From NCBI GenBank assembly GCA_024694965.1, contig JAILJC010000192.1:1-41235 (forward strand): a stretch of 41,235 bases of DNA. The letters are read 5' to 3'. The first letter of the stretch is position 1; the number at the start of each line of letters is the position of its first letter. The DNA is from Lachnospiraceae bacterium. GTDB taxonomy: Bacteria > Bacillota > Clostridia > Lachnospirales > Lachnospiraceae. Below are positions 1 to 41,235 of the stretch, piece by piece. The notes below the pieces were generated by a model. It had not been told where the DNA came from. It did not search any database and saw nothing but the letters and a program-made list of their open reading frames with translations. A program made the translations under genes and the position numbers.

Positions 1-1065
1 CATATTGCAGGCGGCGATGAAACATACACCGAGTCGACCGAAAGGTTCCTTGATGTGTTTAATTACGGTACCCTGCCGTTTTACTGGGGCATGTATGAAC
101 CGCAGGAAGGAAAGCCCGATAAGGAATTTTTGCTTAAAACAGCGGGTTATCTTAAAGAAAGGAACGTAACCGTTAAGGGCCATCCTCTGTGCTGGCATAC
201 TGTGTGCGCCGACTGGCTTTTAAAGTACGATAACGCAACTATCCTTAATAAGCAGCTTGACAGGATTGAACGTGAGGTCACGGGCTTTAAGGGTATAATA
301 GATATCTGGGATGTTATCAATGAAGTGGTCATCATGCCGATCTTTGACAAGTACGATAATGCGATGACCAGGGTCTGTAAGGAGATGGGCAGGGTAGGGC
401 TCATACAAAAGGTATTTGAAAGAGCCCATGAATGTAATCCCGATGCGGTCCTGCTGCTTAATGATTTTAATACGTCGATCGATTATGAAATGCTGATAGA
501 CGGCTGCCTTAATGCGGGCGTTCCGATAAGCGCGATAGGCATCCAGTCACATCAGCACCAGGGTTACTGGGGCAGGGAGAAGCTTGAACAGGTGCTTGAG
601 CGTTACGAACACTTCGGACTCTCGATCCACTTTACCGAGAATACGATCATATCCGGTGAACTGATGCCCGCTCATATCGTTGATCTTAATGACTGGAAGG
701 TTGAAAATTGGCCGAGTACTCCGGAAGGTGAGGAACGACAGACCCGTGAGATCGAGGAAATGTACAGGATACTGTTTTCGCATCCTCTGGTTGAGGCGAT
801 AACTACATGGGACTTAAGAGACGGCGCATGGCTTAATGCACCCAGCGGTTTTTTGAGGAAAGACGGTACTCCTAAGCCGGCATATGATATGATAAAGAAC
901 CTGATCACGCGTGAATGGCATACCGATATTACCGTCAGGACCGACGATAACGGATTTGCCACGGTAAATGCCTTTAAAGGTGAATATCTGTTAAACGGTG
1001 ATAAGGGCTCGGCAACGGCAGGTTTTATTGATGATGAACCGGCAGAGATCATATTGAAAGCTTAA
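1..1065 (+). CDS. Endo-1,4-beta-xylanase, glycoside hydrolase family 10 (5' end missing)
   Basis: This gene hydrolyses internal beta-1,4 bonds of xylan by the retaining mechanism. The reading frame is open from base 1, so the true start and any signal peptide lie outside the window; 354 residues are visible. GH10 landmarks are clear: the GHPLCWH strand at about bases 178-198, the acid/base glutamate in WDVINEV (codon 322-324), the GIQSHQHQGYW segment, a candidate nucleophile glutamate in HFTENT (codon 637-639), and the late WDLRDGAWL segment. The nucleophile motif differs from the common ITELD form, so this is a divergent subgroup. About 50 residues after the barrel form a small C-terminal extension of unknown role. 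The next gene starts 30 bases downstream with no visible terminator. Whether the enzyme is secreted cannot be judged without the N-terminus. The family is certain; substrate preference within xylans is inferred. Confidence 0.93.
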   Translation, partial: HIAGGDETYTESTERFLDVFNYGTLPFYWGMYEPQEGKPDKEFLLKTAGYLKERNVTVKGHPLCWHTVCADWLLKYDNATILNKQLDRIEREVTGFKGIIDIWDVINEVVIMPIFDKYDNAMTRVCKEMGRVGLIQKVFERAHECNPDAVLLLNDFNTSIDYEMLIDGCLNAGVPISAIGIQSHQHQGYWGREKLEQVLERYEHFGLSIHFTENTIISGELMPAHIVDLNDWKVENWPSTPEGEERQTREIEEMYRILFSHPLVEAITTWDLRDGAWLNAPSGFLRKDGTPKPAYDMIKNLITREWHTDITVRTDDNGFATVNAFKGEYLLNGDKGSATAGFIDDEPAEIILKA

Positions 1066-1095
1066 GATAATACGTTGAATCTAAGGAGATATAAA

Positions 1096-1617
1096 ATGGA
1101 ACAGGAAATGAACACTGGTGGAAATAAGAAGGTTGCCTTGTATGTTGGCCAGGGAGCACTCATCGCGGCGCTTTATGTGGCACTGACTCTTATTTTTGCG
1201 CCGATATCATTCGGTGCAATGCAGGTAAGGATAGCGGAAGCATTAACGATCATGCCGCTGTTTACGCCGGTTGCCATCCCGGGACTGTTTGTGGGATGCA
1301 TCATTGCAAATATCATGGGCGGGGCGATAGTATGGGATGTTATCTTCGGAAGCCTTGCCACACTTATAGGAGCGGCGCTCGGATACGTGCTTCGAAAGAA
1401 CCGCTGGCTGGTTCCCATTCCAGCTGTCGTATCCAATTCCGTTATCGTGCCGCTTGTGCTTAAATACGGATACGGCATGGATATGCCGCTTTATCTGCTT
1501 GTTATCTATGTCGCACTGGGAGAGATAGTCGGATGTTACCTGCTCGGCGAGCTTTTGGCGACAGCGCTTTTAAAACGCGGATTCATCGGGATCATACGGG
1601 GGAACGGGGAGAAGTAA
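1096..1617 (+). CDS. queT: QueT-family transporter substrate-binding (S) component
   Basis: This is a small integral membrane protein of 173 residues with about five to six hydrophobic segments. It matches the QueT family (PF06177), S components of ECF transporters linked to uptake of queuosine precursors. Visible family traits are the QGALIAALYVALTL first helix, the FGAMQVRIAEAL stretch and the GLFVGCIIANIMGG segment. The ATPase and T subunits of an ECF transporter are not in the window and would be shared from elsewhere in the genome. I chose the ATG at 1096 because AAGGAG lies 7 bases upstream; an upstream TTG at 1075 in the same frame has no ribosome binding site. No preQ1 riboswitch could be drawn in the 30 bases between the xylanase gene and this start. 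The following gene begins one base after the stop, which suggests cotranscription. Substrate is inferred from family. Confidence 0.85.
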   Translation: MEQEMNTGGNKKVALYVGQGALIAALYVALTLIFAPISFGAMQVRIAEALTIMPLFTPVAIPGLFVGCIIANIMGGAIVWDVIFGSLATLIGAALGYVLRKNRWLVPIPAVVSNSVIVPLVLKYGYGMDMPLYLLVIYVALGEIVGCYLLGELLATALLKRGFIGIIRGNGEK

Positions 1618-1618
1618 G

Positions 1619-2875
1619 ATGTATGTAACGGTTATTGCATATGCTCTTGTTATCCTGCTTATTCTTTGGGGAGGCAGGTTTGCAGGCTTTGGAGACAGGT
1701 TCCATGATGATTTCATGAGCATTTCGTCGACGAGGGCTTTAAGGGGACTTGCCGCCGTATGTATCATTCTGCATCACACTTCGCAGGAGGCGGCGTTTCA
1801 GGATGCGAAGGTGATACAGGCGTTCCTTAACATGGGACCCGTGCTTGTTACGGTCTTTTTCTTTTGCTCGGGCTTCGGCCTTATCAAAAACCTTAATTCA
1901 AAGCCGGGTTATCTTGACGGCTTCCTATATAACCGCCTGCTTTTGCGCCTGGCGGTTCCTTTCTATGTGAACGTCATTCTTTACGGGATTTTCCACTTGA
2001 TATACGGAACAGAGTTTGAACCGCTTCAGTGGGTAACGAACCTTCTGGGTCTTACCATGATGAATAAATACGCATGGTTTCCGGTTGTGCTCATGATCCT
2101 GTACCTTGCTTTTTATTACATTTTTAAGAAGGTTAAGGATCGCAGGATGGCATTCTTTCTCATGTTCCTTGTGATATTTTTCCAGGGAGTGTTTTTCTGT
2201 GTCTGGGGGCATTTTGCGTGGTGGGCCGGTCCTAAGAACTGGTGGCTTAAGCCGAATGGATTCCTTGTGGCAAAATGGTGGATGCAGGAGTTTACCACCT
2301 GGTTTTTCGGGCAGTGGTGGGTGAATGCCACGATAGGCTTTATCCCCGGCATGCTGTTTGCGCAGCATGAGGAAAGTGTAACAAAATGGTTTAAGAAGCA
2401 CTACTGGCTTAAGCTTGCCGGTGTGTTAGTGCTGGCTGTTTTATTCCACGCCCTGTCATCTTTTGTACAGTTTAAGTTCGGATACTATACCGAGTACTCG
2501 GGCAGGGGTCCCGGCATAGGCGATAAGTTCATAACCTACTTATCACAGCTTCCGCAGATCGGTATGATCATCATCTTTGTAATACTTGTCACCATGAAAT
2601 ACAAGGCCGATAATCCGGTGCTTGAGTTCTTCGGTAAGTATTCGCTTCATACCTACCTTATGAACCTTATACCGCTCATGGTATTCAGGCCCATGATCCA
2701 GCGCGGTAAGGCGTTCCCTGTTCCAATCGTAAAACCGGGCAACTATAACCTTGCGATCTATGCTGTGCTGGTCATTGCCTGCACTGTTATACTGGCACTT
2801 ATCGAATACAGGATCACTGATCTTGTCACAGGACTTTTAAGGTCCGCACGTTCAATGAAAGCAAAGGAGGATTGA
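1619..2875 (+). CDS. Membrane acyltransferase, acyltransferase-3 (OafA-like) family
   Basis: The 418-residue protein is strongly hydrophobic, with about ten membrane segments, and belongs to the acyltransferase-3 family that transfers acyl groups to extracytoplasmic glycans or other envelope molecules. Family signs are the N-terminal R-A-L-R-G-L-A-A motif near residue 40 followed by IILHHTS (the conserved histidine region), the FFFCSGFGL segment near residue 80, and a run of membrane helices to the C-terminus. There is no C-terminal SGNH domain, so it is the short membrane-only form. It starts one base after the queT stop and ends just before the next start, with AAGGAGG for the next gene inside its last codons. 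The acceptor molecule cannot be predicted from sequence; no envelope polysaccharide genes are nearby. Confidence 0.82.
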   Translation: MYVTVIAYALVILLILWGGRFAGFGDRFHDDFMSISSTRALRGLAAVCIILHHTSQEAAFQDAKVIQAFLNMGPVLVTVFFFCSGFGLIKNLNSKPGYLDGFLYNRLLLRLAVPFYVNVILYGIFHLIYGTEFEPLQWVTNLLGLTMMNKYAWFPVVLMILYLAFYYIFKKVKDRRMAFFLMFLVIFFQGVFFCVWGHFAWWAGPKNWWLKPNGFLVAKWWMQEFTTWFFGQWWVNATIGFIPGMLFAQHEESVTKWFKKHYWLKLAGVLVLAVLFHALSSFVQFKFGYYTEYSGRGPGIGDKFITYLSQLPQIGMIIIFVILVTMKYKADNPVLEFFGKYSLHTYLMNLIPLMVFRPMIQRGKAFPVPIVKPGNYNLAIYAVLVIACTVILALIEYRITDLVTGLLRSARSMKAKED

Positions 2876-2876
2876 C

Positions 2877-4280
2877 ATGTCAATAGTCGGTGCGATAATG
2901 GTCCCTCATCCGCCCATCATACTCCCTGAAGTGGGAGGAGGCGAGGAAAAAAAGATAGCCGCCACAGTAAATGCCTATGATGAGGCAGCGCGTTTTGTGG
3001 CTTCTCTTAAGCCCGAAACTGTAATCCTTACATCGCCTCACAGTGTTATGTACAGCGATTACTTCCATGTATCCCCGGGAAAGGGTGCAAAGGGCGATAT
3101 GGGAGGATTCCGGGCTCCGCAGGTTAAGTTCGATGTGACCTATGACAGCGAATTTACCGACCGGCTTGCAAGAAAGGCTGTCCATGACGATTTTCCTGCG
3201 GGGGTGCTTGGTGAAAAGGATGCACATCTCGACCACGGCACCATGGTCCCGCTCTACTTCATAAATAAGTATTACACGGATTATAAGCTTGTAAGGATAG
3301 GCCTTTCGGGCCTGACTCTTCCCGATCATTACCGTTTTGGCAAGCTCATTCAGCATGTATGCAACGAGCTTGACCGCAGGGTGGTGTTTGTGGGAAGCGG
3401 CGACCTGTCGCACAAGCTTCTGGCCGAAGGTCCCTACGGTTATGTGCCCGAAGGTCCTCAGTATGATGAAAAGATCATGGACGTAATGGGAAGGGCAGCG
3501 TTTGATGAGCTGCTTGATTTTGACAACAATTTCTGCGAAAGGGCTGCCGAGTGCGGGCACAGGAGCTTCTGCATCATGGCGGGAGCACTTGACGGCTGCG
3601 GAGTTACGGCTGATAAGCTTTCACATGAAGGAACCTTCGGTGTCGGCTACGGTATCTGCACTTATAAGGTAGAATCACCCGATGATAAGTCCGCCGGATC
3701 CGGCCGCGATTTCCTGTCGATCTGGGAGGAGCAGAGGAAAAAGGTACTCGATGAAAAGCGGGCCAAAGAGGATCCGTACGTAAAGCTTGCCCGTAGGACC
3801 ATCGAAGAGTACATAAACGAAGGAAAAAAGATAGATGTGCCGGATGACATTCCGGATGAAATGAAAAATTCAAAGGCCGGCGTCTTTGTATCCATACACA
3901 AGGAGGGCATGCTCAGGGGCTGCATAGGTACCATATCTTCGGTATATGAAAATATCGGGCGGGAGATAATTGAGAATGCGATATCCGCATCCACCAGGGA
4001 TCCGCGTTTTGATCCCATAAGGCCGCATGAGCTTGGTGCCCTTGAGATAAATGTCGATGTGCTTTCGGATGCCGAGGACATTGACAGCAAGGACGAGCTT
4101 GATGTTAAGAGGTACGGTGTGATCGTTACCAAGGGTTATAAGCGCGGACTGCTGCTTCCGAACCTTGACGGCGTGGATACTATCGATGAACAGGTATCGA
4201 TCGCACTGAGAAAGGCAGGACTCAGTGAACATGAGAAAGGATACAGGCTTCAGCGTTTTGAGGTGGTAAGGCATGAGTGA
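2877..4280 (+). CDS. amrA: LigB/Memo-like domain fused to AMMECR1 domain (AmmeMemoRadiSam system protein A/B type)
   Basis: The protein has 467 residues in two domains. Residues 1-265 resemble class III extradiol dioxygenase (LigB) and Memo proteins: metal-ligand candidates are His11 (VPHPP), His55 (TSPHS), His117/His120 (HLDHGTMVP) and His179 (GSGDLSHK). Residues about 297-467 form an AMMECR1 domain with the signature LRGCIGT at 346-352. AMMECR1, Memo-like and radical SAM genes occur together widely in bacteria and archaea (AmmeMemoRadiSam set), but the reaction is not known; an RNA- or metabolite-modifying role has been suggested on comparative grounds only. Here two of the three parts are fused, and the third follows with an 8-base overlap, which argues that they work as one unit. 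The start is an ATG 6 bases after AAGGAGG. The symbol amrA is only the system name used in annotation pipelines. Domain calls are firm; function is open. Confidence 0.85.
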   Translation: MSIVGAIMVPHPPIILPEVGGGEEKKIAATVNAYDEAARFVASLKPETVILTSPHSVMYSDYFHVSPGKGAKGDMGGFRAPQVKFDVTYDSEFTDRLARKAVHDDFPAGVLGEKDAHLDHGTMVPLYFINKYYTDYKLVRIGLSGLTLPDHYRFGKLIQHVCNELDRRVVFVGSGDLSHKLLAEGPYGYVPEGPQYDEKIMDVMGRAAFDELLDFDNNFCERAAECGHRSFCIMAGALDGCGVTADKLSHEGTFGVGYGICTYKVESPDDKSAGSGRDFLSIWEEQRKKVLDEKRAKEDPYVKLARRTIEEYINEGKKIDVPDDIPDEMKNSKAGVFVSIHKEGMLRGCIGTISSVYENIGREIIENAISASTRDPRFDPIRPHELGALEINVDVLSDAEDIDSKDELDVKRYGVIVTKGYKRGLLLPNLDGVDTIDEQVSIALRKAGLSEHEKGYRLQRFEVVRHE

Positions 4281-5154
4281 TGAAAGGATAACCTGCCCGG
4301 TCTGTCCTCACGGCTGCTTACTTGCGCCCGGTGCGACCGGAAGATGCAGGGCAAGAAGGCATATCGTTAAGGACGGGAAGGGGATCATAGTCCCGATAAA
4401 TTACGGGACCGTAACATCGCTGGCACTCGATCCCATCGAGAAAAAGCCTCTGGCAAGGTTCCGGCCCGGGAGCTTTATCTTATCGGTCGGAAGCTACGGC
4501 TGTAATCTTGGCTGCCCCTTCTGCCAGAATCACGAGATATCAATGAAAGGTGAGGAGGACTATCCCGTGAACGGTCCTCTTGCGGATGCTGATAATTATC
4601 TGTCACCCGAAGAACTTGCGCGTATTGCCGATAATACCCAAAACCGCGGCAATATAGGCGTGGCGTTTACGTATAACGAGCCGCTCATAGGATATGAGTA
4701 TGTGCTTGATACGGCTAAGCTCTTAAGGGACAGGGGGCTTAAGACGGTGCTTGTAACAAACGGCTGCGTAAATGAATACGTTGCGGATAAGGTGCTCCCC
4801 TATACCGATGCATTAAATATCGATCTTAAGAGCTTTAACGAAGATGTTTACAGGGATACCCTATGCGGCAGTCTTGAAACGGTAAAGGCGTTCATAAGGA
4901 AGGCAAACGAACAGTGTCATGTCGAGCTCACTACCCTCATAGTTCCCGGGATGAACGATTCTGAGGATGAGATACGCAGGATAGCGCAGTGGATAGCATC
5001 CCTGCCCATGGGTGATTCTATCCCCTTACATGTAACCCGGTTTTTCCCGCGTTATAAGTACAGTGACGGACAGCCGACGGATGTAAAGCTTGTGTACCGC
5101 CTTGCCGACATAGCCGGACAGTACCTTAAATACGTGTATCCGGGCAATGTATAG
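4273..5154 (+). CDS. amrS: AmmeMemoRadiSam system radical SAM enzyme
   Basis: This 293-residue protein is a radical SAM enzyme. The CxxxCxxC cluster motif is Cys77, Cys81 and Cys84 in YGCNLGCPFCQNHEIS. An N-terminal set of cysteines (Cys8, Cys11, Cys15, Cys25) precedes it, as is usual in this subgroup related to pyruvate-formate-lyase activases, and may bind a second cluster or zinc. The TYNEP segment (near residue 137) and the VLVTNGCVN strand fit the same fold. It overlaps the AMMECR1-domain gene by 8 bases, so translation is probably coupled and the two products likely form one pathway. The substrate is unknown; a glycyl-radical-enzyme activase is a less likely alternative, since no glycyl radical enzyme gene is adjacent. 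After the stop, a promoter and leader for the next operon begin, so this is the end of its operon. Confidence 0.88.
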   Translation: MSDERITCPVCPHGCLLAPGATGRCRARRHIVKDGKGIIVPINYGTVTSLALDPIEKKPLARFRPGSFILSVGSYGCNLGCPFCQNHEISMKGEEDYPVNGPLADADNYLSPEELARIADNTQNRGNIGVAFTYNEPLIGYEYVLDTAKLLRDRGLKTVLVTNGCVNEYVADKVLPYTDALNIDLKSFNEDVYRDTLCGSLETVKAFIRKANEQCHVELTTLIVPGMNDSEDEIRRIAQWIASLPMGDSIPLHVTRFFPRYKYSDGQPTDVKLVYRLADIAGQYLKYVYPGNV

Positions 5155-5166
5155 CGAAAAATAAGC

Positions 5167-5195
5167 TTGCTTTTTTAAATGAATGGTGTTAAAGT
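5167..5195 (+). promoter_or_regulatory. Predicted sigma-A promoter of the rimP-infB operon
   Basis: A -35 box TTGCTT (5167-5172) and a -10 box TAAAGT (5190-5195) are separated by 17 bases, and a TG dinucleotide one base before the -10 box gives an extended -10. It lies in the AT-rich gap after the radical SAM gene and about 65 bases before rimP. It is a moderate match to consensus. Confidence 0.5.
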
Positions 5196-5220
5196 TGTTT
5201 TGTTGTTATTGGTTGGATTA

Positions 5221-5242
5221 AGTGGACTTGCAGGAGTCCACT
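5221..5242 (+). promoter_or_regulatory. Hairpin in the rimP leader (attenuator- or terminator-like)
   Basis: AGTGGACT (5221-5228) and AGTCCACT (5235-5242) form a perfect 8-bp stem around a 6-base loop, followed by the T-rich run TATTTTAT and then GGAG of the rimP ribosome binding site. It lies downstream of the predicted promoter, so it would be transcribed as part of the leader. It may attenuate transcription of the operon or mask the ribosome binding site. The T-tract is imperfect, so strong termination is uncertain. Confidence 0.5.
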
Positions 5243-5260
5243 TATTTTATGGAGTTTTAT

Positions 5261-5728
5261 ATGTCCAAACGCGAAGACATTGAAAACCGCACTGAAGCCC
5301 TTTTACAGCCAATCCTCGGGAAGAAAGGCTTTACTCTTTGGAGTGTCGAATATATAAAGGAAGGTGCCGACAGGTATCTTAGGGTATATATCGACAAGGA
5401 ACGCGGCATCACGATCGATGACTGCGTAAGCGTGAGCCGTGAGCTTTCGGAAAAGCTTGACAGGGATGACTTTATTGAGGATGCCTATATCCTGGAAGTC
5501 AGCTCACCGGGACTTGGAAGGATACTTAAAAAGGACAGGGAGTTAAGCTTAAGCATCGGCAGGAAGGTGGATATAAGGACCTATAAGCCGGTGGAAAAGG
5601 TAAAGGAGTTTTCGGGAACCCTTAAGGCATTCGATAAGGATACTTTAAGCATAACCGTAAGGGACGGAAGCGTACTTGTCTTTAAGCGCGGTGACATAGC
5701 CAAGGTCAGCTTAAGCGTTGAACTGTAG
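5261..5728 (+). CDS. rimP: Ribosome maturation factor RimP
   Basis: The 155-residue product is RimP, a cytoplasmic factor for late assembly of the 30S subunit. The family pattern is visible: an N-terminal domain with LWSVEYIKEGADRYLRVYID, the central DCVSVSRELSEKLD helix, the EVSSPGLGR motif near residue 80 and a C-terminal SH3-like barrel. I chose the ATG at 5261 because GGAG lies 6 bases before it and the protein then has the usual length; a GTG at 5222 in frame would start inside the leader hairpin. It is the first gene of the conserved rimP-nusA-infB operon, 43 bases before nusA. Confidence 0.95.
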   Translation: MSKREDIENRTEALLQPILGKKGFTLWSVEYIKEGADRYLRVYIDKERGITIDDCVSVSRELSEKLDRDDFIEDAYILEVSSPGLGRILKKDRELSLSIGRKVDIRTYKPVEKVKEFSGTLKAFDKDTLSITVRDGSVLVFKRGDIAKVSLSVEL

Positions 5729-5771
5729 GAAATAAAAGCACTTAACTATAAACGTTTTTAGGAGGAATGAA

Positions 5772-7007
5772 ATGAACAAGGAGTTATTGGAAGCGCTCGA
5801 TTCGCTGGAGAAGGAGAAGGAGATAAGCAAGGACTCGATATTTGACGCCATCGAAAATTCTTTGATCCAGGCATGCAAGAATCATTTCGGCAAGGCCGAC
5901 AACGCAAAGGTCGAGATCGATCGTGAGACGGGCGATTTCAGGGTGTATGCCGAGAAGACGGTTGTTGAAAGTAAAGATGATATTACAGATCCGGTCCTTG
6001 AGATCGCGTTATGTGATGCCGTACTCATCGATAAGAAGGCCAAGGCCGGCGATGTCGTGCAGGTAGAGATAAAGAGCAAGGAGTTCGGACGTATCGCAGC
6101 AACCAACGCAAAGAACGTTATCCTCCAGAAGATCCGTGAAGAGGAAAGGGCTGTGCTTTATAATCAGTTCTACGGTAAGGAGAGAGATGTTGTTACCGGC
6201 ATCGTTCAGCGTTATGTCGGCAGGAACATAAGCATAGACCTTGGTAAGGCCGATGCACTTCTTTCCGAAAACGAGCAGGTTAAGTCGGAGCACCTTCGTC
6301 CGACAGACCGCGTAAAGGTTTATATATACGAGGTAAAGGATACGACAAAGGGTCCCAAGATCCTTGTAAGCCGTACCCATCCCGAGCTTGTTAAGAAGCT
6401 CTTTGAATCCGAGGTTACGGAAGTTCGTGACGGCACGGTTGAAATAAAGGCTATAGCCCGTGAAGCGGGAAGCCGTACCAAGATAGCCGTTTGGAGCAAT
6501 AACCCGGATGTCGATCCTGTCGGAGCATGTGTCGGAATGAACGGATCGCGTGTCAATGCGGTAGTAGACGAACTCCGCGGCGAGAAGATAGATATAATCT
6601 GCTGGGATGAGAATCCCGGTATCCTTATAGAGAATGCACTGTCACCGGCCAAGGTTGTGTTTGTTATCGCAGATGGCGATGAGAAAACCGCCAAGGTTGT
6701 GGTTCCCGATACACAGCTGTCGCTCGCGATAGGCAAGGAAGGACAGAATGCAAGGCTGGCAGCCCGCCTGACCGGCTTTAAGATCGACATCAAGTCCGAG
6801 AACCAGGCCAAGGATGCACCCGGCTTCCGTCTTGAGGATTACTATGATGACGAGGAAGAGGGATATTACGAGGATGAATACGCTGACGGTGAGTATCCCG
6901 AGGATGAATACCTTGATCCCGATGATGTCGAGGAGCAGTACGATGAAGAAGAGGGCGAGGAAGAGGTTGAATACCTTGAGGTTGATGATACGCCCGAAGG
7001 TGAATGA
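5772..7007 (+). CDS. nusA: Transcription termination/antitermination protein NusA
   Basis: NusA binds RNA polymerase and nascent RNA and controls pausing, termination and antitermination. The 411-residue protein shows the N-terminal RNA-polymerase-binding domain (about 1-125), an S1 domain near 130-200 (DVVTGIVQRYVGRNISIDLG) and two KH domains near 205-345 (VGACVGMNGSRV and LAIGKEGQNARLAARLTG). It then ends in a tail of about 55 residues made almost entirely of Asp, Glu and Tyr. Acidic tails occur in NusA of several Firmicutes, but this one is long and unusually tyrosine-rich. An AGGAGGA ribosome binding site lies 6 to 7 bases before the ATG. It is followed at 6 bases by the rnpM gene. Calling the family is straightforward; the role of the tail is unknown. 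Confidence 0.97.
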   Translation: MNKELLEALDSLEKEKEISKDSIFDAIENSLIQACKNHFGKADNAKVEIDRETGDFRVYAEKTVVESKDDITDPVLEIALCDAVLIDKKAKAGDVVQVEIKSKEFGRIAATNAKNVILQKIREEERAVLYNQFYGKERDVVTGIVQRYVGRNISIDLGKADALLSENEQVKSEHLRPTDRVKVYIYEVKDTTKGPKILVSRTHPELVKKLFESEVTEVRDGTVEIKAIAREAGSRTKIAVWSNNPDVDPVGACVGMNGSRVNAVVDELRGEKIDIICWDENPGILIENALSPAKVVFVIADGDEKTAKVVVPDTQLSLAIGKEGQNARLAARLTGFKIDIKSENQAKDAPGFRLEDYYDDEEEGYYEDEYADGEYPEDEYLDPDDVEEQYDEEEGEEEVEYLEVDDTPEGE

Positions 7008-7013
7008 TATCCG

Positions 7014-7304
7014 ATGGAAACTGTTGAACATAGGGATAAGCGGATCCCCGAGCGTACCTGCATAGGCTGTAACGGCAAAAGGCCTAAACGGGAGCTTTTA
7101 AGGGTTTCAAGGCATAAGGACGGCACGGTGAATGTGGATATGCATGGAACCGGGAACGGACGAGGCGCTTATATTTGCAGGAACTTAAGCTGTTTTGATG
7201 CGGCTGTTAAAAGGAAGGGCTTTGCCCGTACATTTAAGGCTGCGATGCCGGATGAAGTGACGGATGCCCTGCGTGAGGATTTTGAAAGGGCGCTTAATAG
7301 TTAA
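7014..7304 (+). CDS. rnpM: YlxR-family RNA-binding protein (RnpM)
   Basis: This 96-residue basic protein belongs to the YlxR/DUF448 family. The signature ERTCIGCNGKRPKRELLR near residues 12-30, the GRGAYICRN segment and KRKGFARTFK are all present. In Bacillus the family has been linked to RNase P modulation, hence the name RnpM; that role is taken from family knowledge, not from this sequence. The gene lies between nusA and an L7Ae-type gene, the standard position. No clear ribosome binding site precedes the ATG, so coupling to nusA translation, whose stop is 6 bases upstream, is likely. Confidence 0.93.
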   Translation: METVEHRDKRIPERTCIGCNGKRPKRELLRVSRHKDGTVNVDMHGTGNGRGAYICRNLSCFDAAVKRKGFARTFKAAMPDEVTDALREDFERALNS

Positions 7305-7313
7305 GGAGATAAT

Positions 7314-7640
7314 ATGAAGCCCGATAAGGCATTACAGATGCTGGGCATGGCACAGAGGGCCGGAGCTGTAAAGAGCGGTGAGTTCATGACAGAGAACAGT
7401 GTAAAGGCAGGAAGTGCTTTCCTGGTCGTCGTTGCATCCGATTCATCGGATAATACAAAGAAACAGTTTGAAAATATGTGTGAATACTATAATGTCCCCA
7501 TAAGGTTTTATTCTGACAAGGATGCGCTGGGGCATTGTATAGGCAAGGAATTTCGGGCATCGCTTGCGGTGACCAATGAAGGACTTGCGGATAAGATCAT
7601 GAGCATTATGGACCAAGGTCAGAAAGACGAGGTGTTATAA
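7314..7640 (+). CDS. L7Ae/L30e/S12e-family RNA-binding protein (YlxQ-like)
   Basis: The 108-residue product is a small kink-turn RNA-binding protein of the L7Ae family, matching YlxQ of Bacillus by position and by the N-terminal [17 protein letters not shown] segment, the central [15 protein letters not shown] strand and a C-terminal [16 protein letters not shown] helix. Its exact RNA partner is not established. AAGGAG precedes the ATG by 7 bases, and infB starts two bases after its stop. A frameless or truncated form can be excluded because its length fits the family. Confidence 0.92.
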
Positions 7641-7642
7641 GA

Positions 7643-10462
7643 TTGGCGAAGATGAGAATATACGAATTTGCAAAAGAACTTGATGTGACGGGTAAGGATA
7701 TAGTAGCCGTCCTCGAGGAACTGGGCGAGGGTACCAAAACGGCATCGTCGTCCATCGATGATGATATGCAGGAGAAGGTAAAGGCTAAGCTTAAGGGTTC
7801 ATCCGGCGAAAAGAAGGAGAAGAAGCCTGCGGCCGAAAAGGCTGTGGAAGCAAAGCCCGCAAAGGCAGCCGAAAAGCCCGCGGCGCCTGTAAAGGCAGCA
7901 CAGACAAAGGCTGCACCTGCGGCAAGAAAGTCTGAGGCGCCAACCTCGGAAGAAGCACCCGTCAAGAAGAAAAAGCCCAATATCATCATTGTAAACAGGC
8001 ACAACAGCCAGGGCGGTGCGAGTGCAAGGCCCGGTGCAGGCCAGCCCCAAAGGGGAGGCGCTCAGGGACAGGGAAGGCCGCAGGGTTCAAGGCCCTCGGG
8101 CAACACCTTTGTACGTCCCGGACAGCGGCTTATAAAGCCCAATGTGCCAAGGACTGCCAACGTTATGATGAACAGGGAAGAAGAAGTGATCCCCAAGCCG
8201 GCAGAGGGAAAGAAGGTAGAGACAAAGCCGGCAGCAACAGTCGAGGCAGCACCTACGGTTGGAGGAAACGATGAGCAGGCAGCAGTTAACACCAATAAAG
8301 AAGTTGTTCAAAAATCTCAGGAAAATATACAGGGCGGTGCTCGTCCTAACAGGAGTAGTGGCAATAGTGCTGACCGTCCTGGAAGAACTTTCGAACGTCG
8401 GGAGAAGACGGGCGAAACAGGCCGTCCTTCCTTCGGCCGAGACGGACAGGGAAGGGACAGCCGTGGAGGAGCAGGCCGCGGCGGACGAGACAACTTAAGG
8501 AGCGGCATCTCTATTGCGTTCGGCTCAGAACAGAAGGGCGCAGGCAAGGATAACCGCCGTGACGATTCCAAAAAAAGCAGGGATAAAAACCGTAAGGATA
8601 TAAGCTTCCAGAATGAGGACGGTTTCCGCGGCGGCAAGCAGGTAAGGGGCAGCAAGGCCGGTAAGTTCATAAAGCCGGAGAAGCCCGCCGAGGTTAAGGA
8701 AGAGGAGAAGATCAAGGTGATCACCCTTCCGGAGAGCCTTACCATCAAGGAACTTGCCGAGAAGATGAAGGTACAGCCGGCAGTCATTATTAAAAAGCTT
8801 TTCCTTCAGGGCAAGGTGGTTACGGTCAATCAGGAGGTAACCTACGAGCAGGCGGAAGAGATCGCGGTCGAGTTCGAGATCCTGTGCGAGAAGGAAGTTG
8901 TAGTAGATGTTATAGAGGAACTCTTAAAGGAGGAGGAAGAGGATGTAAGCAAGATGGTTAAGCGTCCGCCCGTTATCTGCGTAATGGGTCACGTTGACCA
9001 CGGTAAGACATCGCTCCTTGATTCCATAAGGAAGACCCATGTTATAGACCGTGAGGCAGGCGGTATCACGCAGCATATCGGCGCATATGTGGTAAAGGTC
9101 GGAGATCAGAAGATCACCTTCCTCGATACCCCCGGTCATGAAGCGTTCACCGCAATGCGTATGCGCGGTGCCAATTCGACTGATATCGCGATCCTCGTTG
9201 TTGCGGCCGATGACGGCGTTATGCCACAGACGATAGAGGCTATAAACCATGCCAAGGCAGCAGGCATCGAGATCATCGTTGCGGTTAACAAGATAGATAA
9301 GCCCAGCGCCAATATCGACAGGGTTAAGCAGGAACTTTCTGAGTATCAGCTCATACCCGAGGACTGGGGCGGCAGCACGGTATTCGCACCCGTTTCGGCA
9401 AAGACAGGCGAGGGTATCGACAACCTGCTTGAAATGATCCTTCTTACGGCCGATATCCTTGAACTCAAGGCCGATCCCAAGCGTAAGGCCCGTGGCCTTG
9501 TCATAGAGGCCCAGCTTGATAAGGGGCGCGGCCCCGTTGCAACGGTGCTTGTACAGAAGGGTACATTAAAGGTAGGCGACTTTATCGCTGCAGGTGCATG
9601 CTACGGTAAGGTACGTGCGATGATCGATGATAAGGGAAGGAGAGTCAAGGAGGCAGGCCCTTCGACTCCCGTTGAGATACTCGGACTTAACGATGTTCCG
9701 AATGCGGGCGAGATCTTCGTATCACCCGATAACGATAAGGAAGCCAAGAACTTTGCACAGACCTTTATTTCACAGAATAAGGTCAAGCTGCTTGACGATA
9801 CCAAGAACAAGATGTCCCTTGATGATCTGTTCAATCAGATCCAGGAGGGTAACCTTAAGGAACTCAACCTCATCATCAAGGCTGACGTTCAGGGTTCTGT
9901 CGAAGCTGTAAAGGAAAGCCTTGTCAAGCTCACAAACGAAGAGGTTGTGGTAAAGGTCATCCACGGCGGCGTAGGTGCTATAAACGAATCCGATGTAGTT
10001 CTTGCTTCGGCTTCAAATGCGATAATCATTGGCTTTAACGTACGTCCCGATGCAACGGCAAAGAACATAGCCGAAACCGAGGGCGTGGACATAAGGCTTT
10101 ACAATGTCATCTACAAGGCTATCGAGGATGTGGAAGCCGCGATGAAGGGAATGCTCGATCCGGTATTCGAGGAGAAGGTGATAGGACATGCGGAGATAAG
10201 GCAGATATTCAAGGCTTCCGGTGTCGGAAACATCGCAGGTTCCTATGTGCTTGACGGCGTATTTGAGCGCGGATGCCAGGTTCGTATCTCACACGAAGGC
10301 GAGCAGATATTCGAAGGCAACCTCGCATCGCTTAAGAGGTTCAAGGATGATGTCAAGGAAGTCAAGGCAGGCTTCGAATGCGGTCTTGTATTTGAGGACT
10401 TCAATGACTTTGCGGAGCTTGATATAGTTGAAGCATACAAGATGGTAGAGGTACCCCGATAA
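7643..10462 (+). CDS. infB: Translation initiation factor IF-2
   Basis: IF-2 is the GTPase that places initiator tRNA on the 30S subunit and promotes subunit joining. The 939-residue protein has an N-terminal IF2_N domain (about 1-50), a long low-complexity linker rich in Ala, Lys and Pro and then Gly and Arg (about 55-350), a second IF2_N domain near 360-410, the GTPase domain beginning at GHVDHGKT (449-456) with DTPGHEAF and NKID, and the IF2 barrel and initiator-tRNA-binding domains to the end. The likely start is TTG at 7643, since it gives the family N-terminus [13 protein letters not shown] and has GAGGTG eight bases upstream; the ATG three codons later is the alternative. A second short reading frame inside the linker is a by-product of its composition. 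rbfA overlaps the stop by one base. Confidence 0.97.
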
Positions 10463-10830
10463 TGAAGAAAAATTCCATTAAAAATACAAGGATAAACAGC
10501 GAGGTCCAGCGCGAGCTTGCAAACCTTATAAGGTCCGAGATAAAGGACCCGAGGATCGCTCCGATGACCTGTGTTACGGATGTAGAGGTTGCGCCGGATC
10601 TTAAGACCTGCAAGGTTTGGATATCGGCTCTCGGCGATGATGCCGCAAGGGAGGATACGCTTAAGGGACTTAAAAGTGCGGAGGGTTTCCTTCGCAGCCA
10701 GCTTGCGAAGAACCTAAACCTTCGCAACACGCCGGAGCTTCGCTTCATTTCCGATACATCTATAGAGTACGGAATGAAGATGAACAAACTGCTTGATGAT
10801 GTTAGGGTTCCGGAAGATGAAGAAGAATGA
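10462..10830 (+). CDS. rbfA: Ribosome-binding factor A
   Basis: RbfA is a KH-like protein that helps mature the 5' end of 16S rRNA within the 30S subunit. The 122-residue product shows the N-terminal NSEVQRELANLIRSEIKDPR helix, the MTCVTDVEVAPDLKTCKVW strands and the C-terminal LRNTPELRFISDTSIEYG segment of the family. Its ATG overlaps the infB stop codon by one base (TAATG), so it is translationally coupled. Bacillus has ylxP between infB and rbfA; it is absent here. Confidence 0.95.
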   Translation: MKKNSIKNTRINSEVQRELANLIRSEIKDPRIAPMTCVTDVEVAPDLKTCKVWISALGDDAAREDTLKGLKSAEGFLRSQLAKNLNLRNTPELRFISDTSIEYGMKMNKLLDDVRVPEDEEE

Positions 10831-10877
10831 TCGGGTGACGATCTGATCAAACGTAAGATATTAAAAAGGATAGATAA

Positions 10878-11837
10878 ATGATCGACAATTTACTTAAAGA
10901 GATAGGAACTCCCCAAACTATAGGTATAACGGGACATATAAGGCCCGACGGCGACTGTGTCGGTTCGGTTCTCGGGATGTACGCCTATCTGTCAAATGTA
11001 TATAAGGACGCTAAGATCAAGGTCTTTTTGGAGCAGCCGCCGATGATCTATTCCTATCTTAAGGGATATGACTTGATCGATACGACTTTCGCCTACCCGG
11101 GGCAGTTTGATGTGTTCATCGCGCTTGATTCGGGAGATATCGAAAGGATCGATGCAGCGGGCAAGCTGTTTTTAGGCTCCAAAAAATCGATATGCATAGA
11201 CCATCATGTGAGCAATACAGGATACGGTGATGTATCCCACGTCGCTCCCGATGCAAGCTCGACCTGTGAGATACTTACCCATATGTTTGAAGATGAGTAT
11301 ATGGATGTTGAAGTTGCTAAGGCGCTGTATACGGGCATCGCTCATGATACGGGTGTTTTCCGCTACAGCTGTGTGACCCCGGAAACGTTTGCTGCATTGG
11401 AAAAGCTTATAAAGTATGATTTTGACGGTTCAAAGATAACCGATGAGACCTTTTATCAGAAGACCTATGTGCAGAATCAGCTGCTCGGGCGTACCCTGCT
11501 TGAAAGCATACTGTTCATGGACGGTAAGTGCATAGCGGGTTACGTTGACAGAAAGGCGATGGAGTTCTATGAGGCCACACCGCAGGATTTCGAGGGCATA
11601 GTCAACCAGCTGCAGATGACCAAGGGCGTGGAGGTTGCCATATTCATGTATGAGACCGGTACGCTTGAATTCAAGGTAAGCATGCGCAGCAACGGCAAGG
11701 TCAACGTTGCGGATGTTGCATCATATTTCGGAGGCGGCGGCCACGTACGTGCCGCAGGCTGCAACATGAACGGAACCTTCCATGATGTACTTAATAACCT
11801 GAGCTTACACATAGAACGCCAGTTGGAAGCATTATGA
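10878..11837 (+). CDS. nrnA: DHH-family nanoRNase / pAp phosphatase (NrnA-type)
   Basis: NrnA degrades RNA di- to pentanucleotides and dephosphorylates 3'-phosphoadenosine 5'-phosphate. The 319-residue protein has the DHH active site: His20, Asp24 and Asp26 in GHIRPDGDCVGS, a further aspartate in FIALDSGD, and Asp108-His109-His110 in CIDHHVSN. The DHHA1 domain follows, with the GGGGHVRAAGC loop at 285-295. A 47-base gap separates it from rbfA. The stop overlaps the truB start (ATGA), so the two are coupled. It sits between rbfA and truB as in other Clostridia. Both nuclease and phosphatase activities are inferred from the family. Confidence 0.92.
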   Translation: MIDNLLKEIGTPQTIGITGHIRPDGDCVGSVLGMYAYLSNVYKDAKIKVFLEQPPMIYSYLKGYDLIDTTFAYPGQFDVFIALDSGDIERIDAAGKLFLGSKKSICIDHHVSNTGYGDVSHVAPDASSTCEILTHMFEDEYMDVEVAKALYTGIAHDTGVFRYSCVTPETFAALEKLIKYDFDGSKITDETFYQKTYVQNQLLGRTLLESILFMDGKCIAGYVDRKAMEFYEATPQDFEGIVNQLQMTKGVEVAIFMYETGTLEFKVSMRSNGKVNVADVASYFGGGGHVRAAGCNMNGTFHDVLNNLSLHIERQLEAL

Positions 11838-12727
11838 ACGGTATCATCAACATATACAAGGAGCAGGGCTTCACATCTTTCGATGTTGTAGCCAAGCTCA
11901 GAGGCATCTGCCGCCAAAAGAAGATAGGTCATACGGGCACACTCGATCCCGATGCCACCGGAGTCCTTCCGGTGTGTCTGGGTAATGCAACAAGGGTATG
12001 CGATCTTTTGACAGATAAGATAAAGGAGTACGAAGCAGTACTCCTTTTTGGTATCACTACCGATACGCAGGACATATCCGGAACAATCCTTGAAAAGAAA
12101 GAAGTAAACATTACGGCTGATGATGCCATTTCCTGTATAGGCGGTTTTGTCGGCAGCATTGAGCAGATACCGCCCATGTACTCTGCAGTAAAGGTAAACG
12201 GGAAAAAGCTCTACGAGCTTGCAAGGCAGGGGAAGGAGATTGAACGTAAACCCCGCCCCGTAACCATACATTCAATTGACATTATCGATATTTCGCTGCC
12301 TCGTGTCAGGATGCGTGTTTCATGTTCGAAGGGCACCTATATAAGGACCCTGTGTAATGATATAGGCACACGGCTTGGCTGCGGAGCTGTTATGGAAAGC
12401 CTTGTAAGGACGCGTTCGGGAGATTTTACGATCGAAACGGCGGTTACGCTTGACAAAGTTAATGAGTGGGCCGATGCGGGAACGATTGAGGAGCATATCA
12501 TTCCCGTCGATGAGCTGTTTAAGGACTGCGGGAGCATAAGCTTAAAGGAAGACGCAGAAAAACTCCTCAAAAACGGGAACTCATTTAAGAAGCGCGATAT
12601 AGCTTCACTGACAGAGGGCACGGTTCCCTGCCGCTTCCGCGTGTATGATCATGACGGCAGTTTTACGGCACTTTATGATGCCGACGCGGCAGGAAATCTT
12701 TTTAAGGTATATAAAATGTTCGTTTAA
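11834..12727 (+). CDS. truB: tRNA pseudouridine-55 synthase TruB
   Basis: TruB converts uridine 55 in the T arm of tRNAs to pseudouridine. The 297-residue protein carries the catalytic aspartate Asp38 in GHTGTLDPDATGVLP, the EYEAVLLFGITTDTQD strand, the YSAVKVNGKKLYELAR segment and the late CSKGTYIRTLCNDIG motif. The C-terminal 70 residues form a shortened PUA-like region. The start overlaps the nrnA stop by four bases. In most relatives ribF follows directly; here a convergent lipoprotein gene begins 13 bases after the stop, and I could not draw a convincing terminator in the gap. Confidence 0.95.
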   Translation: MNGIINIYKEQGFTSFDVVAKLRGICRQKKIGHTGTLDPDATGVLPVCLGNATRVCDLLTDKIKEYEAVLLFGITTDTQDISGTILEKKEVNITADDAISCIGGFVGSIEQIPPMYSAVKVNGKKLYELARQGKEIERKPRPVTIHSIDIIDISLPRVRMRVSCSKGTYIRTLCNDIGTRLGCGAVMESLVRTRSGDFTIETAVTLDKVNEWADAGTIEEHIIPVDELFKDCGSISLKEDAEKLLKNGNSFKKRDIASLTEGTVPCRFRVYDHDGSFTALYDADAAGNLFKVYKMFV

Positions 12728-12740
12728 CATATTTATCGCA

Positions 12741-14624
12741 TCACTCATTAAAGTACAGAAATTCTTCGGACTCTGTATGGAATATGATCTCTTCGGAAGA
12801 ACCGTCATCCTTAAGCATGGTCGCACATAACCGGTCGTCGCCCCAAAAGCCGCGTTCGTATTTTAAGTCCTTTATCCATCCGCCGCGGCAGTAGAACCCG
12901 GACGTGGTTACTACCTGATCTTCTTCACTGTAAGCATTTTTATCGGCGAAATAAGGGACTTTCATGATCTCGCGGCCGTTTATCTTAACAAGGAGGTCCG
13001 TATCGTCAAGCAAAATGACGACATCGGCATAATAACCGTTACCCGTAAAATCAAACCCGGTAATGGCCTGGGTCCAGTAATATGGTTCTTCACATGCATC
13101 AACTTCTTCTCCCTCTTTATCCGAAGAAGCAGCGGGTTCGGAAGCTTTTTTGGCCCAAAGGTCGAGGAGTTTAACGGCGTTTTCCGGTTTTTCCACATCG
13201 CAGCCCTCCGGGAAGCTTGGATGATCTTCACCCGATCCGTAATAATCCGGGATATCTCCGGTAAATGTCACGGACTTAAGCTCCGTACATTCCCTGAAAG
13301 CACCCTCGCCAATGCTGCACATGTCCTTTCCGAAGGTTACTCTGCTTACAGGGCATTTCCAAAAGGCAACTTCCCCTAAATAAGTCATCCGGTCGGGGAA
13401 AACCAGTTCTCCTTTAAGTGAGTTACATCCGCCGAACGCATCATGTTTGATATGCTTAAGTGTGTCGGGGAAAGCTCTTATCGACGTGATCCCCGTGCAA
13501 TTGGAGAAGCTGCCGTTTCCTATTGATTCAAGACCGTCCGGAAATACAAGCTCTCCCGTAAAGCCGGTTGCGGTAAAGGCATAATCGCCTATGACTTTAA
13601 GTGATGCCGGCAGCTTAAGTTCACCGGTCATCCCATTGCAGTTTGAAAACGAGTTGCTGCATATGCATTCGATACCTTTGGGAAGTTTGAGCGAAGTGAA
13701 TCCCTCGCAGTACTGAAATGCGTGGTCGTATATCCTGGTGATGCTGTCCGGTATATTGAGTGCTCCCTTAAACGTATTGCCCGAAAAAGAATAAATCCCG
13801 ATATTATCAAGACCGTCGGGAAGTGTCAGGGTTCCGTCAAAATGGCAGTTACAAAAAGCCTGTGTGCTGATCGCCTTTACATTTTCGGGTATGACGAGGT
13901 CGCCCTTTAAGTTATCGCAGTTTGCAAAAGCGGCCATAGGTATATCGGTGAGCCCCTTTGAGAGTGTGAGAGTTCCGTCAAAGCCGCATTGGTCAAATGA
14001 ATAAGTACCGATGGAAGTTACGGAATCGGGGATCACAAGATCGCCCGTCAGGTTGCTGCAGATGTGGAATGCGCTTCTGTCAACGGTTTCAAGGCCGTCC
14101 GGCAATGTGAGAGTACCCTTAAGTCCGCTCATCTGGGCAAATGTTTCGACACCGATCGTCTTAAGAGATCTTGACAGGCTTATCCCTGTAAATCCCGTAC
14201 ATCTTGTGAACGCGTAATCACCGACATTTTCGACAGAATCCGGGATCTTAAGTTCTCCGGTAAGGCCGTCGCAGCCGTAGAATGCAAACTCGCCGATCTC
14301 TTTAAGGCTTTCGGGCAGAACAAGCTCACCCGTTAATGCATGATTGCCGTAAAAAGCATTTACATCGATAGAAGTGATGCCCTCTGAAATGACAAGCTTC
14401 TTTATCTGGTAATCCGACCACATGTATTTTTCGGGCGTTATCATATCGCCCGTTCCCGAGATAGTAAGCGTTTTCTTTGACCGGTCATAGGTCCAGGTGA
14501 TGTTATCGCCGCACTTGCCTTCGTTGCCCCTGTCCCTTGTATTTCCTTTATTATCCTTGGTACCGCATCCAAACAGATTAAGCAGCATGATTCCCCCCAA
14601 TATAAATATCAGTATCTTTTTCAT
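12741..14624 (-). CDS. BspA-type leucine-rich-repeat lipoprotein
   Basis: This is the only minus-strand gene. The 627-residue protein begins with a lipoprotein signal peptide (Met-Lys-Lys, a hydrophobic core, lipobox LFGC with Cys20), then about 15 to 16 tandem leucine-rich repeats of 23-24 residues of the LRR_5/BspA (TpLRR) type between residues about 65 and 470. Typical units read LPDGLETVDRSAF and IPDSVTSIGTYSF. A C-terminal region of about 150 residues without repeats follows, rich in aromatic and acidic residues. BspA-like proteins are exported and in some species bind host or cell-surface partners; the ligand here is unknown. GGGAGGAAG lies 7 bases before the start. The gene is inserted, in opposite orientation, between truB and ribF, and its end is only 13 bases from truB. 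Confidence 0.88.
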   Translation of the reverse strand: MKKILIFILGGIMLLNLFGCGTKDNKGNTRDRGNEGKCGDNITWTYDRSKKTLTISGTGDMITPEKYMWSDYQIKKLVISEGITSIDVNAFYGNHALTGELVLPESLKEIGEFAFYGCDGLTGELKIPDSVENVGDYAFTRCTGFTGISLSRSLKTIGVETFAQMSGLKGTLTLPDGLETVDRSAFHICSNLTGDLVIPDSVTSIGTYSFDQCGFDGTLTLSKGLTDIPMAAFANCDNLKGDLVIPENVKAISTQAFCNCHFDGTLTLPDGLDNIGIYSFSGNTFKGALNIPDSITRIYDHAFQYCEGFTSLKLPKGIECICSNSFSNCNGMTGELKLPASLKVIGDYAFTATGFTGELVFPDGLESIGNGSFSNCTGITSIRAFPDTLKHIKHDAFGGCNSLKGELVFPDRMTYLGEVAFWKCPVSRVTFGKDMCSIGEGAFRECTELKSVTFTGDIPDYYGSGEDHPSFPEGCDVEKPENAVKLLDLWAKKASEPAASSDKEGEEVDACEEPYYWTQAITGFDFTGNGYYADVVILLDDTDLLVKINGREIMKVPYFADKNAYSEEDQVVTTSGFYCRGGWIKDLKYERGFWGDDRLCATMLKDDGSSEEIIFHTESEEFLYFNE

Positions 14625-14727
14625 TTACGCACTTCCTCCCGGCAGTATCCGTACAACGGTCTGTATACCTGTCTTCTATTTTACCACAACCCGGGCTGGT
14701 TATCATCATGACTGCAGGTACTGAGTG

Positions 14728-14756
14728 TTGATACTCTTTTTGATATATGCTATTTT
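14728..14756 (+). promoter_or_regulatory. ribF: Predicted sigma-A promoter of ribF
   Basis: TTGATA (14728-14733) and TATTTT (14751-14756) are spaced by exactly 17 bases, 25 bases before the ribF start. The gene therefore has its own promoter, which fits its separation from truB by the minus-strand lipoprotein gene. No FMN riboswitch is visible between promoter and start. Confidence 0.7.
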
Positions 14757-14780
14757 AGCATAAGGATCGCGGGGGTATTT

Positions 14781-15719
14781 ATGAAGATAATAACTGATCT
14801 TAAAGATTTTCATATAGAGGACGGAACGGTTGTTACGATCGGCAAGTTCGACGGGATACATAAGGGCCATGCGGCGATATTTGACAGGATGTTAAAGTAT
14901 CGTCTAAAGGGCCTTAAGCTCATTGTATTTACATTTGATATTCCGGTTTCGACACTTATAGACGGTACCGGCAGCAGGGTACTTACCACAAACCTTGAGA
15001 AGCGGCGCATATTTGAAAAGCTCGGTGCCGACTTCCTGATAGAGTTTCCGTTTAATGAAAAGACCGCATCGATCGGCCCGGAGGAATTCATTGATGAGTA
15101 CCTTATAGGAAGGCTTAATATGAAGGCGGTCGTTGCAGGGAAGGATCTTAAATTCGGACAGGGCGGACGCGGAACGGTCGAAACGCTTAAAGAGCATGCG
15201 GCCGAGCACGGCTATGAGGTGACAGTTATCGATAAGCTTATGACAAACGGATGGGAGATAAGTTCAACTCTTATCCGTGAGTGTATCGAACGCGGAGATA
15301 TTGCCGATGCAAACGACATGCTTCTTCATCCGTATTTCTTTTACGGAGAGGTTGTCCATGGAAGGCGCATAGGACGGACGCTTGACATGCCGACAGTCAA
15401 CCTTATCCCGAAGGAGGATAAGCTGCTGCCTCCGAACGGAGTCTATTTTTCGCGTGTGGAATATAACGGTATAACGTATGATTCCATAACCAACATCGGC
15501 CGTAAACCGACAGTGGAGGGGGACAGGGCAGCTATAGGCATCGAGACATACATCTATGATTTTGATTCCCAGATATACGGTGAGGAGCTTACGGTGAGCC
15601 TTCTTAAGTTCCTGCGCTGCGAGATGCGCTTCGATTCTCTTGATTCTTTAAAGGAGCAGCTTAAGAAGGACGTGGCCGAGGGTGAAAAATGGCATAAAAA
15701 TCATCCGCAAAGAGCGTAG
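14781..15719 (+). CDS. ribF: Bifunctional riboflavin kinase / FAD synthetase
   Basis: RibF phosphorylates riboflavin to FMN and adenylates FMN to FAD. The 312-residue protein has the N-terminal nucleotidyltransferase domain with VTIGKFDGIHKGH (residues 18-30), the VVAGKDLKFGQGGRG segment and ISSTLIRECIERGD, then the kinase domain from about residue 185, with GRTLDMPTVNL, the PPNGVYFSR strand and a late glutamate in IGIETYIYDFD. GGGGG lies 6 bases before the ATG. It is the last recognisable member of the truB-ribF part of the superoperon before the four-gene insertion. Confidence 0.95.
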   Translation: MKIITDLKDFHIEDGTVVTIGKFDGIHKGHAAIFDRMLKYRLKGLKLIVFTFDIPVSTLIDGTGSRVLTTNLEKRRIFEKLGADFLIEFPFNEKTASIGPEEFIDEYLIGRLNMKAVVAGKDLKFGQGGRGTVETLKEHAAEHGYEVTVIDKLMTNGWEISSTLIRECIERGDIADANDMLLHPYFFYGEVVHGRRIGRTLDMPTVNLIPKEDKLLPPNGVYFSRVEYNGITYDSITNIGRKPTVEGDRAAIGIETYIYDFDSQIYGEELTVSLLKFLRCEMRFDSLDSLKEQLKKDVAEGEKWHKNHPQRA

Positions 15720-15764
15720 GCCTTGTCATTTTTACACAAAAATCAATTCCTTTTCATAAAGCTC

Positions 15765-15793
15765 TTGTTTATTGATTTTCCTTATCTTAAAAT
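15765..15793 (+). promoter_or_regulatory. Predicted sigma-A promoter of the transporter-macro-STAS operon
   Basis: TTGTTT (15765-15770) and TAAAAT (15788-15793) are spaced by 17 bases. The start would be near 15800, giving a leader of about 80 bases before the transporter gene. The leader has no riboswitch I recognise. Confidence 0.55.
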
Positions 15794-15879
15794 ATTATCT
15801 GGTGAATAAGTGATACGGAAATGCGAAGCCGCAACGATGAATATTCATTGTATTTGGCAGCAGCGGCAAAAGGAGAATC

Positions 15880-17562
15880 ATGATAGCAGCAACCTTGTTG
15901 ACATTGGCGGGAGGCCTGGGCCTGTTCCTGTTCGGAATGAGCCTGATGAATTCGGGGATTGAGAAGACGGCAGGAGCCAAGCTTCGTAACATCCTTGAAT
16001 TCTTTACCAAGAACCGGTTCACCGGAATGATCGTGGGTATCATATTTACCGGTATTATCCAGTCGTCAAGTGCCTGTACGATGATGGTTGTAACCTTTGT
16101 TAACTCGGGCATCATGACTCTTACCCAGGCCGTAGGTGTTATCTTCGGTGCCAATATCGGTACCACGGTTACCGCACAGCTCGTTTCTTTTAACCTTTCG
16201 GAATACGCCCCCGCTTTCGTTTTCCTGGGCGTAATAATGTTCTGCTTTATTAAAAAAGATATGATCAAAAAGGTCGGAGAGATACTGACCGGTTTTGGTG
16301 TACTCTTTATGGGGCTTGCGATAATGTCGGAGGCAATGGGAACCGTTAAGGATATCCCGGCTGTTCCGGCATTTTTCGGTTCGCTGACCAATCCGCTGCT
16401 GGCGGTCCTTATAGGAACCGTGATCACAGCCATAATCCAGTCGTCTTCGGTAACGGTCAGCATCATCCTTGTTATGGCAAATCAGGGGCTCCTTGATATA
16501 AGGATATGTCTCTTTATAATCCTCGGATGCAACATAGGTGCATGTGCAACGGCAATGATCACTGCCATGTCCGGTAAGAAGAATGCCAAGAGGGCGGCTC
16601 TTATCCATCTGCTCTTTAACGTGATCGGAACCATCATCATGTACATTATCTTAAGGATCGGCATGGAATGGGTAGTAGATATCCTTGTGAAGGCTTCGGG
16701 CAATAACCTGGGCCGTCAGGTCGCTAACGCCCATACCATCTTCAAGCTCTTCCAGGTTGCCATCCTTTATCCTTTTGCCGGTCTTATCGTTAAGATGACT
16801 TATCTTATTGTACCCGGTGAGGAGAAGGAGATCGGATACCGTGCCAACTTACAGCTTGAGTTCATCGGCGGCAAGAACATCTTCTCACCTGCGACAGCGG
16901 TGTTTGAAGTTACCAAGGAGCTTGAACGAATGGCCCTTCTTGCAAACGAGAATCTTAACCGTGCCATGAACGCCCTTGTTACTCTGGATGAAGAGGATAT
17001 AAACGAGGTATATGAGGTTGAAGAGAATATCAACTTCCTTAACCATGAGATAACCAATTATCTTGTCAAGATCAGCCAGACCAACCTGCCCGTGGATGAC
17101 GCCAAGAGTATCGGCGGTCTTTTCCACGTGGTGAACGATATAGAACGTATCGGAGATCATGCCGAGAATGTGGCTGATTCCGCTAAGCAGAGGATAGAGA
17201 GGGGAATAGACTTCTCCCGCGATGCAATGAAGGAGATGGGCGAGATGCTGGATATGGTAAATACCCTTATCCGCTTTGCCATAGAAATGTTTTCGACAGG
17301 TGTGGACGAACACATCCGCGATATACTGTCATTAGAGGATGCGATCGATGAGAAGGAGCGCGAACTTCAGCGCCAGCATATCGCAAGGATGACAAGGAAC
17401 GAGTGTACTCCCGAGGCGGGAATGCTGTTCTCGGATGTGGTTTCGGGTCTTGAGAGGGTGGCTGATCATGCGACAAATATAGCGTTCTCGGTTCTCGATC
17501 CCGATCCGGACAACGCAAAGAAGGTTTCGGTCGCCGACAAACGTATGGTGGAGGCCGGGTAA
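15880..17562 (+). CDS. Na/phosphate cotransporter family protein with PhoU tail
   Basis: The 560-residue protein has the two inverted Na/Pi cotransporter repeats (PF02690), each with the family QSSS motif, at Gln61 and Gln187, each followed by a GANIGTT- or GCNIGAC-type segment. About eight membrane segments cover residues 1-310. The remaining part (about 330-550) is a helical PhoU-like domain with the two E-R-I-G-D-H-A / E-R-V-A-D-H-A metal-binding motifs. Family members import phosphate with sodium. AAGGAG lies 5 bases before the ATG. A predicted promoter is 90 bases upstream and the macro-domain gene follows after 43 bases, so it may be the first gene of an operon with the three genes behind it. 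Phosphate as substrate is inferred; other anions cannot be excluded. Confidence 0.9.
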   Translation: MIAATLLTLAGGLGLFLFGMSLMNSGIEKTAGAKLRNILEFFTKNRFTGMIVGIIFTGIIQSSSACTMMVVTFVNSGIMTLTQAVGVIFGANIGTTVTAQLVSFNLSEYAPAFVFLGVIMFCFIKKDMIKKVGEILTGFGVLFMGLAIMSEAMGTVKDIPAVPAFFGSLTNPLLAVLIGTVITAIIQSSSVTVSIILVMANQGLLDIRICLFIILGCNIGACATAMITAMSGKKNAKRAALIHLLFNVIGTIIMYIILRIGMEWVVDILVKASGNNLGRQVANAHTIFKLFQVAILYPFAGLIVKMTYLIVPGEEKEIGYRANLQLEFIGGKNIFSPATAVFEVTKELERMALLANENLNRAMNALVTLDEEDINEVYEVEENINFLNHEITNYLVKISQTNLPVDDAKSIGGLFHVVNDIERIGDHAENVADSAKQRIERGIDFSRDAMKEMGEMLDMVNTLIRFAIEMFSTGVDEHIRDILSLEDAIDEKERELQRQHIARMTRNECTPEAGMLFSDVVSGLERVADHATNIAFSVLDPDPDNAKKVSVADKRMVEAG

Positions 17563-17605
17563 TATATAACAGGCACTTACTGATGACATTTTAAAAGGAG
17601 GCCAT

Positions 17606-18139
17606 ATGGAAAAGACATATAAAGGAACCGTAATAGGAGCAGTAAAGGGCGATATAACCAGGCTTGACGGTATGGATGCATGGGTACTCGGTGCCGATAC
17701 GAGCCTGTATCTTGACAGCGGTGTATGCAAGGCTGTACATAAGGTGGCAGGAGCCGGATTGCTTGAGGCAGTAAGGGAACTTGGAGGATGTGAGCTTGGA
17801 GAAGCACGCATCACGCCTGCATTTGATGCACCCTGCAAGTCCGTTATCCATGTGGCGGTACCTAAGTGGAACGACGGAGAAGGAAATGTGAAAGATCTTC
17901 TTTATTCGTGTTATACAAGAATATGTGCCCTTGCCGCTGAGAATGACCTGGATTCGGTAGCTATGCCTTCGCTCGGCACAGGAGTCTATGCATGGCCTCT
18001 TGATGTGGCGGTTGATATCGGATTGGCGGCGATCACTGCATATATAGATGCTCATGATAAAAAACCCGGTAAGTTTTTATGGGTTCTTTTTGATGATGAT
18101 ACATGTAAAGCTTATGAAGACGGAATAGCAAGGCTGTAG
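17606..18139 (+). CDS. Divergent macro-domain protein
   Basis: The 177-residue product is a single macro domain, a fold that binds ADP-ribose and often removes ADP-ribose or O-acetyl-ADP-ribose. The GDIT motif (residues 15-18), the GEARIT strand, IHVAVPKW and the P-S-L-G-T-G-V-Y phosphate loop (121-128) are kept. The usual V-N-A-A-N stretch reads V-L-G-A-D (27-31), the GGGV loop reads DSGV (37-40), and the Asp that follows it in hydrolases is Cys41. These changes suggest a binder or an altered reaction. AAGGAGG lies 5 bases before the ATG. The STAS-ligase gene starts 10 bases after the stop, so the two are almost surely cotranscribed. Family is certain, activity is not. Confidence 0.85.
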   Translation: MEKTYKGTVIGAVKGDITRLDGMDAWVLGADTSLYLDSGVCKAVHKVAGAGLLEAVRELGGCELGEARITPAFDAPCKSVIHVAVPKWNDGEGNVKDLLYSCYTRICALAAENDLDSVAMPSLGTGVYAWPLDVAVDIGLAAITAYIDAHDKKPGKFLWVLFDDDTCKAYEDGIARL

Positions 18140-18149
18140 GAGGAACTAA

Positions 18150-20018
18150 ATGGGTATTACTGTAAACGGATCTGATAAGACATTGGATGTGACCGTAAGC
18201 GGAAGGCTTGATTCGGCAGCCGCACCGGGACTTGACAGTGTACTTGATAAGATCACATCAGACATTGACACTATTAATTTTGATTTTTCCGATCTTGCCT
18301 ATATTTCTTCCGTAGGCCTCAGGAAAATACTGCAGATAAAAAAGGCACTGAATCCGGATGCAGTGATCGATATAAAAGGCGTAACCGAGACGGTGGCCGA
18401 GACTTTCCGGGTTACCGGATTTGATTCATATGTTAAGCTGCATACGGCTTTGGATAACAGCGGTTTGTCCATAAAGGATCTATTTGCGGCAAGAGTGAAA
18501 GAATATTCCGGCAATGTTTTTGTAAGTGCCGACAGGCCGTATACGTTCAATGAGATAGACAGGCAGTCACAGGTCCTTGCGACGAAGCTGTTTGAAGCAG
18601 GAGTTCATAAAGGAACGCATGTCGGATTATACAGTTTTAATTCCGTAAACTGGGTTGTTGCATTCTTCGCGGTACAAAAATGCGGTGCCATCGCGCTTCC
18701 GTTAAGTTACAGTTACACAAAGGAAGAACTCGTTTCCCTGTCACAGATCGGGGATATAACGCATATCTGTGCCGGAAATGCGGAGGAAACGGGTGACTTT
18801 GAGGGCTTTGTCTCTGCCCTTACGTCCGCTGACGGTTCACAGATCAGAAGTATTACGGATATAAGAAACGAAGTATCTTTTGATATGGATGAAGCTGAGT
18901 ATGAAGGTATATCTGGGCAGTTTTCCGATGTTCTCGATCCGGAAGATGACTGTATCATGCTCTTTACATCAGGCTCGACCGGGAAGCCCAAAGCAGTGCT
19001 TCATTCATCCTACAGCATTCTCCATTCGGCTCAGTGTGCTGTGGATGTAATGGATCTTGGCAGCAAAGACAGTGTATGCATGAATGTTCCTTTTTCACAT
19101 ACTTTGGGTCTTGTGCGCTGCTTTCTTGCGGGACTTATCGCAGGCGCCAGGCTGGAACTGCCTTCAAGCTTTGACATAAAGGAACTGATAGCTTTTGTGG
19201 ACGAAAGGAAATGTACGGTAATGAACGCCGTTCCGACTACGGTGGTATCCATGGCCAATGACAGCACATTTTCTCCTGATAAAGTATCGTCGATACGCTG
19301 TTCCATTCTTGTGGGAGCTCCCGTTACCGAAACCCAGATGCATATGCTTATTGAATGCTTTGCAAACAATCATTTCATATCGTCATACGGAATGAGTGAG
19401 CTTTCGCCGATCACCATGACAGAGTATACGGATACGACCGAGCATATCTGCTGCACTGTCGGAAAGGTCTGCGACGGAGTGGAAGTTGGCCTGTTCGATC
19501 TTAATACCGGAGAACAGCTTGATCCTGCAAAGGGTGAAAAAGGCGAGATAGCCGTCAGGGGAACCAGCGCAATGACGGCATATTACAAGATCGATCCGGA
19601 CCGCCAGGCGATAGATAAAAACGGCTACATTAAAACAGGTGATTTTGGCTTCTTCGACAAGGAAAATTATCTGCATATAGGCGGCAGGATGAAGGAACTC
19701 ATACATACATCGGGATATACGGTTGAACCCAATGAGGTAGCTTCCGTCATAAGCTCATATGATGCGATCGCCGATGTCAAGGTTTTGGGCATTCCGGATG
19801 ATGAGCACGGAGAACTTGTCATAGCCTGCATAACGCCAAAGAGCGGAATGAAGATAGATGAGGATGACTTAAATGATAAGATATCCGCGAAACTGGATTC
19901 GTATAAACTCCCGGCAAGATATCTGATTTACGACCGCCTGCCTATATTGTCAAACGGTAAGGTGGATGCGGTTTCTCTTAAGGCAGATGCCGAAGCAAAG
20001 GTAAAAAGCTCGAAGTGA
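18150..20018 (+). CDS. STAS domain fused to an adenylate-forming (acyl-CoA synthetase-like) ligase
   Basis: The 622-residue protein is a fusion. Residues 1-105 are a STAS domain of the anti-sigma-antagonist (SpoIIAA/RsbV) type, with DFSDLAYISSVGLRKIL; Ser54 aligns with the serine that partner kinases phosphorylate. Residues about 115-615 are a complete class I adenylate-forming domain: FTSGSTGKPKA (272-282), the YGMSELSP motif, the KTGDFG motif and the catalytic lysine Lys604 in SNGKVD. Such enzymes activate a carboxylate as acyl-AMP and usually make acyl-CoA. The substrate is not predictable by eye. AGGAGG lies 6 bases before the ATG, and the HATPase-symporter gene follows after 24 bases. 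Since STAS domains bind HATPase anti-sigma kinases, and the next product starts with such a domain, a physical pairing of the two proteins is likely. The pairing is an inference. Confidence 0.87.
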   Translation: MGITVNGSDKTLDVTVSGRLDSAAAPGLDSVLDKITSDIDTINFDFSDLAYISSVGLRKILQIKKALNPDAVIDIKGVTETVAETFRVTGFDSYVKLHTALDNSGLSIKDLFAARVKEYSGNVFVSADRPYTFNEIDRQSQVLATKLFEAGVHKGTHVGLYSFNSVNWVVAFFAVQKCGAIALPLSYSYTKEELVSLSQIGDITHICAGNAEETGDFEGFVSALTSADGSQIRSITDIRNEVSFDMDEAEYEGISGQFSDVLDPEDDCIMLFTSGSTGKPKAVLHSSYSILHSAQCAVDVMDLGSKDSVCMNVPFSHTLGLVRCFLAGLIAGARLELPSSFDIKELIAFVDERKCTVMNAVPTTVVSMANDSTFSPDKVSSIRCSILVGAPVTETQMHMLIECFANNHFISSYGMSELSPITMTEYTDTTEHICCTVGKVCDGVEVGLFDLNTGEQLDPAKGEKGEIAVRGTSAMTAYYKIDPDRQAIDKNGYIKTGDFGFFDKENYLHIGGRMKELIHTSGYTVEPNEVASVISSYDAIADVKVLGIPDDEHGELVIACITPKSGMKIDEDDLNDKISAKLDSYKLPARYLIYDRLPILSNGKVDAVSLKADAEAKVKSSK

Positions 20019-20042
20019 TCTAAAAGGAGGAGATTAAAGATA

Positions 20043-21716
20043 ATGAAGATCAGGAAGGATTTTCTGGTTAATGATAAAAGCATCAGCGAGATCACAGTAT
20101 TTATTGAGGATACCCTTGCGGATTTCAAATTAAAGCATAAGGATATAACCAGGATCCTGCTCACGGTCGAAGAGGTGGCAGGCAGTCTTGTCGAGCACTG
20201 CGATAAGGCGGCTGCAGATGAGGATCCGGAAAACGTAATAAAAGTCGTTCTTAAGAAGGTTTACGGTAATGTGGTGATAGAACTGTCAGCAAAGGGTTCG
20301 GAATATCCTCTTGCAGACAATGTGAAATCCGCATCTTCTGATTCTATCGGTGATGAGGATGAGGGGGTGCAGGATGCGATAAGGAATATTCTGCTGCATT
20401 CTCTGGCCGATGATCTTAAATACAAGCATAAGAACGGCACTAACTATATCAGTATGACCATACTCAGGTCAAATAAGAAGATGCTGTATCAGACTCTCGG
20501 TGCCATGGCCATTGCCATTGTTGTGGGACTTATCTTTTCTTTGTGCGCACCGGCAGAGACAAATGCCTATTTAAGCAAGTTTGTACTAGGACGTGTAAAG
20601 ACCGTATATATGAACGCTCTTAAAATGGTTGTTGCACCGGTGGTGTTCTTTTCCATTGTTTCCTGTATCGTACAGTTTTCCGATCTGAACTCCTTAGGAA
20701 GGATCGGCGGAAAGATAATGGGAATGTATATGTTCACGACTCTTCTTGCTGTTACGGTGGGTATCTCAGTGGCATCTGCCCTGAGTTCATCAAGCTTTAT
20801 ACAGACATCCATGCAGGCCGCGGATGCTACCTCGATAACATCCCAGACAATGGAAGTTTCAATTGCGGATACTCTGGTCGGGATCGTGCCTTCGGATATC
20901 ATAACCCCGTTCCAGAAGTCAAATATGCTGCAGCTTATCTTTATGGCGGTTTTGTGCGGTATCGCGACAGGTCTTTTGGGCAAGTACTCACAGAGTCTTT
21001 CTGACCTCTTCAATGCGTGCAATGAGCTGTTCCTTAAGATCACGACCATCATCATCAGGTTTATGCCGATCGCCGTATTCTGTTCGATAGCGTCAATGGT
21101 AATGACTCTGGGGATATCTACCATCGTATCGCTGCTTGGTATGCTGGGACTTTTCCTGTTGGGACTTTTATGCATGATGATCGTCTATTGTCTCCTGATG
21201 GTTGTGTTCGGAAGGCTGAATCCCATTCCGTTCATAAAGAAATACTCATCAGTCATGCTGCAGGTTTTCTCGATGGCTTCCTCAAATGCTTCGATCCCGA
21301 TAAACATGGAGGCGTGCGAAGAGAGGCTGGGAATCAAAAAGAAGGTATTTTCGCTGTCCATCCCCCTGGGTGCAACTCTTAACATGGACGGAACCTGTAT
21401 CTATCTTGCGATATTTGCCTTGTGCCTTGCAAGGATATACGGCGTTGATGTTTCGCAGGCAGGTTTGCTTTCCATGGTAATATCCATTATCGTTCTCTCA
21501 GTCGGAGCGCCCGGTATTCCGGGATCGGGACTTATCTGCCTGTCCGTACTGCTTACTCAGATCAATGTACCGGTTGAGGCTGTCGGACTCATCATGGGTA
21601 TAGATTCACTGTGCGGAATGCTCCGTACAATGAGCAACTGCCTGGGAGATGTTGCGGTTTCCACGGTCGTTGCAAAAACGGAAGGCGAGATCGATATGGA
21701 GGTTTATCGCAATTAA
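20043..21716 (+). CDS. HATPase (anti-sigma-factor-like) domain fused to a dicarboxylate/amino-acid:cation symporter
   Basis: The 557-residue protein is a fusion. Residues 1-142 resemble a SpoIIAB/RsbW-type HATPase: helix ITRILLTVEEVAGSLVEHC carries the conserved Glu44 and His52, and the end of the domain has the N-G-T-N-Y-I-S-M strand. The N-box Asn is Ser48 and the G1-box Asp is Ala83, so ATP binding may be lost. From residue 149 to the end it is a complete DAACS symporter (PF00375) with about eight membrane segments, the NMDGT motif at 447-451, GAPGIPGSG, and the substrate helix with Arg528, Asn532 and Asp536. The amino-group-binding Asp of glutamate carriers is Gly525, which favours a dicarboxylate without an amino group. 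AGGAGG lies about 12 bases upstream, so the spacing to the ATG is long. Function in concert with the preceding STAS-ligase is inferred. Confidence 0.87.
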   Translation: MKIRKDFLVNDKSISEITVFIEDTLADFKLKHKDITRILLTVEEVAGSLVEHCDKAAADEDPENVIKVVLKKVYGNVVIELSAKGSEYPLADNVKSASSDSIGDEDEGVQDAIRNILLHSLADDLKYKHKNGTNYISMTILRSNKKMLYQTLGAMAIAIVVGLIFSLCAPAETNAYLSKFVLGRVKTVYMNALKMVVAPVVFFSIVSCIVQFSDLNSLGRIGGKIMGMYMFTTLLAVTVGISVASALSSSSFIQTSMQAADATSITSQTMEVSIADTLVGIVPSDIITPFQKSNMLQLIFMAVLCGIATGLLGKYSQSLSDLFNACNELFLKITTIIIRFMPIAVFCSIASMVMTLGISTIVSLLGMLGLFLLGLLCMMIVYCLLMVVFGRLNPIPFIKKYSSVMLQVFSMASSNASIPINMEACEERLGIKKKVFSLSIPLGATLNMDGTCIYLAIFALCLARIYGVDVSQAGLLSMVISIIVLSVGAPGIPGSGLICLSVLLTQINVPVEAVGLIMGIDSLCGMLRTMSNCLGDVAVSTVVAKTEGEIDMEVYRN

Positions 21717-21733
21717 ATAGCGTATTTTGCGTC

Positions 21734-21762
21734 TTTACAAGTATTGAACATTGTGTTAAAAT
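21734..21762 (+). promoter_or_regulatory. rpsO: Predicted sigma-A promoter of rpsO
   Basis: TTTACA (21734-21739) and TAAAAT (21757-21762) are spaced by 17 bases and start 18 bases after the symporter stop. It is one of the best promoter matches in the window and separates rpsO-pnp from the inserted operon. Confidence 0.72.
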
Positions 21763-21777
21763 ATGCAATGTTGTGTG

Positions 21778-21854
21778 ACCTGTGCCAGGTACGGGAATTC
21801 CGCCCCATACTTAGCATAAGGCGTAAAGTTTCGGGACATGATCCCGCAACAGGT
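21778..21854 (+). promoter_or_regulatory. Structured rpsO leader, candidate S15 autoregulatory RNA
   Basis: An outer helix can form between ACCTGT (21778-21783) and ACAGGT (21849-21854). It encloses two hairpins, CGCC/GGCG (21801-21804 with 21820-21823) and CGGGA/TCCCG (21832-21836 with 21842-21846), giving a three-way junction just before the ribosome binding site. S15 represses its own mRNA through branched leaders in several bacteria. Match to a known family was not tested. Confidence 0.45.
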
Positions 21855-21872
21855 ATTTTTAAGGAGGAAGTT

Positions 21873-22139
21873 ATGATAACAAAAGAAAAGAAAACAGAGA
21901 TCATTGAAAAGTACGCGGTTAAGGAAGGCGACACCGGTTCACCGGAAGTTCAGGTTGCGGTTCTTACCGAGAGGATCAAGGAGCTTACAGAGCACCTTAA
22001 GGCAAATCCCGGTGACCACCATTCGGCACGCGGTATGTACAAGATGATCGGTCGCAGGCGTGGCCTTCTTGCATATCTTAAGAAAAAGGACATTAACCGT
22101 TACCGTACACTTATCGAGAAGTTAGGCCTTAGGAAATAA
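21873..22139 (+). CDS. rpsO: 30S ribosomal protein S15
   Basis: The 88-residue protein binds the central domain of 16S rRNA early in 30S assembly. The family pattern is complete: [20 protein letters not shown], the [15 protein letters not shown] loop and the C-terminal [13 protein letters not shown] with [12 protein letters not shown]. The start is the ATG at 21873, 5 bases after AAGGAGGA. An earlier in-frame ATG at 21744 lies inside the promoter and would add 43 residues not seen in S15. It is followed by a hairpin terminator and then pnp, as in many bacteria. Confidence 0.98.
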
Positions 22140-22151
22140 TCTAAGCTTATT

Positions 22152-22190
22152 AAGAACGCAGTTTTGCATGTTAATGTGGACTGCGTTCTT
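22152..22190 (+). terminator. Hairpin terminator or attenuator between rpsO and pnp
   Basis: AAGAACGCAG (22152-22161) and CTGCGTTCTT (22181-22190) form a perfect 10-bp stem with a 19-base loop, 12 bases after the rpsO stop. The following run TTTATT is only moderately T-rich, so partial read-through into pnp is likely. Confidence 0.65.
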
Positions 22191-22203
22191 TATTGATAAG
22201 AAC

Positions 22204-22299
22204 TTAAGACGGAAGGGATACCCGAGACCACTTAACTGCCCACGACAGTCTGTGTGTCGTGGTCGGTTAAGTAGTTTCGGTACATATCTTCCGTCTTGA
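22204..22299 (+). promoter_or_regulatory. Long imperfect double-stranded hairpin in the pnp leader
   Basis: The two ends AAGACGGAAG (22206-22215) and CTTCCGTCTT (22288-22297) pair perfectly. After an internal loop, 22222-22238 pairs with 22264-22280 with one mismatch and two G-U pairs, and CCACGACA (22240-22247) pairs with TGTCGTGG (22255-22262) around a 7-base loop. About 36 pairs form in total, 30 bases before the pnp start. The position and size recall the RNase III-cleaved leader stem through which E. coli PNPase limits its own synthesis; that role here is inferred. Confidence 0.6.
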
Positions 22300-22329
22300 A
22301 ATATCTATTCATTAAGGAAGGAGAAAGAA

Positions 22330-24414
22330 ATGTACAAGAGTTATTCAATCGAAATCGGCGGACGTACACTTACAGTTGATGTAGGACGTGTTGCCAAGCA
22401 GGCAAACGGTGCAGCCCTTATGCATTACGGTGATACCACCGTGCTGTGTACCGCAACGGCATCGGATAAGCCCCGTGAAGGTATTGATTTCTTCCCGCTC
22501 TCTGTTGAGTTCGAGGAGAAAATGTATGCAGTAGGTAAGATCCCCGGAGGATTTAATAAGAGGGAAGGCAAGGCAAGCGAGAACGCAGTGCTTACCGCAC
22601 GCGTTATCGACCGTCCCATGAGGCCTCTTTTCCCCAAGGATTACAGGAATGACTGTACTCTTAACAACCTTGTTTTATCGGTTGATCCCGAGTGCCGTCC
22701 CGAGCTTGTTGCAATGCTCGGTTCAGCTATCGCAACTTCAATCTCGGACATCCCTTTCTGCGGTCCCTGTGCTACGACCCAGGTAGGAATGATCGACGGT
22801 CAGTTCATAATCAATCCCAGCCAGGAGCAGTGGAAGACAGGCGATCTTAACCTTACCGTTGCTTCAACGGCCGAGAAGGTTATCATGATCGAGGCAGGCG
22901 CCAACGAGATCCCCGAGGCTAAGATGATCGAGGCGATCTATATGGCCCATGAGGAGAATCAGAAGATCATCGAGTTCATCAACAAGATGGTTGCCGAGGT
23001 TGGTAAGCCCAAGCATGAATATGAGTCATGTGCTATCCCCGAGGAACTCTTTGCAAAGATGAAGGAGATCGTTCCTCCCGAGGAGATGGAAGGTGCGGTA
23101 TTTACAGACGAGAAGCAGGTACGTGAGGAGAATATCCGTAACATCACTGCCCGTCTTGAGGAAGCATTCGCCGACAATGAGGATTGGCTTGCAATTCTTG
23201 GCGAGGCTATATACCAGTATGAGAAGAAGACCGTACGTAAGATGATCCTTAAGGATCACAAGCGTCCCGACGGTCGTGAGATAACACAGATCCGTCCTCT
23301 TGCGGCTGAGGTTGATCTTATTCCCCGTGTTCACGGTTCCGCAATGTTCACGCGTGGACAGACTCAGATCTGCGATATCTGTACTCTTGCTCCTCTTTCT
23401 GAGATGCAGAGGATCGACGGACTTGATTCAAATGAAGTAAACAAGCGCTACATGCATCATTATAATTTCCCGAGCTACTCTGTAGGCGAGACCAAGCCTT
23501 CGAGGGGACCGGGACGTCGTGAGATAGGTCACGGAGCACTGGCTGAGAGGGCTCTCATTCCCGTACTTCCTTCGGAAGAGGAATTCCCTTACGCTATCCG
23601 CTGCGTATCCGAGACATTTGAGTCTAACGGCTCAACGTCAATGGCTTCAACGTGTGCATCCTGTATGTCTCTTATGGCTGCAGGTGTTCCGATAAAGAAG
23701 ATGGTTGCAGGTATCAGCTGCGGTCTTGTGACCGGAGATACGGATGACGATTTCGTTCTCCTTACCGATATCCAGGGTCTTGAGGACTTCTTCGGAGATA
23801 TGGACTTCAAGGTAACGGGTACTACGGAAGGTATCACGGCCATCCAGATGGATATCAAGATCCACGGTCTTACAAGACCTATCGTTGAGGGTGCCATCGC
23901 ACGCTGCCGTGAGGCAAGGCTGTTCATCATGGACAACTGCATGAAGCCTGCGATAGCCGAGCCCAGGAAATCGGTTAACGAATATGCACCCAAGATCATC
24001 CAGATCAAGATCGATCCCGAGAAGATCGGTGATGTTGTCGGCCAGCGCGGCAAGACGATCAATGCCATCATCGATGAGTGCGGAGTTAAGATCGATATTA
24101 CGGATGACGGCTCCGTATCTGTATGCGGTACCGAGCAGGCCGGCATGGATAAGGCTATAGAGTACATCACGATGATCGTATCCGAGTTTGAGGAAGGCAA
24201 GATGTACACCGGTAAGGTAGTGAGCATCAAGGAGTTCGGTGCATTTATCGAGTTTGCTCCCGGCAAGGAGGGCATGGTACATATCAGCAAGATCGCCAAG
24301 GAGAGGATCAACCGCGTTGAAGACGTGCTTACCCTGGGTGATGTTGTTAAGTGTAAGTGCTTAGGCAAGGATAAGATGGGAAGGATAAGCTTCTCAATAA
24401 AGGACGCTCAGTAG
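22330..24414 (+). CDS. pnp: Polyribonucleotide nucleotidyltransferase (PNPase)
   Basis: PNPase degrades RNA 3' to 5' with phosphate and can add tails in reverse. The 694-residue protein shows the first RNase PH domain with the FFPLSVEFEEKMYAVGKIPG segment, the linking helical domain, the second RNase PH domain with FTRGQTQ, SRGPGRREIGHGALAERAL and TDIQGLEDFFGDMDFKVTGT, then a KH domain (GQRGKTINAI) and an S1 domain (GKVVSIKEFGAFIEF). The ribosome binding site AAGGAAGGAG lies about 7 bases before the ATG. The leader contains a long hairpin that may mediate autoregulation, and a palindrome with 25-bp arms follows the stop. Confidence 0.98.
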   Translation: MYKSYSIEIGGRTLTVDVGRVAKQANGAALMHYGDTTVLCTATASDKPREGIDFFPLSVEFEEKMYAVGKIPGGFNKREGKASENAVLTARVIDRPMRPLFPKDYRNDCTLNNLVLSVDPECRPELVAMLGSAIATSISDIPFCGPCATTQVGMIDGQFIINPSQEQWKTGDLNLTVASTAEKVIMIEAGANEIPEAKMIEAIYMAHEENQKIIEFINKMVAEVGKPKHEYESCAIPEELFAKMKEIVPPEEMEGAVFTDEKQVREENIRNITARLEEAFADNEDWLAILGEAIYQYEKKTVRKMILKDHKRPDGREITQIRPLAAEVDLIPRVHGSAMFTRGQTQICDICTLAPLSEMQRIDGLDSNEVNKRYMHHYNFPSYSVGETKPSRGPGRREIGHGALAERALIPVLPSEEEFPYAIRCVSETFESNGSTSMASTCASCMSLMAAGVPIKKMVAGISCGLVTGDTDDDFVLLTDIQGLEDFFGDMDFKVTGTTEGITAIQMDIKIHGLTRPIVEGAIARCREARLFIMDNCMKPAIAEPRKSVNEYAPKIIQIKIDPEKIGDVVGQRGKTINAIIDECGVKIDITDDGSVSVCGTEQAGMDKAIEYITMIVSEFEEGKMYTGKVVSIKEFGAFIEFAPGKEGMVHISKIAKERINRVEDVLTLGDVVKCKCLGKDKMGRISFSIKDAQ

Positions 24415-24431
24415 TTCATAAATAATTATTT

Positions 24432-24492
24432 GCCACGGGGACGGTTCTTTTGGCGCGTGATTTTAATGCGCCAAAAGAACCGTCCCCGTGGC
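24432..24492. repeat. Perfect palindrome with 25-bp arms after pnp (REP-like element, possible terminator)
   Basis: Bases 24432-24456 are the exact reverse complement of 24468-24492, with an 11-base loop. The arm contains the core GGGGACGGTTCTTTTGG, which I recall as a widely dispersed palindromic repeat in Clostridia and other Firmicutes; this was not searched. It starts 17 bases after the pnp stop. It would form a very stable RNA hairpin that could end or protect the pnp transcript, though no T-tract follows. Confidence 0.85.
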
Positions 24493-24598
24493 GGTTATAT
24501 GTAAACTAAGTTTTCTGACAACTTTTAATAAAATAACACCCTACACAAACAAATCTCAAAAAAAGTACTTGACAATCAGAAGGCGCTTAAAAACTGTA

Positions 24599-24780
24599 TT
24601 CACAGACTTATCAACAGGTTTCATAAACATTAAGACATAACTTAACGAATGGCTTGATTATGTAAATTGATGCGTGAAACGCCCTTAAATGTGCGTTTGA
24701 CACATTGTTGACAATGTGGATATCTGTAAAAACGAATGTTTCAAATTTGAAAATTTCCGGGATGTGGATAAGTCTGTAAA
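24599..24780. promoter_or_regulatory. Cluster of three DnaA-box-like units
   Basis: The unit TGTGGATAAGTCTGTAAA occurs at 24763-24780. A copy lacking two bases, TGTGGATATCTGTAAA, is at 24715-24730. An inverted copy with 16 of 18 matches is at 24599-24616. Each contains a DnaA-box-like core: TTATCCACA exactly in the second, with one mismatch in the others. They may bind DnaA as a titration or regulatory site. Confidence 0.45.
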
Positions 24781-24882
24781 TATATCTGGCCCTCATGTTA
24801 TTGTAGCTCAATTCATCGAATTGTCTGATAATGATAACAGGGCGGTATCGATGTGACATTTGCCCTATCATGCCGTCAAATA

Positions 24883-24911
24883 TGGCAATAAAACCCATCC
24901 TGTGGTATCAT
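24883..24911 (+). promoter_or_regulatory. deoB: Predicted promoter of deoB
   Basis: TGGCAA (24883-24888) and TATCAT (24906-24911) are spaced by 17 bases, with TGG directly before the -10 box giving an extended -10. The start of transcription would be near 24918, about 35 bases before the chosen deoB start. Confidence 0.5.
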
Positions 24912-24952
24912 AAATGCGTTTGTATGGCAATTTAGTGCGGAGGTGGATGATT

Positions 24953-26110
24953 ATGGCTAAGCGGGTGATTCTTATAGTCATGGACAGCTTCGGGATAGGA
25001 GATGCTCCCGATGCGGATAAATTCGGGGATCTTGGGACGAATACGATGAAGTCCTGCTACGGAAGCAAGGAGTTTTGTGCCGACAATCTGCGCAGGCTCG
25101 GCATATTCAATATTGACGGGATAGATTACGATCCGGGTACGGATGCTCCTACAGGGGCTTATGCGAGGCTTATCGAAGCATCTGCGGGTAAGGATACCAC
25201 GATCGGGCACTGGGAGATAGCGGGGCTTATCTCGAAAGATCCTCTGCCGACCTTCCCCGACGGATTCCCTAAGGAAGTACTTGACGAAGTCAAAAAGGCA
25301 ACGGGCAGGGGCGTTCTCTGCAATAAACCGTATTCGGGGACCAAAGTGATAAATGATTACGGGGATGAGCATGTAAAGAGCGGGGATCTTATCATATACA
25401 CATCGGCCGATTCCGTGTTCCAGATAGCGGCGCATGAGGATGTGGTCCCGCTTGAGGAACTGTATGAGATATGCAGGACCTGCCGTAAGGGGCTAAAAGG
25501 CAAGTACGGAGTGGGCCGTGTTATCGCAAGGCCGTTTATAGGAACGAGCGGTAATTATACAAGGACCAGTAACAGACATGACTTTTCGCTGATCCCGCCC
25601 GATAAGACCATGCTTGACCATATTAAGGATGCGGGTAAGGACGTGATCGCGATCGGTAAGATATTTGATATCTTCGCCGGAGCAGGTATTACGGAGCATA
25701 CCTATACCACCGGGAATCCCGACGGGATTGAGAAGACGATCGAATACATGGATAAGGACTTTGAAGGCCTTATGTTTGTAAACCTTGTCGATTATGACAT
25801 GCTGTACGGCCACAGGAGGGATATAGACGGATATGCGAAGGCTGTTGCATATTTTGACAATAAACTGTCTGAGATATTTGCAAAAATGCGGGATGACGAT
25901 GTATTAATGATCACCGCGGATCACGGCTGCGATCCTGCTTATTTAATGACCACTGACCACACCCGTGAATGTGTGCCCCTGCTTGCATATGGGAAAAATG
26001 TAAAGCCGGGAAACTGCGGCACTCGTAATACATTTGCCGATATAGCTGCCACCGTGCTCGATTATCTTGGAGTTGATGGAAAGTCGGCAGGAAGAAGTTT
26101 GTTTGAGTAG
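24953..26110 (+). CDS. deoB: Phosphopentomutase
   Basis: DeoB interconverts ribose 1-phosphate or deoxyribose 1-phosphate and the 5-phosphates, linking nucleoside salvage to the pentose phosphate pathway. The 385-residue protein belongs to the alkaline-phosphatase superfamily, with metal ligands in VMDSFGIGDAPDA, the DTTIGHWEIAGL segment with the phosphorylated threonine, LVDYDMLYGHRRD, and MITADHGCDP with TDHTRE near the end. I chose the ATG at 24953 because GGAGG is 9 bases upstream and the protein then starts MAKRVIL; the ATG at 24947 is too close to the site, and that at 24914 lies upstream of it. No nucleoside phosphorylase gene is adjacent. It has its own extended -10 promoter. Confidence 0.95.
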   Translation: MAKRVILIVMDSFGIGDAPDADKFGDLGTNTMKSCYGSKEFCADNLRRLGIFNIDGIDYDPGTDAPTGAYARLIEASAGKDTTIGHWEIAGLISKDPLPTFPDGFPKEVLDEVKKATGRGVLCNKPYSGTKVINDYGDEHVKSGDLIIYTSADSVFQIAAHEDVVPLEELYEICRTCRKGLKGKYGVGRVIARPFIGTSGNYTRTSNRHDFSLIPPDKTMLDHIKDAGKDVIAIGKIFDIFAGAGITEHTYTTGNPDGIEKTIEYMDKDFEGLMFVNLVDYDMLYGHRRDIDGYAKAVAYFDNKLSEIFAKMRDDDVLMITADHGCDPAYLMTTDHTRECVPLLAYGKNVKPGNCGTRNTFADIAATVLDYLGVDGKSAGRSLFE

Positions 26111-26138
26111 ATTATTAAAAAGAACTAAGGAATAAGAT

Positions 26139-27728
26139 ATGTACGAAACAGAGATCAACAAGCGGCGCACGTTTGCGATAATATCGCATCCCGATGCCGG
26201 CAAAACAACATTAACTGAGAAATTCCTGTTATACGGAGGCGCTATCAACCTGGCGGGATCCGTAAAGGGTAAGGCGACCGCAAGGCATGCCGTTTCCGAC
26301 TGGATGGAGATCGAGAAGGAGAGGGGTATTTCGGTAACCTCATCCGTCCTCCAGTTTGAATACGGCGGTTTTTGCATAAACATACTTGATACGCCGGGCC
26401 ATCAGGATTTTTCGGAGGATACCTACAGGACTCTTATGGCGGCCGATTCCGCGGTCATGGTCATCGATGCCAGCAAGGGTGTTGAGGCTCAGACGAGAAA
26501 ACTGTTCAAGGTATGCGCGATGCGCGGTATTCCGATCTTTACGTTCATAAACAAGATGGACAGGGATGCCAACGATACTTTCGAACTTCTTGATGATATA
26601 GAAAAGGAGCTCGGTGTCGCCACCTGCCCCGTGAACTGGCCGATAGGCTCGGGAAAGCGCTTTAAGGGTGTGTATGACAGGAACGAAAAGGCGGTGATAA
26701 CCTTTTCGGATACCGAGAAGGGAACGAAGGAAGGACATACGGATGTACTTCCGCTTGAGGATGAAGGGCGCCTCAGGGAGTTTATAGGCGATGAAGCCTG
26801 TGACACGCTGCTTGAGGAGATCGAACTCATCGATGGTGCAAGTGCGGAGTTTGATATCGATGAGGTAAGGCGCGGCAAGCTGTCGCCCGTGTTCTTTGGA
26901 TCGGCTCTCACCAATTTCGGCGTTGAGGTGTTCCTTAAGTATTTCCTTAAGATGACAACTACACCTCTTGCAAGGAAGGCGGATATAGGGGTGATAGATC
27001 CGGTTACAAATGATTTTTCCGCATTTGTGTTTAAGATACAGGCAAACATGAATAAGGCCCACAGGGACAGGATAGCCTTTATGAGGATATGCTCAGGAAA
27101 GTTTGATGCGGGCATGGAGGTTAAGCATGTGCAGGGAGGCCGTGTAATGAGGCTTTCCCAGCCCCAGCAGATGATGGCTGATTCACGGCATGTGGTGGAA
27201 GAAGCGTATGCCGGCGATATAATCGGCGTGTTCGATCCCGGTGTTTTTTCTATAGGCGATACTATATGTATGCCGGATAAGACCTTTGAATATGAGGGCA
27301 TCCCCACCTTTGCTCCCGAGCATTTTGCAAGAGTCACACAGATGGATACGATGAAGCGCAAGCAGTTTGTCAAGGGCATCAACCAGATCGCGCAGGAGGG
27401 TGCTATCCAGATATTCCAGGAGATCGGATCGGGAATGGAGGAGATCATCGTAGGCGTTGTCGGTGTCCTGCAGTTTGAAGTGCTTAAGTACAGGCTTGAA
27501 AATGAATACAATGTTGAGATAAAGCTTGAGAACCTGCCTTATGAGCACATCCGCTGGATCGAGAATAAGGATGAGGTGGATGTCATGAAACTTACGGGGA
27601 CCTCTGATATGAAGAGGATACAGGATCTTAAGGGTAATCCGCTCCTTCTGTTCGTTAACAGCTGGAGCGTGGGTATGGTCCTTGAGAGGAACGAAGGGCT
27701 TAAACTTACCGAATTCGGGCGGAACTGA
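26139..27728 (+). CDS. prfC: Peptide chain release factor 3
   Basis: RF3 is a GTPase that removes RF1/RF2 from the ribosome after peptide release and contributes to translational quality control. The 529-residue protein starts with the G1 loop in SHPDAGKTTLTE (16-27), then the switch region KERGISVTSSVLQF, DTPGHQDF, and NKMD, followed by domains II and III (ARVTQMDTMKRKQFVKGINQIAQEG region). The length matches RF3 and not EF-G. AAGGA lies 9 bases before the ATG. It follows deoB after 28 bases and precedes a lipoprotein gene after 21 bases, so all three could share a transcript. Confidence 0.95.
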   Translation: MYETEINKRRTFAIISHPDAGKTTLTEKFLLYGGAINLAGSVKGKATARHAVSDWMEIEKERGISVTSSVLQFEYGGFCINILDTPGHQDFSEDTYRTLMAADSAVMVIDASKGVEAQTRKLFKVCAMRGIPIFTFINKMDRDANDTFELLDDIEKELGVATCPVNWPIGSGKRFKGVYDRNEKAVITFSDTEKGTKEGHTDVLPLEDEGRLREFIGDEACDTLLEEIELIDGASAEFDIDEVRRGKLSPVFFGSALTNFGVEVFLKYFLKMTTTPLARKADIGVIDPVTNDFSAFVFKIQANMNKAHRDRIAFMRICSGKFDAGMEVKHVQGGRVMRLSQPQQMMADSRHVVEEAYAGDIIGVFDPGVFSIGDTICMPDKTFEYEGIPTFAPEHFARVTQMDTMKRKQFVKGINQIAQEGAIQIFQEIGSGMEEIIVGVVGVLQFEVLKYRLENEYNVEIKLENLPYEHIRWIENKDEVDVMKLTGTSDMKRIQDLKGNPLLLFVNSWSVGMVLERNEGLKLTEFGRN

Positions 27729-27749
27729 GACGCCTGCCGGAGTGACCTG

Positions 27750-29111
27750 ATGAAGAGAGATAAGGGGTTTGTGAACTTAATAGAGAAAGCGGTGCCGGCC
27801 GCGGTCTTATGCCTTGCTTCGTTATGTCTTGCAGGTTGTGAACTGCCCGGTTTTCTGTATGATGCGAAGTGCTTTGTAAACGATATCGTCGATGATGTTA
27901 ATTATCTGCTTTCCGACGAGGAGGAATACGAGCCCGTAGTCATCGCAGACAGCGGCAGAAAGGATGCAAAAAACGATGTGTCAGTCGGAGATCCCGATAC
28001 AGAGGTGACGGAAGAGGTCATTCAGCTTGAGGATGCCGATCCGGGTGATATGGGCGATGAAGCTTCGTCTGCAGAAGACGCAGCCCTTGAAGAGCTGCTT
28101 AAGGATGAGAGGTACTATGCGTATCACACATTGAGCGACGGGGAGCGCAAGATTTACAGGCTTCTGTACAATTCCTTCTTTGATTTCGGAAAGAAGGTCA
28201 ACATGCCGACCAGAAACCCGGAGATGATAGATAAGGCCTTTGACTGCCTGCTTGCCGACAATCCGGAGCTTTTCTATGTCAAGGGATACAACCTGATAAA
28301 ATACGAGCGCGGCGGTGTTGTGGAACAGCTTGCCGTTTCGGGCATGTATACCATGACACAGTCGGATGCGAAGATCCATCGTGAGCGGGCGGATCAATAC
28401 GTTGATGCCTGCCTTGCCGGTATGCCGGCAACGGCGGATGATTATGAAAAGATAAAGTATCTTTACGAATATATCATAAAAAACACGGAATATGACCTTG
28501 CGGCGCCGAACGGGCAGAACTTTCTTAGCGTATTTGAGGGCAGGAGAAGTGTTTGCCAGGGATATTCGACCGCAATGCAGTATATGATGAACAGGCTTGG
28601 TCTGTTCTGTACCGTTGTCCGGGGGATCACACACGGCAGCGAAAGGCATGCATGGAACCTTGTAAAGGCCGACGGTGACTATTATTATGTCGATGTTACC
28701 TGGGGCGATATGTCCTATGAACTGACGGCTGACAATGATATGTCCGCACTCCCTGTGTCTCCCGAGATAAGCTACGATTACCTGTGTGTGACTACGGCAG
28801 AACTCAGTAAGACTCACACGATCGACTCTGCATTTCCCGTGCCGGAATGTGTTTCGATGAACGACTATTACTATGTCAGGGAAGGCAACTATTTCACCGC
28901 TGTTGACGATGAACGGTTGTGGAGCGTCTTTTCTAAGGGTTACGATAACGGTGATGCAATGGTTACCGTAAAATGCAGTGACGAAAGTGTGTATTCCGAT
29001 ATGTCATCCTACCTTACGGAAGACGGACGCATCTTCGATTATCTGCGTGGCTCAAAGAATGTAAATTACGTGACTCTTCCCAACCTCAATGAGCTTATAT
29101 TTTACCTGTAG
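27750..29111 (+). CDS. Lipoprotein with transglutaminase-like (papain-fold) domain
   Basis: The 453-residue protein has a lipoprotein signal peptide with lipobox CLAGC (Cys30), then an acidic, likely flexible stretch (about 55-120) and a transglutaminase-like domain around residues 235-320. The catalytic triad is complete: Cys269 in RSVCQGYS, His300 in RHAWNLV and Asp315 in YYVDVTWGD. The remaining C-terminus has no recognised domain. Related proteins (YebA/Transglut_core) in Firmicutes act as surface peptidases or cross-linkers, and the true reaction is mostly unknown. It lies between prfC and asp23 and has no specific functional neighbour. It is probably anchored outside the membrane. A GGAG lies about 8 bases before the start. 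Confidence 0.85.
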   Translation: MKRDKGFVNLIEKAVPAAVLCLASLCLAGCELPGFLYDAKCFVNDIVDDVNYLLSDEEEYEPVVIADSGRKDAKNDVSVGDPDTEVTEEVIQLEDADPGDMGDEASSAEDAALEELLKDERYYAYHTLSDGERKIYRLLYNSFFDFGKKVNMPTRNPEMIDKAFDCLLADNPELFYVKGYNLIKYERGGVVEQLAVSGMYTMTQSDAKIHRERADQYVDACLAGMPATADDYEKIKYLYEYIIKNTEYDLAAPNGQNFLSVFEGRRSVCQGYSTAMQYMMNRLGLFCTVVRGITHGSERHAWNLVKADGDYYYVDVTWGDMSYELTADNDMSALPVSPEISYDYLCVTTAELSKTHTIDSAFPVPECVSMNDYYYVREGNYFTAVDDERLWSVFSKGYDNGDAMVTVKCSDESVYSDMSSYLTEDGRIFDYLRGSKNVNYVTLPNLNELIFYL

Positions 29112-29147
29112 AAGCCCTATGTTGGACTTTTCTTTTGAGTGCACTTT

Positions 29148-29156
29148 TGATATACT
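29148..29156 (+). promoter_or_regulatory. Predicted extended -10 promoter of the asp23-recN cluster
   Basis: TGATATACT (29148-29156) combines a TGn element with a near-consensus TATACT -10 box, 27 bases before the asp23-family start. No good -35 box is present at 17 bases, which fits an extended -10 promoter. Confidence 0.55.
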
Positions 29157-29183
29157 AATGTAAAAATATTTTGGAGGTATGAT

Positions 29184-29564
29184 ATGGCTAAGGAAGCGGA
29201 TAAGCCCAATAACATAAATGCAGGTTCATACGGTGAGGTACGCATTGCGGATGACGTTGTCGGCAACATAGCCGCGATAGCAGCGACCGAGATAGACGGA
29301 GTCGCAGGTACGGTTTCCAATATGACCAAGGAACTTACAAAGAAGATGGGGATAAGGCCGAGGGCCAAGGGTGTCCGTGTTGCGATCGAGGACGGTGCAG
29401 TTACCGTAGACCTTGCTCTTATCATGAAATACGGCTACAACATACCTATTACCAGCAAACAGGTCCAGGAACGTGTCAGGACATCTATCGAGAGCATGAC
29501 CGGGCTGACCGTTCTGAACGTGGGCATCAGGATAGTCGGGATAGACATGACTAACGAGGAGTAA
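29184..29564 (+). CDS. Asp23/Gls24-family envelope stress protein (YqhY-like)
   Basis: The 126-residue protein belongs to the Asp23/Gls24 (DUF322) family. The N-terminal GSYGEVRIADDVVGNIAAIAA strand-helix, the TEIDGVAGTV segment and the C-terminal LNVGIRIVGID motif are characteristic. Members form small soluble proteins linked to cell-envelope or fatty-acid homeostasis; the Bacillus homologue YqhY also sits just upstream of nusB. A TGGAGGT ribosome binding site lies 6 bases before the ATG. nusB follows after 9 bases. The molecular role is not settled. Confidence 0.92.
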   Translation: MAKEADKPNNINAGSYGEVRIADDVVGNIAAIAATEIDGVAGTVSNMTKELTKKMGIRPRAKGVRVAIEDGAVTVDLALIMKYGYNIPITSKQVQERVRTSIESMTGLTVLNVGIRIVGIDMTNEE

Positions 29565-29573
29565 CGCAGGGTT

Positions 29574-30035
29574 ATGACGAGGAGTGAGATAAGGGAGCAT
29601 ATATTCAGGCTTGTGTTCAGGCTTGAATTCGGTTCCGAAGGGGATGTGAGGTCACAGCTTACACGCTATTTTGAGGACGGATGCACATTTGAAACACCCG
29701 AGGGCAGCGATGATAACGGACCGTGGGTCTTCAGTGAGGATGACGAACGCTACATCAGGGATAAGTACGACAGGATAGTTTCCGTGCTTGATAAGCTTGA
29801 CGTTACGATAAACGCCAATTCAAGGTCATGGGACACCAAAAGGATGGGAAAGGTCGATCTTGCGATACTGAGGCTGGCGGTTTTTGAAATGCTTCACGAT
29901 GATGACATTCCCGTCGGCGTGGCCATTGACGAAGCCGTTGAACTGGCTAAGAAATACGGGCAGGATGAATCGCCCTCTTTTATAAACGGAGTACTTGCCG
30001 GCATTGCCAAGTCCGAGGGGGGCTCGCCCGGATGA
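29574..30035 (+). CDS. nusB: Transcription antitermination factor NusB
   Basis: NusB joins NusE, NusA and NusG on rRNA leader RNA to prevent early termination. The 153-residue protein has the N-terminal MTRSEIREHIFRLVFRLEF helix, the central WDTKRMGKVDLAILRLAVFE motif and the C-terminal VGVAIDEAVELAKKYGQDESPSFINGVL region shared by the family, displayed here as consecutive segments of the same protein. The stop overlaps the xseA start by four bases (ATGA), so translation of the two is coupled. Confidence 0.95.
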   Translation: MTRSEIREHIFRLVFRLEFGSEGDVRSQLTRYFEDGCTFETPEGSDDNGPWVFSEDDERYIRDKYDRIVSVLDKLDVTINANSRSWDTKRMGKVDLAILRLAVFEMLHDDDIPVGVAIDEAVELAKKYGQDESPSFINGVLAGIAKSEGGSPG

Positions 30036-31240
30036 ATGCGTATTCGGTAGGACAGGTCAATTCATACATCAGGAATATGTTTGAGCAGGATTACATGCTG
30101 CGCTCAGTCAATGTCAAGGGAGAGGTATCAAATGTCAAGTACCACTCCTCGGGTCACATTTATTTCACCATGAAGGATAATACAGGCACGCTCGCATGCG
30201 TGATGTTTGCGGGCAATCGCAGGGGACTTGATTTCACCCTGCGTGAGGGCCAGCAGATAATTGCCGGCGGCCGTATAGATATTTACGAACGTGATGGGAA
30301 ATACCAGCTTTATGCGGCAAAGATCGTCCTTGACGGTGAAGGGCAGCTGTATGAACGATTTGAAAAGCTCAAAAAAGAGCTTGAGGAAATGGGCATGTTT
30401 TCCTCCGAATACAAGAAGCCCATTCCCAAATACATATCAAAGCTCGGGGTGGTGACTGCCCCTACGGGAGCCGCCATACATGATATAATCAATATAACAA
30501 CCCGCCGGAACCCCTATGTATCCATCATTTTGTACCCTGCGAAGGTACAGGGCGAGGGTGCGGCCGAAAGCATTGTTGCCGGCATCAGGGCACTTGAGGA
30601 GCAGGGTGTGGATATTATGATAGTGGGCCGCGGAGGAGGTTCGATCGAGGACCTGTGGGCGTTTAACGAGGAGCCGGTCGCAAGGGCGATCTTTGATTGC
30701 AGCATTCCGGTCATCTCGGCGGTCGGCCATGAAACCGATGTTACGATAGCGGATTTTGTGGCGGACATGCGGGCACCGACGCCGTCTGCGGGCGCAGAAC
30801 TGGCGGTGTTTGATTTTGCGGCATTTACCGAAATGACACAAAGCCTTAAGCAGGCCTTAAAAGACCAGCTTGCCGCATCCGTTAATCGTAAGAGGGACAG
30901 GTATGAAAAGCTGACTCTTAAGATGCAGGGTTTAAGCCCCGGCCACAGGCTCAGGGAGCAGAGGATGAGGTATTTATCGCTGCTTGACCATCTTAAGGAT
31001 GCAATGGACGGCACCCTGAAGGATAAGCGGCATTTACTGGATATAAGGGTGGAGCGCCTTGAAGCACTGTCCCCGCTCAAGCGTCTGAGCAGCGGGTATG
31101 CATTCGTGCAGGATAAGAACGGGCGTGTGATAAAGAGTGTTAAGGATGCCGGGGTTTCCGATGAGCTTAAGCTTAGCTTAAGGGACGGTGAACTCATTAC
31201 CGAGGTTAAAAACAAGGTGATCCTTAAGGACGAAAGGTGA
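30032..31240 (+). CDS. xseA: Exodeoxyribonuclease VII large subunit
   Basis: XseA is the catalytic subunit of exonuclease VII, which degrades single-stranded DNA to short oligonucleotides. The 402-residue protein has the N-terminal OB-fold (SVGQVNSYIRNMFEQD to VNVKGEVSNVK), the nuclease domain with GVVTAPTGAAIHDI, the GRGGGSIEDLW loop and GHETDVTIADFVAD, then a long coiled-coil stretch (about 265-345) and the GYAFVQDKNG end. The start overlaps nusB. Unlike Bacillus, folD is not between nusB and xseA. Confidence 0.96.
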   Translation: MNAYSVGQVNSYIRNMFEQDYMLRSVNVKGEVSNVKYHSSGHIYFTMKDNTGTLACVMFAGNRRGLDFTLREGQQIIAGGRIDIYERDGKYQLYAAKIVLDGEGQLYERFEKLKKELEEMGMFSSEYKKPIPKYISKLGVVTAPTGAAIHDIINITTRRNPYVSIILYPAKVQGEGAAESIVAGIRALEEQGVDIMIVGRGGGSIEDLWAFNEEPVARAIFDCSIPVISAVGHETDVTIADFVADMRAPTPSAGAELAVFDFAAFTEMTQSLKQALKDQLAASVNRKRDRYEKLTLKMQGLSPGHRLREQRMRYLSLLDHLKDAMDGTLKDKRHLLDIRVERLEALSPLKRLSSGYAFVQDKNGRVIKSVKDAGVSDELKLSLRDGELITEVKNKVILKDER

Positions 31241-31254
31241 AAGGAAGTGAGCCT

Positions 31255-31473
31255 ATGACCCGTGAGGAAATGGAGGCGCTGACTCTTGAAGAGGCGCTTG
31301 AGAATGTTGACAAAACACTTGATAAGCTGGCAGAGGATATTCCCCTTGAGCAGTCGTTTGATCTTTACAAGGAGGGGATGGAGCTGCTTAAATACTGCGA
31401 CGGGAAGCTTAAGAAGGTTGAGCAGCAGGTCATGGTTTTGGATGAGGAAGGTGAGCTGAATGAATTTCAATGA
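31255..31473 (+). CDS. xseB: Exodeoxyribonuclease VII small subunit
   Basis: The 72-residue helical protein is XseB, which binds the XseA coiled coil and is needed for nuclease activity. It shows the LTLEEALENVDKTLDKLA and LEQSFDLYKEGMELL helices. I chose the ATG at 31255 because AAGGA lies 9 bases upstream; a GTG at 31237 in frame would overlap the xseA stop and place the ribosome binding site inside the gene. It overlaps ispA by 14 bases. Confidence 0.93.
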   Translation: MTREEMEALTLEEALENVDKTLDKLAEDIPLEQSFDLYKEGMELLKYCDGKLKKVEQQVMVLDEEGELNEFQ

Positions 31474-32368
31474 GGAACTTAGGGACCGCGTAAGGAATGC
31501 CGAGGAAATGGTGATAAAGTACGGTGTGTCTGCAGAGGAGGGTTACCAGAAAACGGTACTGTCCGCGATGAATTACAGCCTCTTATCGGGCGGCAAAAGG
31601 TTAAGGCCCGTGATGATGAAGGAGGCATGCACCCTGTTCGGGGAGGAGCATCCCTGCCTCGGTGCGTTCATGGCAGCCCTTGAGATGATACATACTTATT
31701 CGCTTGTACATGATGACCTGCCGGCCATGGATAATGATGAATACAGGCGGGGCAAGAAGACAACACATATCGTATACGGCGAAGATATGGCAATTCTTAC
31801 AGGCGATGCGCTTTTAAACAAGGCATATGAGACGGTCGCTCATTCGCTCGATCTGTGTGCGGGAGATCCCGTGCTTACGGGAAGGGCACTTGCCGCGCTT
31901 AAGATACTTACGCATAAATCCGGTATTTACGGAATGGTTGGCGGACAGGTTTTTGATGTAGAGGCCGAGGATAACAACATTGCATTAAGTGAGGACAGCA
32001 TCCTGTTCATTTTCAGGCTTAAAACAGGTGCCCTTATACAGGCCGCGCTTACGATAGGAGCTGTACTCGGCGGCGCAACGCAGGAGGAAACGGATGTAAT
32101 GGAACTTGTCGGCGAGGCAGTCGGCATAGCTTTCCAGATAAAGGACGATATCCTCGATGTGACCGGTAATCCCAAGATACTCGGCAAGCCTGTGGGTTCG
32201 GATGAGAAGAATCACAAGACCACCTATGTTACCTTAAAAGGGTTAAAAGAGGCGGCCGAGGATGTTGATTCTTACTCAAACAGGGCAGTAAAGCTGCTTG
32301 AAACGCTTGATAAGAGGAATGAATTTCTGGAGGAGCTCATCAAGTTCCTGATAAACCGTGACAGGTGA
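31460..32368 (+). CDS. ispA: Polyprenyl (farnesyl) diphosphate synthase
   Basis: IspA condenses isopentenyl and dimethylallyl diphosphates into geranyl and farnesyl diphosphate, the precursor of undecaprenyl carriers. The 302-residue protein has the GGKRLRP motif (44-50), the first Asp-rich motif with Asp85, Asp86 and Asp91 in HDDLPAMDND, and the second with Asp229, Asp230 and Asp233 in IKDDILDVTGN. The residues before the first motif (HTYSLV) are of the short-chain type. It overlaps xseB by 14 bases and precedes dxs by 20 bases, so two steps of the isoprenoid pathway are encoded side by side. Confidence 0.95.
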   Translation: MNFNEELRDRVRNAEEMVIKYGVSAEEGYQKTVLSAMNYSLLSGGKRLRPVMMKEACTLFGEEHPCLGAFMAALEMIHTYSLVHDDLPAMDNDEYRRGKKTTHIVYGEDMAILTGDALLNKAYETVAHSLDLCAGDPVLTGRALAALKILTHKSGIYGMVGGQVFDVEAEDNNIALSEDSILFIFRLKTGALIQAALTIGAVLGGATQEETDVMELVGEAVGIAFQIKDDILDVTGNPKILGKPVGSDEKNHKTTYVTLKGLKEAAEDVDSYSNRAVKLLETLDKRNEFLEELIKFLINRDR

Positions 32369-32388
32369 CCGGTTAAGAGGTATGTACC

Positions 32389-34275
32389 GTGGTACTTGAC
32401 AGTATAAAGAAACCCAATGACATAAAGGACATCCCTCCCTCGCAGTATGATGAACTCGCACGCGAGATAAGGGAGTTCCTGATAAATAAGATAAGCGTTA
32501 CCGGAGGCCATTTGGGCTCTAATCTGGGTGCCGTCGAACTTACGATGGCACTGCATCTTGTTGCGGATCTTCCGGATGATAAGATCATATGGGACGTGGG
32601 CCATCAGTCCTACACCCACAAGCTGCTCACCGGAAGGCAGGCAGGGTTTGAGAACCTTCGCAAATACGGAGGTATGAGCGGATTCCCGAAGCGCAAGGAA
32701 AGCCTGTGCGACAGTTTCGATACGGGGCACAGTTCAACATCCGTGTCAGCGGGCCTTGGTCTTGTAAAGGCAAGGGATCTTAAGGGTGAAGACCATGCGG
32801 TGTTTGCGGTCATCGGAGACGGGGCGCTTACGGGCGGCATGGCCTATGAGGCGCTCAACAATGCTGCAAGGCTCGATACCAACTATGTCATAGTTTTAAA
32901 TGATAACAATATGTCCATAGCCGAGAATGTCGGCGGTATGTCAAAGTATCTTCGTAAGATACGTACCGCGGAGGCGTATAAGGACTTTAAGATAGTGCTT
33001 GAGAACAAGCTTAACAAGTTCCCGAACGGTCCGCAGCTTGTAGATACACTGAAGCGTTACAAGAGCGGTGTCAAGCAGCTGGTGGTGCCGGGGATGTTCT
33101 TTGAGGACATGGGTATCACATATCTCGGGCCGGTTGACGGGCATGATGTCGGGGCCGTTGTCAGGATGCTTAAGGAGGCAAGAAAGCTCCCCAAATGTGT
33201 GCTGGTCCATGTCATAACCAAGAAGGGAAAAGGGTATATGCCTGCGGAACGCCATCCGGCAAGGTTCCACGGAGCGGAGCCCTTTGACATACAGACGGGC
33301 CTCCCGCTTAAGAGGGGGAGGAAGGCTAATTACACGGATATTTTCTCAACCGTAATGACAAAGCTCGGGGCGAGGAATGAAAATGTCGTGGCGATCACTG
33401 CGGCAATGCCTGACGGCACCGGGCTTAAGCGGTTTGCCAACATGTATCCGGACAGGTTTTTCGATGTCGGAATAGCGGAGGAGCATGCGGTCACTTTTGC
33501 GGCGGGACTTGCCGCGGGAGGGCTTAAGCCGATAGTGGCTGTTTATTCTTCCTTCCTGCAGAGAGCTTATGACCAGATACTGCATGATGTATGCATACAG
33601 AACCTGCCGGTTGTATTTGCCATAGACAGGGCCGGTCTTGTGGGAGCCGATGGCGAGACTCACCAGGGGATATTCGATATTTCCTATATGTCTTCCATCC
33701 CGAACATGACGATAATGGCGCCCAAGAACAAATGGGAGCTTTCCGATATGATGAAGTTTGCAGTCGGCTTCTCGAGCCCGATAGCAATACGATATCCCAG
33801 GGGCGAAGCATATGACGGACTCGAGGAATTCCGTGCACCTGTAGTTTACGGCAAATGCGAGGTATTATATGAGGAGAACGACATAGCCCTGTTCGCACTC
33901 GGAAGCATGGTAAAAACCGCAGAGGAAGTACGCAGGGAACTTAAGGAAATGGGGTATCCGTGCAGTCTTGTAAACGCACGTTTCGCAAAGCCTGTTGATA
34001 CGGATGCCATTGATATGATATGCATGGGGCATTCGCTCATAGTTACTCTTGAGGAGAATGTGTTAAGCGGCGGCTACGGCGAAAAGGTACGCGACTATGT
34101 ATTCGATAACAAGCTGGAATGCGATGTACTTACGATAGCCCTTCCGGATGATTATGTGGAACACGGAAATGTCGACATCCTTAAAAAGGAAGTCGGTATA
34201 GATAACGAAACGGTGATAAACCGGATCGTGACGCAGTATATAAGCTGGGGCAACAAGCACAGAAAGGACACCTGA
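32389..34275 (+). CDS. dxs: 1-deoxy-D-xylulose-5-phosphate synthase
   Basis: Dxs makes 1-deoxyxylulose 5-phosphate from pyruvate and glyceraldehyde 3-phosphate, the first step of the MEP isoprenoid route. The 628-residue protein is thiamine-diphosphate dependent: the GDGALTGGMAYEALN motif (from Gly143), the NDNNMSIAENVGGM segment, and a transketolase-type pyrimidine domain with GIAEEHAVTFAAG and HQGIFDISYMSSIPN. The start is GTG at 32389, 8 bases after AAGAGG; no ATG fits the frame there. Together with ispA it supplies isoprenoid precursors. Confidence 0.96.
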   Translation: MVLDSIKKPNDIKDIPPSQYDELAREIREFLINKISVTGGHLGSNLGAVELTMALHLVADLPDDKIIWDVGHQSYTHKLLTGRQAGFENLRKYGGMSGFPKRKESLCDSFDTGHSSTSVSAGLGLVKARDLKGEDHAVFAVIGDGALTGGMAYEALNNAARLDTNYVIVLNDNNMSIAENVGGMSKYLRKIRTAEAYKDFKIVLENKLNKFPNGPQLVDTLKRYKSGVKQLVVPGMFFEDMGITYLGPVDGHDVGAVVRMLKEARKLPKCVLVHVITKKGKGYMPAERHPARFHGAEPFDIQTGLPLKRGRKANYTDIFSTVMTKLGARNENVVAITAAMPDGTGLKRFANMYPDRFFDVGIAEEHAVTFAAGLAAGGLKPIVAVYSSFLQRAYDQILHDVCIQNLPVVFAIDRAGLVGADGETHQGIFDISYMSSIPNMTIMAPKNKWELSDMMKFAVGFSSPIAIRYPRGEAYDGLEEFRAPVVYGKCEVLYEENDIALFALGSMVKTAEEVRRELKEMGYPCSLVNARFAKPVDTDAIDMICMGHSLIVTLEENVLSGGYGEKVRDYVFDNKLECDVLTIALPDDYVEHGNVDILKKEVGIDNETVINRIVTQYISWGNKHRKDT

Positions 34276-34286
34276 CCGTTTTAGAT

Positions 34287-35165
34287 ATGAAACAGAGGCT
34301 GGATGTTATTCTTGTTAATAAAGGCCATGCACCTTCAAGGGAGAAGGCAAAGGCCATAATAATGGCCGGAAATGTCTTTGTTAAGGGCCAGAGAGAGGAC
34401 AAGGCCGGCGCGACTTTTGAAGAAGAGGGGCTTGAGCTTGAGGTACGCGGACCGGTGCTTAAGTATGTAAGCCGGGGAGGGCTTAAGCTTGAGAAAGCAC
34501 TTAAGAGCTTCCCTATTGTGCTTAAGGATAAGATATGCATGGATATAGGTGCATCGACCGGAGGTTTTACAGACTGCATGCTGCAAAACGGCGCGGCCAG
34601 GGTTTATGCGATAGATGTTGGGCACGGCCAGCTTGACTGGAAATTAAGGAGTGATGACCGTGTGATCTGCATGGAGAAGACGAACTTTCGGTATATTAAG
34701 CCCGGTGATATTGAGGACCAGCCTGATTTTGCTTCCTGTGACGTATCCTTCATATCCCTTGAAAAGATACTGAAGCCGGCGTATTTACTGCTTAAGGAAG
34801 GCGCATTTATGGTATGCCTTATCAAGCCGCAGTTTGAAGCCGGAAGGGATAAGGTGGGCCATAAGGGCGTGGTCAGGGATAAAGAGGTACATGAGGAAGT
34901 CATAGGCCGGGTTATAGGATATGCAGCCGATGCGGGATTTGAGCCGCTCGGACTTACTTATTCTCCGATCAGAGGCCCCGAGGGCAACATCGAGTACCTG
35001 TTATATATGTCGAAGAGTCAAAATTATGTAAACCATGGCAAGGATCAGGCAAACCCATCATACAGTTATGTAAACCAAAATGGGGATAATCCGAACCCAC
35101 GGGTAACTATCACGGAAGATATTATCAGAAATACAGTGGATGAAGCCGCTGAGAGCTTAAATTAG
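34287..35165 (+). CDS. tlyA: TlyA-family rRNA 2'-O-methyltransferase
   Basis: TlyA-type enzymes methylate ribose positions in 16S and/or 23S rRNA. The 292-residue protein has an N-terminal S4 RNA-binding domain (1-62, RLDVILVNKGHAPSREKAK) and an FtsJ-like methyltransferase domain with the SAM loop DIGASTGGFTDCML (86-99), followed by CDVSFISLEKILKP and LIKPQFEAG. The last 45 residues, after YLLYMSKSQ, form a polar Asn-rich tail not typical of the family. No clear ribosome binding site precedes the ATG at 34287. It lies between dxs and nadK, its usual place in Clostridia. Confidence 0.92.
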   Translation: MKQRLDVILVNKGHAPSREKAKAIIMAGNVFVKGQREDKAGATFEEEGLELEVRGPVLKYVSRGGLKLEKALKSFPIVLKDKICMDIGASTGGFTDCMLQNGAARVYAIDVGHGQLDWKLRSDDRVICMEKTNFRYIKPGDIEDQPDFASCDVSFISLEKILKPAYLLLKEGAFMVCLIKPQFEAGRDKVGHKGVVRDKEVHEEVIGRVIGYAADAGFEPLGLTYSPIRGPEGNIEYLLYMSKSQNYVNHGKDQANPSYSYVNQNGDNPNPRVTITEDIIRNTVDEAAESLN

Positions 35166-35177
35166 GATGGGGTATAT

Positions 35178-36017
35178 ATGAAAAACTATCTTGTAGTATA
35201 CAACAGGGATAAGGACGTGGGAGGAACCGTTACCGGATCTATAGCCGGATATTTATCCGAAAGGGGCTGTAAATGCAGCTCTCTTGCGGTAAGTCATGAT
35301 GCCATCCCGGCAGCGGAGCTTAATGAGAGTGCAAAGGATGCGGAATGCGTGCTGGTGCTCGGCGGTGACGGAACCCTTATACAGGTGGCGGGAGCACTCG
35401 CCGGCAGGGATATACCGCTTTTGGGCATCAATCTCGGGACGCTGGGTTATCTTGCCGGAGTTGAGAAAGACAATATAATGCCAACGCTTGACCGTCTGAT
35501 AAATGATGATTACGATGTTGAGGAGCGGATGATGCTTTCGGCCGTTACGGGCGGCAATGAAAGCACTGCGCTTAACGATATAGTCATATCGCGCCTGGGT
35601 GATCTGAGGATAGTAAGGTATATGATATACGTAAACAACAGGTGTTTAAGCGTATACGAGGCGGACGGTATCATAGTATCGACCCCGACGGGTTCTACGG
35701 GCTACAACCTTTCGGCGGGAGGCCCTATAGTAGAACCGAATGCAAGCCTTATACTTGTCACTCCGATCTGTCCGCACACCCTTAATACAAGAGCGGTTGT
35801 GTTATCGGCGGAAGATGAGATAAGGATCGAAGTGTTGAGCAGTAAGTACAGTCACGAGTACGAGGCTTCCCTTTCATGTGACGGTGCAACGGCGATCGAT
35901 CTAAAGGCCGGTGACAGCGTTGAGATAAAGAGGGCCGAAGGTGTTACCAAGGTAATAAAGATGAGCAGGGAAGGTTTCCTTGACGTATTAAGCAGAAAGT
36001 TCGGAGTAACGACATGA
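35178..36017 (+). CDS. nadK: NAD kinase
   Basis: NadK phosphorylates NAD to NADP. The 279-residue protein has the GGDGT motif (62-66) with the catalytic aspartate, the GINLGTLGYLAGVE segment, ALNDIVISR, and TPTGSTGYNLSAGGP with the C-terminal CDGATAIDLKAGDSVEIKRA strands. GGATGGGG lies about 8 bases before the ATG. Its stop overlaps the argR start (ATGA), so nadK and argR are coupled. Confidence 0.95.
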   Translation: MKNYLVVYNRDKDVGGTVTGSIAGYLSERGCKCSSLAVSHDAIPAAELNESAKDAECVLVLGGDGTLIQVAGALAGRDIPLLGINLGTLGYLAGVEKDNIMPTLDRLINDDYDVEERMMLSAVTGGNESTALNDIVISRLGDLRIVRYMIYVNNRCLSVYEADGIIVSTPTGSTGYNLSAGGPIVEPNASLILVTPICPHTLNTRAVVLSAEDEIRIEVLSSKYSHEYEASLSCDGATAIDLKAGDSVEIKRAEGVTKVIKMSREGFLDVLSRKFGVTT

Positions 36018-36463
36018 GCACAGACAGGCGGAGCAAGATACTTGAAATAATATCGAATAACGTGATCCAGACGCAGGAGGAGCTTAAGGACCGGCTTAAT
36101 GCCGAGGGCTTCCATGTTACACAGGCTACCGTATCAAGGGATATAAAACAGCTTAACCTTATTAAGATCCCTTCGGGTGACGGGAGGCAGAAATATGCGC
36201 TCCATTCCGACGGACCGGGTGATATCGACGACAAATATACGGGCGTTTTACGGGCCGGCTTTAAATCCATGGATATGGCTCAGAACATACTTGTTGTAAA
36301 AACTTATTCGGGTATGGCTATGGCTGTCGCTGCCTCGATAGATGCACTTAAGTTTCCGCAGATAGTCGGATCCATTGCCGGTGATGATACGGTGATGTGC
36401 GCGGTAAGGACTGCCGAGGATACCGTAAAGGTAATGAACGAGATAGAAAAGCTTTTGGGATGA
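36014..36463 (+). CDS. argR: Arginine repressor ArgR/AhrC
   Basis: ArgR is a hexameric, arginine-responsive repressor of arginine metabolism. The 149-residue protein has the N-terminal winged helix with TQEELKDRLNAEGFHVTQAT and VSRDIKQLNLIKIP, and the C-terminal arginine-binding core with GSIAGDDTVMCAVRT. No arginine genes are in the window; it is next to recN, as ahrC is in Bacillus. The recN start follows after 9 bases. Confidence 0.95.
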   Translation: MSTDRRSKILEIISNNVIQTQEELKDRLNAEGFHVTQATVSRDIKQLNLIKIPSGDGRQKYALHSDGPGDIDDKYTGVLRAGFKSMDMAQNILVVKTYSGMAMAVAASIDALKFPQIVGSIAGDDTVMCAVRTAEDTVKVMNEIEKLLG

Positions 36464-36472
36464 GAGGACAAG

Positions 36473-38152
36473 ATGTTATTAAACCTGCATGTTAAGAATA
36501 TTGCACTTATAGATGATGTTGAGCTTGATTTTGCCGGCGGTTTGAACATACTTACGGGAGAAACCGGTGCCGGTAAGTCGATCCTTATAGATTCAATTAA
36601 TTTTGCGCTTGGTAAACGGATGCGTGCGGATGTCGTAAGAGACGACGCACAGTATGCCCTGTGCGAGCTTACTTTCAGCGTTGATTCTGAGGATGTAAGG
36701 GATAAGCTTGCTTCCCTTGATATCCCCTGCGAGAATGACGAGGTCATCATGCAGCGCAGGATAATGAACGGAAGGAACGTGATCCGCATAAACGGTGAGT
36801 CGGCATCGGCTTCGATGTTAAAAGAGCTTGCCTCGGTGCTTATCGATATCCACGGTCAGCACGAGCATCAGTCACTGCTGTATACGAAGAAGCATAAGGA
36901 GATACTTGACAGCTTCTGCGGAAATGAACTTAAAACCCTTAAGGAAAAAATATCTTCGGTATATGCTGAGTATTCGGAGGTTTTAAAGGAACTTAATGAC
37001 GCGAAGGCTCCCGGGAGGGATATGGATAAGGAAGTTTCCCTGGCCCGGTTTGAGGCAGACGAGATAATTGCTGCCGCGGTTAAAGAGGGCGAGGCGGAAG
37101 AACTCGAAACGCTGTACCGGAAGCTGTCCAATGCAAAAAGGATCGCGGAAGCGGTAGGGTATGCCCACCTTATCTGCGGATATGACGATGAAGGTGCGGC
37201 AGGTTCCGCAGTGGGACGTGCCCTGTCAAAGTTAAGCGGTGCGGCCGAATATGATGAAGGTTTACAGCCGCTTATCAACGAGCTTGCCGACATAGACGGG
37301 CTGCTTAACGATTTTAACAGGTCAGCTGCGGCTTATGAGGCTGAGATCGACTCTTCACCGGAAAGGTTTCAGGAGGTTGAAGACAGGCTTAATACGGTAA
37401 ACCGTATAAGGGAAAGGTACGGCGATACGGTTGATAAGATAAATGAATATCTTGAAAGGCAGCAGGCTCTTATAGAAAGGTATTCTGACAGAGAGTCATA
37501 TATAGCCGGGCTTGAAAAACGCCACGACGATTTAAAAAAGGAGCTGCTTGACCTGTGCGGCAGGGCTTCGAAAGTGCGAAAGCGTGAGGCAGAGGTTCTT
37601 GCCGGGAAGATCAGGGAGGCTCTTATCGACCTTAATTTCCTTGATGTGAGCTTTGAGATAAGTGTAAAGCCCGATGAGGATGCGCTTTCATCTTCGGGTT
37701 ATGATCTCGTTGAGTTCCTCATAAGCACAAATCCGGGCGAGAAGATAAGGCCTCTTACCGAGGTCGCATCGGGCGGCGAGCTTTCACGTATAATGCTGGC
37801 ACTTAAGTCGGTGCTCGCGGACGAGGACAGTGTGGGGACACTTATCTTTGATGAGATAGATACGGGTATCAGCGGGAGGACCGCACAGAAGGTTTCGGCA
37901 AAGCTTAAACAGCTTTCGGGGGCACATCAGGTTATCTGCATCACCCACCTTCCGCAAATAGCGGCAGCTGCCGACAAGCATTTTGAGATAAGCAAACAGG
38001 TTGAAGGAAGCCGTACGGTTACGGACGTTGCCGCGCTTGATGAGGAAGCATCCGTTAAGGAACTTGCAAGGATGCTTGGCGGTGCGAAGATAACCGATAA
38101 TGTTATAAATAATGCAAGGGAGATGAAGATGCTCGCGGGGAGTATCGAATAA
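36473..38152 (+). CDS. recN: DNA repair protein RecN
   Basis: RecN is an SMC-like ATPase that acts early at double-strand breaks. The 559-residue protein has the Walker A motif GETGAGKS (29-36), the HGQHEHQSLL segment, a central coiled coil (about 150-370), the signature EVASGGELSRIMLALK and the Walker B FDEIDTGISG, then CITHLPQIAA. All ATPase motifs are intact. In Bacillus spoIVB follows recN; here the next gene is an unrelated anchored protein. Confidence 0.96.
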   Translation: MLLNLHVKNIALIDDVELDFAGGLNILTGETGAGKSILIDSINFALGKRMRADVVRDDAQYALCELTFSVDSEDVRDKLASLDIPCENDEVIMQRRIMNGRNVIRINGESASASMLKELASVLIDIHGQHEHQSLLYTKKHKEILDSFCGNELKTLKEKISSVYAEYSEVLKELNDAKAPGRDMDKEVSLARFEADEIIAAAVKEGEAEELETLYRKLSNAKRIAEAVGYAHLICGYDDEGAAGSAVGRALSKLSGAAEYDEGLQPLINELADIDGLLNDFNRSAAAYEAEIDSSPERFQEVEDRLNTVNRIRERYGDTVDKINEYLERQQALIERYSDRESYIAGLEKRHDDLKKELLDLCGRASKVRKREAEVLAGKIREALIDLNFLDVSFEISVKPDEDALSSSGYDLVEFLISTNPGEKIRPLTEVASGGELSRIMLALKSVLADEDSVGTLIFDEIDTGISGRTAQKVSAKLKQLSGAHQVICITHLPQIAAAADKHFEISKQVEGSRTVTDVAALDEEASVKELARMLGGAKITDNVINNAREMKMLAGSIE

Positions 38153-38161
38153 GGGGAAATT

Positions 38162-39343
38162 ATGAGAAAATTATTGATCATTCTGCTGATCCCGCTGATC
38201 GTTGCGATCGGGGGAGCGGCGGTGTATGTTGCGGTAAATGCGACGGAAGGCGACACGCTTGATTTAAGCGATTACTTTGAGATAAGCTACGAGGGATTCA
38301 ACAACAGCGGAACCGTAAGCATTAAGAGGGATGATGAGAGCCTCTTAAATGATGTGAGGGTTATAATGGCAGCCCGCAGGGAAGCCGTTATAAAGGATAA
38401 AAAGGTTACCGATGATGATTTTTTAAGGTTTGCGGCCGGTATCGAAGCTATGCCGGATAAGGATGGCAGCCTTAAAAACGGTGATGAGATAGCCATATCC
38501 TATCTGTTTGATGAGGAACTTTCAAGGCGGCTTAAGATAAATGTCAATTCATCCGAGGCTGTTTATACGGTAAGCGGACTTTCGAATGCGATGCCGCTTA
38601 CTGTTGATGATCTGTTCAGGGATATCAAGGTGTCTTTTGAAGGCACATCGCCTGACATAAAGATGACAATATATAATAACAGCACCAATCCGCTTATCCG
38701 TATGCTTAACTTTGCGCCGGTTGAGGAAAAGGAAAGATATGCGCTCGGTGATGTTGTCAGCATAAGGTGTTTCTTTAATGACGGCGAACGCCTGCACGAC
38801 AACTATTATATTGATGCACGTTCCGAAGACTGCGTAAGGGATTATACAGTGGAAGGCTGCGGAAAGTATGTGACGTATGCTTCCGAACTTCCGGACAGCG
38901 CAGTTAAACAGGCTGTAAAGGAGGGGCTCCGCGCCTTTGTGGATGCAAACGAATACGGTGTAAGGGTATTCTGTGAAGCACACCTGGTACCGGTTTACAT
39001 AAATCAACAGGCAACCTTCAGATATTTAAGCCCGAACATTGAGGAGATATATTTTAAGTCAGTTGATCCGGGAGAGGCGGGAAAGTCGGGAAACGATTAT
39101 AATGAACTGGACCTTATTTACAAAGTGCAGATAACGCAGGCTGACGGGGTGACCTGCCCCTGCCATGCTGTTGTAAGATTTTCCAATTTCAAATTAAGTT
39201 CCGACGGGATACTTGCATATGATATGACCGAACCGACTATAATGTCGGTTTCGTACAACCATTCATCTATCATAAAGAACGTGATAACGAAATATGAGGA
39301 CTCATACAGCATAGAAAAGCTGGAACTGTCAAGGTACAGATAA
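38162..39343 (+). CDS. Membrane-anchored protein with two related extracellular domains (function unknown)
   Basis: I do not recognise a named family for the whole 393-residue protein. It starts with one membrane segment (residues 3-27), with most of the chain probably outside the cell. Two stretches look like copies of one module: residues about 36-145 (LDLSDYFEISYEGFNNSGTV, then NGDEIAISYLF and YTVSGL) and about 148-245 (VDDLFRDIKVSFEGTSPDI, then LGDVVSIRCFF and YTVEGC). Similar S/F-x-G-x-N-x-x-G modules occur in secreted Firmicute proteins. The C-terminus (about 250-393) reads like an NTF2- or cystatin-type alpha/beta domain but this is uncertain. It follows recN by 9 bases and probably belongs to that operon. 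There is no lipobox. Confidence 0.7.
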   Translation: MRKLLIILLIPLIVAIGGAAVYVAVNATEGDTLDLSDYFEISYEGFNNSGTVSIKRDDESLLNDVRVIMAARREAVIKDKKVTDDDFLRFAAGIEAMPDKDGSLKNGDEIAISYLFDEELSRRLKINVNSSEAVYTVSGLSNAMPLTVDDLFRDIKVSFEGTSPDIKMTIYNNSTNPLIRMLNFAPVEEKERYALGDVVSIRCFFNDGERLHDNYYIDARSEDCVRDYTVEGCGKYVTYASELPDSAVKQAVKEGLRAFVDANEYGVRVFCEAHLVPVYINQQATFRYLSPNIEEIYFKSVDPGEAGKSGNDYNELDLIYKVQITQADGVTCPCHAVVRFSNFKLSSDGILAYDMTEPTIMSVSYNHSSIIKNVITKYEDSYSIEKLELSRYR

Positions 39344-39346
39344 GTA

Positions 39347-39375
39347 TGGCAATTTGATCGGATATTTAGTATAAT
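39347..39375 (+). promoter_or_regulatory. glgA: Predicted sigma-A promoter of glgA
   Basis: TGGCAA (39347-39352) and a consensus TATAAT (39370-39375) are spaced by 17 bases, about 44 bases before the glgA start. The -35 box is the same as that of the deoB promoter. Confidence 0.7.
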
Positions 39376-39418
39376 AAGCCTGTATTTGTGACAGTTTTGG
39401 GATGTATTGGAGGGCTAT

Positions 39419-40861
39419 ATGAAAAAAGTATTGTTTGTTGCATCCGAATGTGTACCGTTTGTAAAGACAGGAGGCCTTGCCGACGTTGTGGGCTCACTTC
39501 CGCAGTGTCTTGACAAGAAGTATTTTGACTGCAGGGTCGTGCTGCCCAAATATATGTGCATTGCCCAGGAATTCAAGGACCAGATGGAGTATGTCGGCCA
39601 TTTCTATATGGATATGGACAATAAGACTTTATATGTCGGTATTATGAAGATGGTCTATCTGGGCATAACCTATTATTTCGTTGATAACGAACACTATTTT
39701 GCGGGTCCCAAGCCCTACGGCGATGTGCTCTGGGATATAGAGAAGTTCTGCTTCTTCTGTAAAGCCGCGCTTTCGATTCTTCCCGTTGTTGATTTCAGGC
39801 CGGACATTGTGCATTGCCATGACTGGCAGACGGGTCTTATTCCGGTTTATCTTAAGGAACGCTTCCATGAGGGTGATTTTTACAGGAATATGAAATCCAT
39901 TATGACCATACATAACCTTAAGTTCCAGGGGGTATGGGATGTCAAGACAATAAAGGCTTATTCGGGGCTGCCGGATTACTATTTCACGCCTGATAAGCTT
40001 GAGGCATATAAGGACGGTAATATGTTAAAGGGCGGTATCGTGTTTGCGGATGCGATAACAACGGTGTCCGAGACCTATGCCGAAGAGATCAAGATGCCAT
40101 TCTACGGCGAGGGGCTTGACGGGCTCTTAAAGGCTCGCAGTAATGACCTTCGCGGTATCGTAAACGGTATCGATTATTCGGATTACAATCCTACTACAGA
40201 TAAGTTTATTGATTTTCCGTACGATGCGCGTGATTTCCGCAAGGAAAAGCTTAAGAACAAGAGGGCGCTGCAGGAGGAGCTTGGACTCGATAAGGATGAT
40301 AAAAAGTTCATGCTTGGCATAGTATCAAGGCTTACCGACCAAAAGGGCTTTGATCTTATCGCCTATGTGATGGATGAGCTGTGCCAGATGGATATACAGG
40401 TGGTTATCCTCGGTACGGGCGAGGAACGCTATGAGAATATGTTCAGGCACTTTGACTGGAAGTACGGCAACAAGGTATCTGCGAACATCTATTATTCGGA
40501 AGGATTAAGCCACAAGATATATGCGAGCTCCGACGCATTCCTTATGCCTTCGCTGTTTGAACCCTGCGGCCTGTCACAGCTTATGGCACTGCGTTACGGA
40601 ACGATACCCATCGTGCGTGAGACAGGCGGCCTTAAGGATACGGTAGAATCATACAACCGCTATGAGAGCACGGGAACAGGTTTTTCATTTGTTAACTATA
40701 ACGCACACGAGATGCTCGGCACCATCCGTTTTGCCTATGATGTATATACAAATCACAGGCGCGAGTGGAATAAGATGATCGACCGGGCAATGGCGGTTGA
40801 CTTCTCATGGAAGGTCAGCGCCCTTAAGTATCAGGAAATGTACGACTGGTTGATAGGATAG
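39419..40861 (+). CDS. glgA: Glycogen synthase (ADP-glucose type)
   Basis: GlgA extends glycogen by transferring glucose from ADP-glucose to the non-reducing end of an alpha-1,4-glucan. The 480-residue GT5 protein has the ADP-glucose loop KTGGLADVVGSLP (16-28), HCHDWQTGL, the acceptor region with VSETYAEEI, NGIDYSDYNP, and the C-terminal EPCGLSQLMALRYGTIP and RETGGLKDTV motifs. The ATG at 39419 follows GGAGGG by 4 bases; a TTG at 39407 in frame lies before that site. No other glycogen gene is adjacent, so it stands as a single transcription unit. Confidence 0.95.
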   Translation: MKKVLFVASECVPFVKTGGLADVVGSLPQCLDKKYFDCRVVLPKYMCIAQEFKDQMEYVGHFYMDMDNKTLYVGIMKMVYLGITYYFVDNEHYFAGPKPYGDVLWDIEKFCFFCKAALSILPVVDFRPDIVHCHDWQTGLIPVYLKERFHEGDFYRNMKSIMTIHNLKFQGVWDVKTIKAYSGLPDYYFTPDKLEAYKDGNMLKGGIVFADAITTVSETYAEEIKMPFYGEGLDGLLKARSNDLRGIVNGIDYSDYNPTTDKFIDFPYDARDFRKEKLKNKRALQEELGLDKDDKKFMLGIVSRLTDQKGFDLIAYVMDELCQMDIQVVILGTGEERYENMFRHFDWKYGNKVSANIYYSEGLSHKIYASSDAFLMPSLFEPCGLSQLMALRYGTIPIVRETGGLKDTVESYNRYESTGTGFSFVNYNAHEMLGTIRFAYDVYTNHRREWNKMIDRAMAVDFSWKVSALKYQEMYDWLIG

Positions 40862-40908
40862 CCGCCAGCCCAGTGTTTATGCGGGTTGAAGGGGTATAAG
40901 AATCTGAG

Positions 40909-40928
40909 GTACGCCAAAAGTACGCCAA
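40909..40928. repeat. Short direct repeat GTACGCCAA x2
   Basis: GTACGCCAA occurs at 40909-40917 and again at 40920-40928, exactly 11 bases apart, one helical turn. It lies between glgA and the DUF6462-like gene and could be a protein-binding or recombinase arm site. Chance cannot be excluded. Confidence 0.5.
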
Positions 40929-40990
40929 TGAACCGAATTTGGATTAAGTAAAGCAACAAGTAACAGAGTCATTTGAATATTGTTATGAAC

Positions 40991-41033
40991 AAGGACACTA
41001 TTTCGGAAGAAAAACCGGGAGAGTGTCCTTTTT
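40991..41033 (+). terminator. Rho-independent terminator before the right-edge gene
   Basis: AAGGACACT (40991-40999) and AGTGTCCTT (41022-41030) form a perfect 9-bp stem, with an inner CGG/CCG pairing, followed by a run of Ts. It may end the glgA transcript, 130 bases after its stop, or a leader of the next gene. Confidence 0.7.
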
Positions 41034-41073
41034 GCGTGGTCTATCAAATAATCCAAAGGAGGAAAACAGCGAT

Positions 41074-41235
41074 ATGAATGCAGCAAGTGAAAAGTCATTG
41101 AACCAGATACGAAAGCTTCTGGAAGAAGATGATGAGATGAGAAAGTTTATCCGCCCGAAGGAGGGGATACGGATATACAGTCTCAGCAGAACTTTTTTTG
41201 ATGAGATTGCCAAGAAATCCGGTGCCATGTACAAG
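41074..41235 (+). CDS. DUF6462-like (excisionase-type) DNA-binding protein, 3' end missing
   Basis: The first 54 codons are visible. After a short polar N-terminus comes RPKEGIRIYSLSRTFFDEIA followed by KKSGAMYK. This pattern, Y-S-L-S-x-x-x-F-x-x-I-A-K-x-x-G-A, is what I recall of the DUF6462 family, small winged-helix proteins similar to excisionases found in integrative elements of Clostridia. AAGGAGG lies about 12 bases before the ATG. If correct, an integrase gene should follow to the right of the window. The gene stands apart from the housekeeping genes on its left, behind a terminator. The call rests on a short fragment. Confidence 0.6.
   Translation, partial: MNAASEKSLNQIRKLLEEDDEMRKFIRPKEGIRIYSLSRTFFDEIAKKSGAMYK

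Follow-up and report, generated by a model that had tools for sequence, protein, structure and literature searches.

STAS and RsbW domains are known for the most part as a switch of transcription; in a few cases, MlaB among them, a transporter is involved. The DNA analysed here (the window, a 41,235-nucleotide stretch of a Lachnospiraceae contig) raises the question whether the same pair of domains may instead join an enzyme to a membrane carrier. In this window, ORF 1 (18150-20018, plus strand) encodes a STAS domain and an adenylate-forming ligase (the STAS-ligase), and ORF 2 (20043-21716, plus strand) encodes a GHKL (HATPase_c_2) domain and an SDF carrier (the HATPase-SDF), with a gap of 24 bases between them. 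A sequence-only reading had proposed that the two form a joint uptake-and-activation system; its two reading frames, their strand, coordinates and spacing were all found to be right on re-examination.

The STAS-ligase and SDF carrier proteins

The features of the locus are collected in Table 1. In ORF 1, Pfam places the STAS domain at residues 4-102 (40.6 bits, cut-off 22.6), the AMP-binding domain at residues 114-479, and AMP-binding_C at residues 529-604. Ser54 aligns with the RsbV-motif serine (YISSVGL versus YMDSTGL of 6m36_B) in a weak match (E 0.026), and the better alignment with 4hyl (E 4.4e-8) agrees on its position. The PF01740 match and these two alignments bear out the claim of a STAS domain with a serine at the RsbV/SpoIIAA phosphorylation position, i.e., a STAS domain that by sequence is of the phosphorylatable RsbV/RsbW type. 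The ligase assignment stood as well, as the Pfam domains are accompanied by TSGSTGKPK, YGMSE, YIKTGD, and K604, which we take to be the key motifs of such enzymes, so that the AMP-binding core, the C-terminal domain, and the catalytic lysine of the ANL family are all present. The nearest solved chain is the oxalate--CoA ligase 5ie0 (2.3e-45), and oxalate, 4-coumarate, feruloyl, fatty-acyl, and malonyl ligases score similarly, a result that singles out no substrate for the ligase.

Table 1. Positions of the three genes and their domains in the window.
Feature	Positions	Strand	Evidence
Macro-domain protein gene	17606..18139	+	PF01661, E 1.5e-29; 10 bases upstream of the ligase gene
STAS domain of the ligase protein	18150..18464	+	PF01740, E 2.4e-10; Ser54 codon 18309-18311
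Adenylate-forming ligase (AMP-binding and C-terminal domains)	18489..20018	+	PF00501, 2.9e-62; PF13193, 2.1e-11
Degenerate GHKL (RsbW-like) domain, N terminus of the carrier	20043..20480	+	PF13581, E 0.0014, below cut-off; hhalign to RsbW, 97.7%
SDF/DAACS carrier	20487..21716	+	PF00375, 2.4e-98; PDB alignment; column counts

The carrier half of ORF 2 is, as had been claimed, a complete DAACS symporter, with a full SDF domain (residues 149-545) in which the Na+ ligands in NMDGT (aa 447-451), N532, and D536 are kept. The equivalents of D394 and R397 of GltPh, presumably the aspartate/glutamate specificity positions in that numbering, are G525 and R528, and the pair expected for these two amino acids is therefore incomplete. 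Gly525 together with Arg528 suggests from sequence that the substrate may be an acid without an amino group, although the closest of the solved chains, 9bgz, transports aspartate. The R397-equivalent is kept in only 19 of 52 fused carriers, and transport function is thus not uniform across the HATPase-SDF family.

An independent metagenome-assembled genome of an uncultured Lachnospiraceae (locus L031) carries the macro, STAS-ligase, and HATPase-SDF genes in the identical order at 80% identity, with the macro gene at 994-1527 (77% identity to that of the window) and a different downstream flank. Since the order is kept there, the pair is not an accident of assembly, and this explanation was discarded; a scan of the genome contigs returned a single locus. 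Between the two loci, dN/dS by NG86 is 0.18/0.77 for the STAS domain, 0.10/0.95 for the ligase, 0.21/1.26 for the GHKL domain, and 0.09/0.67 for the SDF carrier, and every domain of both proteins looks to be under constraint, although YN00 gives weaker values for STAS (0.22/0.47).

The RsbW-like domain of the carrier

The HATPase_c_2 match of ORF 2 (residues 12-139) reaches 19.0 bits, under the Pfam cut-off of 27.4, and its homology to RsbW therefore rests on profile-profile comparison, in which hhalign aligned 54 SDF-fused domains with five free RsbW proteins at a probability of 97.7% (E 1.4e-12). When the domain was compared with PDB chains by phmmer, no relative was recovered; the one match was talin (E 1.2). 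In the window's domain the N-box Asn is replaced by Ser48 (20184-20186) and the G1 Asp by Ala83 (20289-20291), so that neither of the two residues by which a GHKL serine kinase was recognised here is present. The same is seen across the family: among 54 HATPase-SDF fusions, the N-box Asn is kept in five and the G1 Asp in none (the free-HATPase group used for comparison in these motif counts has nine rows, five of them clear RsbW and four doubtful). The earlier description of the domain as of the anti-sigma-factor type is hence correct by descent but not with regard to the ATP site, where Asn and Asp are gone. A kinase-driven switch, or phosphotransfer by the carrier's GHKL domain, is unlikely because these residues are lost, and active phosphotransfer was rejected as a candidate on the same ground.

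We tentatively prefer, with rather less than even confidence, the reading that a partner-switching module has moved from sigma factors to a ligase and a carrier. The STAS domain would tag a soluble acyl-activating ligase. The GHKL domain, once a kinase of the RsbW type, would lie at the cytosolic end of the SDF carrier. Docking of the first on the second would bring the two proteins together at the membrane, where the ligase may be recruited and each protein could sense the state of the other, in whichever direction control may run; the substrate imported and activated would presumably be a carboxylate. Because its ATP site lacks both Asn and Asp, the carrier's domain would act as a docking or sensing pseudokinase, and Ser54, if phosphorylated at all, would be so by another kinase, as RsbW could do in relatives that keep one.

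Classical partner switching, with the HATPase as a membrane-bound anti-sigma factor under transport control and the STAS-ligase as its antagonist, is in our estimation highly improbable. Both domains are homologous to RsbW and RsbV, and ECF sigma genes occur in the related clusters L087 and L089, but the ATP-site residues are lost and none of the 25 window ORFs scanned with Pfam is a sigma factor, in agreement with the earlier remark that none is nearby. The window pair has no SpoIIE/RsbU phosphatase beside it; two near-identical SpoIIE genes lie elsewhere in G000 (C169, C113), and in the sister genome G487 SpoIIE gave no match over E 0.001. No free RsbW-sized protein was seen among the eight HATPase_c_2 matches of the assembled window genome (88% complete), one of which is this carrier; the sister genome possesses a free RsbW (L189).

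Distribution and neighbours of the two architectures

The sequence-only reading had called for a test of whether the two fusions always occur as neighbours, and this is not the case. HATPase-SDF proteins, judged by frame length and query coverage, were found in at least 17 of 396 family genomes and at least 18 of 36 same-genus genomes (window excluded), these being lower bounds with three to eight candidates scored per genome among the matches listed. Only one of these 35 genomes (G323) has a STAS-ligase, on another contig. Conversely, two of eight STAS-ligases (window and L031) adjoin a HATPase-SDF gene, and none was seen beside the other six, two of which are on contigs 3.6 and 5.3 kb long. 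Paired loci make up two of 53 HATPase-SDF loci (the window, L031, and 51 others) and represent one evolutionary event, since the two pairs are orthologues. An obligate two-part system was accordingly rejected, as the architectures also occur separately.

It is possible, if somewhat doubtful, that the two genes merely share an operon without any contact between their products. The HATPase-SDF protein would then be a self-contained carrier or transceptor that is gated, or does its sensing, through its own GHKL domain, and other kinases and phosphatases would control the STAS-ligase. This is consistent with the SDF tree, on which the fusion state has a 'fewest changes' count of three; two of these changes (L096, L138; contig-end fragments) are taken to be truncated fused genes that were labelled as plain, and HATPase-SDF looks, on this tree, like one old fused family. 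It also agrees with the loss of the ATP site family-wide, with or without a STAS neighbour, with the 40 of 51 HATPase-SDF loci that have none of the searched modules nearby, and with the occurrence of both architectures in the same genome once against 0.17 expected (p 0.16, 396 family genomes). Against it stand the identical gene order of a second species, where the downstream flank is different, the lack of a free RsbW among the matches of the window's assembled genome, and the free STAS genes that directly neighbour HATPase-SDF in two further genomes (G323, L073; G248, L087).

The company of other STAS-ligases bears on this as well. Directly after a SpoIIE gene lie those of G447 (L251), where an intact RsbW is found roughly 8 kb further along, and G259 (L250), and that of G077 (L089) is clustered with a free STAS, an ECF sigma, SpoIIE, and RsbW genes. 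Because SpoIIE and/or intact RsbW thus accompany three of the six STAS-ligases outside the window lineage, the ligase's STAS is probably a true partner-switch domain, although the same three genomes fit a STAS-ligase that is controlled by proteins other than the carrier. That the STAS domain is a mere appendage for folding or oligomerisation of the ligase, with no partner, appears improbable: two close ligase relatives (G001, G029) do without it, the phospho-serine is Leu in G323, and YN00 ranks it lowest in constraint among the domains, but the serine is kept in seven of eight STAS-ligases, half of those outside the window lineage have SpoIIE or RsbW neighbours, and STAS has been fused separately to NRPS enzymes.

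On the carrier side, a STAS, SpoIIE, other HATPase, or adenylation gene lies at most four genes away in 26 of 90 HATPase-carriers versus none of 21 plain SDF genes, a control not matched by genome (p 0.003). Neither STAS neighbours alone (8/90 versus 0/21, p 0.35; one of the six beside MATE-HATPase, at L243, is a hydrolase whose STAS match falls slightly short of the Pfam cut-off) nor adenylation neighbours alone (11/90 versus 0/21, p 0.12; one of the five beside HATPase-SDF, at L147, is a 77-aa piece) are significant. These counts come from a simple routine that calls the longest ORFs of at least 70 aa without overlap; it missed real genes, e.g., the L031 macro gene and the HATPase-SDF of L066 (G397; hence outside the 51), and two of the 51 loci (L072, L116) show no upstream gene. 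Taken together, the idea of a joint system is supported in part, by the order kept in L031, the constraint, the three STAS-ligases near SpoIIE/RsbW, the two free STAS genes beside HATPase-SDF, and the lack of a free RsbW among the matches of the window's assembled genome. It is weakened by the lost ATP site, by a genome-level co-occurrence that is not significant, and by fusions that often occur apart; this last outcome largely matches what the sequence-only reading had itself named as counter-evidence.

Comparison with known systems

The same switch domains are also found on other proteins. STAS is fused to two kinds of NRPS protein, an adenylation protein and a condensation protein, and HATPase_c_2 is fused C-terminally to MATE carriers in the window's family, where it keeps most ATP-site residues (N in 50 and D in 52 of 54) and is likely, by this criterion, a working kinase. 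New here are the STAS-ligases with SpoIIE and/or intact RsbW, STAS on NRPS proteins, and the intact HATPase on MATE; a literature search that covered few subscription journals returned, among the matches listed, nothing that deals with STAS-ligase, HATPase-SDF, or MATE-HATPase proteins. It could be speculated, as a rather unlikely generalisation, that partner switching has been broadly rewired in Lachnospiraceae and their kin from transcription to enzyme-carrier coupling. STAS would have been fused independently to adenylating enzymes (the stand-alone ligase and the NRPS adenylation and condensation proteins), and secondary carriers would have gained RsbW-like domains, which are intact in the MATE fusions and a pseudokinase in those with SDF. 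Through a STAS:GHKL dock, either constitutive or under phospho-control, activating or biosynthetic enzymes would then be brought to the carriers that feed them or export their products. If STAS and RsbW domains have indeed been built repeatedly into such enzymes and carriers, it would follow that this protein-protein switch can also act directly on metabolism as a gate.

With SpoIIAA/SpoIIAB and RsbV/RsbW (with SpoIIE/RsbU), the window pair shares the two domain families, the STAS-motif serine, and, in relatives, SpoIIE neighbours; unlike in those systems, its domains are fused to a ligase and a carrier, the kinase ATP site is lost, and no sigma factor was seen beside the pair. In MlaB-MlaF, a STAS protein is bound to an ABC transporter ATPase, so that STAS likewise acts on a transporter and not on a sigma factor, but an ABC ATPase takes the place of GHKL and no ligase is described (PMC7367683). 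DauA-DctA of Escherichia coli combines an SLC26/STAS carrier with an SDF dicarboxylate carrier; a STAS-bearing protein works with an SDF carrier here too, whereas STAS is borne there by a carrier, contact is made via membrane domains, and the isolated STAS did not bind DctA (PMC5703999). TciR, which consists of REC and an RsbW-like domain (PMC12826045), and SypE/SypA (PMC8256260) resemble the window's carrier in that an RsbW-like domain is fused to another module with a non-sigma or unknown output, and differ in that no carrier or ligase fusion is described for them. Lastly, the MATE-HATPase_c_2 proteins likewise bear an RsbW-like domain at the end of a secondary carrier, but at the C terminus, on MATE, and with an ATP site that is mostly intact.

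Anatomy of the pair and a second copy

Open reading frames and Pfam matches bear out the sequence-only reading of two genes 24 bases apart, one with a STAS domain on a complete ligase (STAS-ligase), the other with a HATPase domain on a full SDF carrier (HATPase-SDF). A GGAGG-type ribosome site precedes both genes. Promoter- or terminator-like sites were no commoner in the gene region of the window than in shuffles, and none lies within the two junctions (macro/STAS-ligase and STAS-ligase/HATPase-SDF). Pfam places a riboflavin kinase/FAD synthetase gene and a Na/Pi carrier gene upstream of the pair; the downstream genes, read from their translations, are presumably rpsO and pnp. A BspA-type leucine-rich-repeat protein is encoded on the opposite strand within a region of translation genes.

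Features in the window and in compared loci (L handles)
Feature	Locus	Coordinates	Strand	Remarks
Macro-domain gene	window	17606-18139		ends 10 bases before the STAS-ligase gene
STAS-ligase	window	18150-20018	+	622 aa; N-terminal STAS, complete adenylate-forming ligase (Pfam)
HATPase-SDF	window	20043-21716	+	557 aa; N-terminal GHKL domain, full SDF carrier (Pfam)
BspA-type protein	window	12741-14624	-	
STAS-NRPS	L184	10973-14425		
STAS-NRPS	L188	5257-8685		
STAS-NRPS	L141	9588-11186		
Repeated ligase set	L251	12657-16887		
Repeated ligase set	L089	11401-15546		
MATE-HATPase	L126	4846-6630		
MATE-HATPase	L087	5781-7547		
dCache-SpoIIE-RsbW-like protein	L284	2843-5434		
GHKL-like protein, ~210 aa	L089	8475-9107		
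GHKL-like protein, ~210 aa	L140	91-711		
GHKL-like protein, ~210 aa	L146	8874-9506		
GHKL-like protein, ~210 aa	L090	12322-12957		
STAS-APH-type kinase, ~395 aa	L185	2065-3255		window genome
STAS-APH-type kinase, ~395 aa	L236	3087-4262		
STAS-APH-type kinase	L232	14726-16306		added HATPase_c_2

A scan of genome contigs returned one locus, L031, from an uncultured Lachnospiraceae MAG (G487). The order of macro gene, STAS-ligase and HATPase-SDF is the same (77%, 80% and 80% identity, respectively), and past the carrier lies a further gene on the other strand, which from its sequence we take to encode an HD-GYP response regulator; the three-gene unit thus stayed intact while the sequence beyond it changed. 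Between the two copies, dN/dS by NG86 is 0.18/0.77 for STAS, 0.10/0.95 for the ligase, 0.21/1.26 for GHKL, 0.09/0.67 for SDF, and 0.13/1.26 for macro, and by YN00 0.22/0.47 for STAS and 0.23/0.98 for GHKL. All compared domains look constrained by these ratios, the regulatory STAS and GHKL domains least so. In both genomes the macro-domain gene immediately precedes the pair.

The window genome (88% complete, 228 contigs) has eight HATPase_c_2 matches, namely the window carrier and seven others, whose open frames span 401 to 971 aa and presumably encode histidine kinases; no RsbW-sized protein is among them. Two of its three STAS matches are on other proteins of ~400 aa, one combining STAS with an APH-type kinase domain. 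It also encodes SpoIIE twice, in near-identical genes on separate contigs, each behind a gene for a 525-aa protein that reads as a presumed membrane protein; the one SpoIIE protein scanned has dCache and HAMP domains. G487, unlike the window genome, encodes both RsbW and STAS as free proteins, and gave no SpoIIE match.

Distribution of the two architectures and relatives of the ligase

Lower bounds for HATPase-SDF are 18 of 397 genomes in the family and 19 of 37 in the same genus (window genome counted in both); among 274 class genomes, fused matches at E 1e-72 or better, a level below which weaker matches would go unseen, came from the window genome, G351 and G703, which all belong to the window's family. 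STAS-ligases were found in 5/397 family genomes and in 2/274 class genomes (the window genome and G743, of another family), and G024 and G487 bring the total to eight. The idea that the two architectures are always neighbours did not hold: two of the eight STAS-ligases adjoin a HATPase-SDF (window, G487), and of the 35 further genomes that carry HATPase-SDF (17 family, 18 genus), G323 alone contains a STAS-ligase too, on a separate contig. The STAS-ligase contigs of G024 and G743 are only 3.6 and 5.3 kb long, so neighbours there could be missing. Across the 396 other family genomes, co-occurrence was 1 against 0.17 expected (p 0.16), with the two family runs, which share handles, treated as one genome draw. 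In the tree of SDF carriers, those of the window and L031 form a group with 14 further fused ones (support 0.97). None of these 14 was seen to have a STAS-ligase neighbour, so the pairing is counted as a single local event. One of the 14 (L124, G029) neighbours an A-PCP-C NRPS gene. The main rival to docking between the two proteins, namely that ligase and carrier are independent of each other, is only slightly less likely than docking itself, with these counts on its side and the conserved three-gene unit on the other.

Partner-switch genes accompany three of the six STAS-ligases outside the window lineage. In G447 (L251), a SpoIIE gene stops 5 bases ahead of the STAS-ligase, and further on are an HGSNAT/acyltransferase-3 type membrane protein, a second SpoIIE protein (recognised with a profile built in the present analysis) and an intact RsbW. 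In G259 (L250), a HAMP-SpoIIE gene overlaps the STAS-ligase start, and the G077 cluster (L089) comprises an acyltransferase, STAS-ligase, free STAS, 210-aa protein, ECF sigma factor, another STAS, SpoIIE with dCache, and RsbW. The STAS-ligase of G323 (L136) has no such genes beside it, its phospho-serine is replaced by Leu, and a MATE-HATPase (MATE carrier with a C-terminal RsbW-like domain) lies ~5 kb away; that of G743 (L298) is followed by two genes without a Pfam match before the contig ends.

In a ligase tree with several long branches (37 rows, G743 left out), all seven STAS-ligases fall in one 10-row clade (100/100), whose three rows without STAS include a contig-end fragment. Two STAS-NRPS proteins (L184, L188) are placed away from it, so fusion of STAS to adenylating enzymes happened more than once; the STAS-NRPS fusion is, to judge from this tree, separate from the STAS-ligase fusion. 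Three NRPS proteins with N-terminal STAS were noted, two STAS-A-PCP-C and one STAS-C. L251, L089, L090 and L091 share a repeated set of proteins: one of nearly 1000 aa whose start is of secretion type, a membrane protein resembling acyltransferase-3, and a ligase that carries STAS in some cases and lacks it in others.

The carrier, its GHKL domain and its neighbours

The Pfam score of the window carrier's HATPase domain is under the family cut-off; profile against profile, 54 SDF-fused domains match five free RsbW proteins at 97.7% probability. The proposed anti-sigma-factor type therefore stands as kinship with RsbW but not for the motif residues, Asn and Asp being replaced by Ser48 and Ala83 in the window. 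In columns read from automatic alignment, the 54 SDF-fused domains, window and L031 included, keep Glu44 in 49, the N-box Asn in 5 and the G1 Asp in none, versus 50 (Asn) and 52 (Asp) of 54 MATE-fused domains. By these residues, the GHKL domain of HATPase-SDF is a predicted pseudokinase.

The window carrier keeps the Na+ ligands NMDGT, N532 and D536, with Gly525 at the D394-equivalent and Arg528 at the R397-equivalent, columns whose substrate-site roles are those of GltPh. The former is Asp in all 26 rows labelled plain SDF (no HATPase domain), two of them probably cut fused genes, versus Gly 29, Asp 15, Ser 4 and others 4 in 52 fused rows; the latter is Arg in 19/52 fused and 22/26 plain rows. 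This residue swap, combined with the GltPh roles, suggests an acid without an amino group as substrate of the window carrier, as for DctA. The best NCBIfam match is the DctA model, under its cut-off, and among solved chains an aspartate transporter comes nearest. Across the family the substrate site has, by these columns, drifted, and some members may sense instead of transport. Among solved structures the ligase is nearest to oxalate--CoA ligases, with coumarate and fatty-acid ligase scores close.

Neighbours were counted for 51 HATPase-SDF (window and L031 left out), 39 MATE-HATPase and 21 plain SDF genes. A free STAS gene adjoins 2/51 HATPase-SDF genes (~0.15 expected; p 0.01, or 0.05 at higher STAS density, the densities being rough), an adenylation enzyme lies within four genes of 5/51 (one a doubtful 77-aa match), another HATPase protein is near 8/51, and SpoIIE is near 1/51. 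MATE-HATPase genes have STAS (6, one weak), adenylation (6) and SpoIIE (5) neighbours, and plain SDF genes none of the four modules (0/21). Any such module accompanies 26/90 fused carriers versus 0/21 (Fisher p 0.003), with p 0.35 for STAS alone and 0.12 for adenylation alone; the association is suggestive, not strong.

MATE-HATPases, with ATP-site residues mostly intact, matched in 34/397 family genomes, and some adjoin STAS, SpoIIE or NRPS genes. The dCache-SpoIIE-RsbW-like gene of L284 is directly ahead of a STAS gene and three genes ahead of a MATE-HATPase, and STAS genes of ~395-aa size adjoin MATE-HATPase genes in L236 and L281. Proteins of ~210 aa start like a GHKL domain, the two scanned having no Pfam match; their genes adjoin a free STAS gene in L089, L140 and L146.

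Proposed docking and known systems

With SDF termini in the cytosol, the GHKL domain lies on the ligase's side of the membrane. With the observed anatomy, conservation, motif loss and partner-switch neighbours of the ligase as footing, we tentatively favour, at somewhat under even chances, a reading in which the STAS of the ligase would dock on the pseudokinase domain of the carrier; docking might bring the ligase to the carrier or signal the state of the carrier to the ligase. Among the literature matches listed, which cover few subscription journals, none describes STAS-ligase, HATPase-SDF or MATE-HATPase fusions. DauA contacts DctA via membrane domains and its isolated STAS does not bind DctA (PMC5703999), and the partner of MlaB is an ABC ATPase (PMC7367683). 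Outputs that are unknown or do not involve a sigma factor have been described for RsbW-like or STAS proteins (PMC8256260, PMC12826045).
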